Positions 1-64,000 of a DNA stretch of 64,000 bases are shown here, one piece after another. Both the position numbers and the translations under genes were made by a program. Below the pieces are notes generated by a model. The model did not search any database. It was not told the origin of the DNA and saw only the letters and a program-made list of their open reading frames with translations. Source of the DNA: a virus; the IMG/VR virus record IMGVR_UViG_3300032677_000029, positions 1 through 64,000 of that record; one strand, 5' to 3'. Every line of letters begins with the position of its first letter. Within the stretch, counting starts at the first letter, position 1.

Positions 1-18
1 AGTATTAAGTAGTGGCAT
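1..18 (-). CDS. partial start of a downstream late gene
   Basis: An ATG at 18-16 (minus strand) opens a frame reading MPLLNT to the window edge, just after the stop of the fibre gene at 20. The same-strand packing of the late operon makes a following gene expected. No clear ribosome binding site is visible and only six codons are seen, so the start is tentative. Confidence 0.3.
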
Positions 19-19
19 A

Positions 20-1582
20 TTATTTAAACTGGGTTTGGGTTGCGAATACTATAAAAGTAGCAGAGCCTGTTTTTACAATCGTATAGGTATAAACATCAAC
101 ACTAGAAGCATTACCAGCAGTAGGTGCGGCACTTCCTTGCCATTTTGTAGTAACACCTGAAGTTGTGCCGTCTACTTGCACCACATTGTTATAGTAAGCC
201 GTTGCTCCTTGAGTTACTAAAAACGCTACAGTTAAAGATTGCCCTGTAGTCATTGCCGTATTTAAAGTTGTACCAGCGGAGAAAGTAAAGTTGGTAGTCC
301 AATTTGCAGAAGCGTTACTTGTGTAATAAAGAACAGACTGAGTAGAGGGATAATAAGCAATCGTTCCTGTAGCCGCTGTTGCACTTACTGTACAAACTTC
401 AGCCGCATTTGTAAGGATGGCGGCTAAAACAGAAGTAGAACCTGTAAATGATTGAGTGCCTGTCCATGTATTTGTTCCACTTAATGCTATTGGAGTAGAC
501 CATGTAGGTGCGCTTGTACCTGCGGAAGTTAATACTTGACCAGTAGTACCCGCTGCAGTTATAGCATAAGCAGACCCAGTACCATAAACAGCCCCACCAG
601 CCGTAGGAGTAGAAGTAGAGTTTGTACCGCCAGCTAATACTGGCAAAGTACCTGCAGTTAATGCAGAAGACGATGTAGAGTAAATAGCGTTGTTAGCTGC
701 GGAAAAAGTAGTTAACCCTGTACCGCCATACCCAGTAGCAATTGTTACGCCATTCCAAGTTGAGTTAATTATGCTAGCGTTACCAAAACTTGCAGTAGTA
801 TTATTAAAATCATAGCTAGATGGTAAAAGACTGTACGCAATCCAAGTTCCGGCAGTTGTACTATTATCTAGTAAAACCCAGTTATCAATAGACCCACTAA
901 TAATTGTATCTAATGTAGTGGATGCGTTATCTACTATAGTTAAGTTTCCTGTTGAGCCATTATTAATACTAAAAACAAATCCTTTTTGCAATGTAGTTGC
1001 ATCTGGGAGCTTAACAGTTTGTGTAGTTGTTCCAGTAAATCGTTGGTACTGCGTTGAAGCTACGGTTAAAGTTGTTGTACCGCCAGCTGTTGCAGTGCTT
1101 GTATATCCAGCTAAAAAGTTATTAGCAGTTACATTTTGATTAGCGTCTCTTAATACTACTGAGTTAGCTCCAGAAGAAGTTGTAACACCGGTACCGCCAT
1201 AAGCAACACCAACTGTAGTGCCTTGCCAAGTACCAGAACTAATAGTGCCTAATGCAGTAACGTTTCCAGAAGAATCAAGGTTTACAGAGCGCTCAGATGG
1301 GTATGTAACAAATACAGTAACGGTACCGCTAAATGTAACTGCAGAACCTGAGTTACTAGAAGATAGAATCGTTGTACGAGTTAAGGTAGGCCCAGTAGTT
1401 GAATACGTGCCAATACCTACTTCCCAATTACCAGAAGAGTCTGTAGCTGCGTAGTATGTAGTATTGCCGTTACCAACAACAGCGAAAGACTGAAACCCTG
1501 TAACAGAACCGCTTAATGTAAAGCTTACGGTTGTGTTAGCAAAGCCAGTCTGTTGTACCCGGTCATAAACTACTAGAGCCAT
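20..1582 (-). CDS. tail fibre-like protein
   Basis: A 520-residue protein rich in Thr, Ser, Gly and Ala. The first 100 residues (opening with MALVVYDRVQQT and containing GNGNTTYYAATDS and VTYPSERSV) resemble the N-terminal virion-anchoring domain found in fibres of many freshwater phages. This is followed by repeats of the YGGTG(L/V)TT type, which usually mark beta-rich trimeric fibre shafts. The C-terminal 130 residues look like a separate beta domain. It probably forms part of a host-recognition appendage. There is no S74 chaperone at its end, unlike the fibre at 58380-59972. It is the most distal late gene in the left block; exact assembly partner unknown. Confidence 0.75.
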   Translation of the reverse strand: MALVVYDRVQQTGFANTTVSFTLSGSVTGFQSFAVVGNGNTTYYAATDSSGNWEVGIGTYSTTGPTLTRTTILSSSNSGSAVTFSGTVTVFVTYPSERSVNLDSSGNVTALGTISSGTWQGTTVGVAYGGTGVTTSSGANSVVLRDANQNVTANNFLAGYTSTATAGGTTTLTVASTQYQRFTGTTTQTVKLPDATTLQKGFVFSINNGSTGNLTIVDNASTTLDTIISGSIDNWVLLDNSTTAGTWIAYSLLPSSYDFNNTTASFGNASIINSTWNGVTIATGYGGTGLTTFSAANNAIYSTSSSALTAGTLPVLAGGTNSTSTPTAGGAVYGTGSAYAITAAGTTGQVLTSAGTSAPTWSTPIALSGTNTWTGTQSFTGSTSVLAAILTNAAEVCTVSATAATGTIAYYPSTQSVLYYTSNASANWTTNFTFSAGTTLNTAMTTGQSLTVAFLVTQGATAYYNNVVQVDGTTSGVTTKWQGSAAPTAGNASSVDVYTYTIVKTGSATFIVFATQTQFK

Positions 1583-1592
1583 TTAGGACTCC

Positions 1593-2204
1593 TTAGCTAG
1601 TAGCGGTTGTAGAATACGTAACGCTTACTGTATCACCAGCAGTTGTAGTTTTAGCTGTACCAAAAGCACCAGCGCTATACAAAGTACCACCTGTATTGCT
1701 GAGTGTAGAAGAAGCGCCAGAACCTGTTACCAAGAAGCAGCCACCAACAGTACCGCCAGCGCCAGTAATTGTATAAGTAATAGCTGTTGCAGAAGCTGTT
1801 ACTACGTTAGAACCGGGAGTTGTATTGCTGTTGCCAGTAGGTGTTGCAAATACTGCAGTACCACGAACAGCAGAACCGCCAACTGTATACGCAATAAATT
1901 CAGACCAGCCAGCGTGGGAAGTCATTGTATCTGTAGGTGAAAAAGTATTACCTGTGCCAGATACTAAACCTAAATATGGGCCAACTAAGGCAATAGGTGA
2001 AGTCAATAATGTTTGCTGGAACATAAAAATCTTACCAACCTGAACAACTTGGTTTGGAAACTCTTCGGTCCACTTTAAATTACCAGAGGCATCCCGGCAC
2101 TCTACGTGGTAGTACCCTTCGACACCTACAGTTTCGTTATTTATAGCATTGGCTTGCAGATTAATTTCTGCGTGATCGCTACAACTTGCTAGTTCTTTTT
2201 GCAT
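1593..2204 (-). CDS. fibre-associated structural protein, conserved phage family
   Basis: A 203-residue protein. The segment at about residues 28-55 (GYYHVECRDASGNLKW, EEFPNQVV) is a recurrent pattern in proteins next to tail fibre genes of environmental phages, usually without an assigned function. The remainder is Thr/Ser/Gly-rich and probably beta-structured. The gene sits 10 bp after its downstream fibre partner in the late operon. The role is inferred from position: a small tail or fibre-base component. No catalytic motif is seen. Confidence 0.6.
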   Translation of the reverse strand: MQKELASCSDHAEINLQANAINNETVGVEGYYHVECRDASGNLKWTEEFPNQVVQVGKIFMFQQTLLTSPIALVGPYLGLVSGTGNTFSPTDTMTSHAGWSEFIAYTVGGSAVRGTAVFATPTGNSNTTPGSNVVTASATAITYTITGAGGTVGGCFLVTGSGASSTLSNTGGTLYSAGAFGTAKTTTAGDTVSVTYSTTATS

Positions 2205-2213
2205 AATTGCTCC

Positions 2214-2639
2214 TTAATTGGAAAAACGAATAATGGCGTTTGAGGCATCGTCCGTAGGAAAAGTAATTGTAAAACTCGATACGGGGGTTTTATCCGCCCC
2301 AAAATTTAGTACTGCAACCGCTGCGTTTGTGGTGCTATTATATATTAAAGCACCCCTAGTAGTAAAGTTTGCTGGATTCCAAGTAACAGTATTAAAAGAT
2401 AAATATGCAGTATATCCGGAGCTAGTCGGCGGAATAATCGTTAGGGTTTTGCCCCCTGCTGTATACCCTGTACCCACTACTTCGCCCACGGTTGTGTAAA
2501 TTAACGTTGTATTGTCTAAATTAGCATTGGCTGTATAGAGGGCTATTTTATAGGTATAGGGGGTTCCAACCGCAAAGTTTTCTAAAGCACTTAGGCAGTT
2601 TTGTTTAAATATTGTACATTGGCCTTGAACTATGCTCAT
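2214..2639 (-). CDS. conserved small virion protein
   Basis: A 141-residue beta-rich protein with GTGYTAGGKTLT, VTWNPANFTTRGALIYN and AVAVLNFGADKT segments. I know this pattern from adaptor-proximal genes of many environmental phages; it has no established function. The ATG overlaps the stop of the upstream adaptor gene by four bases, indicating translational coupling. Probably a structural component of the tail machine or fibre base. Confidence 0.6.
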   Translation of the reverse strand: MSIVQGQCTIFKQNCLSALENFAVGTPYTYKIALYTANANLDNTTLIYTTVGEVVGTGYTAGGKTLTIIPPTSSGYTAYLSFNTVTWNPANFTTRGALIYNSTTNAAVAVLNFGADKTPVSSFTITFPTDDASNAIIRFSN

Positions 2640-3574
2640 GAGCTAACCTTAATCCTTGCCTGGCCATCTCTATAGGCATCACCACGTTCTAGGCCGGTTC
2701 CAAGGCGGTTTAATTGCATTACGGCTTCTTGGTACTTAGTTTCGTAGTAACCAATTAAATCGGCTTCGCCCTTCATAAAGAGCATTGCTTCCCGCATTGC
2801 ACCATAAAACAAAACTGGATCATAGTTATCGCCTAACCATGAAGTTCCAGTAGTATTAGATATTGCTGATACGGGTACTGAAAATGCCGTATTACTAGAC
2901 CCTAATGAAACACAAGATAGTACATCACCAACAATATAAAAGTTACCACCAAACTTTAAATTAACTGTAGTAACTACCCCGCCTACAATAACAATATCTG
3001 CTGTAGCGTTTGCACCTGAACCGCCCGTTAAAGCCACGTTTTGATAGGTACCATTAGTATATCCTGCGCCCCCAGTTATTGCTCCTAGAGTAGTAATTTG
3101 CCCTTGTACAATTGTTGGTGGGTAGTAGTAGTAATGCATTTCTACCGTATAGTTAGCGTCTGGTGTAGGGGCTACCATTAGAGTCATTTCATTAACATTA
3201 GATAGCTGAGAGCCAAATAACGCATAATATTCGGGGACTCCACCCGGTGTGCCTTGATATGTGGTACCGTTATTTGCAACAGCTGGATACGCTTCACGTA
3301 AAAAATTAACGTCTTTATTTAAAAGATATTTATAGTTGTTGCTGGAGTCAATTACCGCTAAAGAATAATTAGCAAGCCAATCAGTAGGCAAAGAAACGTA
3401 TTGATTACCAGAAGTAAAGCTACCGGTTACGTTTTTACGCAAAGAAGGTATTTGAACTGAGTTATATATACGATCTTCAGCTTCCTGTACAAATACAGGG
3501 ATGTTCGCCACAAACAATGCTTCTGTGTTTTCCGCGTACGACTGAATTGAGTTATATAACGTTTCGTAGTTCAT
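2636..3574 (-). CDS. phage adaptor / tail tubular A-like protein with an inserted beta module
   Basis: A 312-residue protein. Residues 1-150 (MNYETLYNSIQSYAENTE, QEAEDRIYN, PTDWLANYSL, YYALFGSQL, MHYYYYPP) and the C-terminal 70 residues (WLGDNYDPVLFYGAMREAM, YETKYQEAVMQLN) match the adaptor family related in role to T7 gp11, which sits under the portal. Between them, about residues 155-240, lies a Gly/Thr/Val-rich insertion (GGAGYTNGTYQNVALTGGSG) typical of a mobile beta module in phage proteins. Role, by family: joins head to tail. The family call rests on the flanking halves; the insertion is directly visible. Confidence 0.7.
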   Translation of the reverse strand: MNYETLYNSIQSYAENTEALFVANIPVFVQEAEDRIYNSVQIPSLRKNVTGSFTSGNQYVSLPTDWLANYSLAVIDSSNNYKYLLNKDVNFLREAYPAVANNGTTYQGTPGGVPEYYALFGSQLSNVNEMTLMVAPTPDANYTVEMHYYYYPPTIVQGQITTLGAITGGAGYTNGTYQNVALTGGSGANATADIVIVGGVVTTVNLKFGGNFYIVGDVLSCVSLGSSNTAFSVPVSAISNTTGTSWLGDNYDPVLFYGAMREAMLFMKGEADLIGYYETKYQEAVMQLNRLGTGLERGDAYRDGQARIKVSS

Positions 3575-3756
3575 TATTGCTCTTCAGTTTTAAGCTCTTC
3601 TGGGGGTGGCACTTGCGTTTGCGTTTGCGCTTGAATCTTCATCATTAGCCCATAAGCACCGGTTTTGGTTGGTAAGTCTCCAAGTCCAGCTAGTATACCT
3701 TCTACTTCATTTAAGGTTAACTCAAGGTTAATCGGCATTTTTGGATCTAAACTCAT
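3574..3756 (-). CDS. small conserved phage protein
   Basis: A 60-residue acidic protein (MSLDPKMPINLELTLNEVEG, ending EELKTEEQ). The first 35 residues look like a short beta-alpha unit seen in small proteins beside adaptor genes. The start overlaps the stop of the upstream gene, and its own stop shares a base with the downstream adaptor start, so it is embedded in a coupled translation chain. Function unknown; likely virion-related from context. Confidence 0.5.
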   Translation of the reverse strand: MSLDPKMPINLELTLNEVEGILAGLGDLPTKTGAYGLMMKIQAQTQTQVPPPEELKTEEQ

Positions 3757-4031
3757 GCCATTGGCCCTCTTGTTTTAATGCCTTTAGTTGCAGCACCGTA
3801 GCCACGCATTGTAAGCTCGCCATTTTTATTTTCTTTAGCGTAATTGCGTTTGCCTGTACTACCAACAGAAATATTAACTTCATCCATACCATTACCGGCT
3901 TTTTGAATTACGTCTTCTTTTGCGCTAGTTGTATTTGGTTGAGGTTGTTTATAGACACCAATGTCATTACCACCACCTTGCGGGTAAACAAAACCAACGT
4001 ATTGGTCAGCAGGTTTATTATTTTTAGCCAT
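3753..4031 (-). CDS. small virion-region protein with C-terminal GAATKG motif
   Basis: A 92-residue basic protein. The C-terminal stretch MRGYGAATKGIKTRGPMA is a signature I associate with small proteins encoded between fibre and capsid genes in environmental phages. The middle is polar and probably disordered. It overlaps the next gene downstream by four bases. No enzymatic motif; function unknown, possibly a minor internal or head-to-tail protein. Confidence 0.55.
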   Translation of the reverse strand: MAKNNKPADQYVGFVYPQGGGNDIGVYKQPQPNTTSAKEDVIQKAGNGMDEVNISVGSTGKRNYAKENKNGELTMRGYGAATKGIKTRGPMA

Positions 4032-4033
4032 GA

Positions 4034-4219
4034 TTATTCCTGATTATTAGCACGAGCTAAGTTACGGCCTACTTTTTTCATAGCTTCTGAAGTAACAGTA
4101 CTAGCGCCTTTTTTGCCTTTACCACCTTCGATACCAACCGTTGGGCCGGAATCCCCTAAATTTTTACCTTTAGTTTTGCCTTTGGACTCAATGCCATTGG
4201 CGCCTGATTTAAATGTCAT
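4034..4219 (-). CDS. small Lys/Gly-rich protein with KGKNLGD motif
   Basis: A 61-residue basic protein. The segment KGKTKGKNLGD near residues 13-24 recurs almost exactly in the protein at 6223-6672 (MTKGKNLGD), so two genes about 2 kb apart share a short conserved element. Low complexity and strongly positive. Probably a minor virion protein; a nucleic-acid-contacting role is possible but only inferred. Confidence 0.5.
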   Translation of the reverse strand: MTFKSGANGIESKGKTKGKNLGDSGPTVGIEGGKGKKGASTVTSEAMKKVGRNLARANNQE

Positions 4220-4228
4220 AATTTATTC

Positions 4229-4657
4229 CTAATTAACTGTTACTGTTACTGTACCTACTTGCCCTGTTGCAATCAAGTAATTTGGCGTTAATGCTGTATC
4301 AAAACTACTTGCTCCACCTACTGGGGACCATCCCCACTGAAATTGCCTACTACCCATATCAGGAGTACCAAATCCAGATTGCGAAGTACCCCCAGTATTA
4401 CTTGTTTGTATTCCATTATTACCAGATACTGTATAGCTTACATCAGGTCTTGGTTCTCGTACTGCTTGTGGGTCATTTACTGGATACAAACCAAGAGATA
4501 ATTGTGGTTGATCCGGATCCCAACAAGAAGGACAAACTTTAATCTGATACAACTTAGTTTTAATTATTTCCTTCTTTAATTCCTTAAGCATATACCGCTG
4601 CGCACACCTATCGCACTCAGCAATTGCCCATTTACCTGAAGCATATTTTGATGGCAT
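4229..4657 (-). CDS. zinc-ribbon virion-region protein
   Basis: A 142-residue protein. The N-terminal half has two Cys pairs, CDRC (residues 15-18) and CPSC (42-45), the arrangement of a zinc ribbon. The second half is Gly/Ser/Thr-rich and looks like a beta or extended segment (SGFGTPDMGSRQFQW). It lies between two adaptor-type genes, so a structural role is likely. Metal binding is inferred from the Cys spacing. Confidence 0.55.
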   Translation of the reverse strand: MPSKYASGKWAIAECDRCAQRYMLKELKKEIIKTKLYQIKVCPSCWDPDQPQLSLGLYPVNDPQAVREPRPDVSYTVSGNNGIQTSNTGGTSQSGFGTPDMGSRQFQWGWSPVGGASSFDTALTPNYLIATGQVGTVTVTVN

Positions 4658-4665
4658 TTAATACC

Positions 4666-5622
4666 TTAATAAAATAGTACTCTAGGTACAAATCTAATAG
4701 CCGCTTTTTCTCTATCTTCATCTGATGCTAATTGCCACTGCTGTTCGTAATCGCCTTTTAACATCATAATACGACTAGGATCAACGCCTTGTATCTTAAC
4801 AGCTAAATTATAAGCCAATCCAGCCACCATAGCGGTAACTAAACGAAATGGAATGTCCTCAATATTTGAACCGTTTCCGGCATCTTGCATACGACGTAGG
4901 CGGTAGTACACAAATGTATACTGATTACCTGGAGAATTAGGAGTAGGCCAAACATTAATACAAGGCAGGTTATTTACATATACGCTATCTAGTGCATTGT
5001 GTGGGGCTGCTACTGTACCGTTTTGACCACGCCAAGCGTTCAGAATCTGATTTCCAACAATGTTTTGGTATCCAATAGTCTCTGTAACACCAGCTGTTGT
5101 AATGTTAATAAAGCCCTGTGTAGGAAGCTTAGAAGCATCTGTGAGGGTTATAGTTGTATCTGTGGCAGATATGGGATACCCAGTAGCGATGGTAGTGGCT
5201 GGAAGGGCTGGAATGTTACCTGATTGGCGGTTTACATAGACTTGAATTGGACGACCATTAGCGTTCTTATTAGGAATCGTAATGTAGGTAGACTCTGAAA
5301 TCCGAGTAATATTAATGTCAATCTGGTTGTTGCCTTGCCCATTATTAGTACGAACTACGGTATCTAGTAGGTCAATGGTATCCACAGGAATAGGGTAAAT
5401 AGCCTGTCCTGTATTCATAACGATCTGCTGCTGCTCTACTGTCCATAAGTTAATACCTCTATTAGCCCACTCAATAGTAAGCAGGTTGAGGCTTCGCCGC
5501 GCTGTGCGTAGGTCATATCCAGTACGTAGTTCTTTTCCGCAACGCTCAAATGCCTCTTCGACTAAGTCGTTGAGGTTTAAGTTAAATATGCTTAATCCAG
5601 AAGTGGAAGCTGTAGTTGCCAT
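4666..5622 (-). CDS. head-tail adaptor / head completion-like protein
   Basis: A 318-residue protein. The N-terminus (LNLNDLVEEAFERCGKE, RTARRSLNLLTIEWANRG) and C-terminus (AMVAGLAYNLAVKI, LKGDYEQQWQLASDEDREK) fit adaptor or head-completion proteins that bind the lower face of the portal in podoviruses. The central region (GYPISATDTTITLTDASKLP) is a beta module. With the gene at 2636-3574 it makes two adaptor-type proteins in one operon, consistent with a short-tailed particle. The family call is by pattern. Confidence 0.65.
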   Translation of the reverse strand: MATTASTSGLSIFNLNLNDLVEEAFERCGKELRTGYDLRTARRSLNLLTIEWANRGINLWTVEQQQIVMNTGQAIYPIPVDTIDLLDTVVRTNNGQGNNQIDINITRISESTYITIPNKNANGRPIQVYVNRQSGNIPALPATTIATGYPISATDTTITLTDASKLPTQGFINITTAGVTETIGYQNIVGNQILNAWRGQNGTVAAPHNALDSVYVNNLPCINVWPTPNSPGNQYTFVYYRLRRMQDAGNGSNIEDIPFRLVTAMVAGLAYNLAVKIQGVDPSRIMMLKGDYEQQWQLASDEDREKAAIRFVPRVLFY

Positions 5623-5807
5623 TACTTAACCTTCTTTGCAGTTTTCTTAGGAACTGGTTTCTTTACTGCTGGTTTAGTTGTAGTTTTTTTAAGCGTTGGT
5701 TTACGCTTTGCTTTTGGGGCTTGTTCTACCGGAAAAGGCCATGCTTCAATTTTTGGGGTTTTATCCTCAAATTTACTTAATGCCCATTCTAAAATCTTCT
5801 TAATCAT
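5622..5807 (-). CDS. small protein with lysine-rich, histone-like tail
   Basis: A 61-residue protein. Residues 1-28 form an ordinary segment (MIKKILEWALSKFEDKTPKI). Residues 33-61 are almost entirely Lys, Pro, Thr, Ala and Val (repeats of the KKTTTKPAVKKPVPKK type), resembling histone H1-like tails. A role in contacting DNA or polyanions inside the head is plausible but unproven. It shares its first bases with the end of the small gene at 5800-5937 and one base with the adaptor start downstream. Confidence 0.5.
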   Translation of the reverse strand: MIKKILEWALSKFEDKTPKIEAWPFPVEQAPKAKRKPTLKKTTTKPAVKKPVPKKTAKKVK

Positions 5808-5937
5808 TTTGTTCCCACATTATTCCGAGTCGTACGATTAATAGGTCTATAACAAAAAAGCTTTCGTCGCCGTCATCTACAATCTCAAACCCAAGCGAAA
5901 CGCCTTTGATAAGATGTAGAAAAATAGCCCAACTCAC
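5800..5937 (-). CDS. 45-residue hydrophobic small protein, GTG start
   Basis: A short gene hidden between two others. The GTG at 5937-5935 overlaps the stop of the upstream gene (GTGA), and the stop at 5802-5800 overlaps the start of the next gene by eight bases. The product begins MSWAIFLHLIKGVSLGFEIV and ends LLIVRLGIMWEQND. Small proteins of this kind (WAIF...GFEIV...DLLIVRL) occur beside adaptor genes in related environmental phages. It may be membrane-associated; function unknown. Coupled overlaps on both sides support translation. Confidence 0.55.
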   Translation of the reverse strand: MSWAIFLHLIKGVSLGFEIVDDGDESFFVIDLLIVRLGIMWEQND

Positions 5938-6203
5938 TTTTTAAACCCTTTTAAGGTTTCCGCCAGTCTAGCCCGCTTACCCACCTTGCCGGGCTTTTTT
6001 GCAGCTGCAGCTAATTTAGCTGACGGAATCGGTTTACCGGCTTTAGCGCCTAATTCTTTACGTAAGGCACCGGGTTTCTTAATTGCGTCGGCAATCCAGT
6101 TTTTCTTTACAGCGCCACCTTCAGCATATTGGGTAAAGTCAGTATTATCCCGGCGTTTTTTAACTACCGGTTTACCCATTTTAGAAGGGGCAATATCACC
6201 CAT
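5934..6203 (-). CDS. small basic virion-region protein (GMGDIAPSKM type)
   Basis: An 89-residue Lys-rich protein starting MGDIAPSKMGKPVVKKRR, with QYAEGGAVKKN near residue 30 and a basic Ala/Lys-rich C-terminal half. Upstream codons in the same frame merely read the neighbouring gene out of frame. A TTG at 6221, right after the upstream stop, could add LRPSRG and is an alternative start. Similar RGMGDIAPSKM proteins lie near capsid genes in other environmental phages. The xAxGG motif recurs in several virion proteins of this genome. Function unknown. Confidence 0.5.
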   Translation of the reverse strand: MGDIAPSKMGKPVVKKRRDNTDFTQYAEGGAVKKNWIADAIKKPGALRKELGAKAGKPIPSAKLAAAAKKPGKVGKRARLAETLKGFKK

Positions 6204-6222
6204 ACCACGACTTGGTCTCAAT

Positions 6223-6672
6223 TTAGCACCATGTACCTTTGGTTTTGCCTTTAGAAGCAATACCGTCAGCACGACTAGAAGCTGAACCGCCTTTAGCCAT
6301 TTTCTTAGCAGCTTTACCGCCACCGCACATACCGCCTTTAGCCATTTTAGTAGCGCCAAATTCTTTTGGACCTACTGTAGCCATTTGAGCATCGCCTAAG
6401 TTTTTACCTTTAGTCATGCCACGTTTTTGAACAGCCGATTCACCAAACTTAGTTAATTTGTTTGATCCTTTTTCTACATCCATAGACATAGTTTTTGGTC
6501 CCATAGTTTCTTTCATAGCAACTCCGCCTTTTTTAAGTGAGATTTTAGTACCTTTACCGCCTTTGTGTTCTTGAGCATCATGCTCTTTAAACGCTTTTTT
6601 AATCATAGCAACATCTTGTTTTTTATCCGCTGCTTCTTCTTTACGGTCATCAACCTTAGATTCTTTTTCCAT
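6223..6672 (-). CDS. Lys/Gly-rich KGG-motif protein
   Basis: A 149-residue protein, charged at the N-terminus (MEKESKVDDRKEEAADKK) then repetitive: KMAKGGMCGGGKAAKKMAKGG at about residues 110-130, ending SSRADGIASKGKTKGTWC. The RADGIA...KGKT(K/R)G tail is a familiar end of small head-region proteins in freshwater phages. It also carries MTKGKNLGD, shared with the gene at 4034-4219. Probably disordered and possibly packaged in the virion; no enzymatic motif. Confidence 0.55.
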   Translation of the reverse strand: MEKESKVDDRKEEAADKKQDVAMIKKAFKEHDAQEHKGGKGTKISLKKGGVAMKETMGPKTMSMDVEKGSNKLTKFGESAVQKRGMTKGKNLGDAQMATVGPKEFGATKMAKGGMCGGGKAAKKMAKGGSASSRADGIASKGKTKGTWC

Positions 6673-6681
6673 ATTATTTCC

Positions 6682-6930
6682 TTACTTTACGAATTTTTCA
6701 AATAACGCTACAATTAAACCACCAAATAAAACTGCAATTACATTAAATACAGTATGCATGGTTCTTCTACTAGCGGTTTGTTCTCCAAGTAGTCTTTGTA
6801 TTTCGGCTAGACATTTTTTAACTTCTTCCATGTCTTTAACAAGTTTGTCCATATCTGCCTGTAAATGCTCAATATCATTAGCATGTGTTGCCAACTCTCT
6901 GGCAGTTTCGATTGGGTTAATATTGTTCAT
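6682..6930 (-). CDS. coiled-coil protein with C-terminal membrane segment (XhlA-like topology)
   Basis: An 82-residue protein. Residues 10-50 form a heptad-rich coiled coil (HLQADMDKLVKDMEEVKKC, IQRLLGEQ). Residues 60-78 (TVFNVIAVLFGGLIVALFE) form one membrane helix followed by FVK. This layout matches haemolysin XhlA-type proteins, which assist holin-mediated lysis in some phages. A second holin-like gene lies at 57617-57838 in the lysis cassette, so this could be an accessory holin or an unrelated membrane protein. Family assignment is by topology only. Confidence 0.5.
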   Translation of the reverse strand: MNNINPIETARELATHANDIEHLQADMDKLVKDMEEVKKCLAEIQRLLGEQTASRRTMHTVFNVIAVLFGGLIVALFEKFVK

Positions 6931-7190
6931 TTAGAGCCACATTTCCAGCGCTTTAAACTAGCAGCCTTACGGGTAGGTTTGCCATTTTCGTCTTTCATTG
7001 GCCCGGGCATACCCGACATACGTGCGCAGAACGACTTCTTCCTAGCCCCACCTTCAGGCTGTGGAGCCTTTAGATTAGAGCCTGTTTTTGCATTATATTT
7101 CTTGCGGCCTTTTTCAGTGAGACCAGCCCCTTTCGAGACTGGAAGTTTCTCACCACGCCCAACTGCAAGAGAAGGAGTCTTCTTAGCCAT
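6927..7190 (-). CDS. DUF6321-like small phage protein
   Basis: An 87-residue basic protein. The C-terminal half (ARKKSFCARMSGMPGPMKDE, NGKPTRKAASLKRWKCG) matches the pattern of DUF6321 proteins: S(F/C)xARMxGMxGPMKDExGKPTRKxxxLxxW. The N-terminal part (GAGLTEKGRKKYNAKTGSN) is also typical. These are common in aquatic phages; function unknown. The stop overlaps the start of the membrane protein downstream, and its start overlaps the stop of the upstream gene. Confidence 0.6.
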   Translation of the reverse strand: MAKKTPSLAVGRGEKLPVSKGAGLTEKGRKKYNAKTGSNLKAPQPEGGARKKSFCARMSGMPGPMKDENGKPTRKAASLKRWKCGSK

Positions 7191-7725
7191 ATTGAACTGT
7201 TTGGTAAGTAATATTACTTACATTAACATAAAGACCGTTATTAACTAACATACCTTCGCCTTGAAATAATACTTGGAAAGGTTGAACTGCGGTACCTGTA
7301 TTGTAACTAGTTAGCCATTTATTTGGGTAAACACTATTTGTATTAGCAATAGCATTAGAAACATAAGCGCAAGCCGTAGCAGTGCCGATAGTACCAGTAT
7401 TAATATCAGTAATAGTAAATGTATCTACAGTAAGTTTAGTAATTACGTAATTTCCAGCCGTAGCAGAAACACTAGATAGCGCAGAAAAAGTAATACCAAT
7501 AGCTTGCCCCGTCAACAATCCGTGTGCTGTAGAAGTTACTGTAACTGTATATCCAGAACGTGTATACGTACCAGTAGTTACAGGAGCTATATTGGTATCA
7601 AATACGTCAATACCACCAGCAGTACCAGTACCTTGATACACTAAGTTTTTAAGGCGTAAACGCCCCGATACCATAAAACCAGAACCGCTATTATGTGAGC
7701 CTTTTACGTCATATTGCATTGTCAT
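7183..7725 (-). CDS. structural protein with AHGL-type beta module
   Basis: A 180-residue protein. The start (MTMQYDVKGSHNSGSG) precedes a central module with TSTAHGLLTGQAIGITF and YVITKLTVDTFTITD, a recurring beta domain in phage head and tail proteins. A related copy is visible in the large tail protein at 54223-56667 (TQTAHGYSTGTYVTF). The C-terminal part is Asn/Tyr-rich. It lies two genes after the capsid gene, so decoration or minor capsid is a reasonable inference. Confidence 0.55.
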   Translation of the reverse strand: MTMQYDVKGSHNSGSGFMVSGRLRLKNLVYQGTGTAGGIDVFDTNIAPVTTGTYTRSGYTVTVTSTAHGLLTGQAIGITFSALSSVSATAGNYVITKLTVDTFTITDINTGTIGTATACAYVSNAIANTNSVYPNKWLTSYNTGTAVQPFQVLFQGEGMLVNNGLYVNVSNITYQTVQYG

Positions 7726-7774
7726 AATTAATCTCCTAAAGATTTAAGTTGGGGCCGTAGCCCCGTGGGATTAA

Positions 7775-8263
7775 TTAGACTACTTCAACGCCAGTATCGT
7801 ATACGTTATAGTGAAGGAATCCAGTAATTGATCCAACGCCAGAAGTATTAGAGGCAGAAGTAACAACAACTAAATTAGTTGCATTAGCTACGTTACCTAA
7901 AGAGGCGCCGCCGGTTGCAGCACCAACAGCTACTACACCACGAGAAACTGCAGCATTAGATAATAAACCTGTTGGAACGTTTGTCCCAAGAGTAGGGGTT
8001 TGGCCTGCGCCTACACCAGATAATGGAGTAAAGCCCATATTAACAGTGCCAGATGTACCAGCCGTACTAACAGTAATTGAAGTAACTACTGCATTAGCTG
8101 GAAGAACAAGGGCTTCACCGCCAGAAATATTAGTTACATTTGCTGTTGCTGCTGCATTAGCTATATAAAAAGGCGTATACATACCCATTGAACCTGCTTG
8201 AGCAGTACGAGTTGAATCACCACCTGTTGAGCGCCAAACGCTCGAAGTTGTTGCTGTTGCCAT
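7775..8263 (-). CDS. capsid-proximal structural protein
   Basis: A 162-residue Ala/Thr/Val/Gly-rich protein (STRTAQAGSMGMYTPFYIAN, GGEALVLPANAVVTSITV, GSITGFLHYNVYDTGVEVV). The composition and its place directly after the capsid gene and its terminator suggest an abundant virion component, perhaps a head decoration or fibre protein. It may have its own promoter because a terminator (8393-8417) separates it from the capsid gene. No known motif. Confidence 0.55.
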   Translation of the reverse strand: MATATTSSVWRSTGGDSTRTAQAGSMGMYTPFYIANAAATANVTNISGGEALVLPANAVVTSITVSTAGTSGTVNMGFTPLSGVGAGQTPTLGTNVPTGLLSNAAVSRGVVAVGAATGGASLGNVANATNLVVVTSASNTSGVGSITGFLHYNVYDTGVEVV

Positions 8264-8353
8264 AATAAATTGTCCTTACATACAAGATAAACCTATTAAT
8301 CGGTATGTCGTCTGCCGGGAGCAGTTTAATAGGCCGGATTCCCGGTTTAATTG

Positions 8354-8381
8354 ATATTACTACAAATATGCGGAAATGCAA
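8354..8381 (-). promoter_or_regulatory. weak minus-strand promoter candidate after the capsid terminator
   Basis: On the minus strand, TTGCAT (plus 8381-8376) and TAATAT (8359-8354) are 16 bp apart, just beyond the terminator following the capsid gene and upstream of the gene at 7775-8263. Each hexamer has four of six consensus bases. It would restart transcription downstream of the terminator. Low certainty. Confidence 0.3.
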
Positions 8382-8392
8382 GTAATTAAAAG

Positions 8393-8417
8393 AAAAAACC
8401 CCGCCTTTTGAGCGGGG
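8393..8417 (-). terminator. intrinsic terminator after the major capsid gene
   Basis: On the minus strand, CCCCGC (8417-8412), a 7-base loop and GCGGGG (8404-8399) are followed by six T (8398-8393). It lies 25 bp past the capsid stop. It probably terminates a large share of transcripts so that capsid mRNA is made in excess over downstream genes. Confidence 0.8.
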
Positions 8418-8441
8418 TCTAAAGTCGTGGACTTTAAGGTA

Positions 8442-9350
8442 TTAGGCTCCAGCGGAACCGTACATACCGAGGGGATCAGACCAACCGAAAGAATAACGCT
8501 CACGAGACTTGTAACGAACGTTACCTGTATCGAAATCGCCGTCCATAGACTGGCTGAGTGGGGTACGAACAAAGTGTTTCATACCATTTGGAACATCAGT
8601 TGTCAAGAACCATGCGTTTGTATCTGTCAAGAAATGGTTAATTGTGTAACCTTCTGAAACAGAACCGTTGTTCTTGAGTGCGTTGATGTCATTGTCGTTT
8701 GTACCAACACGGAGTTCTGTCTCGAGCAAACGAGTAGCAACGAACTGGAGTGAAGGTGGAACGATCAATTTCTTAGGTTTAGCAGCAATTAACAGACCAC
8801 GTTCATCAGTCCACAGGGAGATTTGAATTACAGCGGCTTCCAAAGAAGTCTCATTCAAGTCGGCTGGGGTTGAAGGAATGTTGCTGTTAGTACCACCAGA
8901 AACCAAAGGATGTGCAGCGGAGAACAATGCTACGCCGTCACCACCAGTGTAAGAAGAGCTAAAACCGTTGTTTAATACGGCAGCAGCTTTTACTTGCTTG
9001 GTGTATGCCATAGCACGAGCCAAAGCCTTGGTGTAACGAGCGGATAACGAGTCATACAAGTTATCTTCGATAGCTTCTTCAGTCAAGCTGAAGCCCAAAG
9101 CGATTGTTTCGTGGTTGTAGCGTGCAGTCCATGCTTCTTGTGCATTGTCATACGCGATGGCTGAGCCTTCGTTTTTGACTGGAGCAGCGCTGAAGCCTGA
9201 CAGTTTGGTTTCTTCTTCAAAAGAACGCTCAGAAGTCTCTGTTTCGTAGATTTCTTTATGTTCTTCACCGTAGCGAGCGTACTCGAGACCGAATAATGCA
9301 TTCAATCCTGGGAGCAACTCTTTCAGTAGTTGTGCGCGTGAAATAGCCAT
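8442..9350 (-). CDS. major capsid protein (Mu gpT-like)
   Basis: A 302-residue protein of the Mu gpT / HK97-fold capsid type. It begins MAISRAQLLKELLPGLNALF and contains EETKLSGFSAAPVKNEGSAI, IALGFSLTEEAIEDNLY, VALFSAAHPLVSG and LWTDERGLLIAAKPKKLIVP, all typical of gpT-like heads: an extended E-loop-type N-terminal half and an AAHPL segment. Expected role: forms the icosahedral shell. Neighbours are the decoration candidate (9361-9978) and scaffold (10448-11431). A strong terminator follows. No cleavage motif is seen. Confidence 0.85.
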   Translation of the reverse strand: MAISRAQLLKELLPGLNALFGLEYARYGEEHKEIYETETSERSFEEETKLSGFSAAPVKNEGSAIAYDNAQEAWTARYNHETIALGFSLTEEAIEDNLYDSLSARYTKALARAMAYTKQVKAAAVLNNGFSSSYTGGDGVALFSAAHPLVSGGTNSNIPSTPADLNETSLEAAVIQISLWTDERGLLIAAKPKKLIVPPSLQFVATRLLETELRVGTNDNDINALKNNGSVSEGYTINHFLTDTNAWFLTTDVPNGMKHFVRTPLSQSMDGDFDTGNVRYKSRERYSFGWSDPLGMYGSAGA

Positions 9351-9360
9351 TTATAGCTCC

Positions 9361-9978
9361 TTAAGCTGTGTAATCAACGCCGGTAAGGGCAGTTAACTGA
9401 GGATTGTTGATCTTAACGAGTACTTCTGGATAGAAGACCGTGCCGGTTGCATTTGCGTAAGCAGTGTCAGGAACAACAGCTACTACACGGAAAGGCAATG
9501 TTGTTGCATTACCAAGAGCATTGCCTGGCAATACTACAGAAGAGCCAGAATCGCCTGTGGTTGTTGAACCTGCGCCGTACGCTGTTGCTACGTTAGTACC
9601 AACGATTGTGATGTTAGCGCCTGTTACTACGCTTGTGTTGCCTGTAGTTGTTACAGCTACTTTAAATTCAGCAGTTGGATCTACTACAACATAAGCGATT
9701 GGGTTTGTTACACCAGAACCTGGGTAGTATTGTGCTTGAACAGTTTGACCTGAAGAATTCACATACTGACAACCAACAAAAGTACCAATAATAGTACCTG
9801 AAGTAGTTGCGCCAGACAGAGAGATTGTGCCACCTGCGACTAATTTGACTGTATCGCCGTTATAGATTGCAGTTCCTGTTGTAAGTGGATATTGAAGCGT
9901 CGCACCTGCATAAGGAATGCCGTCAAAACGGTTATAAGCTTTAAAGCCGTAGGGAGCTGAGATGGTTGGATAAGCCAT
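9361..9978 (-). CDS. head decoration-like protein
   Basis: A 205-residue beta-rich protein (MAYPTISAPYGFKAYNRFDG, YPLTTGTAIYNGDTVKLVAG, FRVVAVVPDT, YPEVLVKINNPQ). The N-terminal GFKAYNR...GI and the NGDxVKL...G element are typical of small proteins encoded just upstream of gpT-like capsid genes, thought to bind the capsid surface. Ten bases separate it from the capsid start, so the two are co-translated. Role inferred from position and pattern. Confidence 0.65.
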   Translation of the reverse strand: MAYPTISAPYGFKAYNRFDGIPYAGATLQYPLTTGTAIYNGDTVKLVAGGTISLSGATTSGTIIGTFVGCQYVNSSGQTVQAQYYPGSGVTNPIAYVVVDPTAEFKVAVTTTGNTSVVTGANITIVGTNVATAYGAGSTTTGDSGSSVVLPGNALGNATTLPFRVVAVVPDTAYANATGTVFYPEVLVKINNPQLTALTGVDYTA

Positions 9979-9999
9979 TATAAAACTCCTAAATTAAAA

Positions 10000-10455
10000 T
10001 TAATTACCTTTACCAAAGGAACTTGAAGATTTCCGCTCTTGGAAGATTGGCATCCGTGGGTCACTTTGGCGCATTAAATTATTGTCTACAGCATCCGTTT
10101 GAGCTTGTGTTTGCTTATCGTAATGGGCATTACGTTGTTCTACAAATTCAATAGGAGTCTTGCAAAGCAATAATCCGCCGATCTCAATGTTGTCTTTAAA
10201 ACGACTTTGAGGGTCGACTAACAGTTGGAATTTTGGTTGTTCTTCAATCCTTACTGGCTCCCAACCTTCTCGCAATTTAGCGGATAAGTTGCGTGGATCA
10301 GCTTGATTTAGGGTTGCGACACGAATCCAACGATAAGCAAAGCCAGCCTCTTTGTCAGGCTCGGGGAGTAACTCAGCAGGTGCCCACTGTTTAGGGCGCT
10401 CTTGGGTTTCACGGCTTTCCAGCTCACGTTTAAGTCTATTTTTTACTTCAGCCAT
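10000..10455 (-). CDS. conserved head-region protein
   Basis: A 151-residue protein starting MAEVKNRLKRELESRETQE. I chose the ATG at 10455 because it overlaps the scaffold stop by eight bases; nine in-frame codons upstream have no support. Core features are GFAYRWIRVATL, DPRNLSAKLREGWEPVR and GLLLCKTPIEFVEQRNAHY, a pattern known from capsid-region genes of environmental phages with no function assigned. The C-terminus is polar (SSSSFGKGN). Likely involved in head assembly. Confidence 0.6.
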   Translation of the reverse strand: MAEVKNRLKRELESRETQERPKQWAPAELLPEPDKEAGFAYRWIRVATLNQADPRNLSAKLREGWEPVRIEEQPKFQLLVDPQSRFKDNIEIGGLLLCKTPIEFVEQRNAHYDKQTQAQTDAVDNNLMRQSDPRMPIFQERKSSSSFGKGN

Positions 10456-11431
10456 TCTGGGCCTCCAGTTTTGTAAGTTCACGGGCGTACTGCTCAGGTG
10501 TTAATCCTAGTTTTTTAGCTAGGGCAACTTGCGTATTACTCAACCTAATTTTTTTAGGCGAAGTACTGCGCGATGCTGGCGCTACTACCGTACTTGCTCT
10601 AGGTTTCGAAGTTTTCTGTGGTTCTTCTGCCCTAACTTTTTCAGTCTCAGTGTCTTGATCGTCTTCAAAACTTTCTGGGAACCGACGACGCATTGTTTTA
10701 TCAATAGTGTCGTAATACTCATCCGAACCGATAGATACACCGTTTCGTTTTAACTTCTCGTGCAATCCTAGAGCTAATGAGGTCATTTCTTCGTCTTGAC
10801 CAAACCACTCATTTTTTTCTTGCCAGTCGACAGCTTTGTTGTCGGGCCTAGGAATAGATTGCTGTTGTGGCATTTGTACCACATTTTCATCATCTTCGGC
10901 AGGTTTTTTATAAATTGGGTTGTAATTGTCCAATTTATCGACCTTGATCTTAGCCATCGTGAGCTTTTCTTGCGCATCAACCAGCTTTTCAGAATCACCG
11001 GCGTCATAAGCGTCACGGTACTCTTTTTTAGCTGCTTCAAGCTCTTGAACTGCTGAGTGTTTAGCTACACCAACGTATTCCTGTTCTCCACTAGAAAGTT
11101 TGGTTTTAAGCTGTTTGTTCTCTTCAGCTAATTTTGAGGCAATCCGTACTGCTTCATGGCGCTCTCTATCTGCTGCTTCTTTTGCACGGCGTTCATCATG
11201 CCAAACCTTTTTCATCTTAATAAGCTTGTCTTTGGCTTCTACGCTGTACTGATCTAACTCATCAGCATCTAGTTTAAGCTTTTTAACTTCTTCTTCAGAT
11301 ACGGGTTGGCGGTTACGATCCTTTGGTGGGGTATCGTCTTCGATTTCTATTTCAAAATCGGGACCTGCTTCGACTTCTACCGATACTTTGGCTTCTTTCT
11401 CATCAGGAAATTCAAATACTTCTTGATCCAT
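10448..11431 (-). CDS. head scaffolding-like protein
   Basis: A 327-residue, highly charged protein with an acidic N-terminus (EVEAGPDFEIEIEDDTPPKD), a long coiled-coil region at about residues 50-180 (ERHEAVRIASKLAEENKQLK, KLVDAQEKLTMAKIKVDKLD) and a basic C-terminal domain (LSNTQVALAKKLGLTPEQYA). This composition and placement between portal and capsid genes are those of phage scaffolding proteins, which template procapsid assembly and leave before DNA packaging. No protease gene is recognised nearby. Confidence 0.7.
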   Translation of the reverse strand: MDQEVFEFPDEKEAKVSVEVEAGPDFEIEIEDDTPPKDRNRQPVSEEEVKKLKLDADELDQYSVEAKDKLIKMKKVWHDERRAKEAADRERHEAVRIASKLAEENKQLKTKLSSGEQEYVGVAKHSAVQELEAAKKEYRDAYDAGDSEKLVDAQEKLTMAKIKVDKLDNYNPIYKKPAEDDENVVQMPQQQSIPRPDNKAVDWQEKNEWFGQDEEMTSLALGLHEKLKRNGVSIGSDEYYDTIDKTMRRRFPESFEDDQDTETEKVRAEEPQKTSKPRASTVVAPASRSTSPKKIRLSNTQVALAKKLGLTPEQYARELTKLEAQNG

Positions 11432-11441
11432 GAACTACTCC

Positions 11442-11849
11442 TTAAACGAATTTACGTGAGATGCCGCGAGGGTCTTGAACTACAGCCTCTACGGAGTCAT
11501 CGTTGATAATTCTGAATTCACGACCATGAATTACTAGCCGTGTACCAGCGTTGGGACGGGTTAAAATGAAATCACCTTGCTTGCACCAAGGACCAGTAGG
11601 GAACCTACTAGCGTCTTTAAAACAATCAGGACCCATAGCAACCACAAAAAGCACGGTTGTTAATAGTTCGTCATGTCGCATGGTTTCGTCAGATTTGAGA
11701 ATGCCGCTGTCATAAGTTTCTTCCGCTTCCGGAATGGCACATAACATTCTGTATCCCGTTGGTTCTGGGAGTTGCTTTGCTTTGTCTTCTGCTGCTTTGT
11801 GCATGATTGCACTTAAATCTACTGCTTGTGATAAATCTAGGTTATTCAT
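11442..11849 (-). CDS. GroES-like co-chaperonin
   Basis: A 135-residue protein. Residues 32-130 have the Cpn10 layout: GYRMLCAIPEAEETYDSGIL, then a mobile-loop-like segment, VLFVVAMGPDCFKD, GDFILTRPNAGTRLVIHGRE and a final FRIINDDSVEAVV strand. Phage co-chaperonins such as T4 gp31 replace host GroES on GroEL to fold the capsid protein. Its position two genes before the capsid gene fits that role. Identification is by fold pattern; the degree of similarity to host GroES cannot be judged here. Confidence 0.65.
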   Translation of the reverse strand: MNNLDLSQAVDLSAIMHKAAEDKAKQLPEPTGYRMLCAIPEAEETYDSGILKSDETMRHDELLTTVLFVVAMGPDCFKDASRFPTGPWCKQGDFILTRPNAGTRLVIHGREFRIINDDSVEAVVQDPRGISRKFV

Positions 11850-12039
11850 CGTCAGAATGTTCCAAGTTTTTACGTAGGTCTAATATATTGAGACGTGCGG
11901 TTAGCAGACCCTGTATCTCACCACACTTCTTTTGGTAGTCGGCAAAATCAATTGCATTACCTTTACCTAGGGATTCCTGTAGAATCTCCACCTTTTCATC
12001 TATTTGGCGTAATAGATGGTTCAGTCCTTTTTCAAGCAT
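11842..12039 (-). CDS. small helical protein between portal and GroES-like genes
   Basis: A 65-residue helical, amphipathic protein (MLEKGLNHLLRQIDEKVEIL, YQKKCGEIQGLLTARLNILD). It shares one base with the portal stop and overlaps the GroES-like gene by eight bases. Helical proteins of this size are common just after portal genes. Function unknown; possibly a small coiled-coil assembly factor. Confidence 0.55.
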   Translation of the reverse strand: MLEKGLNHLLRQIDEKVEILQESLGKGNAIDFADYQKKCGEIQGLLTARLNILDLRKNLEHSDDE

Positions 12040-14528
12040 TATTCACCTTTCTTTTGGTTTCCTTGCTTATTTTGTTGGTCCATTTGCGCTTTAGTTTTTG
12101 CCACGTCCACGCCAATTTTCATACCTTCTACCTTTTGTTTGGCATCAAGTACTGCTTTATCGTTTTGTGTTTTAGCACCAATCTGCATACCCGCAATTTC
12201 TTTTTGGGCAGCAATACGCATTTTCTCAACTTCAATTTGGTCAGACTTACCGGCAGCATCAGCCATAAGTTTTTTCTGTTTAATTTGTAACTCTTGTTGT
12301 TTAAGTTGTAGCTCTTGTTGTTGCATTTGAACAATCGGATCTTGTGCAGCTTGTTGTGCTGCCTGAGCAGCTTGAGCCGTTTTGTTTTGTCCAAGTAACT
12401 TAACAGAAGCATCCGCAGCTAAACGAGAAATTTGTAGTTCAGCTTCTGGAGGTAAGGCGTAGTCTTCGTCCGCATTGTCGTTGTACGGAATAGGTACACC
12501 AATTGTTTCTTCCATCTGTTTACGATACTCATAACCTAAGTGCTCGTTAATATGTGCCATAAGTGCGGCTTGCATAATCGGAGCTTGCGGATTACCTTGT
12601 AGTAAAGACTGGATCTTAGGATCATGCATAACAGCCATGTGACACTTGATATGCGCCTCGTGGTCCTGTGCAATAAATGCCTTAAGGGGTTTGCCCTTCA
12701 GAACACTCATATTCTCTGTAATTGGATCCTGCGGCTTTTGATCCCCATCCATTGGCACAAGCTTAGACGCGTTTTTGATTCCGAGGACGTCAAGCATTTG
12801 TCTATGAAGTAACGGTAAGTTATAGAGTTGCGGCGCTTGCGCAGCCAACTGCAAGACAGCTTGGTATTGCACGATCTTTTGCGCCATCGTAGCTGCATTA
12901 GGATCCGAGACCGGTATGACTTCGCAGTTGTCGTAGTCAGACTTTTTAGCTTTTGGTGACCCTTCAACAGGTTCATACGAATACTCATCTGGTGTGTACT
13001 CCGCAATAATTCTTTTTAAAAGTTTGAACTCTTGTTTCATTGAGTAGTGAATACGTGCTTGAATAGCCGACATCACTTTTAACGTACGCTCTAAAATTGC
13101 CAAGGTTGTACCGACAGGGGCATTAGCGCTCATATCAGAAATTTGCATATCACTAGCAGAAGCAAATGATTTACCTTCAGCAATAATCTTATCTAGCAGA
13201 CCCGCAAGAACCAATGAAGGTTCTTTATACGGAAGGGTCATTATGTTATCTTTCATAACTCCGCTTGGTACATCTACATCACGGAATTCGCCGGGAGCTA
13301 TCGGTGTATCATCTCCTTTGACACGCAATCCACGGGCCTTAAAGCCACCTGGCAAGTTGCTAAGTGATCCAGCGTCAACAAGCTGACGGAGGATGGAAGT
13401 GCCCGATTTAGCAAATGCACCGATGAGATGAATAAGACCAAAGCAATAGAACCCAAAACCGGGTATATAGCCATAGTGAACAAAGTGCTGACGCTTCTGA
13501 TGAGTTTCATCTTCTGGGTCCCAATTTCGTCTAATTGCAAGAACGGTCATACTACCTTTTTCGATAGTCACTACGTACGGCAATGCTATGCCTGTAGGTT
13601 CCCCGTCCTCATCCATATGCCCGTAACCGGGTAAATCCAAGTTAACGTGCATCTCAAGAACCTTGAAGCGATCATCGCTAGTGGCTCTAAATCCGAGTTT
13701 CTCGGCAATCTTTTTCTCAACTTCATCTAATACATTATCAGGCGTACCTAAATCTACATCACAGTAAAAACCTGATACTTGTAGACGACGTAATTCATTT
13801 TCTGTTTTACGCATTACGTGGGTGATACGTTCTGCAGACTCTAAGCTAGATGCCCCGTAAGGGACAACAATATCTTCAGCCGGAACAAACATCGACACCT
13901 GACGATCTAACGCAGGGTCAATATAAACCTTCTTAAACGCATTACCAGCTAGGCCCAAGCCCCAGAGCATACGCTCATGTTCAGGACGGTATTCTTGCAT
14001 ACGGTCTGTTAGTTGGTAGTTCATGTCATCTTGAACACGCTCAGCAGATTCTTTTTTCTCTGGAGTTTCTTTACCAATAATTTGTGTCTTAACAGGACCT
14101 GCCGCAGGAAAGGTTGCCATCATTGTTTCAGATTGAAATTTAACTAGGGCCTCACTTAAGATAGGGTGATATACACCGCAAGCACCAGGCCAAGGCTCAA
14201 TACGTTCTTCAATTTTCATACCTAGAAGCTCTAAACCATCTACATATGTTTGAATCCAATCTTTACGAGAAGCAACGTCAGACTCATAGTCACCAATTAA
14301 ATCCCCAACTACTTGCGCTAAGTCGCCTTGGTTCATGTACTCAGCTAAGTTTGCATCAAAGTCCTCATCAGAAGGTTCTTTGTCTTCTGCTTCAAGGTTA
14401 ATCTCTACCCCATCTACACCGATCTTAACGGCTTCTGGATCTTCGATCTCAATCTCAATATCCGGCTCTTGTGCTGCTAGAGCTTCTAAACCCTGTGGGG
14501 CTGCATACAAACCTTTTTCAATTGCCAT
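12039..14528 (-). CDS. portal protein (large, P22-like)
   Basis: An 829-residue protein. After an acidic start it has SRKDWIQTYVDGLELLGMKI and EPWPGACGVYHPILSEALVK, followed by MNYQLTDRMQEYRPEHERML, GNAFKKVYIDPALDRQVSMF and VPYGASSLESAERITHVM. This is the signature order of the large portals of P22-like and related podoviruses. The last 130 residues are Gln/Lys/Ala-rich coiled coil, like the P22 barrel. The portal forms the dodecameric DNA channel and docks terminase. Genes on each side (terminase upstream; scaffold and capsid downstream) agree. Confidence 0.85.
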   Translation of the reverse strand: MAIEKGLYAAPQGLEALAAQEPDIEIEIEDPEAVKIGVDGVEINLEAEDKEPSDEDFDANLAEYMNQGDLAQVVGDLIGDYESDVASRKDWIQTYVDGLELLGMKIEERIEPWPGACGVYHPILSEALVKFQSETMMATFPAAGPVKTQIIGKETPEKKESAERVQDDMNYQLTDRMQEYRPEHERMLWGLGLAGNAFKKVYIDPALDRQVSMFVPAEDIVVPYGASSLESAERITHVMRKTENELRRLQVSGFYCDVDLGTPDNVLDEVEKKIAEKLGFRATSDDRFKVLEMHVNLDLPGYGHMDEDGEPTGIALPYVVTIEKGSMTVLAIRRNWDPEDETHQKRQHFVHYGYIPGFGFYCFGLIHLIGAFAKSGTSILRQLVDAGSLSNLPGGFKARGLRVKGDDTPIAPGEFRDVDVPSGVMKDNIMTLPYKEPSLVLAGLLDKIIAEGKSFASASDMQISDMSANAPVGTTLAILERTLKVMSAIQARIHYSMKQEFKLLKRIIAEYTPDEYSYEPVEGSPKAKKSDYDNCEVIPVSDPNAATMAQKIVQYQAVLQLAAQAPQLYNLPLLHRQMLDVLGIKNASKLVPMDGDQKPQDPITENMSVLKGKPLKAFIAQDHEAHIKCHMAVMHDPKIQSLLQGNPQAPIMQAALMAHINEHLGYEYRKQMEETIGVPIPYNDNADEDYALPPEAELQISRLAADASVKLLGQNKTAQAAQAAQQAAQDPIVQMQQQELQLKQQELQIKQKKLMADAAGKSDQIEVEKMRIAAQKEIAGMQIGAKTQNDKAVLDAKQKVEGMKIGVDVAKTKAQMDQQNKQGNQKKGE

Positions 14529-14530
14529 AA

Positions 14531-14794
14531 TTATTTCCTAAGTGTTGCTCTATTTGTTTTGGGGTCGTACTTTAATTCATCTGCCTTCTTGCCAGTACGT
14601 TTTGTAGCTCGATCTAATGCGCGTTGCTCAGCCGTCATTGAGTCGCGTCTTTTTCCTTCTGCCGTCAAGGTTTTACCATCTGGTGCTAACTGTCCACGCT
14701 TTTGCAGGATACCAATAGCTAGTTCTTCAGATCCGACTTGCGCCGCTAATCTTTTTACTAATTGGTTTTTTCCCATAAATTTCTGTGTGGTCAT
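14531..14794 (-). CDS. conserved basic protein between terminase and portal
   Basis: An 87-residue basic protein (NQLVKRLAAQVGSEELAIGI, LQKRGQLAPDGKTLTAEGKR, ending DPKTNRATLRK). Its ATG overlaps the terminase stop in an ATGA arrangement, which favours this start over a second ATG at 14776. Proteins of this type occur between terminase and portal genes in other aquatic phages; function unknown. A helical N-terminal half and a basic tail suggest a DNA-associated or packaging accessory role. Confidence 0.6.
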   Translation of the reverse strand: MTTQKFMGKNQLVKRLAAQVGSEELAIGILQKRGQLAPDGKTLTAEGKRRDSMTAEQRALDRATKRTGKKADELKYDPKTNRATLRK

Positions 14795-16317
14795 ACGTTG
14801 TAATACCCTCTGTTACGTCTACTCTTAAACTCTAATACTTCATCTTCTTCATCAGAAGCCAACCGAATAAAGCCACCTTTACGGTAGCGCAGTAAAGCTT
14901 GAGACATACTATCTACCAAGTCGTCATGCTCTCCAGAGGGGAAACTTGCCACCTCTTCTACCAATTCTTCTGCCCAATGCGTATTTGGTACCCATACATG
15001 ACCAGACGCAAAAATATCCGCAACGGCATTTAATCTCGCGATTTTATCATTACCTCTGCTAGGAGTATACTCTTGGACCGGAATTCCCATAGCTCTTAGC
15101 TCAAAAACTAGTGGAGCACCCGAAGCTTTAGCTTCTACAATGAGCGCATCAGGCTCCCATTCCTTGTATTCGTGATATGCCCGTTGTTTTAGTTCTGGAA
15201 ACTCCATGCGTTGCTTAAAGCAGTTTAGAAGAATGATATTAGCTTGATCTCTTCCAGTTGAATCTGGTCTATAAAACACACCCCAAGTAGTACACGCACT
15301 ATAGTCGCTGCGTTCTGTCTTTAAAAACGCTGTATCCCAAGACTGAATAAGAAACTCACAGTAAGGAGGGTCTTCTTGCTCCCAAACCTTCCACCATTCA
15401 CGTTTTATGATGGCATTTACGTCTGAGGTTGGCTGCTGCATGTACTGAGCCATCCATTTTCCATTAGGAAGTTCAGCATGTAGGGCTTCTAACTCTAGTT
15501 TTGACCAAAATTCAGGCCAAAGTGGCTTTCCAGAGGGCAAAATAGCAGGAAATTCAATAACTTCCCAGTCTTCTCCGCTTCTTTGGGCTGCAGATTTCAA
15601 TACTTGACCCGTTAAATCCCGTTTTGACCACCGAGTCATAACAATTACGATAGCACCACCCGGTTGTAAACGCTGACGAGGGCCTGATGTGTACCATTCG
15701 TGGGTTTTATCGTAGACTTCTGGGTTTGTTTCGGCTATAGTAGCCTCTTGCTCAGAATGGGGATCATCAATGATGAGAAGATCAGCGCCTTTACCAGTAA
15801 CAGCACCACCCACACCAATAGCAAAGTAATCACCACCCTTATTAGTAGCCCAACGACCTGCCGCTTTCGAGTCGGATTGTAGAGCCACGTCAGGAAATAT
15901 ATCTTTATAGACATCAGAGTCCACCAAATTTCGAACTTTACGTCCAAATCCCACCGCAAGTTCAGCAGTGTGAGAGGTTTGAATAACTTTTTTACCAGGA
16001 AATTTGCCCAAGAACCAGGCCGGAAGTAAGTAAGAAGCAAATTCGGACTTAGTATGACGAGGAGGCATATTAATAATAAGCCGTTTACATTCTCCACGGG
16101 CTACCCTTTCAAACGCTTGTGCCATCTTGACGTGATGACGACCATGAATAAAATTAGGCCATACGTAATTAACGTAGGTCATGAAACTATCTTTGGCTTC
16201 TTCTTGTGCTGTGATGTCACTGCGCTCTTCCAATAGCTTACCGATCTTGGCTCGCACTTCTGGGGGCAGCTTATCTTTATTTGCTTGCAGGAGTTTTAGT
16301 TTCTCAGGGTTTATCAA
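14791..16317 (-). CDS. terL: terminase large subunit
   Basis: A 508-residue packaging motor. ATPase: Walker A-like PPRHTKSE at residues 85-92, in which T replaces the usual G of PPRHGKSE; Walker B LLIIDDP at 180-186; and a motif III-like IVMTRWS near 225. Nuclease: SWDTA (D328), VEAKASG (E395) and HDDLVDS (about 464-470) give the acidic residues of the RNaseH-like domain. It cleaves concatemers and pumps DNA through the portal. It overlaps the candidate small subunit by 14 bases. The Walker A substitution is visible and does not obviously disable the motif. Confidence 0.9.
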   Translation of the reverse strand: MINPEKLKLLQANKDKLPPEVRAKIGKLLEERSDITAQEEAKDSFMTYVNYVWPNFIHGRHHVKMAQAFERVARGECKRLIINMPPRHTKSEFASYLLPAWFLGKFPGKKVIQTSHTAELAVGFGRKVRNLVDSDVYKDIFPDVALQSDSKAAGRWATNKGGDYFAIGVGGAVTGKGADLLIIDDPHSEQEATIAETNPEVYDKTHEWYTSGPRQRLQPGGAIVIVMTRWSKRDLTGQVLKSAAQRSGEDWEVIEFPAILPSGKPLWPEFWSKLELEALHAELPNGKWMAQYMQQPTSDVNAIIKREWWKVWEQEDPPYCEFLIQSWDTAFLKTERSDYSACTTWGVFYRPDSTGRDQANIILLNCFKQRMEFPELKQRAYHEYKEWEPDALIVEAKASGAPLVFELRAMGIPVQEYTPSRGNDKIARLNAVADIFASGHVWVPNTHWAEELVEEVASFPSGEHDDLVDSMSQALLRYRKGGFIRLASDEEDEVLEFKSRRNRGYYNV

Positions 16318-16972
16318 AATCTTCTACCACTTCGTTTTCATCTAACCGCACTAGGTCTTCTGGTCTTACTTTAAGTAGTTCTTCTTCAGGTTTTGGAATC
16401 CCCAGCTCTTCGTCGCTCATTTCCAACAATGACCGCTCTTTTATAACTTCATCTAGCTCGTTATCTACTTCGGCTGGAACTACATCACCAAGATACTTCT
16501 CAAGGATTTGGCTTAGCTCTGCGTCTACGTCTTCGACGTTTCTGTGTTTAACATCGACCTCTATGCGTTCTATAAACAGCCCGACTGATCCAACTTTACC
16601 TAGCAGCTCAAGGGCTTTTAGCCTGATTCTAGCGTCTTCATCTATTGTTTCTAAAAGAAGTTTGTTGGTGACATAGGAGCGGAGGCGACTAGAGACGTTT
16701 AACAAGTCCCTATCATATTCGGAGAGTATCGCTTCTAAATGTACTAGCGCTCCCGCATTCTTTTCCGTGACTTTAAGTGGTGCGTTACCCGCAGCTGCAC
16801 CTCGGGCTTTGACCCTGTCGTCTTCGGTTATTTCTACCTCACCGCCAAGGGCGATGATTTCTTTAATTGTCTCTACTGCAGCTTTGGCTCTGTCTCTAAA
16901 TAGTTCGATTTCTTCCGGTGTCGTGTCGAAAGGAAAAGGTATTCCAGATTCTGGCTCAATCACTATAGGCAT
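16304..16972 (-). CDS. terminase small subunit candidate
   Basis: A 222-residue acidic protein directly upstream of, and overlapping, the large terminase gene. Residues 20-120 are helical (FRDRAKAAVETIKEIIAL, LVHLEAILSEYDRDLLNVSS). The C-terminal third is very acidic (EVIKERSLLEMSDEELG, PEEELLKVRPEDL). Position and helical/acidic layout fit a small terminase, which recognises viral DNA and recruits TerL. No clear helix-turn-helix could be assigned, so the name rests mainly on context. Confidence 0.5.
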   Translation of the reverse strand: MPIVIEPESGIPFPFDTTPEEIELFRDRAKAAVETIKEIIALGGEVEITEDDRVKARGAAAGNAPLKVTEKNAGALVHLEAILSEYDRDLLNVSSRLRSYVTNKLLLETIDEDARIRLKALELLGKVGSVGLFIERIEVDVKHRNVEDVDAELSQILEKYLGDVVPAEVDNELDEVIKERSLLEMSDEELGIPKPEEELLKVRPEDLVRLDENEVVEDFDKP

Positions 16973-16992
16973 TCGTTAGCCCCGTATAGTTT

Positions 16993-17358
16993 TCATTGGT
17001 TGGAGTGTAACACGGTTTTTATTTTTTCTTCGTGATGATGTATTCGGTGGCAATTAGCGCAGAGAACTATGCACTTCTTTATTTCCTCGTAGGCTTTTTT
17101 AAACTGCTTATTGCCTAGAAGTTTATGTATGTTGTATTCTTTTTCTTCTGGGTTTTCATGGTGGAAGTCAAGGGCAGCTGTATGAGAAAATCCGCATTTG
17201 GTGCAGCTGAGAGTTGCTTTGAACTCGTCCCATTTTTGTTTATGCTTTGCTTTATTTGCCGTGTTTAGTATTAGCGTTTTTTCTTTATTTGCTAGGTAGT
17301 ACTTACGGCTGTACTCTTGATGTTTCTTTTTTCTTATGCTCTCGTCTTTGTATGGCAT
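16993..17358 (-). CDS. HNH endonuclease
   Basis: A 121-residue protein starting MPYKDESIRKKKHQEYSRKY. The ATG at 17358 is preferred over an upstream in-frame start that only reads the neighbouring gene. It has CTKCGF near residue 60, then ALDFHHENPEEKEYNI, then CIVLCANCHRIHHHEE: the CxxC...DFHH...CxxCH architecture of zinc-stabilised HNH nucleases. It could be a packaging-associated nicking enzyme (HNH genes often flank terminases) or a free-standing homing endonuclease. It overlaps the end of the acetyltransferase-like gene by 56 bases. Confidence 0.75.
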   Translation of the reverse strand: MPYKDESIRKKKHQEYSRKYYLANKEKTLILNTANKAKHKQKWDEFKATLSCTKCGFSHTAALDFHHENPEEKEYNIHKLLGNKQFKKAYEEIKKCIVLCANCHRIHHHEEKIKTVLHSNQ

Positions 17359-17800
17359 CAGGTTGTACCTTATATTTCCAATAGATAGCGTTTTTAAAAG
17401 ACCACGGGTTCCCAGGAGTATATACACGAAAGCCACAAGAAATCAAGGAGTTTGCAGAGGGTGGGTTATTTGTTGTATCGGTAATAAGCCAATTCCAATT
17501 TAATTTACGTGCTTGGGCTTGTCTAACTTTGATAAGGCGCTTTTGAAGTCCATGTCCAGTAAAGCCGTCTAGTACCCCAGCCCTACATAAGTAGCCTGTA
17601 TCTGTCCATCGAGTCGAGCGGACCAAGCCCGCAAAGCCGACAGGCTTTCCGCATTCTGCATATGCAACCCACCAATGACCCCGATCCGTCTGGTACGGCG
17701 TATCCTCCGGCAGTATTTTCCTTTGGAGAAAAGTTAGTGTGGTTTGATTGGCTGGAACCCGTAGGTCCACTTTCTTTATCTTGAATTTTGGTGCCTCCAT
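17303..17800 (-). CDS. GNAT-family acetyltransferase
   Basis: A 165-residue protein with GNAT fold features: VAYAECGKPVGFAGLV (strands 2-4), TGYLCRAGVLDGFTGHGLQK with the acetyl-CoA-binding-like GxGxxK/R turn at about residues 81-86 (FTGHGLQKRLI), and ANSLISCGFRVY near the C-terminus (the N-x-x-L-x-x-x-GF signature). The substrate cannot be told. It lies at the start of the late operon before the packaging genes. A second GNAT gene lies at 51034-51492. Phage GNATs may modify virion or host proteins; that is only conjecture here. Confidence 0.7.
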   Translation of the reverse strand: MEAPKFKIKKVDLRVPANQTTLTFLQRKILPEDTPYQTDRGHWWVAYAECGKPVGFAGLVRSTRWTDTGYLCRAGVLDGFTGHGLQKRLIKVRQAQARKLNWNWLITDTTNNPPSANSLISCGFRVYTPGNPWSFKNAIYWKYKVQPDAIQRREHKKKETSRVQP

Positions 17801-17895
17801 ACTAACCCCTTGAAGTTGAAACTTATTTTAGCCTGTTTTTTGTGTCAGGCGGGTGTTGTTTTTTGGAGACTATTGGGGGCCAAAGCCCCCTGGTA

Positions 17896-18021
17896 TTACT
17901 TAGTTTTTTGGAATTGCTTGAGGCTAGAGATAATGGAATCAATCCAGAAATCATTAACCTGCTTAACCTGAGCTGCTAGTTCTTGCAATTTCTTATCTGT
18001 ATCTTTAAATAAATCAAACAT
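17896..18021 (-). CDS. 41-residue leading protein of the late operon
   Basis: The first minus-strand gene after the control region. The product starts MFDLFKDTDKKLQELAAQVK and is a single amphipathic helix-rich chain ending KQFQKTK. A ribosome binding site (AAAAGGA) lies five bases before the ATG at 18021. It sits about 50 bp downstream of the proposed late promoter. No family recognised; phasin-like short N-termini look vaguely similar but I do not claim that. A short coupled leader gene or a small regulator are both possible. Confidence 0.55.
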   Translation of the reverse strand: MFDLFKDTDKKLQELAAQVKQVNDFWIDSIISSLKQFQKTK

Positions 18022-18041
18022 GGTTTTTCCTTTTAAGTTGT

Positions 18042-18053
18042 GTTACATGTAAC
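18042..18053. promoter_or_regulatory. palindrome GTTACATGTAAC, operator candidate
   Basis: A perfect 12-bp palindrome lying about 16-27 bases downstream of the start expected from the leftward promoter candidate and 20 bp before the first late gene. The position suits a repressor or activator site. No binding protein can be named. Confidence 0.4.
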
Positions 18054-18075
18054 GCGTTTTGGTTGCGTTTTGTAT

Positions 18076-18104
18076 ATTATACGATACATTTTGTTGCAGT
18101 GCAA
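18076..18104 (-). promoter_or_regulatory. late-operon promoter candidate
   Basis: On the minus strand a perfect TATAAT (18081-18076) lies 17 bp from TTGCAC (18104-18099), which keeps only the TTG of the consensus -35. A strong -10 with a poor -35 is what an activated late promoter would look like. It lies 55 bp upstream of the first late gene and beside palindromic repeats. Confidence 0.5.
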
Positions 18105-18109
18105 TATAT

Positions 18110-18123
18110 TTCCCGTTCGGGAA
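18110..18123. repeat. palindrome TTCCCGTTCGGGAA, copy 1
   Basis: Six-base arms TTCCCG and CGGGAA around TT. It lies five bases upstream of the proposed late -35 element, where an activator could contact polymerase. An identical copy follows 49 bp away. Confidence 0.55.
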
Positions 18124-18158
18124 GATTTAGTTGTTTTTGCTTATTTTTTAGGCATTTA

Positions 18159-18172
18159 TTCCCGTTCGGGAA
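18159..18172. repeat. palindrome TTCCCGTTCGGGAA, copy 2
   Basis: Identical to the copy at 18110-18123. The start-to-start spacing of 49 bp is close to five helical turns, so two dimers could sit on the same face of the DNA. An operator role is inferred. Confidence 0.55.
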
Positions 18173-18182
18173 ACTTTTTGTT

Positions 18183-18221
18183 TTTCCCTGTAGATTTAAT
18201 TATTTTGTTTTTACAGGGAAA
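18183..18221. repeat. inverted repeat TTTCCCTGTA / TACAGGGAAA
   Basis: Ten-base arms at 18183-18192 and 18212-18221 match perfectly around a 19-bp AT-rich spacer. The arms share TTCCC with the neighbouring palindromes, suggesting a related half-site. It may be a wide-spaced operator or an extruded hairpin. Confidence 0.45.
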
Positions 18222-18604
18222 TTTACTTTGTTTTTTTATACATATAGGTATCAATATGTATAGCGTTTTAGTACTTAGGGGTATCATTTTTATTAAAGTT
18301 TCATGCACTTTATGCCGGTCGATGTCACATGTTTGCACGGGTTTTTTATTTGTAATCATAGGGTTACAGCATTCTTTTTTTGAGGTGGTTTTATAAAAAA
18401 TATATACCCCCCGGGGGTGTTTGCACAGAAACATAAGGGGCCTTGTTCTAAGGGAAAACCCTAGGTACGTCTTGGCGGAAATTTATACCCCCTCCCCCGT
18501 TTAAAAAATCATAATCGTTTGAGCAAAATACAGCACAAGGTGCGAGCGGGTCCCATCATATCCATAATGGGGTGGTGGGGGTCAAGGAATAGGGGTTCGC
18601 CAAA

Positions 18605-18619
18605 TACTGTCTGACAGTA
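18605..18619. repeat. ATACTGTCNGACAGTAY palindrome, copy 1
   Basis: TACTGTC-T-GACAGTA, 19 bp upstream of the -35 of the promoter that serves the orphan gene at 18725. The placement is upstream-activator-like rather than overlapping. Confidence 0.85.
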
Positions 18620-18638
18620 CGGGAAAATCAAATACCCC

Positions 18639-18667
18639 TTGACACAGGGCTAAGGTACAGGCACAAT
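18639..18667 (+). promoter_or_regulatory. rightward promoter for the orphan gene
   Basis: TTGACA (18639-18644), 17 bp, then CACAAT (18662-18667, four of six consensus). Transcription would start near 18674 and give a short leader before the strong ribosome binding site AAGGAG at 18712. A consensus -35 and correct spacing support it. Confidence 0.65.
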
Positions 18668-18724
18668 AGAGTCATCGGTTCGGGACATATTGTTTACGAC
18701 GATATCCTTACAAGGAGTTTTAAA

Positions 18725-19213
18725 ATGACTGTTAAATTAACTGTTCAAGAAGCATTGGCTCAATCTGTTGCAAACAACATCTTGACCGCAAGTAACGCAA
18801 CACAGGCTATCGACAAGGACTGTCAAGCTATCCGCAAGGCACGCAAGAATAAGCCTTTAGGTACTGTCAAGAATGGTTGCGCCGTAATGATCCGTTTTGT
18901 AGAGGTATTGAGCAAAGCGGGTAAGGCTGAACAAACTGTCAAGAACTTAGCGACAGCGTTTCGCAAGGCAGTAAATGACGGCGTGCCATTCAGTATGAAT
19001 GCATACCGCAAACCCGTAGCAAAGGGCGCACAGACTAGCCCTAAAGCAAAGGGCGCAAAGGTAGCTAGTGTGAACTTTAAGGGCGACGCAAGCGTTGATG
19101 ACATTGTCAAGGGTTTACGCAACTTGTTTAATAAGTTCAAGACTGATGACAAGACCGCAACTCTAGCCAGCTTCTTACTTGATGGATTAGATGAGTACGA
19201 AGAGAGCAAGTAA
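18725..19213 (+). CDS. monocistronic early protein, no recognised family
   Basis: A 162-residue, basic, helical protein (MTVKLTVQEALAQSVANNIL, CQAIRKARKNKPLGTVKNG, TVKNLATAFRKAVNDGVPFS) with a Lys/Ala-rich linker (residues 98-116) and an acidic C-terminal helix domain ending LDGLDEYEESK. It has its own promoter, a good ribosome binding site and a strong terminator, and is flanked by the first two copies of the dispersed palindrome. Two helical domains joined by a basic linker would suit a DNA-binding or DNA-organising protein. It is a candidate reader of the palindrome, but no helix-turn-helix is identifiable. Confidence 0.7.
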   Translation: MTVKLTVQEALAQSVANNILTASNATQAIDKDCQAIRKARKNKPLGTVKNGCAVMIRFVEVLSKAGKAEQTVKNLATAFRKAVNDGVPFSMNAYRKPVAKGAQTSPKAKGAKVASVNFKGDASVDDIVKGLRNLFNKFKTDDKTATLASFLLDGLDEYEESK

Positions 19214-19230
19214 TACCCGAGCAGTCAAGA

Positions 19231-19257
19231 CCCCGCCTAATAAGCGGGGTTTTTTTT
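19231..19257 (+). terminator. intrinsic terminator after the orphan gene
   Basis: CCCCGC (19231-19236), a 7-base loop, GCGGGG (19244-19249) and eight T. It lies 17 bp past the stop at 19213 and isolates this gene from the downstream origin region. A second perfect hairpin GCCCTA-AAA-TAGGGC follows at 19259-19273. Confidence 0.88.
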
Positions 19258-19422
19258 CGCCCTAAAATAGGGCAGGAACTGGTGTCATCTAGGTCGGCGA
19301 AGCCGACAGGTTTAAATTCTTTTTGCTCTTGCTTTTTCTTTTTGAAGGGCGTGATGAACAAGGTCAGCGAGGGTGCGGGCGAAGTCGGCGAGGCGCAACT
19401 AATAGGGTAAACCCTAACGAAA

Positions 19423-19437
19423 TACTGTCTGACAGTA
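19423..19437. repeat. ATACTGTCNGACAGTAY palindrome, copy 2
   Basis: Centre base T. It sits 13 bp before the first AGTGAAC-type iteron and thus borders the candidate origin on its left side. Confidence 0.85.
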
Positions 19438-19450
19438 CGAAACCAACTTT

Positions 19451-19878
19451 GTTCACTGTGTTCACTCATGTTCACTGGTGAGTGAACAGACTTTTGGTGC
19501 GATGCAACACTCGCAAACCCTTGTTTTATATACTCTTTCTTTCTTTTATTTATTATAATATTTAGTAGTGTTCACTTGTTCACTCACTTTTGAAATGTAT
19601 GAAGGGTAAAATTTCCTGAGCCTTTACATTGTTAAGTTTGATACTGTCTGACAGTACGGCAGAAAGACCCTTTTCTTAGGTGTCATACTTTTGTTCACGA
19701 GTGAACATGACCCATTAAACTCTCGTAACCTATTGAATCCACAAGTAAATACCTTGTTCCTAAGCGAGTGAACATTGGTGAACAAAACCCCCAAACGAGT
19801 GAACAAAGTAGGCGAAGCCTTAACACAGTAAAGGGAGAGGAGAAATAAAAAAAGATGTTTTGAGTTTCTCGAGTGAAC
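19451..19878. repeat. iteron cluster with AT-rich stretch: candidate replication origin
   Basis: The heptamer GTTCACT / AGTGAAC occurs exactly ten times, at 19451, 19460, 19470, 19481, 19570, 19578, 19700, 19767, 19798 and 19872, with near-matches at 19693 (GTTCACG, forming GTTCACGAGTGAAC) and 19777 (GGTGAAC). The first three have 9-10 bp spacing, about one helical turn, in one orientation; copies right of 19690 are mostly in the opposite orientation. A very AT-rich run (about 19521-19568) lies between the arrays, as a DNA-unwinding element would. This is typical of iteron origins. The initiator is not known. Confidence 0.6.
19642..19656. repeat. ATACTGTCNGACAGTAY palindrome, copy 3
   Basis: Centre base T. 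It lies inside the iteron region, between the AT-rich stretch and the right-hand iterons. Confidence 0.85.
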
Positions 19879-19984
19879 AAATCCCCCAAACATGAAACCA
19901 GTTTTTACAAGAAGCCCACCAACTGCACAACCCCACCGAACCCGAATACCGACCTGATTAAACCCGAGTAACCGAAAGACCCTA

Positions 19985-20013
19985 TTGACACAGCCTTGAC
20001 ATAGCGGTATAAT
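19985..20013 (+). promoter_or_regulatory. perfect sigma-70 promoter of the main early operon
   Basis: TTGACA (19985-19990), 17 bp, TATAAT (20008-20013): both hexamers are perfect. A second TTGACA at 19996-20001 is too close to act as a -35 for the same -10. Transcription from about 20020 would pass a palindrome copy, the boxA-like element and the folded leader before the first gene at 20516. Confidence 0.85.
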
Positions 20014-20058
20014 AGAGGGGTAGAGTCGAGTTGAGTCAAGGGACACAACAAAACCAAA

Positions 20059-20073
20059 TACTGTCGGACAGTA
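20059..20073. repeat. ATACTGTCNGACAGTAY palindrome, copy 4
   Basis: The only copy with centre base G. It lies 45 bp past the -10 of the early promoter, about 40 bases into the transcript. The same layout (promoter, then palindrome about 50 bp on) recurs at 22916. Confidence 0.85.
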
Positions 20074-20163
20074 TTAGAAGCGGGAAACACCACGATTAAG
20101 TTCACGGGTGCAACGGGTAGGTAGCTACCCCAACAAGCTTTTAATCCTTGCCTCAATAGTATC

Positions 20164-20175
20164 GTTCTTTAAAAA
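20164..20175 (+). promoter_or_regulatory. boxA-like antitermination element
   Basis: GTTCTTTAAAAA in the leader of the main early transcript closely resembles the boxA of betaproteobacterial rRNA leaders (and the E. coli rrn boxA TGCTCTTTAACA). boxA RNA binds NusB-NusE and helps polymerase read through terminators. In a phage leader it would favour transcription of the long operon. Sequence similarity is seen; function is inferred. Confidence 0.5.
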
Positions 20176-20197
20176 TTAGTTAAATGCTTAGCGGTGC

Positions 20198-20345
20198 GGG
20201 GGAATACAGACCCCAAACCAATGCTGAGTGCAGAGTAGGCGTAGCCTGAGTGTACGGCGAGCAGTATCTCTGCGGGTGTAATAAGTAATGGGAATGGGTA
20301 GGTTTTACTAAACCAACCGAAAAGGCGAAATACTGTCAGACAGTA
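20198..20345 (+). ncRNA. folded leader RNA of the early operon
   Basis: Several hairpins can form in the transcript: GGGG (20199-20202) with CCCC (20211-20214); GCAGAG (20230-20235) with CTCTGC (20268-20273), enclosing AGGC-GTA-GCCT (20237-20247); GGTTT-TACT-AAACC near 20302-20315; and the palindrome at 20331. It starts soon after the boxA-like element. Comparison with put or nut-type antitermination RNAs is reasonable, but no sequence match is claimed. Confidence 0.4.
20331..20345. repeat. ATACTGTCNGACAGTAY palindrome, copy 5
   Basis: Centre base A. It lies in the leader, 170 bp before the first gene of the early operon. Confidence 0.85.
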
Positions 20346-20515
20346 TCAGACCCTTAAAAACCTAACCCTTCCAACCACACTTTACTTATCCACCCCATGC
20401 CCTTAACCTCTAACAAGAACTGCGACAAACTAGCAGAGGGCAAACAAACAAAGAGCGTTTTGAGGTCAGGTTAGAAATAGCCTGACTGATTGAGCGTTTT
20501 TAAAAGGAGGTAGAA

Positions 20516-20611
20516 ATGAAGGAGATGTTATTAGTATGGCTTTGGGCAGTCATAGGGGTTTTTACCTATGTACTTTTTATGTGGACTTTGAAATTATTGG
20601 AGGTGTTATGA
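20516..20611 (+). CDS. 31-residue membrane peptide, first gene of the early operon
   Basis: A short frame starting MKEMLLVWLWAVIGVFTYVL and ending KLLEVL, essentially one membrane helix. A very strong ribosome binding site (AAAAGGAGG) lies before the ATG at 20516. Its stop overlaps the next start (ATGA at 20608). Being first in the early operon, it could alter the host membrane, for example in exclusion or lysis control. No family is recognised. Confidence 0.6.
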   Translation: MKEMLLVWLWAVIGVFTYVLFMWTLKLLEVL

Positions 20612-20811
20612 AAAATATGTGTAGGTGTTGTGGAGATGAGTACCCTATTGGTAGGTGGGAACTAGGCTATAAGTTTTGCCTAGACTGTGGGGTAGATATA
20701 GCAAAATCGGTGGCAGAGGGATTTACAGTAGCACCACTAAACAAATCAAACTACTACTATATCCACGACCCAAAAACCCTAAAAGAACTTAACCCTAAGA
20801 GGACAACATGA
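20608..20811 (+). CDS. small zinc-ribbon protein
   Basis: A 67-residue protein starting MKNMCRCCGDEYPIGRWELG with CRCC (residues 5-8) and a second pair CLDC (27-30), the spacing of a zinc ribbon. The C-terminal half is polar. I start it at 20608 because that ATG overlaps the previous stop and has GGAGG in front. Small zinc ribbons of phages often bind nucleic acids or host transcription proteins; the target is not known. Confidence 0.6.
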   Translation: MKNMCRCCGDEYPIGRWELGYKFCLDCGVDIAKSVAEGFTVAPLNKSNYYYIHDPKTLKELNPKRTT

Positions 20812-21017
20812 AAAAAGGTAACGACAACAAGGCTCTAATTAAAAAGATGTTGGGAGATACGCTTGATGAGACTTTTGTACTTAGCGCCATCGAGATGTAC
20901 TGCAACGAGATACTGTCAGACAGTACGGATTGGGGTAATAAATCCCTCATCAATCAAACCCTATGGCAGACGATAGCAAGTCAGAACCTAGCAATTATGG
21001 AGGAACACTACAAATGA
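20808..21017 (+). CDS. small early protein containing a palindrome copy
   Basis: A 69-residue helical, acidic protein (KALIKKMLGDTLDETFVLSA, IEMYCNEILSDSTDWGNKS). The ILSDST segment (about residues 35-40) is encoded by the palindrome at 20911. The same six residues, in the same frame, appear in the unrelated protein at 25556-25762. ATGA overlaps link it to both neighbours. Function unknown. Confidence 0.55.
   Translation: MKKGNDNKALIKKMLGDTLDETFVLSAIEMYCNEILSDSTDWGNKSLINQTLWQTIASQNLAIMEEHYK
20911..20925. repeat. ATACTGTCNGACAGTAY palindrome, copy 6 (inside a gene)
   Basis: Centre base A, within the gene at 20808-21017. It contributes codons for I-L-S-D-S-T; the coding sequence tolerates the site without interruption. 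Confidence 0.85.
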
Positions 21018-21289
21018 GAGGGTACACGCAAAAGGAACGGCTAACAGTCGAACCAGTAATGACCCTCGAACAGATTGCTGACATTATGGGCATGAGTCGG
21101 GAAAGGGTGCGTCAGATAGAAGCAAGTGCATTGGGCAAGTGCCACAAGATACTACGCAGAAAGGGTTATTCCCCCGAGGATTTCTTTTCAGCCCTTAAAT
21201 ACACTAAACCTATCAAACCAAGCGAAACAGGCGAAGCAAGTGAATACGAACTGATGTATGACAAGGAGGAAGAAGATGAGCGTAACTGA
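21014..21289 (+). CDS. sigma-70 region 4-like DNA-binding protein
   Basis: A 91-residue protein. MTLEQIADIMGMSRERVRQI (about residues 17-36) and EASALGKCHKILRRKGY form a canonical sigma region 4 helix-turn-helix, the domain that reads the -35 element; SRERVRQIE is diagnostic. No region 2 is present, so it is not a complete sigma factor. A second copy of the theme lies at 33466-33660. It could redirect host polymerase, for instance to the late promoter with its poor -35. The start at 21014 overlaps the upstream stop; a longer frame from 20963 is possible. Confidence 0.7.
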   Translation: MRGYTQKERLTVEPVMTLEQIADIMGMSRERVRQIEASALGKCHKILRRKGYSPEDFFSALKYTKPIKPSETGEASEYELMYDKEEEDERN

Positions 21290-21542
21290 ATACAGAATGG
21301 GTAAACCCAAGACCTCTAAGGATAAACCCTTAAAGACAATTAGACAGAACTCACCCAATGAGCCAATGGAACTAACGGCTAAATTGGCGAAGGCGGACAC
21401 GGCGCAAGCTAAGCGGGAACTGGTGTCGCTCGATATGGGTGGGCTTTTTTATGCGTTTGGGGAAAAGCGTAGGGCATGGCAAGGGTGGTTAAGTTATCAA
21501 GAAAACATGGGAGAAGAAAATGGCACTAAAACGACTAAATAA
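21276..21542 (+). CDS. small basic early protein, unknown
   Basis: An 88-residue protein starting MSVTEYRMGKPKTSKDKPLK, with LTAKLAKADTAQAKRELVSL in the middle and GGLFYAFGEKRRAWQGWLSY near the end. The ATG at 21276 has AAGGAGG at the right distance. It overlaps the end of the sigma-like gene by 14 bases and the next gene by 23. No family is recognised. The C-terminal aromatic stretch may be a binding surface. Confidence 0.55.
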   Translation: MSVTEYRMGKPKTSKDKPLKTIRQNSPNEPMELTAKLAKADTAQAKRELVSLDMGGLFYAFGEKRRAWQGWLSYQENMGEENGTKTTK

Positions 21543-21810
21543 AAGTAACAAGAAACAAACGGCTAAGTGGGCTTACTTGGGGGAAACAGACCCCGCACAG
21601 TTTATCCACAGCAACAAGACCCATCGGACTGTAAGCGAAGCGTTTAGAGATGCTGAGTATGCACAGTCTTTTTGGAAAAGTAAGACCGACTGGGAAGAAG
21701 CGGTTGAGTTCATAGAGTTAGCGGTTATTGGTGGTATGTGGACTCTAGTAGTAGGTGGTGCAGTTTTAGCAGTTCTGTATTGGTTAGCCAAGCCATTACT
21801 TGGCGGGTAG
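21520..21810 (+). CDS. single-pass membrane protein, unknown
   Basis: A 96-residue protein. A basic N-terminal part (MALKRLNKSNKKQTAKWAYL) and a helical middle are followed by one strong membrane segment at about residues 68-90 (AVIGGMWTLVVGGAVLAVLY). This gives a tail-anchored topology with most of the chain in the cytoplasm. The ribosome binding site is GGAGAA. The function cannot be told; it ends the first early gene cluster, with a palindrome copy right after. Confidence 0.6.
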   Translation: MALKRLNKSNKKQTAKWAYLGETDPAQFIHSNKTHRTVSEAFRDAEYAQSFWKSKTDWEEAVEFIELAVIGGMWTLVVGGAVLAVLYWLAKPLLGG

Positions 21811-21819
21811 TAAACGACA

Positions 21820-21834
21820 TACTGTCAGACAGTA
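21820..21834. repeat. ATACTGTCNGACAGTAY palindrome, copy 7
   Basis: Centre base A, in the 57-bp gap between the membrane-protein gene and the gene at 21868, before its ribosome binding site. No promoter is seen in the gap. Confidence 0.85.
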
Positions 21835-21867
21835 TTTAACAACATCTTTTAAATTAGGAGAATCAAA

Positions 21868-22830
21868 ATGAGTTTAGATATGTACAAGCACTTTAAAGAA
21901 CGTTACGACAATACCAAGCCCATTCGTGGCAGAGCAGTAGAGTGCAAACCAATCGCCAAGCGAGCACGAGATTGGGAACAAGTAGTTAAGCGCTATGTAG
22001 TAGAAGACGGCGCACTTGAGACGGAAGGTGTAATGGCATACGGCGCACACCTATACCAAACCGACTGCGTTATGTATATGCCAAACGGAGATGTGCATAT
22101 AAAGACAGGTGGGTACGCTACCCCAACAACGGCGGAGTTTATCGAAAGATATATACCTCGTGATATGCGTTGCTATAAGAAATACAATAAAGTTTGGTTG
22201 GACTACAAGGGTCAGGCTTATCCAATCGACTCGACCAAACCAACAATCCTAGCCTACAACAAGTTTATAGATACCTATGCTATCGAGAACCCACTACCAG
22301 TACATCAAAAAGTTATCGACAGAACCAAGATTAAAGAGGCTCGAGAGAAACTAAATGCGTTCCGTAACTATGCCAAGATCATGCTTAAACTTGCTGATGG
22401 GTGGTTAAGTAATGACCTAGTAGAGCTACACGCAGAGCCACATGGACAACATAGGGACTATTGGGGTCGTAGAGCATACAGGCTAGGTGATGAAGTAATG
22501 CGTAGCTATGAGATGTCAGGGTCAGTAAGTATCAAGACAGCAGAGAAAGTATACGAAGCCCTAAGCACCGAAGACGAAACGCAATTCCCTAAACTTCTTT
22601 GTCTAATCTGTTCGGGTAGTGATGCCGAGGAAAATCGAGTAGTTAAGACAGAGCAAGTAGAGCGCAAAGACTATCGAGGCAATCCGATAATGGAGACGAT
22701 CACGACTAGGGAATACAAGTATAAGTACACGACTGTCGATAATCGTATCAACTTCTTTATTAAGAAAGCGTGTGATGTGTACACAACTAAGGTAGTCCCT
22801 GCGGGTAAGGTAATGACAAACCTATTATGA
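21868..22830 (+). CDS. conserved hypothetical early protein
   Basis: A 320-residue protein. It contains ALETEGVMAYGAHLYQTDCV, MPNGDVHIKTGGYATPTTAE, a central helical region (AREKLNAFRNYAKIMLKLAD) and a C-terminal RINFFIKKACDVYTTKVVP. Large uncharacterised proteins of this kind occur near AAA/VWA cassettes in aquatic phages. No catalytic motif is recognised. It is followed by a new promoter, so it may end the first transcription unit. Confidence 0.6.
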   Translation: MSLDMYKHFKERYDNTKPIRGRAVECKPIAKRARDWEQVVKRYVVEDGALETEGVMAYGAHLYQTDCVMYMPNGDVHIKTGGYATPTTAEFIERYIPRDMRCYKKYNKVWLDYKGQAYPIDSTKPTILAYNKFIDTYAIENPLPVHQKVIDRTKIKEAREKLNAFRNYAKIMLKLADGWLSNDLVELHAEPHGQHRDYWGRRAYRLGDEVMRSYEMSGSVSIKTAEKVYEALSTEDETQFPKLLCLICSGSDAEENRVVKTEQVERKDYRGNPIMETITTREYKYKYTTVDNRINFFIKKACDVYTTKVVPAGKVMTNLL

Positions 22831-22837
22831 GTGGGTA

Positions 22838-22866
22838 TTGACACAGGGGTAGCTTAGCTGTATAAT
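22838..22866 (+). promoter_or_regulatory. perfect sigma-70 promoter for the AAA/VWA cassette
   Basis: TTGACA (22838-22843), 17 bp, TATAAT (22861-22866). It begins eight bases after the stop at 22830. Transcription from about 22873 would pass a palindrome copy about 45 bases in. The match in strength to the promoter at 19985 suggests both are early host-polymerase promoters. Confidence 0.85.
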
Positions 22867-22915
22867 AGTAGTATAAGTTATAAAAGTAGTAGAAGTTAGT
22901 GGGGTCGTAGCCTAA

Positions 22916-22930
22916 TACTGTCAGACAGTA
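22916..22930. repeat. ATACTGTCNGACAGTAY palindrome, copy 8
   Basis: Centre base A, with extended arms AATACTGTC/GACAGTATT. It is followed by GGGTTTTTTG, so in RNA it could form a short stem (loop TCAGA) and T-run, a weak attenuator. It lies 49 bp after the -10 at 22861. Confidence 0.85.
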
Positions 22931-22986
22931 TTGGGTTTTTTGTTTAGTAGGTTTGTATTTTTTAATTTTAAAACAAGGAGAAGTAT

Positions 22987-24096
22987 ATGAGTATCAAGTT
23001 CGGAAGTTCTTTATCTTTAAACGAGTTCGCCAATGCTATCGCAACTGTTGGCTCTGATGTAACCATTATCGGTCAGGGAGAGCCCGGGATTGGTAAGTCT
23101 AGTATGTTAAAGACTGTTGCCAAGCGATTCCCTGATTACGAGCTAGCCTATATCGACTGTACCTTATTAGACCTAGGTGACTTTGCCCTTCCGTATACGG
23201 AACTGGCTTCAGGGGATAGTAACTTAAAAGTTACCAAGTTCGCACCAAACGCAAGGTTTAAATTTCAATCGGGCAAGCCTGTAATCGTTATGCTTGATGA
23301 GATTGGTAAGGCTATGAAGGCGGTTAAGAATGTCCTTCTTACCTTGATGTTGGAAAAGCGTATTGGTGATGTAGCTTTACCCGAAGGCTCAATCGTGTTT
23401 GGTACAACTAACCTAGCAACTGATGGGGTAGGTGATTCGTTAGAGGCTCATGCTCGGAATCGTGTTTGCTTTGTGACTGTGCGTAAACCCCATGCTGGCT
23501 TTGGTGCTGATGGCTCACTCGATGCAGACTCTTGGGGTGCTTGGGCGGTTGAGAATGATATTGCACCTGAGATTATTGCGTGGGTTAAACAATTCCCTCA
23601 TGCACTCGAGTCGTATACTGACCCTGCTCAAAAAGATAATGCGTACATCTTTAACCCAACTAAGGCGGGACAGTCAGCATTTGTAACCCCTCGGTCCTTG
23701 GAGAAAGCAAGCCATATCTCTAAGAAGCGTGCATTACTGGGTGACTCTGTAACTATCTCGGCTTTGGCGGGTACTATCGGTGAGAGTGCGGCTCGTGATA
23801 TGCAAGCGTTCTTTACTGTGGTAGATAAGCTACCTACATGGGAAGCAATTATGGATAGCCCTGCAACTGCAAAAGTTCCTGATGATGCGGTAGCTAAATG
23901 TATCTTAGTGTTCTCAGCTATTACTCGTGTGGATAAGGAGTCGTTACCTAAGTGGCTTAAGTATGCAGATAGATTAGACAAAGAACTTCAAGCGTTGTTT
24001 GCTCGTAGTGTGGTGAAGTCTTCATCTAAGCAAGCTATGGCGGTGTCCAATAAAGAGTTCGTGAAGTGGGCTACTGATAACCAATGGTTGTTTTAA
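22987..24096 (+). CDS. MoxR-like AAA+ ATPase
   Basis: A 369-residue protein. Walker A GEPGIGKS at residues 31-38, Walker B VIVMLDEIGK with D104-E105, a sensor-1-like IVFGTTNLATDGVGDSLEAH, and an arginine-bearing ARNRV segment after it. The C-terminal helical domain is about residues 220-369. MoxR ATPases act with VWA-domain partners as chaperones or metal-insertion machines, and the partner gene follows directly at 24131, separated by a palindrome copy. It would drive ATP-dependent remodelling of an unknown target. Ribosome binding site AAGGAG. Confidence 0.8.
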   Translation: MSIKFGSSLSLNEFANAIATVGSDVTIIGQGEPGIGKSSMLKTVAKRFPDYELAYIDCTLLDLGDFALPYTELASGDSNLKVTKFAPNARFKFQSGKPVIVMLDEIGKAMKAVKNVLLTLMLEKRIGDVALPEGSIVFGTTNLATDGVGDSLEAHARNRVCFVTVRKPHAGFGADGSLDADSWGAWAVENDIAPEIIAWVKQFPHALESYTDPAQKDNAYIFNPTKAGQSAFVTPRSLEKASHISKKRALLGDSVTISALAGTIGESAARDMQAFFTVVDKLPTWEAIMDSPATAKVPDDAVAKCILVFSAITRVDKESLPKWLKYADRLDKELQALFARSVVKSSSKQAMAVSNKEFVKWATDNQWLF

Positions 24097-24097
24097 A

Positions 24098-24112
24098 TAC
24101 TGTCAGACAGTA
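24098..24112. repeat. ATACTGTCNGACAGTAY palindrome, copy 9
   Basis: Centre base A, extended arms AATACTGTC/GACAGTATT. It begins one base after the stop of the ATPase gene and ends 18 bp before the VWA gene, filling most of the gap between two genes that must be co-expressed. Confidence 0.85.
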
Positions 24113-24130
24113 TTAACTAAGGAGAAACAA

Positions 24131-25321
24131 ATGACTAAACTAACAGCAGAACAACGAGTGCAGAAGTCCCATGTGGCTTTGATGAATGACCCTAAGTATT
24201 GTTTGTACTCGGGTATCTTCATGCTCGGTAAGACGGAGGTAAGTGATGATATTCCAACGGCTTGTACTGATGGGCGCAACACTTACTATGGTCGTAAGTT
24301 TGTGGATAACATGAAAGACTCAGACTTAAAAGGTTTGATCTTGCACGAGAATCTACACAAGGCTTTCCGTCATACAACAGTATGGAAACATCTTTATAAA
24401 CAACAGCCCCAACTAGCTAACATGGCGTGTGATTTTGTAATCAACTTAATGATTCATGATTCAGACCCACAAGGTAATGCTGTGACTCTACCCGAGGGCG
24501 GTTGCTTAGATGAGAAGTATCGTGGCATGGATGCGGGGGAGGTATTCAGAACTTTAATGCAACAAGCAAAACAAGGGGGTGGTAGTGGAAAAGGCGATGG
24601 TAGTGGCGAGGGCGAACAAGAGGGTGGCTCGGGCTTTGACGAACACGACTGGGAGGGTGCAGATGCCTTGTCCGAAGATGAGAAACAAACATTGGCTCGT
24701 GAAGTCGATCAAGCATTAAGACAGGGCGCACTACTAGCGGGTAAGCTAAATGGTAATGTACCACGAGAGATTACTGAGGCGATGGAAGCTAAGGTTAATT
24801 GGAAAGAAGTATTGAGAGACTTTGTATCCTCTATCTGTGCGGACAAGGATAACTCTACATGGCGCAGACCAAGCCGTAGGTGGGTAGATCAAGATATTTA
24901 TATGCCTAGTTCAATCGGTGAAGCGGTAGGTCGCATTGTTATAGCGATTGATATGTCAGGGTCGATTGGGCAAGCCGAGGTCGGGCAATTCTTAGGTGAA
25001 CTATTAAGTATCTGTAACCATGTTCAGCCCGAGGGTATTGACTTGATGTATTGGGACACAGAGGTATGTGCTCATGAGAAGTATGACCGAGGGGATTACG
25101 AGGCTATCCTTTCATCTACTAAACCTATGGGCGGTGGAGGTACAACTGCAAGATGTATTCCCAAGTATATCGAGGCTCACAAACTTAATCCCGAGTGTGT
25201 GATTGTCTTAACCGATGGCTATATAGATGGTTGGGGTGACTGGAAACATCCTGTCTTTTGGGGTATGACTAGCCACATGGTTGCACCTGTCGGTATTAGT
25301 GTTCGTATCGAGGGGGAATGA
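24131..25321 (+). CDS. VWA-domain protein with HExxH N-terminal domain (DUF2201-like)
   Basis: A 396-residue protein. The N-terminal domain carries HENLH at residues 72-76, the zincin-type HExxH of putative metallopeptidases fused to VWA domains. A Gly/Glu-rich linker lies at about residues 140-165. The C-terminal VWA domain has the MIDAS signature IDMSGSIG (D274, S276, S278), then GGGGTT and VIVLTDGYIDGWGDW with further metal-site residues. It is the expected partner of the AAA+ ATPase upstream, as in MoxR-VWA pairs. Peptidase activity is not certain. Its stop overlaps the next start. Confidence 0.8.
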   Translation: MTKLTAEQRVQKSHVALMNDPKYCLYSGIFMLGKTEVSDDIPTACTDGRNTYYGRKFVDNMKDSDLKGLILHENLHKAFRHTTVWKHLYKQQPQLANMACDFVINLMIHDSDPQGNAVTLPEGGCLDEKYRGMDAGEVFRTLMQQAKQGGGSGKGDGSGEGEQEGGSGFDEHDWEGADALSEDEKQTLAREVDQALRQGALLAGKLNGNVPREITEAMEAKVNWKEVLRDFVSSICADKDNSTWRRPSRRWVDQDIYMPSSIGEAVGRIVIAIDMSGSIGQAEVGQFLGELLSICNHVQPEGIDLMYWDTEVCAHEKYDRGDYEAILSSTKPMGGGGTTARCIPKYIEAHKLNPECVIVLTDGYIDGWGDWKHPVFWGMTSHMVAPVGISVRIEGE

Positions 25322-25569
25322 TGGCTATTGTAAATAGAGATGATATGAAGTCTATATTAGAAGAAAGTATGGGTGCTATTTTCGAGGAGGTTTATTCCCA
25401 ACATGGGCATATAGAGTATCGGTTAGAACAATGCGGTAAGTTATATCGAGTAAAAAAAACCCTGTGGGGTAATAACCTAAGACCCGAATATAAAACAGGT
25501 TGGTTAAAACTAAACGAAGCACAAGCAATTTTAAAACTAATGGAGGTAAGTGAAGATGGCACAGCCTAG
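25318..25569 (+). CDS. small early protein, unknown
   Basis: An 83-residue protein (NRDDMKSILEESMGAIFEEV, QCGKLYRVKKTLWGNNLRPE). It begins with two adjacent ATGs that overlap the VWA stop (ATGATGG), so it is translationally coupled to the cassette and may belong to it. Mixed alpha/beta, acidic N-terminal helix. No family is recognised. Confidence 0.55.
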   Translation: MMAIVNRDDMKSILEESMGAIFEEVYSQHGHIEYRLEQCGKLYRVKKTLWGNNLRPEYKTGWLKLNEAQAILKLMEVSEDGTA

Positions 25570-25762
25570 AGATTTTGCAACATTGATGGTGAAGATAGAT
25601 ACACGCAAGAAGTTTATAGAGTCAAAGAAGAAGATGGAGGGTCAGCTAGGGGTAACTCTAACCAACTCAAACGCATTAGATATTATGTGTGACCAAATAC
25701 TGTCAGACAGTACGAAGTTAACTTTAAAGTTAGTACCAATTAAACAAGGAGAATTAAAATGA
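25556..25762 (+). CDS. small early protein containing a palindrome copy
   Basis: A 68-residue basic protein starting MAQPRDFATLMVKIDTRKKF. The ATG at 25556 is chosen because GGAGG lies nine bases before it; a GTG two codons upstream is an alternative. Residues IMCDQILSDSTKLTLK include ILSDST, encoded by the palindrome at 25698 in the same frame as at 20911. Apart from this, the two proteins look unrelated. It overlaps both neighbours. Function unknown. Confidence 0.55.
   Translation: MAQPRDFATLMVKIDTRKKFIESKKKMEGQLGVTLTNSNALDIMCDQILSDSTKLTLKLVPIKQGELK
25698..25712. repeat. ATACTGTCNGACAGTAY palindrome, copy 10 (inside a gene)
   Basis: Centre base A. It lies near the 3' end of the gene at 25556, and 46 bp before the start of the gene at 25759, so it still occupies an upstream position relative to that larger gene. 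Confidence 0.85.
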
Positions 25763-26598
25763 TTGGAAGCAACGCTATGTTAGTCGACCTCAACATCTCT
25801 ATGTGGACAGGTCGCAAGATGGACAAGAAAGTATCTGAAGAAGTAGATGTAAGCAAGAGCACTAAGGCTCGTGCGGGTAACTATCACAAGAACTTATTGG
25901 CAGGGTCAGATAAGCTAGATAAGATTCAAAAGGTTGTTACTGCGGTGCGTGCATGGAACTACCAACAAACCTTACCTTGGTCAGATGGTGGCTCACGCTT
26001 ACTACCTATGAAATCTTTTTTTGATTACAAGGCTACGCTTGGTAACTATGAAGCGCAGTACAACACGGCGGTAGATGAGTTCTTAGAGGAATATCCGCAA
26101 CTGGTTTCATCTTCTGCGTTTACGCTTGGGGAACTTTTTGATCGTGGGGAATATCCCACAGCCGATAGCTTGCGTTCTAGGTTTGGGTTTAAGTATGTGT
26201 TCTGCCCTGTCCCTGATGCGGGTGATTTTAGAATAGATGTTGAGGAAACGGCTAAGCAAGAACTACAACAACAATACAAAGACTACTACGAAGGCAAGCT
26301 GGCTGATGCTATGAAAGATGCTTGGGATAGATTGCACAAGACCCTGACCCATCTAAGTGATCGTATGGATTACACAGATGAGAATAAAAAGAAGTTTTGG
26401 GATTCAACTATCACCAACGCAAGCGAACTCTGCGGACTTCTTACAAGTCTTAATGTGACTAATGACCCTAAGTTAGAAGCTATGCGTCAGAAGTTAGAGA
26501 AGGCTTTGGCGGGTGTAGAGCCATCACATATCAAAGAGTCCGAAGCTATCCGTAGTTCGGTTAAGTCTAAGGTAGATGAAATTCTAAATATGTTTTAA
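25759..26598 (+). CDS. DUF3150-like helical protein of the AAA/VWA cassette
   Basis: A 279-residue protein (MIGSNAMLVDLNISMWTGRK, SKSTKARAGNYHKNLLAGSD, FFDYKATLGNYEAQYNTAVD, FRIDVEETAKQELQQQYKDY). The opening, with LVDLNISMWTGRK, and the helical body resemble DUF3150-type proteins, which I recall beside CobS/MoxR-like ATPases and VWA proteins in phages. The name is tentative. The ATG overlaps the previous stop. It may be the third cassette member, a substrate or scaffold of the ATPase. No catalytic residues are seen. Confidence 0.6.
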   Translation: MIGSNAMLVDLNISMWTGRKMDKKVSEEVDVSKSTKARAGNYHKNLLAGSDKLDKIQKVVTAVRAWNYQQTLPWSDGGSRLLPMKSFFDYKATLGNYEAQYNTAVDEFLEEYPQLVSSSAFTLGELFDRGEYPTADSLRSRFGFKYVFCPVPDAGDFRIDVEETAKQELQQQYKDYYEGKLADAMKDAWDRLHKTLTHLSDRMDYTDENKKKFWDSTITNASELCGLLTSLNVTNDPKLEAMRQKLEKALAGVEPSHIKESEAIRSSVKSKVDEILNMF

Positions 26599-26608
26599 GG
26601 AGAGAGGG

Positions 26609-26788
26609 ATGATTACTTTATTTGTGGTTGGATATATTGTTTATATGTTTGTTGGGATTATGGCTATTGGTCATTTACTTGAGAAGTATTTAAACGATGA
26701 TAAAACTTGCGTTGGATGCTGGCACTTATTGTTTGGGTATGTGTGGACATTTTTACCTATAACTTTATTTTTTGATTTTAGGGGGTGA
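26609..26788 (+). CDS. 59-residue two-helix membrane protein
   Basis: A short gene starting MITLFVVGYIVYMFVGIMAI, with a CVGCWH pair between two membrane helices and an ending FFDFRG. GGAGAGAGG precedes the ATG at 26609. The Cys pair in the connecting loop (residues 34-37) could bind metal or form a disulphide. No family is recognised. It lies between the cassette and the next hypothetical gene. Confidence 0.6.
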   Translation: MITLFVVGYIVYMFVGIMAIGHLLEKYLNDDKTCVGCWHLLFGYVWTFLPITLFFDFRG

Positions 26789-26789
26789 A

Positions 26790-27206
26790 ATGGGATATCG
26801 AAGCGAAGTAGGGTTTTGTATTGAGTTTACTAAAGACCCCGAGGAGTTTGTTGCACTGATGCGAGTAGATGGTAGAGATGCGTTTAAAGACTTCTTACTT
26901 TATATGTATGTTGAAGAACTACCTAATGCCACACCCGAAGAAGAAGAGCCGTATGGGTATGTGCATTTCTATCACAATCATTGGAAGTGGTATGAGGATT
27001 CGGTTTCGGGGTTTAATGACTTAATAAACATGGCTGAGGAGTTTGATGATAAGTTTAAGGCTAAGTTCGTTAGGCTTGGAGAGGAAGCAGACGATACAGA
27101 AGAAGAATGGTATAACGACGATAACTATGAACTAGAGTATCCCTATATGATTAGATCAATAGATACAGGGGTAAAGCTAGAAAACCTAAAGAAAGTGGAG
27201 GAATAA
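26790..27206 (+). CDS. acidic early protein, unknown
   Basis: A 138-residue, strongly acidic protein starting MGYRSEVGFCIEFTKDPEEF. The ATG at 26790 has GGGGG just before it; an upstream in-frame start at 26772 lies within the previous gene. Features: VHFYHNHWKWYEDSVSGFND and a C-terminal EEEWYNDDNYELEYPYMIRS. The MGYRSEV start is recurrent in phage and bacterial small proteins of unknown role. The acidic character could be DNA-mimic-like, but that is speculation. Confidence 0.55.
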   Translation: MGYRSEVGFCIEFTKDPEEFVALMRVDGRDAFKDFLLYMYVEELPNATPEEEEPYGYVHFYHNHWKWYEDSVSGFNDLINMAEEFDDKFKAKFVRLGEEADDTEEEWYNDDNYELEYPYMIRSIDTGVKLENLKKVEE

Positions 27207-27207
27207 A

Positions 27208-28017
27208 ATGCTACAACTAAACAACATAGATAAGACACAACTAAGCGAGCCTGTTGCTCAATTCTTAAATGCAATAGAGTTAAAGCACGCAAAACTACAA
27301 TACTGTCTGACAGTATCGGCAATTCAAAATCCAACCCGACCTGAGTTTTGGCAGTTAAGGTTTGAGGATACCCGCTTCCTTGGTGACTCTTCAATAGATC
27401 ATGTAGGCACAGTCGAGTGGACATATGGTAGCCGTAGCGAGAAAGAATATAAGGTTACATCTCGCAGGATTCAGAATGATCGGTTTGGGCATTGGGGTAA
27501 CGAGCACGCATCTCGTCGCTCTAAAGACATGAAGAAAGCCTTAAAGATTGCGGTGGAAACTATATCCCCATTTGAGTGGCACGAGATTAGTAATAAGGGC
27601 AGACGCCATGCAGAACAAGCACATGAAGGCTGGGCAAGAAAAGACCAAAAAGCCATACACCCTTTTTCTAGTGTGGGGTACGAGAAGATATACGAAGAGA
27701 TTAAGTACCTTGTAGGCATGGGAATTCAATTCAAAACTCAGGAGTTTAAAAATGCGGCAGCCGGAATGGAAGCCTACGAAGAGTTCCAACGCAAGATAGC
27801 AGTAAGGGCTAAGTTCGATACAGTAATAGTGCGCCCCGATAAAGCCGTATACATTCCCGATGGTCGTGCCTTAGAAGCTAAAGAGTTTGGCGCAGTTGAG
27901 GCGCTACCTGACAATACCAGAACTGGTATCGCTCTTCTAAAACTTGTTGGTAAAGACGAGCTATTACCCGAGGTAGGATACCGTAGTGGGGAAAACACCT
28001 ACTTCCTTTTGGTTTGA
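27208..28017 (+). CDS. early protein, unknown, carrying a palindrome copy near its start
   Basis: A 269-residue protein. Residues 31-37 (LQYCLTVS) cover the palindrome at 27301, here read in a different frame from the ILSDST copies. A central basic region (SRRIQNDRFGHWGNEHASRR, SKDMKKALKIAVETISPFEW) and a C-terminal beta domain (DTVIVRPDKAVYIPDGRALE) are visible. No family is recognised. GGAGG lies before the ATG. The -35 of a new promoter overlaps its stop codon. Confidence 0.55.
   Translation: MLQLNNIDKTQLSEPVAQFLNAIELKHAKLQYCLTVSAIQNPTRPEFWQLRFEDTRFLGDSSIDHVGTVEWTYGSRSEKEYKVTSRRIQNDRFGHWGNEHASRRSKDMKKALKIAVETISPFEWHEISNKGRRHAEQAHEGWARKDQKAIHPFSSVGYEKIYEEIKYLVGMGIQFKTQEFKNAAAGMEAYEEFQRKIAVRAKFDTVIVRPDKAVYIPDGRALEAKEFGAVEALPDNTRTGIALLKLVGKDELLPEVGYRSGENTYFLLV
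27301..27315. repeat. ATACTGTCNGACAGTAY palindrome, copy 11 (inside a gene)
   Basis: Centre base T, 93 bp inside the gene at 27208. It is the most rightward copy; none is found from here to 64 kb. Confidence 0.85.
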
Positions 28018-28042
28018 CAAACTCAAAATAAACCGATACAAT
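28014..28042 (+). promoter_or_regulatory. sigma-70 promoter for the nuclease/polymerase operon
   Basis: TTGACA (28014-28019), 17 bp, TACAAT (28037-28042, five of six). It overlaps the stop of the upstream gene. The ribosome binding site AAGGAG follows near 28064. It would drive the long block from 28075 onward. Unlike the two upstream early promoters it has no palindrome copy nearby. Confidence 0.75.
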
Positions 28043-28074
28043 AACTATATAAATCCTAAAAATAAGGAGAAAGA

Positions 28075-28395
28075 GTGCGTGACCCTGACGGCTTTAATAA
28101 AGCCATAACAGAACTGTTTGAAAAGTTCCATCACCAACCATCCACTATTAGGGTGGAGTTCAAGGGCGTCAATCGTGTATCCATAGGCGGTGGTAGAAAC
28201 TTTAGTGATCCTAAAATTATCGAATGTCAGCGAGAACAATTACCTAAAGAAGTATTAGAGAAGATAGCCTTGCTTGATGTAGCTGGTAAGAAGGGTGAGA
28301 TTACTGGGGTAGGTAGAAAACTATGGGACACAACCTACTATGTAGATATGACCCCTCATATGTGGGATGAATTTAAAAAAGGTATTGGAAGATGA
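28075..28395 (+). CDS. small early protein, GTG start, unknown
   Basis: A 106-residue protein starting (GTG) MRDPDGFNKAITELFEKFHH, with FKGVNRVSIGGGRNFSDPKI and a C-terminal GRKLWDTTYYVDMTPHMWDE. AAGGAGAAAG lies in front of the GTG. It is the first gene after the promoter at 28014. Alpha/beta, no known motif. Its stop overlaps the next start. Confidence 0.55.
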   Translation: MRDPDGFNKAITELFEKFHHQPSTIRVEFKGVNRVSIGGGRNFSDPKIIECQREQLPKEVLEKIALLDVAGKKGEITGVGRKLWDTTYYVDMTPHMWDEFKKGIGR

Positions 28396-28595
28396 ACGAG
28401 AATGATTTAAGAGATTGCTTTGCTATGTTTGGTATGGTGGGGTTAGTAATGGCTTATAAAGATAATCACCCCGAAGCAACACTAGCAGAAAGGGCATACA
28501 CGATAGCAGACGCTATGCTCAAAGCCCGAACCCAAGAACCCGAAGTAGAAGAAGGAATCGTAGCAGTTAAACCAAGAAAGAGGACTACTAAATGA
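28392..28595 (+). CDS. small early protein, unknown
   Basis: A 67-residue protein (MNENDLRDCFAMFGMVGLVM, ATLAERAYTIADAMLKARTQ, ending KPRKRTTK). Proteins with the NDLRDxFAM...AERAYxIADAML pattern recur in early regions of aquatic phages without function. Helical with a basic tail. Coupled to both neighbours through ATGA overlaps. Confidence 0.55.
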   Translation: MNENDLRDCFAMFGMVGLVMAYKDNHPEATLAERAYTIADAMLKARTQEPEVEEGIVAVKPRKRTTK

Positions 28596-28735
28596 GAAAG
28601 ATATTTATAGGAATTGGGTTAGCCGTTGTGTTGTTAAATGCCCATGCCGTAGTTAAGTGTGAGCCTGATGGTAGGGGTGGTTTATGTTGTTGGGATACTG
28701 CCGTTGATGGAATCTTTAAACCTATTGTGTGTTGA
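28592..28735 (+). CDS. 47-residue secreted Cys-containing peptide
   Basis: A short gene starting MRKIFIGIGLAVVLLNAHAV: a typical Sec signal peptide with cleavage likely after AHA. The mature part of about 28 residues holds four Cys (VKCEPDG, GLCCWDT, final C), so it may be a disulphide-bonded periplasmic peptide. The ATG overlaps the previous stop. Possible roles include superinfection exclusion or envelope modification; no homologue is recognised. Confidence 0.55.
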   Translation: MRKIFIGIGLAVVLLNAHAVVKCEPDGRGGLCCWDTAVDGIFKPIVC

Positions 28736-28736
28736 T

Positions 28737-28910
28737 ATGAACGCAAATGAGTTAGCTGGTGAATTAGAAACAGGGGCTAAACGTGCTGAAGATCATGCAA
28801 CTATAGCAATTAGAGTAATTAAAGCCGCCACCATGCTACGCCAGCAACAAGAAGAAATAGAATACTGGAAAGAAATGTTTGCAAAAGCAATGAAGGAACA
28901 AGAGAAATGA
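28737..28910 (+). CDS. MNANEL-family helical protein, copy 1
   Basis: A 57-residue protein starting MNANELAGELETGAKRAEDH with ATMLRQQQEEIEYWKEMFAK: a short helical domain and a coiled coil. The next gene has the same start and the same TMLRQQ coiled-coil entry, so the two are tandem paralogues. I start at 28737, since the longer frame only re-reads the peptide gene. The family is frequent in freshwater phages; function unknown. Confidence 0.65.
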   Translation: MNANELAGELETGAKRAEDHATIAIRVIKAATMLRQQQEEIEYWKEMFAKAMKEQEK

Positions 28911-29170
28911 ACGCAAATGAACTAGCCGACCTATTAGAAGTTGACAGTTGGTACAAGCTGGTAACTAGAGAAGAAATAACCACCATGCTCCGCCAGCAAG
29001 AGGTAGAAATTGAAAGGATAACAAGTAAGTATGAAGAAATACTCCATAAACAACAAGAAAAACTAATCAAGTACGAACTACGCCATGCAGAGCAGAGAAA
29101 GCGTATTGAGGCATTGGAAAAAGAAGTTAAACATTGGCAAGATGCTTTCCATAAGGGAGTAAGGCTATGA
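28907..29170 (+). CDS. MNANEL-family helical protein, copy 2
   Basis: An 87-residue protein starting MNANELADLLEVDSWYKLVT, followed by TTMLRQQEVEIERITSKYEE and a long coiled coil ending HWQDAFHKGVRL. It is a longer paralogue of the gene immediately upstream, with which it shares an ATGA overlap. It may form parallel dimers with itself or with copy 1. No function is known. Confidence 0.65.
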   Translation: MNANELADLLEVDSWYKLVTREEITTMLRQQEVEIERITSKYEEILHKQQEKLIKYELRHAEQRKRIEALEKEVKHWQDAFHKGVRL

Positions 29171-29517
29171 CAACACCTGAGAAGAAGGTTAAAGACAAAA
29201 TTAAAAAGATATTGGAGGAACACGGTGCTTATTATTTTATGCCCGCTACTGGCGGTTATGGTAAGTCAGGTGTGCCTGACATTGTGGCTTGCTTACGTGG
29301 TAAATTCATCGGCATTGAGTGCAAGGCTAATGGCAATAAACCCACAGCATTACAAGAAAAGAATCTAACGGAGATCATGACGGTAGGCGGGTTTTCTGTA
29401 TTGATTGATGAAGGTGGCATACCTATGTTTAAAAGTATGTTAGAGCAGTTAAAGACAAGCGATATACCAAGAGAAGCTGGAATTTATTTTGATTTATTAA
29501 CTTCATTTAAGGAATAA
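29167..29517 (+). CDS. VRR-NUC domain nuclease
   Basis: A 116-residue protein fitting a stand-alone VRR-NUC nuclease of the PD-(D/E)XK class: N-terminal EKKVKDKIKKILEEHGAYYF, the catalytic SGVPDIVACLRGKFIGIECK (D39 region, then E-x-K), and PTALQEKNLTEIMTVGGFS with the conserved Q. Such phage enzymes resolve branched DNA or process replication intermediates. Coupled to the gene upstream by an ATGA overlap. Confidence 0.8.
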   Translation: MTTPEKKVKDKIKKILEEHGAYYFMPATGGYGKSGVPDIVACLRGKFIGIECKANGNKPTALQEKNLTEIMTVGGFSVLIDEGGIPMFKSMLEQLKTSDIPREAGIYFDLLTSFKE

Positions 29518-29519
29518 AA

Positions 29520-29759
29520 ATGCAAGACCAACAAGAAAAGACACGTCAATTAATTGAAGTGTTAGACCATGCGTTAAACCAAGCGGGATGCGGTGTATTG
29601 GATGCCCTCAATGCGGTATCTATTATGTCAACGTCTATTGCTCATAGTCTAGGGCTAGCGCAAAAAGAATACCTTGATAACCTTACATTTATGTTTGAGC
29701 AAACTAAACCCCTAAGCGATACAGCTATAACCCCAGTAGTGGAGGATGAGAATGAGTGA
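29520..29759 (+). CDS. small helical early protein
   Basis: A 79-residue acidic helical protein (QQEKTRQLIEVLDHALNQAG, DALNAVSIMSTSIAHSLGLA). Two bases separate it from the nuclease gene, and its end overlaps the next start. No family is recognised. A role linked to the nuclease is possible from spacing only. Confidence 0.5.
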   Translation: MQDQQEKTRQLIEVLDHALNQAGCGVLDALNAVSIMSTSIAHSLGLAQKEYLDNLTFMFEQTKPLSDTAITPVVEDENE

Positions 29760-29922
29760 TGGTGGCAAGGGGGATGCTCCTCGACCTTTAGGTGTACCAA
29801 TGGAAGTATTTGATAAGAACTTTGAAGCTATCTTTGGAATGAAGGTGGCTAAACCTCAACCTCATATAGAACCCATCCCTTTTATGGGTATGGTGGATAC
29901 AGGAGAAGACAATGCAAAGTGA
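29752..29922 (+). CDS. 56-residue protein with KGDAPRP motif
   Basis: A short gene starting MSDGGKGDAPRPLGVPMEVF and containing FDKNFEAIFGMK. The GGKGDxPRP...F...(W/F)xxIF pattern is a recurrent small phage protein of unknown role, usually near replication genes. It overlaps its upstream neighbour by eight bases and its downstream neighbour by eleven. Well preserved despite the short length, which supports reality. Confidence 0.6.
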   Translation: MSDGGKGDAPRPLGVPMEVFDKNFEAIFGMKVAKPQPHIEPIPFMGMVDTGEDNAK

Positions 29923-30094
29923 AATGCTAGCAATACTAACGGCTTTCTTTTTATATCACGGAGATGCAGGATGGGGATGGTGGTTTGTGTGGGGCTTAGT
30001 CTTGTGCTTATATGGTGTGCGAGAGATCGGCAAAGCAAGGGAAAGGTTAGAGAAAGAAATTGAAGCAGAACGTAAGTATTGGGAGGGTAAGTAA
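29912..30094 (+). CDS. small single-pass membrane protein
   Basis: A 60-residue protein. Residues 5-40 are hydrophobic (MLAILTAFFLYHGD, WGWWFVWGLVLCLYGVREIG) and the tail is a charged helix (KARERLEKEIEAERKYWEGK). Either one long or two short membrane helices. AGGAG precedes the start. No family is recognised; it sits among small early genes. Confidence 0.55.
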   Translation: MQSEMLAILTAFFLYHGDAGWGWWFVWGLVLCLYGVREIGKARERLEKEIEAERKYWEGK

Positions 30095-30306
30095 TGGACT
30101 TAGGGTTGACAGTAACTAAAGAAAACAAAGATGGTTCTGCCGATGCTATTGTTCGGTTTGATAAAGAGATGCTAGAAGTCTTGGTACAAGAAGGATTGTT
30201 ACGGATTCTAGAAAGATATATTAAACAAGAAAAGAACGCTAGAGATGGAATCAAACTACGCAAAAAGTTAGCAAAAAAAGAAATTGATATAGATGGGAGA
30301 TGTTAA
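30094..30306 (+). CDS. small early protein, unknown
   Basis: A 70-residue protein starting MDLGLTVTKENKDGSADAIV, with a helical, basic second half (LLRILERYIKQEKNARDGIK). The start overlaps the previous stop in a TAATG arrangement, and the same arrangement links it to the next gene. Beta N-terminal part, helical C-terminal part. Function unknown. Confidence 0.55.
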   Translation: MDLGLTVTKENKDGSADAIVRFDKEMLEVLVQEGLLRILERYIKQEKNARDGIKLRKKLAKKEIDIDGRC

Positions 30307-30590
30307 TGAGTGAAATGACTGTATTAAAAGAAGCCCATGCCATTATCTATGGTGATAGGGAAAAGACTTATGGGCATCCAGCTAAGAATTTAAAAACCAT
30401 AGCTGTAATGTGGAACGCATACTTAAATGCCATGTCAGCTGACGACCCTGAGTTAAATGCAAAAGATGTTGCCGCTTTGATGATGCTTGTTAAGGTAGCT
30501 AGGTTTGCCAACGACCCGACTCATAGAGATAACTTAGTAGACATTTGTGGGTATGCGGCTTTAGTAGAACGGTGTGATGAAGCGCAATAG
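30306..30590 (+). CDS. DUF6378-like protein
   Basis: A 94-residue protein starting MSEMTVLKEAHAIIYGDREK, with TYGHPAKNLKTIAVMWNAYL and LNAKDVAALMMLVKVARFAN, then HRDNLVDICGYAALVERC. This order, (D)REKxYGxPxxN...A...LMxLVKxARxxxxxxHxDNxxDxxGYA, is the DUF6378 signature widespread in phages. The acidic and His residues resemble MazG-like helical nucleotide-handling proteins, but the function is not established. The start at 30306 follows GGGAG. Confidence 0.7.
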   Translation: MSEMTVLKEAHAIIYGDREKTYGHPAKNLKTIAVMWNAYLNAMSADDPELNAKDVAALMMLVKVARFANDPTHRDNLVDICGYAALVERCDEAQ

Positions 30591-30777
30591 AAACTTTCGT
30601 TGGGCGGAGGTGATGCGCCATCTAGAAGGTAATCCACGAACTATAAAAGAAGTTGCTAAGTATATGGAAGTAAGGTATGAGATGGTGAGAATATACCTAT
30701 ACGAGTTACTAGAAGAAGGCAAGATAGAAGTATATGAGGCATATACGAAACCAATTAAGTATAGGAAGAAGAGATGA
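30577..30777 (+). CDS. small winged-helix-like protein
   Basis: A 66-residue basic protein starting MKRNRNFRWAEVMRHLEGNP, with RTIKEVAKYMEVRYEMVRIY and LYELLEEGKIEVYEAYTKPI: a helix-turn-helix followed by a wing-like beta hairpin, as in small winged-helix DNA-binding proteins. It overlaps the end of the previous gene by 14 bases. The next gene (30774) also looks winged-helix, so they may form a pair of regulators. Confidence 0.6.
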   Translation: MKRNRNFRWAEVMRHLEGNPRTIKEVAKYMEVRYEMVRIYLYELLEEGKIEVYEAYTKPIKYRKKR

Positions 30778-31067
30778 AGTTTGATACATTAGGTAAAGCA
30801 ATAGTTACTATGAACGCTATTGGGATAGATTCTTTAGACATAATGATTATTCACCTAATAAAGGTAGGTCAATGGACTACTGTTGGAAATCTAGTAACTG
30901 AGTGTTTAGATATAGCATCCCCCGCTACAGTCCATAATCGGATTAAACACAAGTTAGTACCAGCAAAGATTCTAAGGCTCGAAGAAAGCAAAGAAGATGG
31001 GCGAACTAAATACGTGCATCTTGGCGAGAAGTTTAGTAAGATTGCTGACAAATTGGAGAAGCTATGA
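30774..31067 (+). CDS. winged-helix DNA-binding-like protein
   Basis: A 97-residue protein with helices IDSLDIMIIHLIKVGQWTTV, then LVTECLDIASPATVHNRIKH (recognition-helix-like PATVHNRI) and a wing LRLEESKEDGRTKYVHLGEK. This is the order of MarR/winged-helix domains. Probable DNA binding; target unknown. Coupled by ATGA overlaps to both neighbours. A replication or transcription regulator would suit its place just before the polymerase gene. Confidence 0.6.
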   Translation: MKFDTLGKAIVTMNAIGIDSLDIMIIHLIKVGQWTTVGNLVTECLDIASPATVHNRIKHKLVPAKILRLEESKEDGRTKYVHLGEKFSKIADKLEKL

Positions 31068-31486
31068 ATGAGGGCGTAAAGATATTGTTAGAACGTATGA
31101 AGACTAACCCCGAGGAGTTTATTGTTAATGGTTATGCTATGGGTAGTAAGTGGGGGCAGTTGGTAGCTGAACACATTGAACATTTAAATGCAGAAGATGC
31201 CACTGCTCTTAAAGAAGGTATATCCAAAATTAAACAAGAAAACTTTACTCGAGAAGTAATGAAAGAACTGCTTGCGCCGGAGGATGATAGCTTGGGAAAG
31301 CCTTGGTATACAACCCGAACACAAGGTACGGGTTTGGCTGGAGCGACCCAAGGAGTTACATTAAATAGTGCGCTACACCCAAACACTTTACAAAATGTAA
31401 CAATAACAACTGACCCACTAATAAACAAAAAATCCACAGTAAAGAAGCACCAAACCCTATTCGGAAAACTATTTAACTATTCATGA
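31064..31486 (+). CDS. early protein before the polymerase gene, unknown
   Basis: A 140-residue protein. Residues 1-75 are helical (MNEGVKILLERMKTNPEEFI, KWGQLVAEHIEHLNAEDATA) and the second half is polar with Thr/Asn (TQGTGLAGATQGVTLNSALH), ending in a basic KKHQTLFGKLFNYS. The ATGA overlap with the polymerase gene suggests coupled expression. No motif is recognised. Confidence 0.55.
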   Translation: MNEGVKILLERMKTNPEEFIVNGYAMGSKWGQLVAEHIEHLNAEDATALKEGISKIKQENFTREVMKELLAPEDDSLGKPWYTTRTQGTGLAGATQGVTLNSALHPNTLQNVTITTDPLINKKSTVKKHQTLFGKLFNYS

Positions 31487-33312
31487 ACATAATTACACTA
31501 GATTTTGAAACATACTATGCCAAAGACTTCTCACTCACAAAAGCCACTACCGAAGAATATATCCGTGATGATAGGTTTGAGGTCATTGGGGTCGCAGTCA
31601 AGGAAAACAAAGATGAAACAACATGGTTCACAGGAACGCATGGAGAAGTTAGTGATTTTCTGCATACATACGATTGGGCTAACTCTGCTTTGCTTGCTCA
31701 CAATGCCTCTTTTGATGGGGCTATTCTTAGCTGGAATTTTGGCATTAAGCCTAAAGCGGTTTTCGATACTCTGTGCATGGCTAGGGCGCTTCATGGAGTG
31801 GATGCAGGTGGCAGTCTTTCAGCTTTGGTTGAACGGTATAACTTGGGTCGGAAGGGTACAGAAGTACTGGATGCCCTAGGAAAGAAACGATTAGACTTTG
31901 AGACGGCAGACCTAGAGCAGTATGGTAAATACTGTATCAATGACGTTGAACTTACTTGGGCGCTATTCCATCGCCTACTGGATGAGGGCTTTCCTGAGAA
32001 AGAACTTAAGGTCATTGACGTAACTATAAAGATGTTTACAGACCCAGTACTTAATTTAAACCTACCCTTACTTGAGCAACACCTAGAGGATACTAAGGAA
32101 CGTAAAGAAAAACTACTTGAAGCGTGCATGGCTGACAAAGACACGCTTATGTCAAACGATAGGTTTGCTGAGATACTTAAGTCTCTGAATGTTGACCCGC
32201 CAACTAAAACATCTTTAAGAACAGCTAAGACGGCATGGGCATTTGCTAAAACCGATGAAGGCTTTAAAGAACTGGCTTCACATAAAGATGTTCGGGTTCA
32301 AGCATTGGTCGCCGCTCGGCTTGGAAACAAATCGACGTTAGAAGAAACGCGGACACAACGCTTTATCGACATAGCTAAACGAGGGAAACTTCCAGTACCA
32401 ATTAAATATTATGCGGCTCATACTGGTCGGTGGGGTGGAGACGACAAGATTAACTTACAAAACTTACCTAGTCGTGGGCAGAACGGTGGCAAGTTAAAGA
32501 AAGCAATTATCCCTCCGGAAGGGTATGTAATGATCGACTGCGACTCTTCGCAAATTGAGGCTCGGATTGTTGCTTGGATGGCAGGACAAACAGATTTAGT
32601 AGACGCATTTGAGAAAGGTGAAGATGTATATAAAATCATGGCTTCGGCTATCTATCAAAAGGATGTTGCAGAGGTCTCAGCGCACGAGAGGTTTGTGGGC
32701 AAGACGACGATTCTTGGAGCGGGGTACGGCATGGGTAGTAACAAGTTCAAAGCCCAACTCAAGACGTTTGGCATGGACATTGAAGAGGGGGAGGCAAGTC
32801 GTATTATCAGGGTATATCGGGAGACGTATCCTCAAATCCCTAAGTTATGGCAAGAAGCCGGTAGGTGTTTGGAAGCAATACACACCAATAGACCTGCCCC
32901 ATTCGGGTTGGAAGGAGTCGTGTCATTCGATCACGTAAAGAAAGGCTTTCTGCTACCTAGCGGATTATGGCAACGCTATGAAACCCTGCAACAAGTAATT
33001 GATTCTGAAAACAAAACCCAATATGAGTATAAGACTCGACGGGGTGTAGTCAAATTATATGGTGGGAAAGTAGTAGAAAACTTATGTCAGGCTATTGCTC
33101 GTTGCGTAATTGCAGAGCAGATGGTTAAAATGAGTAAACGATATAGGGTAGTTCTAACAGTACACGATGCCGTAGCTTGCATAGCCCCAAAGGCAGAAGC
33201 CAAAGAAGCACAAGCCTATATAGAAACGTGTATGAAATGGAGACCCGATTGGGCACATAACTTACCACTTAATTGTGAGTCAGGAATTGGAAACAACTAT
33301 GGAGAATGTTAA
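31483..33312 (+). CDS. DNA polymerase A family with 3'-5' exonuclease
   Basis: A 609-residue replicative polymerase. Exonuclease: LDFET with D7 and E9, AHNASFDG (D78), YCINDV (Y150, D154). Polymerase: motif A DSSQIEAR at 354-361, motif B RFVGKTTILGAGYGMG at 403-418 (R403, K407, Y415) and motif C TVHDAV at 559-564. All catalytic residues are present. No 5'-3' exonuclease domain. It is shorter than bacterial Pol I (about 930 residues) and similar to phage PolA forms. It would copy the genome with the primase-helicase at 39634 and the SSB-like protein at 38413. Confidence 0.92.
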   Translation: MNIITLDFETYYAKDFSLTKATTEEYIRDDRFEVIGVAVKENKDETTWFTGTHGEVSDFLHTYDWANSALLAHNASFDGAILSWNFGIKPKAVFDTLCMARALHGVDAGGSLSALVERYNLGRKGTEVLDALGKKRLDFETADLEQYGKYCINDVELTWALFHRLLDEGFPEKELKVIDVTIKMFTDPVLNLNLPLLEQHLEDTKERKEKLLEACMADKDTLMSNDRFAEILKSLNVDPPTKTSLRTAKTAWAFAKTDEGFKELASHKDVRVQALVAARLGNKSTLEETRTQRFIDIAKRGKLPVPIKYYAAHTGRWGGDDKINLQNLPSRGQNGGKLKKAIIPPEGYVMIDCDSSQIEARIVAWMAGQTDLVDAFEKGEDVYKIMASAIYQKDVAEVSAHERFVGKTTILGAGYGMGSNKFKAQLKTFGMDIEEGEASRIIRVYRETYPQIPKLWQEAGRCLEAIHTNRPAPFGLEGVVSFDHVKKGFLLPSGLWQRYETLQQVIDSENKTQYEYKTRRGVVKLYGGKVVENLCQAIARCVIAEQMVKMSKRYRVVLTVHDAVACIAPKAEAKEAQAYIETCMKWRPDWAHNLPLNCESGIGNNYGEC

Positions 33313-33482
33313 TGGATTACTCAGGGTTTTTATTAGAAGCAAGAAAGTACTTGAAATTATACGAAGAAGCTGTTATAAATCGTAGCTATAAAGAAGCACA
33401 AGAGCACGCATTAAATGCGTTTGCTGAAGTTAGATTACTTGTACATATAGCGAAAGACTTACAGGATGTCAGAAAAAACTAA
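33312..33482 (+). CDS. 56-residue helical protein after the polymerase
   Basis: A short gene starting MDYSGFLLEARKYLKLYEEA and continuing EAQEHALNAFAEVRLLVHIA: two amphipathic helices. The start overlaps the polymerase stop in a TAATG arrangement, and its end overlaps the sigma-like gene by 17 bases. The pattern recurs as a small helical partner gene in phage replication regions; no function can be assigned. Confidence 0.55.
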   Translation: MDYSGFLLEARKYLKLYEEAVINRSYKEAQEHALNAFAEVRLLVHIAKDLQDVRKN

Positions 33483-33660
33483 TCCGTGGCAATCGGATAT
33501 GACCCAACAAGAGGTCGCCGATGCTTTGGGTACTACAAGACAGGTAATTCAAGATATAGAGAAAAGAGCGTTGCGTAAACTAAGGAATGAATTGCGTAAA
33601 CGTGGCTATACATTAGATGATTTTTTTACATACAAAAAGAAGAGGATACCAAAAATATGA
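33466..33660 (+). CDS. second sigma-70 region 4-like protein
   Basis: A 64-residue protein with MTQQEVADALGTTRQVIQDI and EKRALRKLRNELRKRGYTLD: the sigma region 4 helix-turn-helix, here with TRQVIQDIE instead of SRERVRQIE. It shares the (R/K)(R/K)GY...(D/E)DFF ending with the protein at 21014, so they are likely paralogues. No other sigma domain. It could compete with or complement the first copy at promoter -35 elements. It lies right after the polymerase gene. Confidence 0.7.
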   Translation: MSEKTNPWQSDMTQQEVADALGTTRQVIQDIEKRALRKLRNELRKRGYTLDDFFTYKKKRIPKI

Positions 33661-33971
33661 TTGGCTTAACTAAAGAGCAAACACAACGTCTTAAAGATGC
33701 GGCAAGTACTTTAAGAATAGACCAAAGGGCGGCACTTACCCTTGCAGAATCAGAAGCCTATGCTAGAAAGATCAATCAAGTTCTTTACGATTTGCATATG
33801 GAAAACCCTTTAGCATTTGTAACCACTGCGACTACTACACTTTCGGGTATAGAGTTCCTTCCTATTCAAGCTATGGTAAAGCGCCGTAATTTTTACCATG
33901 AGCCACTTAAAGTACACGCTAAAGACTACAAGACTCATGTAGTTCCACTACAAAGGGAGAACCTTGTATGA
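33657..33971 (+). CDS. early protein, unknown
   Basis: A 104-residue protein (MIGLTKEQTQRLKDAASTLR, ALTLAESEAYARKINQVLYD, ending VHAKDYKTHVVPLQRENLV). The first half is helical and the second half mixed. ATGA overlaps with both neighbours. No conserved motif is recognised. Confidence 0.55.
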   Translation: MIGLTKEQTQRLKDAASTLRIDQRAALTLAESEAYARKINQVLYDLHMENPLAFVTTATTTLSGIEFLPIQAMVKRRNFYHEPLKVHAKDYKTHVVPLQRENLV

Positions 33972-34276
33972 ATATCGAATGGGCAAAACCTCATGAAATA
34001 GAAGATGGTATTAGTGCGGTATGGGGGATCAAAGATATTGTCGATACGCTGATATGGCGGTGTGTGGATCACCCCATCCCAATGGATGAAAATCAAATGC
34101 ATAACCATTTACTTGCTATATCGGTATTATTAGATATGCACTGCGAGAAATTAATGGATACCTACTGCAAAGTATATAACCTTAATGAGTACGCATCTGA
34201 TGAAGTTAAAGCTAAAAGAGAAGCAATTTTAAATAGCTTAACTAAAAAAGCGCCTAAGAAAGCTAAGAAAAAATGA
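33968..34276 (+). CDS. early protein, unknown, basic tail
   Basis: A 102-residue protein (MNIEWAKPHEIEDGISAVWG, HPIPMDENQMHNHLLAISVL, CEKLMDTYCKVYNLNEYASD) ending in an Ala/Lys tail (KKAPKKAKKK). Helical. The Lys-rich tail suggests nucleic-acid contact. Coupled to the glycosyltransferase-like gene by ATGA. Function unknown. Confidence 0.55.
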   Translation: MNIEWAKPHEIEDGISAVWGIKDIVDTLIWRCVDHPIPMDENQMHNHLLAISVLLDMHCEKLMDTYCKVYNLNEYASDEVKAKREAILNSLTKKAPKKAKKK

Positions 34277-35028
34277 CTGAAGAAACAAAACCAGTACAAC
34301 TATTTATAGCTACCCCGATGTATGGGGGGTTATGTAATGGCTCTTATACAGTAGGATTGCTTACTTCCGTAGGGGTATTTGCTCATAATAATATTAGTAT
34401 CCAGTATGCCCACATGATGAATGAGTCTTTAATTACTCGTGCTCGTAATGCTTTAGCTAAAGACTTCCTTGCCAGTGATTGTACGCATCTAATGTTTATT
34501 GACGCAGACGTTGGGTTTAATGCTCAAGATATTATACGAATGGTTCATGCAGATAAAGAAATTATTTGTGGTATTTATCCTAAGAAAGAAATTAACTGGG
34601 GCGATGTAGCTAAGGCAGTACAAGCTGGAGTTCCACCACAAGAACTGCATAAACATACTGGGGCATTTGTTCTTAACTTAATTGATAATGCAACATCTTT
34701 AGAGGGCGACGTATATACCCCAATGGAAATTGCTAATGGCGGTACAGGGTTTATGCTTATAAAGCGAGAAGTATTTGAAGGACTAATCGGTAAAGTTCCT
34801 ACCTACACTAACGATATGTTTACAGCTATAGATACAGAGCGTAAAAAAGAAGTTATTAATGAGTTCTTTGCAACAAGTATTACTGAAGAGGATAATCGCT
34901 TGCTTTCTGAAGATTACCATTTTTGTATGATTGCAAGAAAAGCTGGCTTTAAAGTTTGGGCGGCTCCTTGGGCACAGTTATCCCATACTGGGACTTATAT
35001 CTTTAGTGGGGCTTTACCATCAGCATGA
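34273..35028 (+). CDS. glycosyltransferase-like protein (GT-A fold)
   Basis: A 251-residue protein. FIATPMYGGLCNGSYTVGLL, LITRARNALAKDFLASDCTH and LMFIDADVGF (the DxD-type metal/nucleotide-sugar motif, D78/D80 region) mark a GT-A glycosyltransferase of the type found in many aquatic phages. EIANGGTGFMLIKREVFE and LLSEDYHFCMIARKAGFKVW follow as in family 2-like enzymes. It may glycosylate DNA bases, phage proteins or host surface sugars; its place among replication genes favours a DNA or early host target, but this is open. Confidence 0.7.
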   Translation: MTEETKPVQLFIATPMYGGLCNGSYTVGLLTSVGVFAHNNISIQYAHMMNESLITRARNALAKDFLASDCTHLMFIDADVGFNAQDIIRMVHADKEIICGIYPKKEINWGDVAKAVQAGVPPQELHKHTGAFVLNLIDNATSLEGDVYTPMEIANGGTGFMLIKREVFEGLIGKVPTYTNDMFTAIDTERKKEVINEFFATSITEEDNRLLSEDYHFCMIARKAGFKVWAAPWAQLSHTGTYIFSGALPSA

Positions 35029-35696
35029 CAGTTAAATACACATGGTCGTACTCATCAATAAACCTTTTTAAACAATGCCCACATAAGTATTATCGGCTTC
35101 GAATAGTAAAAGATATTGTTGAGCCATCAGCCGAGCACTTAAACTACGGATTAGAAGTACATAAAGCGGCAGAAGATTATCTTGGAAAAGGCACTCCAAT
35201 CCCCGAAAAGTACATCTTTATTAAAGAACACTTGGATAAGCTAAATCTTATTAAAGGCGAAAAGCTTTGCGAATATAGGATGGGACTTACCAGCAACCTA
35301 GAACCATGTGGGTTTTTTGATAAGGATGTATGGTGGAGAGGGGTCGCAGACTTGATTATTATCAACGGCGACAGAGCGTATGTTATTGATTATAAAACAG
35401 GAAAATCTGCTAAGTATGCGGATACTAAGCAATTAGAGCTTCTTTCTTGTGCCCTATTTAAACACTTCCCCGAGGTCAAAAAGGTCAAAGGTGGGTTATT
35501 ATTTGTAGTTGCCAATGACCTTGTCAAAGAGAACTTTGAGGTGGATAATGAAGGGGTATATTGGACTAAGTGGTTAGAAGATACTCAACGCTTAGAAGCG
35601 GCTATTCAAAACAATGTTTGGAATAAAAAGCCTAACTTCTCGTGCCGTTCTTGGTGTTCTATAACCGACTGCGAACATAACGGAAAGAACCATTGA
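35025..35696 (+). CDS. Cas4/RecB-like PD-(D/E)XK nuclease
   Basis: A 223-residue protein. SYSSINLFKQCPHKYYRLRI gives the N-terminal Cas4/AddB-like Cys; GLEVHKAAEDYLGKG holds the HxxxE helix; GVADLIIINGDRAYVIDYKT carries catalytic D, D and K (VIDYKTGK); QLELLSCALFKHFP is motif Q-like. Three Cys at the end (SCRSWCSITDCEHN) with the first Cys could bind an iron-sulphur cluster as in Cas4. Probably an exonuclease for recombination or replication-fork processing. There is no CRISPR array nearby. Confidence 0.8.
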   Translation: MTVKYTWSYSSINLFKQCPHKYYRLRIVKDIVEPSAEHLNYGLEVHKAAEDYLGKGTPIPEKYIFIKEHLDKLNLIKGEKLCEYRMGLTSNLEPCGFFDKDVWWRGVADLIIINGDRAYVIDYKTGKSAKYADTKQLELLSCALFKHFPEVKKVKGGLLFVVANDLVKENFEVDNEGVYWTKWLEDTQRLEAAIQNNVWNKKPNFSCRSWCSITDCEHNGKNH

Positions 35697-35697
35697 T

Positions 35698-36012
35698 ATG
35701 CCATACACCAAAACCCCTAGACCCTACAAGCATGAGTATGATATGCAACAGGCTCGTGATGAAGAACCAAGACGTGCTGAGCGCCAACGTGCTCGACGTG
35801 CAATAGATAAACGTGATACAGGGACAGTATTAAAAGAATCCCCTAAGCGTAAAGGCAAAGATGTTGCCCATATCAAAGCATTAGATAAGGGTGGTAGTAA
35901 TAAGGATGGAGTAGTACTACAATCTGCGGCTAAGAACCGTAGCTTTAAAAGAGATTCAAAAGGTAATTTAGTTTCTGAAGTAAGCGCCAAAGAGCGCAAA
36001 AAGAAAAAATAG
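35698..36012 (+). CDS. HNH-like endonuclease
   Basis: A 104-residue, very basic protein. RARRAIDKRDTG, KGKDVAHIKALDKGGSNKDG and QSAAKNRSFKRDSKGN follow the small-phage HNH layout (VDHIxPLxxGGxxxxxNLxxxxxxxNRxK), with H in VAHIKAL and N in KNRSF. The family nicks DNA, often in packaging or recombination. It lies two bases after the Cas4-like gene. The match is weaker than for the HNH gene at 16993. Confidence 0.65.
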   Translation: MPYTKTPRPYKHEYDMQQARDEEPRRAERQRARRAIDKRDTGTVLKESPKRKGKDVAHIKALDKGGSNKDGVVLQSAAKNRSFKRDSKGNLVSEVSAKERKKKK

Positions 36013-36226
36013 TTTGTTAGACGTATGGTTGTAAAGTAAGGTACGAGTGCTAGCAACGGGTTAATTCATTATCCTACATAACCGTATCAGTTGGGGTCGT
36101 TAGTTAGATATTTTTCCCTTCATGGGGTATCTTCCCTCCTTGGCGATGACCTAGCCGATTGACCCCCGTAAGGGGTTGCCTTAAATCAAAACAAGTGTTT
36201 TGGTCGTATTCCTATTGGAGAAGAAA
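36013..36226 (+). other. non-coding leader region with hairpins
   Basis: A 214-bp gap between HNH and the next gene. Hairpins visible: CAAAAC-AAGT-GTTTTG (36187-36202), CCCC-GTAA-GGGG near 36165-36176 (GNRA-type loop), and a weaker GATA...TATC stem around 36107-36131. No T-run terminator and no tRNA fold could be built. It may be a regulatory leader or a small RNA. Confidence 0.4.
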
Positions 36227-36427
36227 ATGAAAAAGCAAGAATTTAAGGCTTTAATAACGCTGATGGGGGGAGAGTTTAAGATTGCTAAGTTTAAAGATGG
36301 TTATGCGTATCGTGTAGCTATTCAAGATAAGTTTGAAGAAGAGTACCAATACGAATCAAGAACCAAAGCGTATTTGGATGGTAAAAAAGCGTTTAAAAAA
36401 TTGGTGGGATATGCAAATCATAGATAA
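36227..36427 (+). CDS. small basic early protein before SNF2 helicase
   Basis: A 66-residue protein starting MKKQEFKALITLMGGEFKIA, with KDGYAYRVAIQDKFEEEYQY and a basic end. GGAGAAG precedes the ATG at 36227. It overlaps the helicase gene by 17 bases and may be a helicase cofactor, though only position suggests this. Alpha/beta; no family is recognised. Confidence 0.55.
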   Translation: MKKQEFKALITLMGGEFKIAKFKDGYAYRVAIQDKFEEEYQYESRTKAYLDGKKAFKKLVGYANHR

Positions 36428-37961
36428 CAAGGCGTTGCTACTTAGAGTACGTGACCCAAACCGCATTACTACAGTGATACCAAAGAGTAAACTTTTAGAT
36501 GATGGTCAGGTGCTAGTAAGGTGGGGGCTAGAAGAAGCCCAAGTATTAAAGAATCTTAAACTGCGGGATGTACCTTCCCCTATCAGGGCTAACTATGATT
36601 GGCCTGGGTTATATAGACCGTTTGACCACCAGCGTAAGACCTCTGAGTTCCTGACCCTGCACCGCCGAGCCTTTTGTTTTAACGAACAGGGCACAGGAAA
36701 GACAGGTTCAGTTATTTGGGCGGCAGACTATCTAATGACTTTGGGTGTTATCAAACGTGTTTTAGTACTATGCCCACTATCCATCATGCAGTCGGCTTGG
36801 CAAAACGATTTATTTAGATTTGCTATGCACAGAACAACAGCAATAGCCCACAGCTATTCGAGAGAAAAAAGAATCCAAGCTGTATGTAGTGATGCCGAGT
36901 TCGTTATATGTAACTATGATGGCTTAGGAATTATCCGAGATGCCGTAGAAGCTAATGACTTTGACCTCATTGTTGTAGACGAAGCCAACGCATACAAAAC
37001 GGTATCTACAACACGTTGGAAAATACTAAACTCTCTTATCAAACCGCACACTTGGATGTGGATGCTTACAGGCACACCAGCTTCACAATCCCCAACAGAC
37101 GCATACGGATTAGCAAGGTTAATAAACCCACAAGGGGTTCCAAGATTCTATGGTTCTTTCCGAGACATGGTGATGTACAAACTAACTCAATTCAAATGGG
37201 TTCCAAAACCTAGTTCAGAAAAGACAGTGCATACAGTATTACAACCCGCAATACGTTTTACAAAAGAAGAGTGTCTAGACCTACCCGAAATGACTTATGT
37301 TACTAGGGATGTACCACTAACGATGCAACAGGAAAAGTACTACGAAATCATTAGAAAGAATATGCTAGCTGTAGCCGCTGGTGAGGAAATAACGACAGTC
37401 AATGCCGCCGCAAACTTGAACAAATTACTCCAGCTTTCATGTGGCGCAGTCTATTCGGATAGTGGAGAAGTCGTAGAGTTTGATGCCTCTAATAGAATCA
37501 ATGCCTTAAAAGAAGTGATTGACGAAGCTAGCCATAAGGTGTTAATATTTGTTCCCTATCGCCACGCTATTGAGATTGTTACGGAAGAATTGAGAAAGTC
37601 AGGATACACTGCGGAAATTATAAATGGCTCAGTATCAGCCGGAAATCGCACAGACATTTTTGCTAGATTCCAAGGCGACACAAACCCCAAAGTATTAGTA
37701 ATCCAACCACAAGCCGCCGCACACGGAGTAACCCTAACTGCCGCCAATGTAGTGGTATGGTTTTCCCCTATTACTTCAGTAGAAACTTATCTACAAGCTA
37801 ATGCACGAGTGCATAGGGCGGGGCAACGCAACCCATGTACGGTAGTTCACTTACAGGGGTCCCCTGTGGAAAAGAAGATGTACAAGATGTTGCAGGGAAA
37901 GGTAGACATTCACACTAAGATGATTGACCTATACAAAAATATAATTGAAGAAGACTCTTGA
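36411..37961 (+). CDS. SNF2-like DNA helicase/translocase
   Basis: A 516-residue SF2 protein numbered from the ATG at 36411 (earlier codons re-read the gene before it). RPFDHQRKTSEFL is a Q-like motif; motif I NEQGTGKTG at 91-99; motif II VVDEANAYK (DEAN at 190-193); motif III MLTGTPASQ at 218-226; C-terminal domain with VLIFVPYRHAIEIV; motif VI QANARVHRAGQ at about 462-472. HRAGQ is typical of SNF2 enzymes. It may remodel protein-DNA complexes or branch-migrate during recombination-dependent replication. Confidence 0.85.
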   Translation: MQIIDNKALLLRVRDPNRITTVIPKSKLLDDGQVLVRWGLEEAQVLKNLKLRDVPSPIRANYDWPGLYRPFDHQRKTSEFLTLHRRAFCFNEQGTGKTGSVIWAADYLMTLGVIKRVLVLCPLSIMQSAWQNDLFRFAMHRTTAIAHSYSREKRIQAVCSDAEFVICNYDGLGIIRDAVEANDFDLIVVDEANAYKTVSTTRWKILNSLIKPHTWMWMLTGTPASQSPTDAYGLARLINPQGVPRFYGSFRDMVMYKLTQFKWVPKPSSEKTVHTVLQPAIRFTKEECLDLPEMTYVTRDVPLTMQQEKYYEIIRKNMLAVAAGEEITTVNAAANLNKLLQLSCGAVYSDSGEVVEFDASNRINALKEVIDEASHKVLIFVPYRHAIEIVTEELRKSGYTAEIINGSVSAGNRTDIFARFQGDTNPKVLVIQPQAAAHGVTLTAANVVVWFSPITSVETYLQANARVHRAGQRNPCTVVHLQGSPVEKKMYKMLQGKVDIHTKMIDLYKNIIEEDS

Positions 37962-37986
37962 CAACTTTACAGAGTAAAGGTATAGT
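37958..37986 (+). promoter_or_regulatory. sigma-70 promoter for the SSB/primase-helicase unit
   Basis: TTGACA (37958-37963), 17 bp, TATAGT (37981-37986, five of six). It overlaps the helicase stop. The transcript start near 37993 is followed by GAAGGAGAG and the ATG at 38013, leaving a short leader. Confidence 0.75.
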
Positions 37987-38012
37987 GGTAGTTATAAATA
38001 GAAGGAGAGTAT

Positions 38013-38399
38013 ATGAGTGAACATGAAGCAACGGCTGACAAGCTAGTTAAAGTATATGTAAAAATTCGTGACCAACGATATGCACTTGAGAAGCAAGCTA
38101 GAGAACTTGAAGAGCAAGAAGCTATCATTAAGAATGAATTACTAACTATTTGTAAGGATGTAGGTACAGATGGTTTGCGTACACAGTTTGGTACGGTTAC
38201 GAGAAAACTAAATAAGCGGTACTGGACAAGTGATTGGGAATCCCTTTATACATTTATGAAGGAACACGATGCCATGCACTTTCTACACCAAAGAATTTCT
38301 AATGCTAATGTGGAAACATTTTTAGAAGAAAACCCCGATCTGCACCCGCCGGGGCTACAAGCGGATGCTGAATACACAGTTGTTGTACGTCGTAAATAA
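38013..38399 (+). CDS. conserved early protein before the SSB-like gene
   Basis: A 128-residue protein. The N-terminal coiled coil (KIRDQRYALEKQARELEEQE, AIIKNELLTICKDVG) is followed by a conserved domain: TRKLNKRYWTSDWESLYTFM, EHDAMHFLHQRISNANVETF, LEENPDLHPPGLQADAEYTV. This second part is common in phages just ahead of ssDNA-binding genes. The function has not been established to my knowledge. A replication or recombination accessory role is inferred from neighbours. Confidence 0.65.
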   Translation: MSEHEATADKLVKVYVKIRDQRYALEKQARELEEQEAIIKNELLTICKDVGTDGLRTQFGTVTRKLNKRYWTSDWESLYTFMKEHDAMHFLHQRISNANVETFLEENPDLHPPGLQADAEYTVVVRRK

Positions 38400-38412
38400 A
38401 ATGGAGAAGATG

Positions 38413-39312
38413 ATGAGCAAAGAACTTGCTATGTTGGACATGAGTTTACCAGCGCACTTACAGTCGTTGGAGTTGGATGATACTACTAAAGCCCTGATGG
38501 GTAGTGGTGGTAGTGGTAGTAAACGTATTTCTATCGAGGGCGGTGTATGGCGCTTGTTAGTAAACGGCAAAGAGATTGCGCAGAAAGAAGAACGTAATCT
38601 TAATGTAGTTATTGTTGCGGCTTCCTCAAAAGTTGCTCGTACTTACTATGCTGGTACATACAAAAAGGGCGTATCTGCACCTCCTGATTGCTGGTCTGCA
38701 AACGGCGACTATCCTGATAAATCTGTTGAAGCACCACAGGCTACAGGTTGCGCAAACTGCCCACAGAACATTAAAGGTTCGGGTCAAGGTGAAGGTCGTG
38801 CTTGCCGCTTTAGTCAACGTATTGCCGTAGTATTGGATAACGATGTTGGTGGAGATGTATTCCAATTAGTTCTTCCTTCTACTTCAATCTTTGGCGAAGG
38901 TGAAGCTGGTAAATGGCCTCTCCAAATGTATGCCAAGATGATTGGTGCTAAGGGTGTTCCTATTACTGCAGTTGTAACTGAGATGCGTTTTGATACTGCA
39001 AGTTCTACACCTAAGATTACTTTTAAGCCAGTACGTTTCTTAGAATCAAATGAGATTCAAACGGCTATTGACCAAGGTAAGAGCACTGAAGCTATCAAGG
39101 CAATTACTATGACAGTTTCTAAGGCTAAGGATGATGCACCAGCATTGGAAGCACCGAAAGCCAAAGCCAAATCTGCTGATCCCGAAGAAGTACTTAAGGT
39201 TGAAAAAGAAGCTGAAGCTTTAGAGCCGACCAAGCGTACTGCCAAGAAAGAAGAGCCTACCCCTAAGAAGGATTTAGCTAAAGTTCTTTCTGATTGGGAT
39301 GATGAGGAGTAA
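38413..39312 (+). CDS. ssDNA-binding-like replication protein
   Basis: A 299-residue protein starting MSKELAMLDMSLPAHLQSLE (ATG at 38413 with GGAGA in front; alternatives at 38401 and 38410). It has ISIEGGVWRLLVNGKEIAQK, a Cys cluster (CWSANG, GCANCPQN, GRACRFS) that may bind zinc, and an Ala/Lys/Pro tail ending LSDWDDEE. An acidic C-terminal tip is the hallmark of SSB proteins, which use it to recruit partners. It lies between conserved early genes and the primase-helicase. Family pattern and tail support the call; no fold proof. Confidence 0.6.
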   Translation: MSKELAMLDMSLPAHLQSLELDDTTKALMGSGGSGSKRISIEGGVWRLLVNGKEIAQKEERNLNVVIVAASSKVARTYYAGTYKKGVSAPPDCWSANGDYPDKSVEAPQATGCANCPQNIKGSGQGEGRACRFSQRIAVVLDNDVGGDVFQLVLPSTSIFGEGEAGKWPLQMYAKMIGAKGVPITAVVTEMRFDTASSTPKITFKPVRFLESNEIQTAIDQGKSTEAIKAITMTVSKAKDDAPALEAPKAKAKSADPEEVLKVEKEAEALEPTKRTAKKEEPTPKKDLAKVLSDWDDEE

Positions 39313-39315
39313 TCA

Positions 39316-39546
39316 ATGTCGACAGGATATGCGAGTGGCTTTATAAATGAGGTAAAAGCTTCGGACAAATCCAAGATCGGGGTACAGCTAGGAAAAGTGT
39401 GCATCAAACGGGACATACCTGTAACTGATATAGCGCAATTCTTTGAGGTATCCCGAGTAACGGTTTACTCTTGGTTTCGTGGAAAAAGTAATGTTCCTGA
39501 TAGGCATCAGGAAAAGATGCAAAAACTTATTGATAAATTAGATTAG
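39316..39546 (+). CDS. XRE-like helix-turn-helix regulator
   Basis: A 76-residue protein. IGVQLGKVCIKRDIPVTDIA and QFFEVSRVTVYSWFRGKSNV form a lambda-Cro/C1-type helix-turn-helix (VTDIAQFFEVSRVTVYSWF), followed by a C-terminal helix. It is the only clear repressor-type regulator in the window, hence a candidate for binding one of the palindromes. It starts three bases after the SSB-like gene. Confidence 0.7.
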   Translation: MSTGYASGFINEVKASDKSKIGVQLGKVCIKRDIPVTDIAQFFEVSRVTVYSWFRGKSNVPDRHQEKMQKLIDKLD

Positions 39547-39573
39547 TTGTGTGGAGGGCTAGGTTAGCTACCG

Positions 39574-39622
39574 AAAAGGATATACCGCCGTCATATCCCT
39601 GCCCATCCTTTTTACTGACGGC
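39574..39622 (+). promoter_or_regulatory. mutually exclusive hairpins in the primase-helicase leader
   Basis: Three overlapping pairings are possible: AAAAGGAT (39574-39581) with ATCCTTTT (39605-39612); GGATAT (39578-39583) with ATATCC (39593-39598); GCCGTCA (39587-39593) with TGACGGC (39616-39622). The last lies four bases before the purine-rich AAAGGCGG that serves the ATG at 39634. Alternative folds could control translation. No known riboswitch class is recognised. Confidence 0.4.
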
Positions 39623-39633
39623 TAAAGGCGGCT

Positions 39634-42495
39634 ATGTTAGATATAAATAATTTTCTATCCACAGTGCTCCCCAATACTGGGTCGTATTGTGTGGTGGGAT
39701 TAAAAGAAGATGGAAGCCCAAGACAAAAGTTTGTGGGAAGTATTGAGGAAGTAAATGTATTAGCACAGAAATTAGTTGACGAACAATATAACGCTTATTT
39801 TGCTTTAGCTTCATTTACCGATCCTAAAGAAGGCAGAACTGCGAAGAACGCACAGTCTTTAAAGTCTTTCTTTGTTGACATTGATTGTGGTGTGGGTAAA
39901 CCCTATGCTGACCAAGCAGAAGGTATGACTGCGCTTAAAACATTTATTAAAGCCACAAAGCTACCTAAACCTACAGTAGTTAATTCAGGTCGTGGGATAC
40001 ACGTATACTGGGTATTAGAAGCGGCTTTGCCAAGCACGGAATGGAAACCCTTAGCAGAGAAATTCAAAGCCCTATGTGCTCAGCATAAGTTTGAGGCTGA
40101 CCCTTCTGTCACTGCGGACTCTGCACGCATACTACGAATTCCGGGGACTTTTAACTACAAAGACGTTGAGAATCCAGCTAAAGTTGAAATGGTACTTTCA
40201 GCTCCTCAGGTGAGTATCTCTATCCTACAAGATGTTTTTAATACCGTCGAGCAAGACATCTTTGCTGGTATGGCTGGTCAGCCGTTTATTCCTCGTCAGA
40301 TGGATGCCATGACCCTAGCATTAATGGGCAACAATATCTCTCGTTTTAAGACCATCATGGTTAAAAGCGCCCAAGGAGAAGGTTGTCCACAATTACTACA
40401 TATTTATGAGAATCAGGCGACAATAGATGAGCCGCTTTGGAGGGGAGGACTAAGTATTGCCCAACAATGTGTGGATAGGGATAAAGCCATTCATACGCTC
40501 TCTAATAAACACCCTGATTATTCTGCGTCTGCTACTGAACGTAAGGCTAATGAGACTAAAGGTCCTTATACCTGTGCGACATTTAAGAAGTTAAATCCAA
40601 CACCTTGCCAAGGTTGTCCACATAACATTACTTCTCCTATTCAATTAGGTAAAGAGTTTAACGAGGCTAAAGAAGAAGACAATACAGTTGAGGTTGCCGC
40701 CGAGGAAGAAGGCGAAGAAGCTACGATTTATAAGATTCCTAAGTTTCCATTCCCATATACAAGGGGTGCGGCTGGTGGTATCTATACCAAAATTAAAGAT
40801 GAAGAAAGCGGTTTAGAAGAAGTACAAATGATTTACCCTTATGACTTCTATGCAGTTAAGCGAATGAATGACCCTGATAGAGGGGAAAGCGTTTTACTAC
40901 GTTTGCATTTACCAAAGGATGGGGTTAAAGAATTTATCATGCCGTTGACTGATGTACTAGCAACGGATAGATTTAGAGACACTATTGCCAAACATGGTGT
41001 AGCAGTTATGGCAACTAAACAGAAGATACTTATGGCATATATAACAAGATGGGTAGAAGAATTGCAATCTACAACAGAAGCAGAACTAGCACGTAAACAG
41101 TTTGGCTGGCTACCTGACGATTCGGGATTCATTCTTGGAGACAAAGAAATTACGGCAGATGTAGTTAAGTACAGCCCACCAACAGCTTCAACTATTGAGC
41201 TTGTACCGATGTTTAGAGAGAAGGGTGACTTCCACGTTTGGAAAGACGTCATCAATGCGTATGCTAGAGAGCATATGGAAGCCAAGGCTTTTGCGTTCTT
41301 TATGGGTTTTGGCAACACGCTACTTAAGTTCACCAACTTAAAAGGCTATTTACTCAGTCTTAAATCACAAGGCTCAGGCTCAGGAAAGACTACAGTACTG
41401 CACACGATTGGTAGTATTTATGGACACCCCGAAGATAGCTTTATGCGGGTTAAGGATACATATAATCAAAAGCTACAACGCATCGGTACATTTCAAAACA
41501 TCCCCATCTTATTTGATGAGATGACAAACATGGATCCACAACAGAAGTCTAACTTGGCTTACGATATTACTGAGGGTCGTGCTAAGAACCGTATGCAGTC
41601 ACAGAACAATGCAGAACGCCTAAACCATACCAAGTGGGCAACGGGGCTAATCACTACATCGAATAGGTCTTTGCGGGATGACTTGCTTTCTATTAAGGCT
41701 TTTCCCGAAGGCGAACTAATGCGTATGATGGAGTTGCATATCTTTAATGACGCTAACGATGATCCATTATGGGCAAGGCAACACTTTGGAAGATTACATA
41801 CTAACTACGGACACGCTATATTTCCATTCATGCAGTATGTGGTTGGGCATCTGCCGGAAGTTATTAAGTTCCTAAACGACATTCAAATTAAGATTGAGGC
41901 TGCGGCGGGGATTACTTCACAAGAACGCTACTGGTCAGCTATGGCGGCAATCTCCATTACTGGTGGAATTATTGCTAAGAACCTAGGCTTACATGATATT
42001 GACCACAAACCTGTAATGGCTTATATCGTCAAGCATATTAAAGAGTCTAGGGCGCAGAACAAGCAGATGGTATCTGAGAATAGCGACTTCTTAAGCGGCT
42101 TTATCCAACGCAAGTTCCATGAGGTGCTAGTTATTAACGGCAAGAAAGACCACAAAACGGGCTTGGAGACTGGTCCGATTAGAGAACCAAGGGGTGCATT
42201 GACTGCACGCTACGAGCCTGATACAAAGCTTCTGTATGTGGTTGCTAAGGAATACCGCGCTGAGTGCAATAAATCTCAGCTAAACTTTGATGAATCCTTA
42301 TCTATGCACAAGAAGAGTGGGGCTTACTTGGGTCAAAAACGCAAGCGTATGACCTCGGGAACTATAGTAGATACTAACTTGAACGCACCAGCCCTAGTAT
42401 TTGATGCGACTAAACTGGAGTTCTTTAGGGAAGAAGCATTATTAAATGTTAAAGATTCTGAAGCAGATAGTTTTGATTCCGTGGAAACGGTTTGA
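39634..42495 (+). CDS. primase-helicase (PrimPol/AEP plus P-loop helicase)
   Basis: A 953-residue fusion. The N-terminal AEP primase has FFVDIDCG (D82, D84) and NSGRGIHVYW (H123), then SARILRIPGTFNYK. A zinc-like Cys set follows (C314, C325, C328 in CATFKK and CQGCPHN). The C-terminal ATPase has GSGSGKT at residues 580-586, FDEMTNMDPQQ as Walker B-like, and TGLITTSNRSLRDD as a sensor-like strand, resembling the DUF927 helicase family. It would prime and unwind at the origin. There is no separate DnaB- or DnaG-like gene in the window. Confidence 0.82.
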   Translation: MLDINNFLSTVLPNTGSYCVVGLKEDGSPRQKFVGSIEEVNVLAQKLVDEQYNAYFALASFTDPKEGRTAKNAQSLKSFFVDIDCGVGKPYADQAEGMTALKTFIKATKLPKPTVVNSGRGIHVYWVLEAALPSTEWKPLAEKFKALCAQHKFEADPSVTADSARILRIPGTFNYKDVENPAKVEMVLSAPQVSISILQDVFNTVEQDIFAGMAGQPFIPRQMDAMTLALMGNNISRFKTIMVKSAQGEGCPQLLHIYENQATIDEPLWRGGLSIAQQCVDRDKAIHTLSNKHPDYSASATERKANETKGPYTCATFKKLNPTPCQGCPHNITSPIQLGKEFNEAKEEDNTVEVAAEEEGEEATIYKIPKFPFPYTRGAAGGIYTKIKDEESGLEEVQMIYPYDFYAVKRMNDPDRGESVLLRLHLPKDGVKEFIMPLTDVLATDRFRDTIAKHGVAVMATKQKILMAYITRWVEELQSTTEAELARKQFGWLPDDSGFILGDKEITADVVKYSPPTASTIELVPMFREKGDFHVWKDVINAYAREHMEAKAFAFFMGFGNTLLKFTNLKGYLLSLKSQGSGSGKTTVLHTIGSIYGHPEDSFMRVKDTYNQKLQRIGTFQNIPILFDEMTNMDPQQKSNLAYDITEGRAKNRMQSQNNAERLNHTKWATGLITTSNRSLRDDLLSIKAFPEGELMRMMELHIFNDANDDPLWARQHFGRLHTNYGHAIFPFMQYVVGHLPEVIKFLNDIQIKIEAAAGITSQERYWSAMAAISITGGIIAKNLGLHDIDHKPVMAYIVKHIKESRAQNKQMVSENSDFLSGFIQRKFHEVLVINGKKDHKTGLETGPIREPRGALTARYEPDTKLLYVVAKEYRAECNKSQLNFDESLSMHKKSGAYLGQKRKRMTSGTIVDTNLNAPALVFDATKLEFFREEALLNVKDSEADSFDSVETV

Positions 42496-42646
42496 ACCTG
42501 AGCAGTCTATTTTTGTACCTTGCCTAGACCGTAGGGCGCACTCTCAGGACATACTGGAGGAAGCTGAGCGGCTAGGAATTGAGGTAATTTGCAAACAAGT
42601 TGTAGAAAATGGAAAATTTGGCTTGCGAATCTGGAGAGTTAAGTGA
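42446..42646 (+). CDS. small protein ending the early operon
   Basis: A 66-residue protein with RFEPEQSIFVPCLDRRAHSQ, DILEEAERLGIEVICKQVVE and NGKFGLRIWRVK: a beta-alpha-beta layout recurring after primase-helicase genes in aquatic phages. The start is uncertain: ATG 42446 overlaps the helicase gene by 50 bases, while TTG 42473 would also be in frame. Function unknown. Confidence 0.55.
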   Translation: MLKILKQIVLIPWKRFEPEQSIFVPCLDRRAHSQDILEEAERLGIEVICKQVVENGKFGLRIWRVK

Positions 42647-42691
42647 TATAGTTATCACACTCTTCTCCTCGACCCCATATTGAGGACTTAA

Positions 42692-42715
42692 CCCCGCTTC
42701 GGCGGGGTTTTTTTT
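42692..42715 (+). terminator. strong intrinsic terminator of the early operon
   Basis: CCCCGC-TTCG-GCGGGG (42692-42707), with the stable UUCG loop, followed by eight T (42708-42715). It separates converging transcription units. On the minus strand the U-run is short (GGGGTTAAG), so termination is mainly rightward. A second small hairpin GTGATA-TAGT-TATCAC lies at 42643-42658, at the end of the last gene. Confidence 0.92.
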
Positions 42716-45700
42716 AGTAGCCAGCTATCTGTCTTAGCTTATGAACATTACTAAGAAGTCTTTTCTCTGTTTCCCTAATACGTTTAATCTCGTCGCCCTT
42801 TTGTTCGGCGCTCATTCTAGTCTCAGGTGCGGCATAGATTTGTTTTTCGTGCTCCCGTAGCTTAGTTAATTGATTATTAATGTTATTTACTTGAGTTTTT
42901 ACTTTTATTAAGTCCATGTTTTCAGCTAGGAATTCCTTAGCATCTTCATAGCGCCCATCTTTTTTCATAGCATTAAACGTATTGTTAGCTTTAGCTACTT
43001 CATCACGAAGCTCATAGTAATCATTCTTATCTGCATTACCATATTCTTTTGCAACAAAAGCACTTAGCCCGGGTGTAGAAGCGATTGCATCTTGCCAGCT
43101 TTTCTCAGGGGTAGGTATACCGTTTGACCCATTAACTATAGCATTAGTCATTTGCAAACCTAAGCCGCCAGTAGTACCCAAATAGCCTTTAATTAAATGA
43201 TCTACATTCACAGGCGCAATCAATCCCGAACTACCAATAAATTTAGCTAACTCAGAAGTTGTTGCAGTATATTGTTCTTCTGTTACCTTACCAGCGATAC
43301 CTTGACCAATAATAGAACGACCAGTAAAGAAGTCATGGTTTGTTGCTACTTCTAAGATAGGTTTAAATGCTTGTGGTACAGCCGTAGGACTCATTACCAT
43401 ATTAGATAAAGAGTTGCTCATAGCACGGCGAATCTTCTTACCATCAGTAAATGAATTATCAGTCATACCTAAGTAGGTGTATTCAGCAACAAGTTTAGGT
43501 AATAGAGTTAAGTCCTGACGCAAAGGTAACATAAAGGCAGTACCCGGAATCAATAGGTGGTGGTCACGAATCTGTGGGTCCATTTTCTGATACTCATCAT
43601 CATCTGCACTTAAAGCGGCATACATAAATGCCAAGGCGCCAATCTTCAATGTATTACTAGCCAACGTTTTTAATGCTTCTGCTCTTTGTTGCGGTGCAAT
43701 ACCTTTACCCGACAAGGTTTTATATATTACGTTTTGTGCTTGTAAGTATGCGCCAAAGAACGGTACGACCTGACGAAGCATTTGAATTTTACCTGAAGCC
43801 CCAGCCCGTTTAAAGTTAATAATTTCAAACGCACGCTCAACAGCCGTAGCCTTGTCGCCATTAGTCTCTTTCATGGTCATGTTGTAAATAGCCTGACGTA
43901 CTGCGTTATCAGAAGCCATAGCAAAGTTTTCAAGGGCACGTTTAAATGCACCAGACTTAGTATCTTTCTTTAGACCAGCAAGAATCTCTGCACTATCACG
44001 AACAAAGGTAGCTGAGTAATCACGGACTCCAGTAGCGCCATATTTAGATAATTCTGTAGCCGCCGCACTTCTTCCCATTAGGGTTTTAGTAAACTCTTTA
44101 GCAACTTCTAATGGCAACAGCCAAGGGTGCTTTAAACCCGAAGTAAGCATAGCGCCAAACGAATCTTGGGAAAGCTGACTAATAGAGAACAACGGCATTA
44201 ATACAATGTTCTTACGCAGAATATTAGCAACGGAAGACATGATACCAAAATGAGGGATAGCCGCAGATTCAATACCGTTAAATGCGTGTACAAACAATGG
44301 GTCTTTAAACTCTACTTTATGTTTAATACCATCTTCCCATATATCAATAGTATTTTGTTCACGTTTAACACGTTCATCTTGACGTAAATCTCTAACCTCA
44401 TCAGGAAATAATGCTTGTGCTGTATTTTTTAGGTTTAACGCAGTACGGTTCTTGACTGCACGGGAGATAGTATAACTAGTCCAACGTTCCATATTATCAA
44501 AGATATTAGCAACTTCTTGCTCACTACCCTCAATCTTATAGTTCTTAGCAAAGTCAATTAAACCACGACCATACTCTTTAGGACCTGCGTTCTGAGCTAA
44601 CTGTTCTTCACGGTAAAAAGGTACGTAGTCCATATAATCTAGTAACTCTTTAGCTTGCGCCTCATTATATAGACCACTTTTAACGGCTACACTCATGGCG
44701 TTTTCACGAACTTTATTCCAAGTCTTTTGTACGTCACGCAACTCAGGAATCATTTTAAAGAAATCAATACCAGCTTCAATTTGTGCCGGTGTCATGTGGC
44801 TATATACTTCACGGTTAGATTGGGATAGACCTTTTAAACGCTCTGCAACAAATGCTTGCTGTGCATAGTTAGTCATTTCATCAACCGATAACCCATTCTT
44901 TTTAGCGATATCTGCTAATTGGTGAACCATATCAGACCAACTATTGCCTTTATCTGTTTCTGCTTTCCACTTATAGGTAGATGGGTCGTATTCTAAACCG
45001 CCATGTTGCAAAAACTGCATGGCAACTGCATCTGCATGGGTAGCTTGAGCCGTACTATTTTCAAACATTAACTGCTTAATAGTTTCCCAAGACTTACCAC
45101 CCCTCTCTAACTCTTTACGAATTGCATTATTTATGGCAGCATCAGCCGAGAAGAACATTGTTTCTGCAGTATTTAGGAAACGATTTACACCTTCTTTAAA
45201 GGACTTACTATCTTTAACTGTGTCCTTGATAGTTTGAAAAGGTCCTGTTTGCTCGGTAGGTTTGGCACGTTGCTCCGCACCAGTAGCCTTGTAGTTAGCG
45301 TTAAGAGCGGACTTATCAATCTTTGCTAGTGGTATTGTTTCTTTACCTGTTACTACATCTTCTTGAACCTTACGACCCATAGCAATAGACTGGTCAGCCG
45401 CCATCAACCCTCTAGCTAGAACGCTAAGTTTTTGTGTTGGGGATAACCCTAAAGCATTTAATACTGAACGAATGAACGCAGTAAACAAGCTCTGATGTTC
45501 TACACGATAAGGAATCTGTGCAAGTTCTTCTTGGAAGTCACGGTTAGACATGAGTTCAGATGCAAACTCAGTAAGGCTTGCCATACCATAGCGATCAGAA
45601 AGCATAGGATGTTTTTCTTTAACAAACTCGTATAACGCTTTAAGGTCAGATATACCTTTATTCTTAATCCCTGCTTCACCTTCAAACTTAGCAATTAAAG

Positions 45701-48254
45701 AATGTAGGAAGCCATGTACCGTTTCATGTAACACAGTATGGGAATTAACATAGCCTTCTTGTATTTGTACTGTATCTGTAAACGGATTGTACTGTCCTAC
45801 ACCGTCTTTAATAACACCAGCTTGTACTATTTCAATCTTAGGTAAGCTACCTTTATTTGCCAAGAGGCGATTTGAAACCAGTTTCTCTAAGATATTAAAA
45901 TCAGCAGAGGTGCCTTTTGCAATTTCGTTTAAAGCGCCGAGTAAATCACCACGTTTAACAGCATCAGTTACAACTGAAGAATTAACCCCGCTAGGGATTT
46001 CCGTAGTCATTTTGACTTTGGGCTGTTCAACTTTCCGCTTAGCTTCTTGTTTTTTAACTCGCTCATTTTCATTTTTTTGCATTGTTTCAATAGGATACCT
46101 ATTGGCAATATCTTTATTTTCTAATGCTTGAAGCTCATCAATTTTCTTTTGTACATAAGCTTTTTGTTCTTCTGATAAACCACGATGAAAACGCTTAGCC
46201 TCTTTAAGATTTTCTCCACTATGCAAATCACCAGCTACATAATCCAAAGAACGTTGTACTGTATTTATTTTGCCAGCGTCATTAGCTCTACCAACCATAT
46301 AATTAGCAGCTGCTTCTTCGTATTCCCTAATTTGACGTTTGTTTAGATTAGGCGCTTGTGGTGTCGTTAATGCTTGTTCTGCTGGGGCTTGCGCTAATGC
46401 ACTTGCGACTTGTGTTTCTCCGCCAATAGGTTGTCCAATAACATTCCCAACAGGAACCATTCCTCGTCGTTCAGTTGGTCCAACTCCGGCGGCGGCATTT
46501 GGTCCGTTGCTAGGCAATGAAAGGCTTGATTCACTTGGTCCGCCGATAGGTGTAGTAGTCTCTCTAACATCTTTATTCTCCAAGGGTGCTTGAGTTGATT
46601 GTCCAAGTTCTGCATCTAATTCTGCCTGTAAAGATGCCTGTTCATCAGGCGTTGGGGCTTCTTCTGCTGCACGTTCTTCTGCAGTTGGCTTTAATTTCTT
46701 CATGCGCTTTTTAGGCTCAGGAATAGTTACTGCGGGAGCATTTACTACAGGGGTTACTTGTGCTGCTGGTAAAAATTCGGGACGAGCTAAAAAGTCTGTT
46801 ACGGCATTAGTAATACGGGGACTACGTCCTTGATCTAAATATGATTCTAACGTAGTTTTAACTTCCGCAGCTTGGGCTGGATTAGTAAGGTCTTTACCAA
46901 TCAATGCTTCACGAATAGTTTTATTCGTATGCCCAATATTCATGTTCCTAATATCGGTTTCTGTAATTGGTTTAGTTGTTGGTGCTACGGGCTGTGGAGC
47001 AAACTGCTGTTGTAATTCTCCAGTAGGAGCCTCGGGGGCATTTTGATTCTGAAATTTGTTGGCTTCACTTGGAAAAGACATACTTCCATCAGGATGCACA
47101 AACATTGTTTGCTGTCCATAAGTAGTAGGTGTTTGTACACTTGGGTCATGTGGAAGAGCTAGAGTTACCGGCTGAGGGGTATTTGTTTCTATTGCTTTAG
47201 CATGAGCTTCATGCGCTGCAGGATCATTAGTATCGTTAACGTGCCCAGCAATACCACCAAAAATACCACCGCCTAATGCACCAAGTCCAGCTGCCGAGCC
47301 AACGCCTTTAGTTAAACTTGTTTCGGGTAATGCTTCTTTTACATTTACATTAGATGCAAACTTACCACCACCTTCTTCCAACGCCTCACTTGCGGCTTCT
47401 TCTGCAAGACCTTTAAGAATACCTTTAGCGCCTACTCCAGTAGCACCTTTACCAGCAAGCATCTTCTCAATAGTAGTACCACCGGGAAGTTTAGTTGCAG
47501 CAAACGAAATACCAGCAGCTTCAATAGCCGCCATACGCCCTTTAGCTAATGCAATACCATTAAGCTGGTCATCATCCATATCAGGATTTTGTTTTTTAAG
47601 CTGGTCGTAAACTGTATGATAAGTATCTGAACCAATGTCAGCACCCTGCATAACGGCATTAGTAGCTACTGCACCTTTAATACCAGCCTCGCCTATGTGT
47701 TTTATAACCCCTTCAGAACCCAAAGCTGTCTTAACTGCGTCTGACATAAGTGCTTTAGTAGTCCCTCTAGCAATCATACCGCCACCCCAAGAACCAACTA
47801 GGTTAGGTAATTGCTCAGCAAAGAAAGATGTTAATAATGCTGGGTCTTTAATTGTTTCTTTAATAGCCGTACCAAACTCAGGCAATATACCTTCAGCGGC
47901 GGCAATCTTTTGGTCTCGGACATACTCTTTACCTTTAAGAGTCGCAGATTTGCTTTCTTGCCCAAACTGTTCAAGACGCTTACCAACACCTTGTAATCCC
48001 GTATCTTCAGACTGAGGACTAGTAAGTCCAGTTAATTCGCCAATTTGTCCAGGAAGTTGTGCAAGTTGTCCTACACCTCTAGTTAAGCTAGCACCAATAT
48101 CAGTAACGGCTTCGCCCCATCCGCGTTTTGTTTTAGCGGCTATTTCTGGAAACTTAGGAAGAATATCGTTGTGAATAGCAGATGCAATATCATCCTGACT
48201 CATATTGTCAGGAAAATTCATTGGACCTATTCCTTTTATATCTATTACTGGCAT
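42714..48254 (-). CDS. giant internal virion / ejection protein with HExxH domain (LPD38-like C-terminus)
   Basis: A 1846-residue protein. The N-terminus (PVIDIKGIGPMNFPDNMSQD, DIASAIHNDILPKF) is the short lead domain usual in phage internal proteins. Residues 130-330 are Ala/Gly-rich with membrane-like helices. HETVH at 843-847 is a zincin motif in a region like large polyvalent metallopeptidases. The last 700 residues (VVPFFGAYLQAQNVIYKTLS, NHDFFTGRSIIGQGIAG) resemble LPD38. Such proteins are packed in the capsid and ejected to build the DNA conduit. Last gene of the late operon. Confidence 0.75.
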   Translation of the reverse strand: MPVIDIKGIGPMNFPDNMSQDDIASAIHNDILPKFPEIAAKTKRGWGEAVTDIGASLTRGVGQLAQLPGQIGELTGLTSPQSEDTGLQGVGKRLEQFGQESKSATLKGKEYVRDQKIAAAEGILPEFGTAIKETIKDPALLTSFFAEQLPNLVGSWGGGMIARGTTKALMSDAVKTALGSEGVIKHIGEAGIKGAVATNAVMQGADIGSDTYHTVYDQLKKQNPDMDDDQLNGIALAKGRMAAIEAAGISFAATKLPGGTTIEKMLAGKGATGVGAKGILKGLAEEAASEALEEGGGKFASNVNVKEALPETSLTKGVGSAAGLGALGGGIFGGIAGHVNDTNDPAAHEAHAKAIETNTPQPVTLALPHDPSVQTPTTYGQQTMFVHPDGSMSFPSEANKFQNQNAPEAPTGELQQQFAPQPVAPTTKPITETDIRNMNIGHTNKTIREALIGKDLTNPAQAAEVKTTLESYLDQGRSPRITNAVTDFLARPEFLPAAQVTPVVNAPAVTIPEPKKRMKKLKPTAEERAAEEAPTPDEQASLQAELDAELGQSTQAPLENKDVRETTTPIGGPSESSLSLPSNGPNAAAGVGPTERRGMVPVGNVIGQPIGGETQVASALAQAPAEQALTTPQAPNLNKRQIREYEEAAANYMVGRANDAGKINTVQRSLDYVAGDLHSGENLKEAKRFHRGLSEEQKAYVQKKIDELQALENKDIANRYPIETMQKNENERVKKQEAKRKVEQPKVKMTTEIPSGVNSSVVTDAVKRGDLLGALNEIAKGTSADFNILEKLVSNRLLANKGSLPKIEIVQAGVIKDGVGQYNPFTDTVQIQEGYVNSHTVLHETVHGFLHSLIAKFEGEAGIKNKGISDLKALYEFVKEKHPMLSDRYGMASLTEFASELMSNRDFQEELAQIPYRVEHQSLFTAFIRSVLNALGLSPTQKLSVLARGLMAADQSIAMGRKVQEDVVTGKETIPLAKIDKSALNANYKATGAEQRAKPTEQTGPFQTIKDTVKDSKSFKEGVNRFLNTAETMFFSADAAINNAIRKELERGGKSWETIKQLMFENSTAQATHADAVAMQFLQHGGLEYDPSTYKWKAETDKGNSWSDMVHQLADIAKKNGLSVDEMTNYAQQAFVAERLKGLSQSNREVYSHMTPAQIEAGIDFFKMIPELRDVQKTWNKVRENAMSVAVKSGLYNEAQAKELLDYMDYVPFYREEQLAQNAGPKEYGRGLIDFAKNYKIEGSEQEVANIFDNMERWTSYTISRAVKNRTALNLKNTAQALFPDEVRDLRQDERVKREQNTIDIWEDGIKHKVEFKDPLFVHAFNGIESAAIPHFGIMSSVANILRKNIVLMPLFSISQLSQDSFGAMLTSGLKHPWLLPLEVAKEFTKTLMGRSAAATELSKYGATGVRDYSATFVRDSAEILAGLKKDTKSGAFKRALENFAMASDNAVRQAIYNMTMKETNGDKATAVERAFEIINFKRAGASGKIQMLRQVVPFFGAYLQAQNVIYKTLSGKGIAPQQRAEALKTLASNTLKIGALAFMYAALSADDDEYQKMDPQIRDHHLLIPGTAFMLPLRQDLTLLPKLVAEYTYLGMTDNSFTDGKKIRRAMSNSLSNMVMSPTAVPQAFKPILEVATNHDFFTGRSIIGQGIAGKVTEEQYTATTSELAKFIGSSGLIAPVNVDHLIKGYLGTTGGLGLQMTNAIVNGSNGIPTPEKSWQDAIASTPGLSAFVAKEYGNADKNDYYELRDEVAKANNTFNAMKKDGRYEDAKEFLAENMDLIKVKTQVNNINNQLTKLREHEKQIYAAPETRMSAEQKGDEIKRIRETEKRLLSNVHKLRQIAGY

Positions 48255-48276
48255 AACTACTCCAAATTAAGAAGTG

Positions 48277-49731
48277 TTAACTAAATGTACGAGTGTTTGG
48301 GTCGTATGATGGAACTTTTATATCGTTTCCTTGTAGATTTGTCATGGCTCCGGGTTTATTACCTATAACTTGAGCTTTTCTATACGCATTTATAAGAATT
48401 TGATTTTCTCTTTCTGGAGTTAAATCTGCACCACCAATTTTATTTTTTTCTGCTGCCATATCAGTAGCGTAGATTTTTTGAGCTATACTTTCTAAATGCT
48501 GATCTGCTCGTTGTCCAGAAAGGATGCCATTCTTTTGCTGTTCAAGTCTTGCCCAATCTTGATAATGCTGCTGTGTAATACCTGTCTTATCCGCATCATT
48601 TTTGATTTCTTGCTGTTTCATATTAAGCAAAGCAAGTTCTTTATTGGCGTCGGCTGTATCTTTACGGTATGTAGCAATATCAGAAGCAGCACCTTTAGCG
48701 GCTGGTAAAGCGCCTTGAGCAATATTTGTAAGAGCATACTGTGAAGTACCCCCCATAATGCCAAGACCGGCTTCAAGTAAACGCATCCATTTAGACTGTT
48801 CTTTGTCAGCAGAAGCTTGGGCTCTTTGTTCGTCGTATAGCTTTTGATATTTACCAAACATATCAGAGCTAGTATCTGTTTGTTTAATACCTAATTGAGC
48901 GGCAGCATCTGCTGCTTTAGCCCCAGTTCTTGCACCAGCCCCAGTATCAGCGCTAGGTTTACCAGGAATAACCGCCGGTTTATTAGACTCTTGGTCTTCC
49001 ATATCTTGAGCAAAAGCAAGGTTTTTAAGAGATACAGGTACAGGTTTAGCCACAGTTGCGGGGGTAGGACGAGCATCTATATCCGCTTGAGTTAGTGTAC
49101 CTGCTTGTGCCTTACTTAGTATTTTTGATCTTGGATCAGAGTACATATAATCTTTAACAGACTGCAAAGCACCACTAACATTAGGAACATAATCTTTTAT
49201 ACCATTAAAAAAAGCAGCATTTTCTTTTTGATTTTGCGCTATTTGTTCTGGTGAATTTTGTAAACTACCACGACTTGCAAGCTGCTGCATTTGCTCTGCC
49301 GTTAAAGTATTTGGGTCAGTCACTAAACTATTATTATTTTCAGGCGTAGGTTCTGAAAATGCAACAATACCACCACCAGCAAAGCTTTGCCCACCCATAC
49401 CACTTGGTAATGCAGCTACGCCTTGGGGTGCTTGTAATCCAGCTACTCCCTGTGGTGCCTGTTGTGGTGCTGTTTGTGGGGTCATACCTTGCATACCACC
49501 CATTGGGGCTTGTGGAGCTAATGCTTTAGATACTAAGTCCTGTGCAACTGTTGTAGTAGAAGCTTGACCGGGTTCTAATTTAGTTAAATCTTGGCGGCGT
49601 TGAATTTCAGCTAATGCCATGTATTGTGGAATTAAAGGATTTGTACCTTGCGCATATTGAGCAAGACGGTCCATTCCAACTGAAGGACTTTGTAATTCTC
49701 CAGCAATACGATTTAAATTGTCCATGCTCAT
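48277..49731 (-). CDS. internal virion-type protein with AGGG motif
   Basis: A 484-residue protein. The N-terminal half is Gln/Pro/Ala-rich and disordered (LAPQAPMGGMQGMTPQTAPQ) with QSFAGGGIVAFSEPTPENNN at about residues 115-135. The C-terminal half is helical (KYQKLYDEQRAQASADKEQS, RLLEAGLGIMGGTSQYALTN, LALLNMKQQEIKNDADKTG). It resembles proteins encoded next to the giant ejection protein in other environmental phages. Probably an internal or tail-lumen protein. Position in the operon supports this. Confidence 0.6.
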   Translation of the reverse strand: MSMDNLNRIAGELQSPSVGMDRLAQYAQGTNPLIPQYMALAEIQRRQDLTKLEPGQASTTTVAQDLVSKALAPQAPMGGMQGMTPQTAPQQAPQGVAGLQAPQGVAALPSGMGGQSFAGGGIVAFSEPTPENNNSLVTDPNTLTAEQMQQLASRGSLQNSPEQIAQNQKENAAFFNGIKDYVPNVSGALQSVKDYMYSDPRSKILSKAQAGTLTQADIDARPTPATVAKPVPVSLKNLAFAQDMEDQESNKPAVIPGKPSADTGAGARTGAKAADAAAQLGIKQTDTSSDMFGKYQKLYDEQRAQASADKEQSKWMRLLEAGLGIMGGTSQYALTNIAQGALPAAKGAASDIATYRKDTADANKELALLNMKQQEIKNDADKTGITQQHYQDWARLEQQKNGILSGQRADQHLESIAQKIYATDMAAEKNKIGGADLTPERENQILINAYRKAQVIGNKPGAMTNLQGNDIKVPSYDPNTRTFS

Positions 49732-51032
49732 GCTTTATCTCCCAACAACTTATGCAAGCGAAGGTCAGCGAGGTCACTACCTTCTTTAATCGAACCGCCC
49801 TTTTTCTTAGTCATACCATAAGCCGCTGCGGCAGTTAAACCAAGACCAGATAATTGAGATGCCGTATTTGGAGCCGCTTGATAGCTTTGCGTAGATGTAG
49901 CTTGCAGGGGAAGACCACGTAATAAACCACTTAAGTTAGACAACTGCATCATTGGATACTGTTGAGCCGTAGCATAGTTTTGGATTGCTTGGTTAATAAC
50001 TTGTTGTTGCTGTGCCTGTTGTTGAGCACCTTGCGTAGACTGAGTATTAATAATGCCTTGTTGAGCCGCAAGTTGAGAACCACCAATATTTGCCAAATTA
50101 CCCGCTGCAGTATTGGCTAGACCATAGCCCGCTTGTTGTGCCCCGACGCCTTGTAGCCCCGTTTGAGCGCCTTGTAACCCCATACCATAACCTTGCATAG
50201 CTTGAGAACCCGCTTGACCAGCACCTTGTAGCCCTTGAGCTATACCTTGTTGTGCTTGTGCATTACCAGCCAAAGCAGCTTGGTTTGCGGTATTCATTTG
50301 GTTTTGTGCGTTGTTATACGCTTGGTTATATCCTTGGCCAATAATTTGATTTTGAGCCAACATTTGATTTTGTTGATTTAAAGAATTTGCTAGCGCAGAA
50401 CGTGACCCACCAAAAGCACCGGCAGAAGTAGCAGCACCTTGTTGTTGTTGTCCAGCTATACCATATTGTTGATTAGCTAGTTGCATCGCTGGATTTAACG
50501 CGTTTTGAAGGTATGGGTTCATATACGAAGCTACAGAACCAGGGCCTTGTGAGGTGTTTTGAGACTGTTGGCCTAAAGATTGCCCAATAGCAGCACCTTG
50601 TTGTCCTTGCATTGCACCAGCGTTACCATAAGCACTTGATTGTCCCGCATATTGTTGTCCTGCTTGAGCGCCTAAATTACCATATGCTTGGCCTTGTTGA
50701 CCATACGCATTTGCTTGACCTACAGTGCCCAAAGCACCCCTACCTGAAGCACCAGCAAGCTGACTAGCAGCGCCATATTGACCAGGTACTTGTAAATTAG
50801 CTGCACCAGACTGGGCTTGTTGCTGCAAAGGAGAAAAGCCAGCTACATAGTCTTGTGGGTTGGTGCTATACGGATTGTACGCATTCATTCCCGTCATGTC
50901 AGGATTAAAAACTTGCGACTGCGCCGCTTGCAACATATTCATTACATACGGCTGTGCGTAGTCTGGAATATTAGTATTAGTTACCGTAGTTGAAGTTGGC
51001 CCTGAAGGTGCTGGTGATGATGATCCGCCCAT
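49728..51032 (-). CDS. Gln/Ala/Gly-rich internal virion protein
   Basis: A 434-residue, low-complexity protein: long stretches of Q, A, G, N and Y (AYGQQGQAYGNLGAQAGQQY, QQGIAQGLQGAGQAGSQAMQ). It starts MGGSSSPAPSGPTSTTVTNT and ends with a KKKGGSIKEGSD motif followed by LADLRLHKLLGD. Such Gln-rich coiled or extended proteins occur beside ejection proteins. The role in DNA delivery is inferred. Its stop overlaps the start of the gene downstream. Confidence 0.55.
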   Translation of the reverse strand: MGGSSSPAPSGPTSTTVTNTNIPDYAQPYVMNMLQAAQSQVFNPDMTGMNAYNPYSTNPQDYVAGFSPLQQQAQSGAANLQVPGQYGAASQLAGASGRGALGTVGQANAYGQQGQAYGNLGAQAGQQYAGQSSAYGNAGAMQGQQGAAIGQSLGQQSQNTSQGPGSVASYMNPYLQNALNPAMQLANQQYGIAGQQQQGAATSAGAFGGSRSALANSLNQQNQMLAQNQIIGQGYNQAYNNAQNQMNTANQAALAGNAQAQQGIAQGLQGAGQAGSQAMQGYGMGLQGAQTGLQGVGAQQAGYGLANTAAGNLANIGGSQLAAQQGIINTQSTQGAQQQAQQQQVINQAIQNYATAQQYPMMQLSNLSGLLRGLPLQATSTQSYQAAPNTASQLSGLGLTAAAAYGMTKKKGGSIKEGSDLADLRLHKLLGDKA

Positions 51033-51033
51033 A

Positions 51034-51492
51034 TTAATCCTTTAACATCTTTGTAAATACTTTGTCTGTCATTTTATAACCTAAATATTCGAACAACTTA
51101 GAGTTATCCAAATGAATTTTTGTGTTTACTACCATTCTTTGTACACCACGTTCCTTCAATATTTTTTCTGCATACTGAAACAATCTAATACCAATCCTAC
51201 CTTTGCGATATTCTTTTTTAACAAAATAAATATCTTCTGTTGCTGTTACGCAAGACCTATAATGCAGGTGGGGGCTAACAAAAAATATAATATAGCCAAC
51301 TAATTCACCATCCGCTCTACAAGTAATACATCTAAGCATCCCTGCTTCTGCACATCTTTTATAAGCCGCATAATCTGGCTCATATGGAAATTCTTTAGTA
51401 ACACATAACTCTTCGTAATGTTCTGGAAAAAGTCTTTCAAATTCGTCTACAAATTGGAATCCATCAACGTCTTCATAGGTTATTGTGTTCAT
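51034..51492 (-). CDS. GNAT acetyltransferase in the virion block
   Basis: A 152-residue protein with GNAT elements: ITCRADGELVGYIIFFV, ATEDIYFVKKEYRKGRIGIR with the acetyl-CoA-binding RxGxxG/R turn (KEYRKGRIGIRLF) and LFEYLGYKMTDKVFTKML at the C-terminus. This close-to-standard domain is often found as a gene between virion genes in aquatic phages, and is distinct in sequence from the GNAT at 17303. Its substrate may be a virion protein. Overlaps its upstream neighbour. Confidence 0.75.
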   Translation of the reverse strand: MNTITYEDVDGFQFVDEFERLFPEHYEELCVTKEFPYEPDYAAYKRCAEAGMLRCITCRADGELVGYIIFFVSPHLHYRSCVTATEDIYFVKKEYRKGRIGIRLFQYAEKILKERGVQRMVVNTKIHLDNSKLFEYLGYKMTDKVFTKMLKD

Positions 51493-53888
51493 GCTGGTAG
51501 ATCATTCTCCGCTTTAGAATTAACTGCAAACTTACCTTTACCCATAGATTTCTTACGTTTAGCTTGTACTCGTTGCATCATGGCATAAAGTCGCTTAGCC
51601 CCTGCATCTGTAGAGCCGTTACCTAATTCTGAAACAATACGTGCAGGAACTACAAATTCTCCATCTGCAAGTCTAGCCGGTTGGTGCGCTCCAATTTGTG
51701 CAGGAATAGAATCACTAACACCATCACCGGGACCTTTTAATAAATGCCCGCCATCAGAGTATGACCCTAAACTAGAAATGCCGCCACCGCTAGCTTTATA
51801 TCCTAATTTTTGCAAAGCAAGCATTGCATTCCAATCACCTTTATCTGCAGCATCTTTAATAGATGCTAGGCCGCCTTCTTCTTGGGCTTGGGCAGTATAT
51901 TCATCAATAGCCGCCATATCTTTATTACCAACAGGCTTTTGACTACCTTGGGCGAATGCAGTTAAACCACCACCAGCATAAACTAAATCATCAGGCATTA
52001 CCCCACCCGCTTTACCACCGCCACCACCATCAGAACCACTTGATTGGGCTTGAGCTTGAGCTTCGGCTTGTTGTTGAGCAAGTATCGCTTGTTGCGCATT
52101 ATATGCTGAAGAACCTTGCATTTTTAACGGGTCAATAGCATAACCGGCAATTCCAGGGTTTGCTCCAGTCGTCATTGGTGCTCTAGTAGGCGTTGGAATT
52201 CCTTGTGGGGCTTGTTGCGCATAAGGGGTTTGAGCATAGTTTGCATAACTAGGCTGATATATATGACTAGTTGCATCTCCACCACCAGCTAAACTAGTAA
52301 TACCACCTTCAGCCATATTAGCTGTTGGCTCTCCAGTTAAAGGATTTGTTTTTGGTTCGTAGCTAGCCATTGTTTGTTGAGCACTAATAGGCATTTGGCT
52401 TGGAGTAGCATAATATGAACGTTGCTGTTGACTTTGAGGGTACATATCGCCACCCATAAAATTTACATTAGCTGGACCGCTTTGCAATAAACCACCATCA
52501 GCAGCCATTACAGCCGAAGAATATTGAGTACCCGTCGGTGCTTTAGGGTCATATGGGTTTTGTGCGTAGTTGGGATATGTTGCTTGATAATGTTCAGTTG
52601 GCGTAGAAGAAACCGTACCTTTATAATTTGGAGATAAACGAGCTAAAGGTTGATTAACTGTACTTACGCTTGTAACTGGATTAACGGTATTTTGTTTAAA
52701 TAATGTACCAGACACTAAAGGCATAGCCGCACCAGCAGCAGCCATAGGATTAGCTTTAACAGCAGTACCAATATCAGAAAGACTTGATATTCCCGTACCA
52801 AAATTTTTGGCCATAGAAGCCGCTGGAGCATTTGCATATCCTTGAGAAAAATCACCTGCCCACTTAGAGTATTGGTCTGGGGTTATTGTTCCTTTATTAA
52901 GCATATCCGCCGCATTAGCCGCAGAAGTTGGTGCTGGAGTTCCCGCTGTAGTTGGTAATGCTTCTTCTACACTTCCTAAAGTTGCTTGTTGTGTACCGTT
53001 TTCAAAACCTGTTTTTGCTGCTTCTGTACCTGCTTGTCCAGCTAAGTCTGATGCGCCCGCACTAGCAAGACCTTCTCCTAAACCACCACCTGACCAAGCA
53101 CCTAAACCAGCCATCAAACCTTGTTGTAAACTTCCAGTAATAGCATAATCACCAGCGCCAACCATTAAGCCAGCGGCCCAAGGGGCTAAAGCGCCATCAG
53201 AGGCAATAGTTAAAGCGGCTCCAGCTATCATAGGTAGCATAGAGCTTAAAAAGCCAGCTTCGTATAGTCCAGTTTGTGGGTTACAGGTTAGCGAACCGCC
53301 TTGAGATTTAGCAAGTGCTTGTAGACCGCCAACTTCATTAGGGGTCATATGTACTAAAACGGTGTCTTCACCACGTCCTTGCGATTGTACGTGTTTTGCT
53401 ATATCGTGTAATCCTGATAATTGTTCCACATCGCCTCCTTTGGCGTAGCTATACCCAGACCCATATCCGCTAGTAGATAGTCCTTCGTTTACATTAGGGT
53501 TGGAAGCTATTATTCCATTATATTCTTGATTAAAATTTGAATGTGGATGTGCTCTAGCATATTGATCTGCCGCCATTTGTCCCATAACTAAAGGAGTTGC
53601 AGCCCCACCTGTAAAGTACATCGCCGCCGCAGCACCCGCAGCATTTGCTGCCTGAGCGCCAGTATTATCATACCCTTGAGCAGCGTTTTGCTGCATTTCG
53701 CCTTGAGTAACCCCACCCATCATATTAACTGTAGGGGTATAATGCTTATCCATTGTAGGACCAGCAGTTTTATTTAGAGCATAAGTGGACTCAGGCGTGT
53801 TTGCGCCAACCGCAGCTTGTTCTGGATTGTTATAAACGTTTGCCGCTTGTAAACCTGCTATGTTAGCGAGTCCGCCTAAAAAGCCCAT
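51489..53888 (-). CDS. large virion protein with repeated xAGGG motifs
   Basis: A 799-residue protein. Residues 150-215 (YSYAKGGDVEQLSGLHDIAK, VLVHMTPNEVGGLQALAKSQ) and the C-terminal 110 residues (GDGVSDSIPAQIGAHQPARL, ADGEFVVPARIVSELGNGST, DAGAKRLYAMMQRVQ) are two conserved patterns of freshwater phage virion proteins. Several motifs of AEGG/AGGG form (AEGGITSLAGGGD, YAGGGLTAFAQGS, ASGGGISSLGS) lie in disordered regions between. A hydrophobic Gly/Ala zone at residues 220-290 may enter membranes. Likely an ejected internal protein. Confidence 0.6.
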   Translation of the reverse strand: MGFLGGLANIAGLQAANVYNNPEQAAVGANTPESTYALNKTAGPTMDKHYTPTVNMMGGVTQGEMQQNAAQGYDNTGAQAANAAGAAAAMYFTGGAATPLVMGQMAADQYARAHPHSNFNQEYNGIIASNPNVNEGLSTSGYGSGYSYAKGGDVEQLSGLHDIAKHVQSQGRGEDTVLVHMTPNEVGGLQALAKSQGGSLTCNPQTGLYEAGFLSSMLPMIAGAALTIASDGALAPWAAGLMVGAGDYAITGSLQQGLMAGLGAWSGGGLGEGLASAGASDLAGQAGTEAAKTGFENGTQQATLGSVEEALPTTAGTPAPTSAANAADMLNKGTITPDQYSKWAGDFSQGYANAPAASMAKNFGTGISSLSDIGTAVKANPMAAAGAAMPLVSGTLFKQNTVNPVTSVSTVNQPLARLSPNYKGTVSSTPTEHYQATYPNYAQNPYDPKAPTGTQYSSAVMAADGGLLQSGPANVNFMGGDMYPQSQQQRSYYATPSQMPISAQQTMASYEPKTNPLTGEPTANMAEGGITSLAGGGDATSHIYQPSYANYAQTPYAQQAPQGIPTPTRAPMTTGANPGIAGYAIDPLKMQGSSAYNAQQAILAQQQAEAQAQAQSSGSDGGGGGKAGGVMPDDLVYAGGGLTAFAQGSQKPVGNKDMAAIDEYTAQAQEEGGLASIKDAADKGDWNAMLALQKLGYKASGGGISSLGSYSDGGHLLKGPGDGVSDSIPAQIGAHQPARLADGEFVVPARIVSELGNGSTDAGAKRLYAMMQRVQAKRKKSMGKGKFAVNSKAENDLPA

Positions 53889-53926
53889 AGGCCCCCCTAA
53901 GATGGTGTAGTTTGGATTTTATCATG

Positions 53927-54223
53927 TTATACCGTGGTTCCGCTAGCGTTTTTCCATACAGTGCCGTTCCACCAAATGGGGATGCCCAAAGAAGTATCAA
54001 AAAATACCTGTCCAATTAAAAGGTTTTCAGTGGGCCTATTGGCCGTAGTGTTATTAACTGGAACGGATGTGGCTTGGTTATAGTTATCTAGCTGATTGTA
54101 ATATAAGCGCAACGCATTATTTAGCTGGTCCTGATACTGCTGACTATATTCTACCGGGGCAACCAATAAATCAGGCGATTTTGGGTACCGTAAAGCACCA
54201 ATCTTGTTAGCTGTATTTGCCAT
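53927..54223 (-). CDS. small virion-associated protein
   Basis: A 98-residue protein (TANKIGALRYPKSPDLLVAP, YQDQLNNALRLYYNQLDNYN, GTVWKNASGTTV). The N-terminal helix and the C-terminal end, IPIWWNGTVWKNASG, are typical of small proteins encoded next to the large tail protein in aquatic phages; the ending resembles the carbohydrate-contacting end of fibre-like chains. It shares one base with the next gene start upstream. Function is inferred from context. Confidence 0.6.
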   Translation of the reverse strand: MANTANKIGALRYPKSPDLLVAPVEYSQQYQDQLNNALRLYYNQLDNYNQATSVPVNNTTANRPTENLLIGQVFFDTSLGIPIWWNGTVWKNASGTTV

Positions 54224-56667
54224 TATCTTCTGCCATCAGGTCTAATATCAATACGAGGGCTACCTAGCTGCCAAGCTACATCTTTATCTGTCGATTCAAT
54301 TCTAAAGGCCATTTGGCGACCACGAAGGCGTGTATAAACTTGCCCTGTAAACTGTTGAATTGTGTATTCTGGTACTGTCGTATAGTTTTGCGCCGACTGT
54401 ACTTGCGGAGAGTCTGCTTGACCGTATGGTGTACCAGAGTTTTGACGGGGTTTAACTGTCATAGTAACAGTAGGTTCATTAGAAGTAGAGCCGTTAAAGT
54501 TTACGTCAGGTAGTATGCGCCATACAAAACCAAAGTTATGTCCATCCCCAATGTCAAAGTCGGAGCTTTGTACGTAAGAATAGATAGCTTGTGGGCTTGT
54601 TGTGGCACCGTCGTTGCAACCATTCTCGTGGTAAACCAATCTGTTATTGTAGTCGGCGGCGATGGGGTATTGAATAATGCCAGTTTGGAACCAAGCAGAA
54701 CGGTTCATATTACCGTAGTACCAGACTCTATCTAGATAGTTATAAATAACGTATTTGTCTACTGTAGTACCGCCGCTTGATTCGCTAACATAAAACCACC
54801 AAACCTCGTTAAAGGCTTCATTGTTCCCCGCAAATACTTGGTAGGACTGGTCTTGATTTATGTCTGCAAAAATATACTGGCGTAATGAGCAAGGTAGAAC
54901 TTCTACTCGTCCAGAATACATGTAGAATCTATCACGCCCCATCCAATAAGTAACGTTATTAACAGTAATCATGGAATTAGGGGACATTACTGAGATGTTA
55001 TCCATTAATACTTGGAAACCCCAAACATACGGAGCACCTAAATACTGCATAGAATACAGACAGGAATCAGTCCAAACTAAAATCTCTTGGCGTGTAGCAC
55101 GAGCGCCCATAATATAGGAGCCGTTGGTAAGCAAATATTCGCCAGATTGATTAGTGGCTATTGGTACCCACTGGTAAGGATTAGCTTGGTCTGACCACCG
55201 TACTAACATTGGGTTAAACGTAGTTGCTGCATTATTTGGAATGTATGAATTGGCTCCAAATGCAATAACAAATTCTTGAATAGCTGAGGTAATAACTTGG
55301 TACGTTGATGTTGGCACAAAAGAACCAGCATATGAGAAAGAATAAGTACCTGACTGTGTACCTGTTGTTGGGCTTGTTATAGGTACTGTAGTAGAGCCAG
55401 TAACATAATTTGAGGCTATCTTAGTACCTGCAGCGATGTGGGTTCCTGTAATTACCATGTACGGATATAGGTTAGGCGCAAGAGAAGCTGATACTGTGAT
55501 ACTAGATGCGCCAGAAGAAAACGATGTACCCGACCCACCATCAGTATAGGCAACAGTAGAATTAGCTAAAGAACTTACATATGTTGCGGGTGTTGATACG
55601 CCGCTGCTATCTGACCAATAGAATATAGGTCCACCACGAGGAGCTAAAACAAGGTCAGAACCATAGTTATCATTTGTCCATAAACGCAACTGTTGTCCAA
55701 TACCAGTGGAGTATGCTGTACCCCAACCACGAGGCTGGTTTGTTGCTGTAACGCTAGAGCCACCACCTGCAGAAGATGAAGATGCTGTTGATGAATAAGT
55801 AATTGAATATGTATTAGCTGTTAATACAGTAACTTGATACGTATTATTAATTTGAGCAGTAGTAAAGCCAGCAAATGCTGTTCCACCAGCAAAGGTTACA
55901 TAAGTGCCAGTACTGTATCCGTGTGCCGTTTGAGTTACTACGACTGTTGCTGAACCGCTAGTTGGTAAAAATGGATTAGAGCCTAAAGATACTGTTGCAC
56001 CTAAAGTTCCACCCCAAGGCCCAGCGCCCCAACCATTACCTACAACATAGGTATTTAAACCAGCAGGATACTTATATGCAATAGTAACTGTACCACCGCC
56101 CACTCCCGTAACTGGCACAGTTGACTGAATTGTATACTGCGTAGAAGAAATAACTGAAGTAACAGTATAAACACCAGCTAGAGTAACTCCAGTGCCATAG
56201 TAACCACCCCAAGCATCAACACCCCAGCCATCAACACCCCATCCAGCTGCAGAACCTACAGGAGCACTACTTGTAATATATACAGAGTCTCCAACACCAG
56301 GATTATAGGAAACGTCGGTAACTGTAACAACTGTTGTGCCATTGCCCGTAAATGGGTTTGTTAGCGTATCTGTTTGAATCACAGGGGTAATGTCGTAATA
56401 AACACCACCTTGATAAATGTAATAGTTACTATTAGTGCCTAGCCCTATATAGACCGTTCCAGTACCGCCATCGCCATCTGCCCATACCCATAAAGAACGA
56501 CAAACGCCTTGGAATTGACTATTGGAAATTTGTTGCCAACCGCCTAATTTTTCAGGAAAACCAGAACGAAAACGAATCTTATCCCCATCATACCAACCTC
56601 CTTCATTGGAGTAGTCAGTGCCTTCACGGTTAAGTCCGGGTCTAAATTGTAGTTTTTGTAATGGCAT
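54223..56667 (-). CDS. large tail/stabilisation protein (gp12/P22 gp10-like role)
   Basis: An 814-residue protein. The start (MPLQKLQFRPGLNREGTDYS, NEGGWYDGDKIRFRSGFPEK) and the core (LTNGSYIMGARATRQEILVW, TDSCLYSMQYLGAPYVWGFQ, FADINQDQSYQVFAGNNEAF) define a large beta-propeller-like tail protein widespread in podoviruses, presumably the nozzle or plug. Residues 90-310 contain inserted Gly/Thr/Val modules, including TQTAHGYSTGTYVTF and the near-repeat WGVDGWGVDAWGG. Probably completes the short tail. Confidence 0.7.
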   Translation of the reverse strand: MPLQKLQFRPGLNREGTDYSNEGGWYDGDKIRFRSGFPEKLGGWQQISNSQFQGVCRSLWVWADGDGGTGTVYIGLGTNSNYYIYQGGVYYDITPVIQTDTLTNPFTGNGTTVVTVTDVSYNPGVGDSVYITSSAPVGSAAGWGVDGWGVDAWGGYYGTGVTLAGVYTVTSVISSTQYTIQSTVPVTGVGGGTVTIAYKYPAGLNTYVVGNGWGAGPWGGTLGATVSLGSNPFLPTSGSATVVVTQTAHGYSTGTYVTFAGGTAFAGFTTAQINNTYQVTVLTANTYSITYSSTASSSSAGGGSSVTATNQPRGWGTAYSTGIGQQLRLWTNDNYGSDLVLAPRGGPIFYWSDSSGVSTPATYVSSLANSTVAYTDGGSGTSFSSGASSITVSASLAPNLYPYMVITGTHIAAGTKIASNYVTGSTTVPITSPTTGTQSGTYSFSYAGSFVPTSTYQVITSAIQEFVIAFGANSYIPNNAATTFNPMLVRWSDQANPYQWVPIATNQSGEYLLTNGSYIMGARATRQEILVWTDSCLYSMQYLGAPYVWGFQVLMDNISVMSPNSMITVNNVTYWMGRDRFYMYSGRVEVLPCSLRQYIFADINQDQSYQVFAGNNEAFNEVWWFYVSESSGGTTVDKYVIYNYLDRVWYYGNMNRSAWFQTGIIQYPIAADYNNRLVYHENGCNDGATTSPQAIYSYVQSSDFDIGDGHNFGFVWRILPDVNFNGSTSNEPTVTMTVKPRQNSGTPYGQADSPQVQSAQNYTTVPEYTIQQFTGQVYTRLRGRQMAFRIESTDKDVAWQLGSPRIDIRPDGRR

Positions 56668-56673
56668 ACGGGT

Positions 56674-57195
56674 TTACCCTAGCATCTTTAGTGACATGGC
56701 TTTAACTTCATTTACCCGCTTTTCCCAGCCTTTACCGAATACAGGAAAAGTTTTAAGGGACTTTAGAAATTGTAACCGATTATCACAGTATTCTTCAACT
56801 AGAGTCTTAGCTGCATCTCCCTTAAACTGGCTCACGGCAGCCATAGTAGTTGTACCAAAACCGCCATCAGGAGCAACCCCAATGCAGTTCTGCAAAGCCT
56901 TAATAGCACGCCCGACCCCGGAATTAACAGCATAGTCAAAAACAGCGTAGTCAAGACCAGATATAAGCTCATCAGCTCTGCAAGCATCCCAGTACTTTCT
57001 TTTATATAAAGGCGCAACTATAGATGGGGTTAGAGCCCGCATTTGTTTTTCATTTACATCATGCCCTACCCACATAGCCCAAGTTGCGGCAGTAACTCCA
57101 AGGTTTGTCATCCCACCGGGATCATCTTTATTATCAACAAATCCTGCTTCATGGATTAAAAGCGCTGTTAAAGCATCTGCAAAATTGTCTTTCAT
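56674..57195 (-). CDS. endolysin, GH108 muramidase
   Basis: A 173-residue lysozyme. HEAGFVDNKDDPGGMTNLGV at residues 15-34 matches the GH108 active site ExGYxxxxxDPGGxTxxG, with catalytic E16 (A replaces the first G). YWDACRADELISGLDYAVFD and NSGVGRAIKALQNCIGV represent the following helices and a PG-binding-3 C-terminal domain. It cleaves the glycan of peptidoglycan. No signal peptide, so it needs the holin. Lysis cassette order: holin, spanin, endolysin, each overlapping. Confidence 0.85.
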   Translation of the reverse strand: MKDNFADALTALLIHEAGFVDNKDDPGGMTNLGVTAATWAMWVGHDVNEKQMRALTPSIVAPLYKRKYWDACRADELISGLDYAVFDYAVNSGVGRAIKALQNCIGVAPDGGFGTTTMAAVSQFKGDAAKTLVEEYCDNRLQFLKSLKTFPVFGKGWEKRVNEVKAMSLKMLG

Positions 57196-57617
57196 TTAAT
57201 ACCAATCTGTTCATTAAGCCATTTTTGAAGTTCAACAAGCATCAACGTTGTTTGGGCGCAATTTCCAGCAAGTTCATTGTAGGCGGCGATAACATCAGCT
57301 GACTTGGGGGCTGCGGAAATACCGGACATGGTACTGCTATTGGGGTTGTTCCACACGCTAGTAGACTTATAGTAGTTGCGAAGAGCAGCATACTTAGCTT
57401 CGTATTCATCAGAAATTCCTTTAGTTACAAGTTCGTGTTGCTTTTGGATTGACTCCGTTTGCGCTTGCTGTTTCTCTGCTGCGACTTGGATTGCTGTTTT
57501 GTATATAGTAAAATCCCTATCCCGCATATGCCAGCCAGCAAAAAACACCAAGCATAGAGCAGAAACAATAAGTCCAGCTTTGACGATATTTGCATAGTTA
57601 CCTAAAAGGCCCCACAT
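57192..57617 (-). CDS. i-spanin (Rz-like)
   Basis: A 141-residue protein. An N-terminal membrane anchor (IVKAGLIVSALCLVFFAGWH, residues 11-30) is followed by a periplasmic coiled coil (AAEKQQAQTESIQKQHELVT) and a Tyr/Asn-rich end: the Rz layout. It would connect inner and outer membrane for the last lysis step. An embedded or overlapping Rz1 lipoprotein gene could not be confirmed. It overlaps the endolysin by four bases. Confidence 0.7.
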   Translation of the reverse strand: MWGLLGNYANIVKAGLIVSALCLVFFAGWHMRDRDFTIYKTAIQVAAEKQQAQTESIQKQHELVTKGISDEYEAKYAALRNYYKSTSVWNNPNSSTMSGISAAPKSADVIAAYNELAGNCAQTTLMLVELQKWLNEQIGIK

Positions 57618-57838
57618 TACTGAGGCTCCGCATCTTTTTTCATCATAACTGCAGCCCCATGTGCGCCGGCAACAATACCAAACGCTTCTGCTAACTCTCT
57701 TAAGCTAACCGCACTGTGCATTGCTTCATAACCCGCTAGGGCAATAACTGCAAGTAAACAAATTAACCAACTCCACCTAGCAATATCTTGAGTATGGTTA
57801 TCTCTCCCAGTTAGAAGCTGGTTAAGAAAGTCTTTCAT
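57617..57838 (-). CDS. holin candidate
   Basis: A 73-residue protein with two hydrophobic stretches, WSWLICLLAVIALAGYEAMH (residues 22-41) and AFGIVAGAHGAAVMM (52-66), a polar N-terminus and a charged tail (KKDAEPQ). Its size, topology and adjacency to spanin and endolysin fit a class II holin that lets the endolysin reach the wall. Tight overlap with both neighbours. The call rests on topology and context. Confidence 0.7.
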   Translation of the reverse strand: MKDFLNQLLTGRDNHTQDIARWSWLICLLAVIALAGYEAMHSAVSLRELAEAFGIVAGAHGAAVMMKKDAEPQ

Positions 57839-58383
57839 CTAAAGCCACTTATTCTTGGTGAAAAGACAAATGTTGCAATATATGGATTTGGTTTTGGATT
57901 TACGTTTGGATCAATTAAAGCACGAATGTTCCATCCTAAGTTGATGTAAATACAACGGCTAAAACCAATAGGAATAATCCAAGCAAACTGAAATAACCCA
58001 TTAGCCTTAACTAATAACCGACCAGCTTTAGCGTTGTCGTTATCCTTGATTGTTGGATCGCCTTTATAGCTTGTTTGGTATGGAGCATTTAAAGTGCGAA
58101 TGCCAAATGACGGTGCAGGGTTACGCACAATCCATTTAACTTTGCTCCAGTATGAAGGTGGGTTTGCAGCTTCGAAAGTAGCATCGCCATCTAAAGAATT
58201 ATCCCAAGTCTGAAACCAATTTAACCATTTAGGTAAGCGTGGACCAAACCCTTCTTTAGAGCCGTTATCTAGCCAACCATAAGTGTTTTTGGCAAATACA
58301 GGAAGGATAGGCGCAAAAATTACCGCTAACAAAGTAATTAGCAAAGAAAGCGGCACCAGTACAGTGTACAGGAGATATATCAT
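57835..58383 (-). CDS. membrane-anchored conserved phage protein (DUF7338-like)
   Basis: A 182-residue protein. A hydrophobic N-terminus (MIYLLYTVLVPLSLLITLLA) is followed by a soluble part: FGPRLPKWLNWFQTWDNSLD, GDATFEAANPPSYWSKVKWI, RNPAPSFGIRTLNAPY. This is the DUF7338-like family often placed by lysis or fibre genes. It might act at the membrane in lysis or exclusion. Function unknown. It overlaps the holin by four bases. Confidence 0.65.
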   Translation of the reverse strand: MIYLLYTVLVPLSLLITLLAVIFAPILPVFAKNTYGWLDNGSKEGFGPRLPKWLNWFQTWDNSLDGDATFEAANPPSYWSKVKWIVRNPAPSFGIRTLNAPYQTSYKGDPTIKDNDNAKAGRLLVKANGLFQFAWIIPIGFSRCIYINLGWNIRALIDPNVNPKPNPYIATFVFSPRISGFR

Positions 58384-59972
58384 AAAGCTGAAATTACAAA
58401 AGCAATCACTTGGTCATACCGTACGCCTAAACGAGTGCAGGCAATAACCGCTGCTTTTTTCAATGTACCGTCTGGGTAATATACCGCTTCTTCTGCAGGG
58501 ATATCATCAGAACAGAACATACCATATCTAGTTGGGTCAAGCCCTTCAGCTACAAATGCATCTCTAATGTCCTGTGCAATAAAGCCAACATGGATACGTG
58601 CGCTATCTGCACCTTTTTCAGCAACAGAATCTTTCCATTTATACTTCTTAACCAAGCCTTTAATTCTTGTAGCCACACGTTTTTCTGTTTCATCTAAACT
58701 TGATATTTCTGTTTTTTCATTTTCATCAGAAGTATTAATTACGTTGCTAACCGCATATATCTGTGTCCATCTATTAGCTGCTCCACCGCAAGCAACACTA
58801 TTATCAGAATACGGAAGCAATGATTTATTAGCGTATATATAGCTTGGGTCTAAAATAAGCACATCATTAAAAACAGATGTGTTAACTGCAAATTGCATTT
58901 GATTGGAGGTATAAAAAATTGATGTATATTGAGAAAAATTTAAAGCGCCATTTCCTAGGCTAGTGCCAACTCCAGGAAAGTTTATTCCGTTATTAAATGT
59001 ATTTCCAGAACCAGACCAAACATTGGTTCCACTTAATTGACCGCCAGTAGACGTAGTTAATAACCCTGCAGAAGCAAAAGAAGTTGCGCCTATACCACCG
59101 TTAGCAATGTTTAATGTACCACCAAGAGTGATTGCCCCTGTAGTCGGTGTACTTGGAGTTAAACCAGTTCCACTAGCAGAAAAGCTAGATACTGCACCAG
59201 CAGCGGCCCAGTTAAGAGTAGAGCCATTGTATTGCAAAGTAAGTGGGGTGCCGCCAGTAGGAGTAAGGAATGATGTGTTACCCGCAGAAGTTTGATATGG
59301 GACTGAGTTAGCACTACCGCCAGCAAGATTAGATGCCGTAGTTACGCTACCAGTAGACCATGCATATGCAGAGCCATTCCAAGTTAAATAAGAGCCTGTA
59401 GTTGGAGCTGGGGTATACCCTGTAGCATTAGCGCCTGTTTGATACGGTATTTGTCCTGTTGCACCGCCAGCAAGTTGGGGAACGCCACCGGATGTGGCAA
59501 AAGTAGCACCTGTAACCGTACCAGTAGCTGTAATTGTTCCACTAATACTTAAGTTACCGCCAGTAAAGCCCGTAATACCAGAGCTAAAGTTTGTACCATC
59601 ACAGTAGACTAAAGTAGTAACTCCATTAGGAATAGTAACAATTGAGCCTGTAGAAGCACCGATAGTAATAGAGAATCCACCAGTAGTTTGGTTAGATATG
59701 ATATAAACCTTAGGCTGCAATGGAGCAACAATAGCGTTTGTACCAGAGGTTGCACCGTTAACAATAATAACTGCTTTTCTAGATTGGTCGGTTGCACCGT
59801 TGGCAACGGATAGGGTAGCCCCTGTTGTGCCTGATACGGAGACTGTTGCTACACCAGCTACAGAATCTTCAATTAATTGCCAGTTGGTATTGGTAGTTGT
59901 ACCCCAAGTACCTGATTGTTCGCCGTTACCGATTTGGGTAAGCGTTAGACTGGGTGTATATGTAGAGCTCAT
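58380..59972 (-). CDS. tail fibre with S74 intramolecular chaperone
   Basis: A 530-residue protein. The N-terminal domain (LTLTQIGNGEQSGTWGTTTN, NWQLIEDSVAG) is a widespread fibre anchor. Repeats of Gly/Thr-rich shaft follow. From residue about 412 an S74 peptidase domain: INTSDENEKTEI with S415 and K420 as the catalytic Ser-Lys dyad, then GFIAQDIRDAFVAEGL. The domain guides trimer folding and cuts itself off. The start overlaps no gene; its stop overlaps the membrane gene. Confidence 0.8.
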   Translation of the reverse strand: MSSTYTPSLTLTQIGNGEQSGTWGTTTNTNWQLIEDSVAGVATVSVSGTTGATLSVANGATDQSRKAVIIVNGATSGTNAIVAPLQPKVYIISNQTTGGFSITIGASTGSIVTIPNGVTTLVYCDGTNFSSGITGFTGGNLSISGTITATGTVTGATFATSGGVPQLAGGATGQIPYQTGANATGYTPAPTTGSYLTWNGSAYAWSTGSVTTASNLAGGSANSVPYQTSAGNTSFLTPTGGTPLTLQYNGSTLNWAAAGAVSSFSASGTGLTPSTPTTGAITLGGTLNIANGGIGATSFASAGLLTTSTGGQLSGTNVWSGSGNTFNNGINFPGVGTSLGNGALNFSQYTSIFYTSNQMQFAVNTSVFNDVLILDPSYIYANKSLLPYSDNSVACGGAANRWTQIYAVSNVINTSDENEKTEISSLDETEKRVATRIKGLVKKYKWKDSVAEKGADSARIHVGFIAQDIRDAFVAEGLDPTRYGMFCSDDIPAEEAVYYPDGTLKKAAVIACTRLGVRYDQVIAFVISAL

Positions 59973-59981
59973 AATTTGTCC

Positions 59982-60851
59982 TTATTGATTGTCATCTATG
60001 TCTTTCCAACCTGGGTTTTGAGCGTTATTGACTGGCGCCCATGTAGTTGCCTGACTATCGTTGATTTTAACCCATCCTGCGGTAATAAGCGAGTCTAGCA
60101 GGTTGACATTTTCTGTAATCGCAGCCACAAAGCTTGTTTGAACCGAGTTAGAATCCCCCAAAACAAAGTTTTCGGTAATAGCTAGGCTAAATACGCTAAT
60201 AATTGAAGCGGTATCAGCAACAGATAAGTTCTCTGTAATGGCTAAAATAAACGTTTGAACAATGCTTTCTACGTCTGCCAGCGTAGCGTTTTCGCTAATA
60301 GTCAAGGCATATTGCGCTGCCAAAGAAATAACAGCAGCTACGGTAATATTCTCGGTAATGCTAGCTGCAAACTGGGCGGTAGCCGACCTAGAATCTGCCA
60401 AACTCAATGGTTCCGCTATGGTATTTACAAACGCAGATTGGGTAGAATTTAAGTCTAAAATACTGTTAATTGATTCAGAGCGGTCTTCTAAAGCGGCAAA
60501 ATAAGACACCAAAACATCAGCAACAGTTAAATTTTCAGATTGTGAAAACACGTAGTTATTGAGTGGAGAATTAGCATCAGCGAAATTAACGTTCTCTGTA
60601 ATGCTAAACAAGGCAATTGAAGATATTGTTGGCGTGTCAGCTAAACCAACGTTTTCTGAAACCGATCCAAAGAAAATAACGCCTTGGGAATTAACATCAT
60701 TTAAAGTAACTGGCTCAGTAATACTTTGTAGAAATGCGCTAGCCTGTGTATTTGAGTCGGCTAAGCTAACGTTTTCGGTAATACTAAGTGCATAAGCATT
60801 CGTGCCTAATGAGGCAAAAGGAGATTGAGCAAATGCACTTATTCCAAACAT
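59982..60851 (-). CDS. repeat-rich fibre protein (ITENV..AD repeats)
   Basis: A 289-residue protein made of about 12 degenerate repeats of roughly 22 residues with a core S-I-T-E-N-(V/L)-x-(L/V)-(A/N)-D-(S/A/T) (for example SITENVSLADS and AITENLSVADT). The C-terminal 35 residues have W-V-K-I-N-D and spaced W residues (AGWVKINDSQATTWAPVNNA, NPGWKDIDDNQ). Each repeat probably forms a beta turn, yielding an elongated shaft. In the fibre cluster; host-contact role inferred. Confidence 0.65.
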   Translation of the reverse strand: MFGISAFAQSPFASLGTNAYALSITENVSLADSNTQASAFLQSITEPVTLNDVNSQGVIFFGSVSENVGLADTPTISSIALFSITENVNFADANSPLNNYVFSQSENLTVADVLVSYFAALEDRSESINSILDLNSTQSAFVNTIAEPLSLADSRSATAQFAASITENITVAAVISLAAQYALTISENATLADVESIVQTFILAITENLSVADTASIISVFSLAITENFVLGDSNSVQTSFVAAITENVNLLDSLITAGWVKINDSQATTWAPVNNAQNPGWKDIDDNQ

Positions 60852-61375
60852 TAACTACTCCATTGTTCCGTAGGTGCTGTAGGAAATACTGCATCCCATG
60901 TAGGGTTTACTGCAATGTTTCTAATTGTACTGCGATAGGTTGTGAACTCAGCTTGATTCATTAAATAAGGGTTAGACTTTAATGGGTCTGCAACATCGGC
61001 AATAGAAGTCCAGTCAGTATTAGTAAGGATTTGCTGGGCTTTAGTTTTGTTTTGTTGAGCAAGATTAGCATCATAGGCGGCTTGTTCTTCAGGAGTAAAG
61101 TCTGTAATAGTCCATTCCAAAGTCCATATTTCGCCTACTAATGTAGGGTCGGCATTAAGGGTGCAGTTTTGATGTGCTTGGTCATAAGCTGGTTGGGGTG
61201 CGTTAACTACCTCAGCTAATGTATAACCATTCTCAATAGCCGTTGTGGTCTGTGGAAACCAATAAGCCACATCTTGATTGCTCCCATAGTTTGTATAGGG
61301 ATTATCTGCTTGTAATTGAGCAAATCCATAAGGATAGGTAATTAGTTGCGTATCTTTAACTTCTGCGTATGCCAT
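60851..61375 (-). CDS. tail fibre assembly-like protein
   Basis: A 174-residue protein. The first 60 residues (TYPYGFAQLQADNPYTNYGS) and the C-terminal half (FTPEEQAAYDANLAQQNKTK, AQQILTNTDWTSIADVADPL) resemble tail fibre assembly proteins, with the TDWTx(I/A)xDV...Lxx...FxxYRxxIRxIA pattern (EFTTYRSTIRNIAVNPTW). It may be a chaperone or a virion part. The gene shares one base with the repeat-rich fibre gene. Confidence 0.65.
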   Translation of the reverse strand: MAYAEVKDTQLITYPYGFAQLQADNPYTNYGSNQDVAYWFPQTTTAIENGYTLAEVVNAPQPAYDQAHQNCTLNADPTLVGEIWTLEWTITDFTPEEQAAYDANLAQQNKTKAQQILTNTDWTSIADVADPLKSNPYLMNQAEFTTYRSTIRNIAVNPTWDAVFPTAPTEQWSS

Positions 61376-61383
61376 TTTATGCC

Positions 61384-61866
61384 TTAGTTAATTACTGCCG
61401 TTGAAGTCTGTTTGTCAATGGTCATTTTACCTAAACAAGCCACATTAAAGTTATCGTTATAGCGAGTATCGTTATCTGAAATTTCGCCATAAGAAGGCAC
61501 ATTGACCTTTAAGTGCTTGAATAAAAACTCATTACCATCTTCAAACACTCGCCATACATGGTCTATAGAGCCACGCCCTTCTTGACCTCTATCCTTATTA
61601 AAACGGATTTGATACTTATGTTCACCAGTAGGCTTTGTCACTTCTCCGTTAATAGTGCAAGTAGAGGTATCTTTATCTATATCCATAGTGCCATGACAAA
61701 AGACTGAATAATCTGCACCTGTTTGTTGGTCTATTAATGTGGAATTAATGACGACATTTTTAAACAAATACTCTTTATCGTTCTCAAAGATTCTCCAAAC
61801 ATGGTCAGTAGTACCACGACCTTCTTGACCACGGCTTTTATTAATTCTGACGAGATATTTGTTCAT
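61384..61866 (-). CDS. two-domain tandem-duplicated protein, unknown
   Basis: A 160-residue protein built from two copies of one domain of about 75 residues: KYLVRINKSRGQEGRG plus DHVWRIFENDKEYLFKNVVI, and HKYQIRFNKDRGQEGRG plus DHVWRVFEDGNEFLFKHLKV. Both end in a beta segment (TMDIDKDTSTCTING; KMTIDKQTSTAVIN). It is coupled to the oxygenase-like gene upstream. The internal duplication suggests a binding protein with two equal sites. No family is recognised. Confidence 0.65.
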   Translation of the reverse strand: MNKYLVRINKSRGQEGRGTTDHVWRIFENDKEYLFKNVVINSTLIDQQTGADYSVFCHGTMDIDKDTSTCTINGEVTKPTGEHKYQIRFNKDRGQEGRGSIDHVWRVFEDGNEFLFKHLKVNVPSYGEISDNDTRYNDNFNVACLGKMTIDKQTSTAVIN

Positions 61867-62561
61867 ACAATAACTGGAGCTTCAGGTTGTGCAGGGGCTT
61901 GTCTTACACCAATATTAAAGTGAATAAAGCGGAATGATTTGCTAGAACCGTTACGAGTAAAGGAATGTGGCAACCAAGCATTTGTAAAAATCAACATTCC
62001 CGGTTCTGGAATAAAGTTAATCATATTACTAGCGTTAGTGACTTCTTCACGATTGGTTTCATCCATGCTGATTTGTACTTTGCCCGGTCTTGGGTCATAA
62101 ATAATCGCCCTTGGACAATCTTTAGGGGTATCAATAAAGTAAAAACCAACTAGCTGTGCGCCATTGTTCGGATGAACGTGCTGTTCCATTGAGGACAATT
62201 TATGATGCTCTTGACACCACATCGACTCAAAGAATGTATTTTTATCAGCCATTTGATAGCCTTGTGACTGAAGAATATTCCAGCCAGTAGAACCAACAAA
62301 GTTTGAAAAGTCAGCCATTCTAGGGTCATCAGCAAAGTTAGCAGTCTGATATAGTTCGCAAAGAGGGTTAGCTTGCATACCCATCTTCTTTAAAGATTTC
62401 ACATTAGACTTAACGACTTCTTTAGCCGCCGCTAAATACTCAGGCTTTTTAATAATGTATACAGATGAAGGAAAGTAGTTGAGGATTGTTAGCTCATTAC
62501 TTTCAATCACTTCTTTGACTGCTGTGTCATTGACATCATCTACTACTGTTACTGTGTTCAT
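61863..62561 (-). CDS. 2OG-Fe(II) oxygenase-like protein
   Basis: A 232-residue protein. HVHPNNGAQLVGFYFIDTPK, AIIYDPRPGKVQISMDETNR and GMLIFTNAWLPHSFTRNGSS, then RFIHFNIGV, match the putative 2OG-Fe(II) oxygenase family common in cyanophages and freshwater phages; candidate iron ligands are an N-terminal His of HVHPN and the His of LPHSF. It might hydroxylate a fibre protein, given its place amid fibre genes. It precedes the duplicated-domain protein with an ATGA-type overlap. Confidence 0.7.
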   Translation of the reverse strand: MNTVTVVDDVNDTAVKEVIESNELTILNYFPSSVYIIKKPEYLAAAKEVVKSNVKSLKKMGMQANPLCELYQTANFADDPRMADFSNFVGSTGWNILQSQGYQMADKNTFFESMWCQEHHKLSSMEQHVHPNNGAQLVGFYFIDTPKDCPRAIIYDPRPGKVQISMDETNREEVTNASNMINFIPEPGMLIFTNAWLPHSFTRNGSSKSFRFIHFNIGVRQAPAQPEAPVIV

Positions 62562-62608
62562 TTTAGTTCCTTAATTAAAAATACACTTTTTTAGTTTACA
62601 ACAAACTT

Positions 62609-63523
62609 TTATGGACTTCCTACATTTGTAGATGGGAATGTTCTAGCGCAACCGGGATAGACGATACGGACTACTCCTACACCGCCCAATGACGCTGCTG
62701 GCGTAGTACATGGTCCATTGCCACCACCACCACCACCGTAAGTACCTCCAGCTCCACCTCTAGCTAAGGCAGCGTTTGCGCCACAGCTTCCCGAAGAACC
62801 ACCACCGCCTCCAACACCTGCTGAGGTACTAATAGTGCCATTGCTACCTTGTCCCAATATTCCAACGCCACCACCACCACCACCTGCGTAATAGCCAGTT
62901 CCAGCACCCAAACTACTTCCTGCTGGCATACCACCACCACCACCGCCACCTAAACCTGCTGTAGGCGGTATGTATGAACACCCTGAAGGGACTCCCCCAT
63001 GTCCACCTGCTCCAGCGTAACCACCTGCACCGCCTGCGCCACCACTTGCGCTGCCACCACCGCCAGTACCATACCCTAGTCCATTGCCACCACTACCCCC
63101 ACCAGTACCTGTAAAAGAACCACCACTACTAGAGCAATTCCTCCAAATGGCAGAGTTTCCACCACCACCTTTTACTGTGGTTGTATTAACAAAAGAGCTG
63201 TTTCCACCATGCACCACAGTTCCGCTATTACAACCAGTACCTGCTACGCCAACAACAACTGAGTAAGAATTTCCTGGAATTACTGTGTAGTTATTTATAT
63301 AGCCTAGCCCACCACCAGCACCCGCTGGAGTTGAGGCTACGCCGCAGCAGTAGAGTCTTGCTTTTGCCCCACCGCCACCCCCACCTACTGCTACAACAGA
63401 AACTTTAGTCACCCCAGAAGGAGCTACCCAAGAGTAAGTACCAGCAGTTGTATAAGATTGTGAACCCGGAGGAGTACCAAAACTTCTTTGATTTTGAAAA
63501 ACAGCCTGTAGTGAGCCAGCCAT
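62609..63523 (-). CDS. glycine-rich fibre / receptor-binding protein
   Basis: A 304-residue protein. The N-terminal 75 residues (GSQSYTTAGTYSWVAPSGVT, KVSVVAVGGGGGG) are a beta sandwich lead-in. Residues 85-285 are about half Gly with GGGG blocks (YAGGGGGGVGILG) as in polyglycine-II adhesins such as the receptor-binding tip gp38 of T-even phages. The Cys-rich part (KARLYCCGVAS) is unusual. Such proteins carry variable loops for receptor choice. Its large Gly blocks form long CCA/CCG runs on the plus strand. Confidence 0.65.
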   Translation of the reverse strand: MAGSLQAVFQNQRSFGTPPGSQSYTTAGTYSWVAPSGVTKVSVVAVGGGGGGAKARLYCCGVASTPAGAGGGLGYINNYTVIPGNSYSVVVGVAGTGCNSGTVVHGGNSSFVNTTTVKGGGGNSAIWRNCSSSGGSFTGTGGGSGGNGLGYGTGGGGSASGGAGGAGGYAGAGGHGGVPSGCSYIPPTAGLGGGGGGGMPAGSSLGAGTGYYAGGGGGGVGILGQGSNGTISTSAGVGGGGGSSGSCGANAALARGGAGGTYGGGGGGNGPCTTPAASLGGVGVVRIVYPGCARTFPSTNVGSP

Positions 63524-63524
63524 A

Positions 63525-63959
63525 TTAGGTTAGTCCTGAACCAGAGATAAGCCATACACCAGCAGAAGAAAGACCCGCTACTTTTACTGCGGTAGCAGAG
63601 CCATATTGAGCTAGTGTCCTAGAGCCTGTAGTGCCAGCAGAAGATAGGTACATCGTGTCAGTAGTAATTGCAATAGTGACTGCTTGTGAAGTCATATTAA
63701 TAAAGCTAATAGCTGTACCCAATGGATAAGCTACAGAAGATGCTGCTGGAATTGTATATGTTCTGACATTAGCGTCAGTTGAGGGATGTAAGATACTTTT
63801 GCCAGCATCAGATAAAACTAATGTATAAGCTGTTGATTGACTGTTTAAAGGAATATTAATATATCCAGCACCATTTGTGCCATCAACCGTAAAGTTTGCC
63901 AAAGTGCCAGAAGAATTAGCGCCTTCAGCAAGAATAGATAGGTTACGAGATATTGTCAT
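63525..63959 (-). CDS. fibre-associated beta protein
   Basis: A 144-residue protein: STAYTLVLSDAGKSILHPST, VRTYTIPAASSVAYPLGTAI, SFINMTSQAVTIAITTDTMY and a final GVWLISGSGL. This is a known repeating module of freshwater phage fibres (YTLVLxDAGKxILHPSxD...RTxTIPAxSSVAYPxGTAI). Here it stands as a single gene. It would be part of the tail tip or fibre. One base separates it from the glycine-rich gene. Confidence 0.7.
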   Translation of the reverse strand: MTISRNLSILAEGANSSGTLANFTVDGTNGAGYINIPLNSQSTAYTLVLSDAGKSILHPSTDANVRTYTIPAASSVAYPLGTAISFINMTSQAVTIAITTDTMYLSSAGTTGSRTLAQYGSATAVKVAGLSSAGVWLISGSGLT

Positions 63960-63962
63960 AGG

Positions 63963-64000
63963 TTATCCTACTGTTGTTGGTAAAGGTAAAGCTATCCATG
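63963..64000 (-). CDS. 3' end of a gene cut by the window edge
   Basis: The minus-strand frame ends WIALPLPTTVG and a TAA at 63965-63963, three bases before the start of the gene at 63525-63959. The rest lies beyond the window. It belongs to the same late operon by spacing and strand. It may be a fibre gene; only 11 codons are visible. Confidence 0.35.
   Translation of the reverse strand, partial: WIALPLPTTVG

Follow-up and report, generated by a model that had tools for sequence, protein, structure and literature searches.

The open reading frame (ORF) at 18725-19213 encodes what is very probably a sequence-specific DNA-binding protein, the reader of an array of palindromes in its own phage. 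In the fuller reading, to which we assign a probability of roughly 0.6, this protein would be an autoregulated repressor of early transcription of the roadblock type, stoperator-like in its action but unrelated as a protein. The evidence is drawn from sequence and comprises gene-motif co-occurrence, co-variation of protein and sites, natural domain swaps, promoter geometry and a weakened self-site, from which we infer binding, dimerisation and repression as the outcome. Co-occurrence, co-variation and domain swaps also speak for an earlier sequence-only reading, in which the gene product was thought to bind the palindromes and to serve either as an autoregulated early regulator or in DNA organisation.

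The window, that is, the whole stretch of 64,000 nucleotides that was analysed, is nearly the whole of a 64,147-base virus record. The gene and its own control elements within it are the following.

18605..18619, unstranded: palindrome 1, TACTGTCTGACAGTA, candidate auto-operator, centred at about -63 from the predicted start of the ORF promoter
18639..18667, + strand: promoter of the ORF, sigma-70-type, TTGACA-17-CACAAT, 10/12 consensus match
18711..18718, + strand: Shine-Dalgarno region of the ORF (AAGGAG)
18725..19213, + strand: ORF for the candidate palindrome-binding protein, 162 aa with an ATG start, covered by the family alignment
19227..19256, + strand: intrinsic terminator of the ORF, ACCCCGC-N7-GCGGGGT and then T8

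The gene had been described as possessing its own promoter, strong ribosome binding site and terminator, and all three were recovered: the 10/12 promoter, whose position is kept in relatives, the AAGGAG motif, and a stem-loop of -15.8 kcal/mol that starts at about 19227-19230 and is followed by a run of eight T. The palindrome that had been placed 19 bp upstream of the promoter indeed ends exactly 19 bp before the -35 box, and the second flanking palindrome lies downstream of the ORF at 19423-19437. To the left of the ORF, a divergent control region contains two copies of TTCCCGTTCGGGAA, 49 bp apart (18110-18172).

The window palindrome, TACTGTC-N-GACAGTA, is 15 bp long with perfect arms and a free central base, and the candidate cognate site of the ORF protein was taken as TACTGTCAGACAGTA. 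Exactly 11 exact copies of TACTGTCNGACAGTA are present in the 64-kb window, all within 18605-27315; when up to three mismatches were allowed, 12 copies were counted against 2.9 expected, and none of 100 shuffles reached 12. Nine of the 11 exact copies are wholly noncoding, in a stretch that is only 26% noncoding (binomial p = 2e-4). No occurrence of the palindrome sequence was found in the literature searched. The remaining copies and the two perfect consensus promoters of this region are listed below.

19423..19437, unstranded: palindrome 2, exact copy
19642..19656, unstranded: palindrome 3, exact copy
19985..20013, + strand: perfect consensus promoter TTGACA-17-TATAAT in the noncoding region, 12/12
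20059..20073, unstranded: palindrome 4, centred at about +45 of the 19985 promoter
20331..20345, unstranded: palindrome 5, exact copy
20911..20925, unstranded: palindrome 6, within a 69-aa ORF (20808-21017)
21820..21834, unstranded: palindrome 7, intergenic, 33 bp before the ATG at 21868
22838..22866, + strand: perfect consensus promoter TTGACA-17-TATAAT before a MoxR-like ATPase gene, 12/12, kept across phages
22916..22930, unstranded: palindrome 8, centred at about +49 of the 22838 promoter
24098..24112, unstranded: palindrome 9, in the 34-bp gap from the ATPase stop to the next ATG
25698..25712, unstranded: palindrome 10, intergenic
27301..27315, unstranded: palindrome 11, inside gene 27208-28017, 93 bp into the gene

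On the coding strand the central base was A in 130 sites and T in 49. Palindrome 11 occupies the same in-gene place (93 bp) in several relatives and nearly always carries a central T, with A in the neighbouring sites. The central base is near-uniform per phage in the arrays of contigs L007 (T) and L083 (A), a pattern that resembles concerted evolution of the sites of one genome.

Gene and motif were compared across phages in both directions. An exact-palindrome scan of contigs returned many with arrays among the matches listed; wherever the left end of the array is included in the contigs mapped from these matches, the ORF family is present, and in those without the family the sequence ends before the gene's place. 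The ORF family occurs once, and once only, in each of the ten array records that cover this region, and in two array records without it the array runs off the contig end or begins inside the ATPase gene. The sites lie at the same junctions across contigs: ahead of the ORF-family gene, at several places in the noncoding DNA after it, ahead of the ATPase gene, in the gap that separates the ATPase from the gene after it, and within gene 27208-28017. In the opposite direction, every relative found has, before the gene, a palindrome of the type proper to that phage, either exact or departing from it by one or two mismatches, with the site centre approximately 85-130 bp before the ATG, and the array follows where the DNA suffices. 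Contig L162, fetched only by its array of TATAGTC palindromes, carries an ORF-family gene (E ~1e-23), and of the contigs with one site that came from scanning for TATAGTC and TAACGTC, the gene is present in L145 alone, which belongs to the family. The expected co-occurrence of gene and motif was borne out from either side, and the refuting case of a phage with the gene but no motif, looked for among all relatives found, was not seen.

The strongest evidence for the ORF product as the putative site reader is the co-variation of protein and sites. Relatives were fetched by protein alone and then screened for repeated perfect palindromes without naming a motif. At equivalent places, other clades carry palindromes with the half-sites TATAGTC (L141, and L162 by motif), TCAAGTC (five to eight copies in L286, L289 and L296), TTCACAC (eight copies in L299 and L300) and TTAAGTA (L285); spacers of 0 and 1 bp are mixed in the TATAGTC phages. 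A single perfect upstream site was found in L145 (TAACGTC) and in L281/L282 (TACTGGC), so that these two half-sites rest on one or two visible sites; beyond L145 the TAACGTC variant rests on one site, because the scan for it gave single-site contigs only. Related phages are non-independent observations, and it is the joint change of protein and site spelling across related viruses that marks the ORF protein as the probable reader.

Natural domain swaps point to the part of the protein that would do the reading. The N-domain of L289 is 80% identical to that of L286 and 35-38% identical to those of L141/L162, its C-domain is 89-93% identical to those of L141/L162, and its palindrome is that of L286. 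The L007 protein shares 79% identity with the window protein in the N-domain and 25% in the C-domain, and the two phages have the same palindrome. Between L299 and L011 the C-domains are 81% and the N-domains 46% identical, and the palindromes differ. These swaps in L289, L007 and L299 indicate that the palindrome spelling goes with the N-domain, and the apparent site specificity is seen to follow this domain. Within the alignment, read over few clades, an N-x-x-R motif (N92, R95) is kept in clades whose half-site ends in GTC and is absent in L281, L285 and L299, whose inner half-site bases differ.

The protein had been characterized as basic, bipartite and joined by a linker, which agrees with its overall pI of 9.75 and with the structure prediction of two helical parts and a disordered linker. 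Its layout is a basic N-domain (~1-93), a disordered K/A/G-rich linker (~94-120) and an acidic helical-hairpin C-domain (~121-162); the pI is 10.1 for residues 1-95, 10.7 for the linker (96-120, zero acidic residues) and 4.4 for the acidic C-terminus (121-162). The AlphaFold models (mean pLDDT 75-77, pTM 0.49; moderate confidence) contain helices at 7-39, 53-64 and 69-85 and a helical hairpin at 124-161, and residues 95-112, with pLDDT below 50, form the disordered linker between the two helical parts. In the N-domain core of the family alignment G46, R80 and A82 are invariant and T71 and N92 near-invariant; the linker is variable and K/A/G-rich, and the C-terminal segment shows L131-R132, L147, D153 and D156.

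Iterated searches of viral contigs, begun with the protein query and continued with growing alignments, found relatives in dozens of uncultured phage contigs, with identity down to ~25%. Sequence searches of Pfam, PHROGs and PDB gave no significant match, tblastn against annotated phages found no relative, and there was none in 84,980 bacterial and archaeal genomes at the sensitivity used. Fold searches with the AlphaFold models gave no significant match to a solved fold; the best match in the viral library was an uncharacterised phage protein (E 0.0019, below significance). The motif TVKNYATAFRK had raised the suspicion of an N-domain like the core-binding domain of integrases, but the profile matches remained sub-threshold: tyrosine recombinase core-binding (SAM-like) profiles reached E 0.006 for PF00589 in one relative and E 0.11 for PF13495, and the fold search against solved core-binding domains listed lambda integrase (1z1g) at E 5.2, with no clear match. 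REP/RAYT-like mobility was rejected for lack of a catalytic domain and because the sites are syntenic in position.

The placement of the sites relative to promoters bears on what binding would do. The early regions of the arrays typically have two perfect promoters, one lying in the noncoding stretch and the other ahead of the ATPase gene. Nearly all 12/12 promoters in the TACTGTC arrays have a site centred at a variable distance of +23 to +62, mostly +36 to +50, against 5% by chance; the 19985 promoter is kept across phages with its site at +44 to +62. For the ORF's own promoter, the site in relatives is at about -53 to -69. Some sites are at gene junctions without a promoter, as in the 34-bp gap at 24098. 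With sites downstream of transcription starts and at junctions, a bound protein would most simply block elongation.

The self-site is set apart from the others by its sequence as well. In 20 TACTGTC phages, with up to two mismatches allowed, the downstream sites were exact in 131 of 131 cases and 12 of 20 phages had a flawed site upstream of the ORF's own gene, the flaw usually affecting one half (Fisher p = 7e-13, a value that overstates independence because the phages are related). The self-site is also imperfect in L285, L286, L288, L296 and L299, and that of the window is intact. A weaker self-operator is what would be expected of a graded autoregulator.

Taken together, these features suggest the following course of events. 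The cognate site of the protein would be the array of 15-bp TACTGTC-N-GACAGTA palindromes in the early region of its own phage, with the basic N-domain contacting one 7-bp half-site; the acidic C-terminal helical hairpin on its flexible linker probably pairs two subunits, such that a dimer would read the palindrome. The ORF would be transcribed early from its own promoter, and the accumulating protein would come to occupy the perfect sites, both those that closely follow a consensus early promoter and those at junctions between genes, where RNA polymerase would most likely be blocked in a roadblock-type early shut-off. The ORF's own gene would be affected later or more weakly, its upstream site often being damaged in relatives.

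Next after roadblock repression ranks a palindrome-binding protein whose main work would be the organisation, partitioning or replication of DNA; the sites would then form an array of parS/ParB-like or nucleoid type, with its centre in the noncoding and possibly origin-like DNA at 19.25-20.5 kb. The sites do cluster in this 1.3-kb noncoding region, which is also home to ten AGTGAACA repeats, the array spans ~9 kb, and the linker is K-rich and flexible. However, ParB_N (PF02195) has no match in the record, the sites closely follow consensus promoters or occupy junctions between genes, and selective weakening of the self-site is the mark of graded gene control. This weakening, together with the promoter geometry, would favour a regulator over a DNA organiser, and we regard the latter as unlikely. 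The repeats themselves (AGTGAACA/TGTTCACT) number ten within 430 bp of noncoding sequence and lie on both strands (window 19450-19879; 12 in the window against 2.4 expected); they are iteron-like and are perhaps a replication origin or the sites of a second regulator. Quite improbable, in turn, is an activating or antiterminating protein that would turn early genes on rather than off, either as a class-I activator of its own promoter from near -60 or by loading itself onto RNA polymerase at about +45. Such action would accord with the self-site, which nearly all relatives have at -53 to -69 relative to a weaker promoter, a position that would suit an activator equally well, and with sites within the early transcribed region of strong promoters, but the self-site distances (-53, -56, -57, -59, -63, -67) are out of helical phase, the other promoters already match the consensus at 12/12 and need no activator, and one site per junction is more than antitermination requires. 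Fixed-phase class-I activation was dropped because these distances vary.

It is very improbable that the palindromes are RNA hairpins in early mRNAs (processing or protein-binding, boxB-like) and that the ORF protein binds RNA. Most sites would be within transcripts, site 24098 directly precedes a Shine-Dalgarno sequence, and the central base is biased by coding strand, an A-bias that one would not expect of a fully symmetric DNA site; pairing is also in excess at the first flanking base pair (126 against 95 expected), an excess that may partly reflect clade structure. Against this, the excess is nil at the second and third flanking pairs, the flanking preferences are dyad-symmetric, and an RNA stem would drift by compensatory changes, whereas the downstream sites are exact in 131/131 with two mismatches allowed. 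The auto-site, moreover, is upstream of the ORF promoter and outside its message, and this position, together with the fixed arms and dyad-symmetric flanks, favours duplex DNA. Hardly probable at all is binding by another phage or host protein with the ORF as a linked neighbour. The window does encode a sigma-region-4-like protein (20963-21289) and an HTH_3-like frame (33493), but these are found in 5/10 and 6/10 of the array records, respectively, compared to 10/10 for the ORF family, and in none of the TATAGTC or TTCACAC array records; the palindrome spelling also tracks the ORF N-domain through the domain swaps. The two short proteins (20963-21289 and 33493-33564) have sigma-region-4/HTH-like segments that are alike in motif (MSRERVRQIE; TTRQVIQDIE).

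Sequence comparison by itself links an unannotated protein family with a defined DNA site, in up to seven protein/site pairs; with the natural domain swaps and a candidate residue code, these make the pair directly testable. The system may offer a compact, re-targetable DNA-binding module, and stoperator-like control would be carried over to phages without an evident lysogenic programme. A broader joint reading, which we hold tentatively and give somewhat less than even odds, is that these proteins form a hitherto undescribed family of DNA-binding master regulators of phages, lacking any recognised fold for DNA binding, which would shut off early genes in apparently lytic phages via perfect palindromes, roughly twelve to a genome, placed at promoters and junctions; their specificity code would be re-writable (helix 69-85 for the outer bases, N92-x-x-R95 for the inner GTC) and the weakened self-operator would serve as a timer.

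The closest described parallel in mode of action is the cluster A mycobacteriophages (L5, Bxb1, Trixie), in which one repressor, a monomer with an HTH domain that maintains lysogeny, blocks elongation at some 30 dispersed stoperators (PMC6550527; PMC9283540). These sites are 13-bp, asymmetric, oriented with transcription and genome-wide, some at early promoters and most within transcription units; they co-diversify with the repressor, and a conserved site is located upstream of the regulator gene (PMC6550527; PMC9283540). The window system similarly appears to combine one candidate protein with many dispersed, co-varying sites within transcription units. In contrast, its sites are 15 bp long, perfectly palindromic and restricted to the early region, and its protein has no HTH family match in Pfam or PHROG. 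No tyrosine integrase (Phage_integrase) was found in the window record or ten related records, and a lysogenic role is thus without support from this search, which covered the tyrosine type of integrase. By analogy, the window system would work like stoperators while not being a member of the cluster A stoperator systems.

The Streptomyces phage phiC31 has near-identical inverted repeats dispersed in its early region and bound by one phage repressor, which is larger than the window protein and specific to temperate phages; the likeness to the dispersed early sites of the window is one of description. Phage N15 has a few dispersed inverted-repeat centromere sites, located in regulatory regions away from the gene for SopB, a ParB-family protein with a ParA partner; in contrast to SopB, ParB_N was not found in the window record. 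The nearest cultured phages HTVC027P, 023Pt_psg01 and DSL-LC04 have no such palindrome at least three times in the stretches examined. The cultured Synechococcus phage MinM2 (OQ594354; L278, 30000-65014) has a related terminase and similar MoxR-ATPase and VWA genes, and it carries ~16 copies of GGTTCAG-N-CTGAACC, mostly intergenic, two of which flank the short gene MM2_92. The MM2_92 product has no significant sequence similarity to the window family; the MinM2 array around this gene is apparently an undescribed analogue. The records Pag-Yong1 and Pra-JY27 have the same terminase match and length as MinM2.
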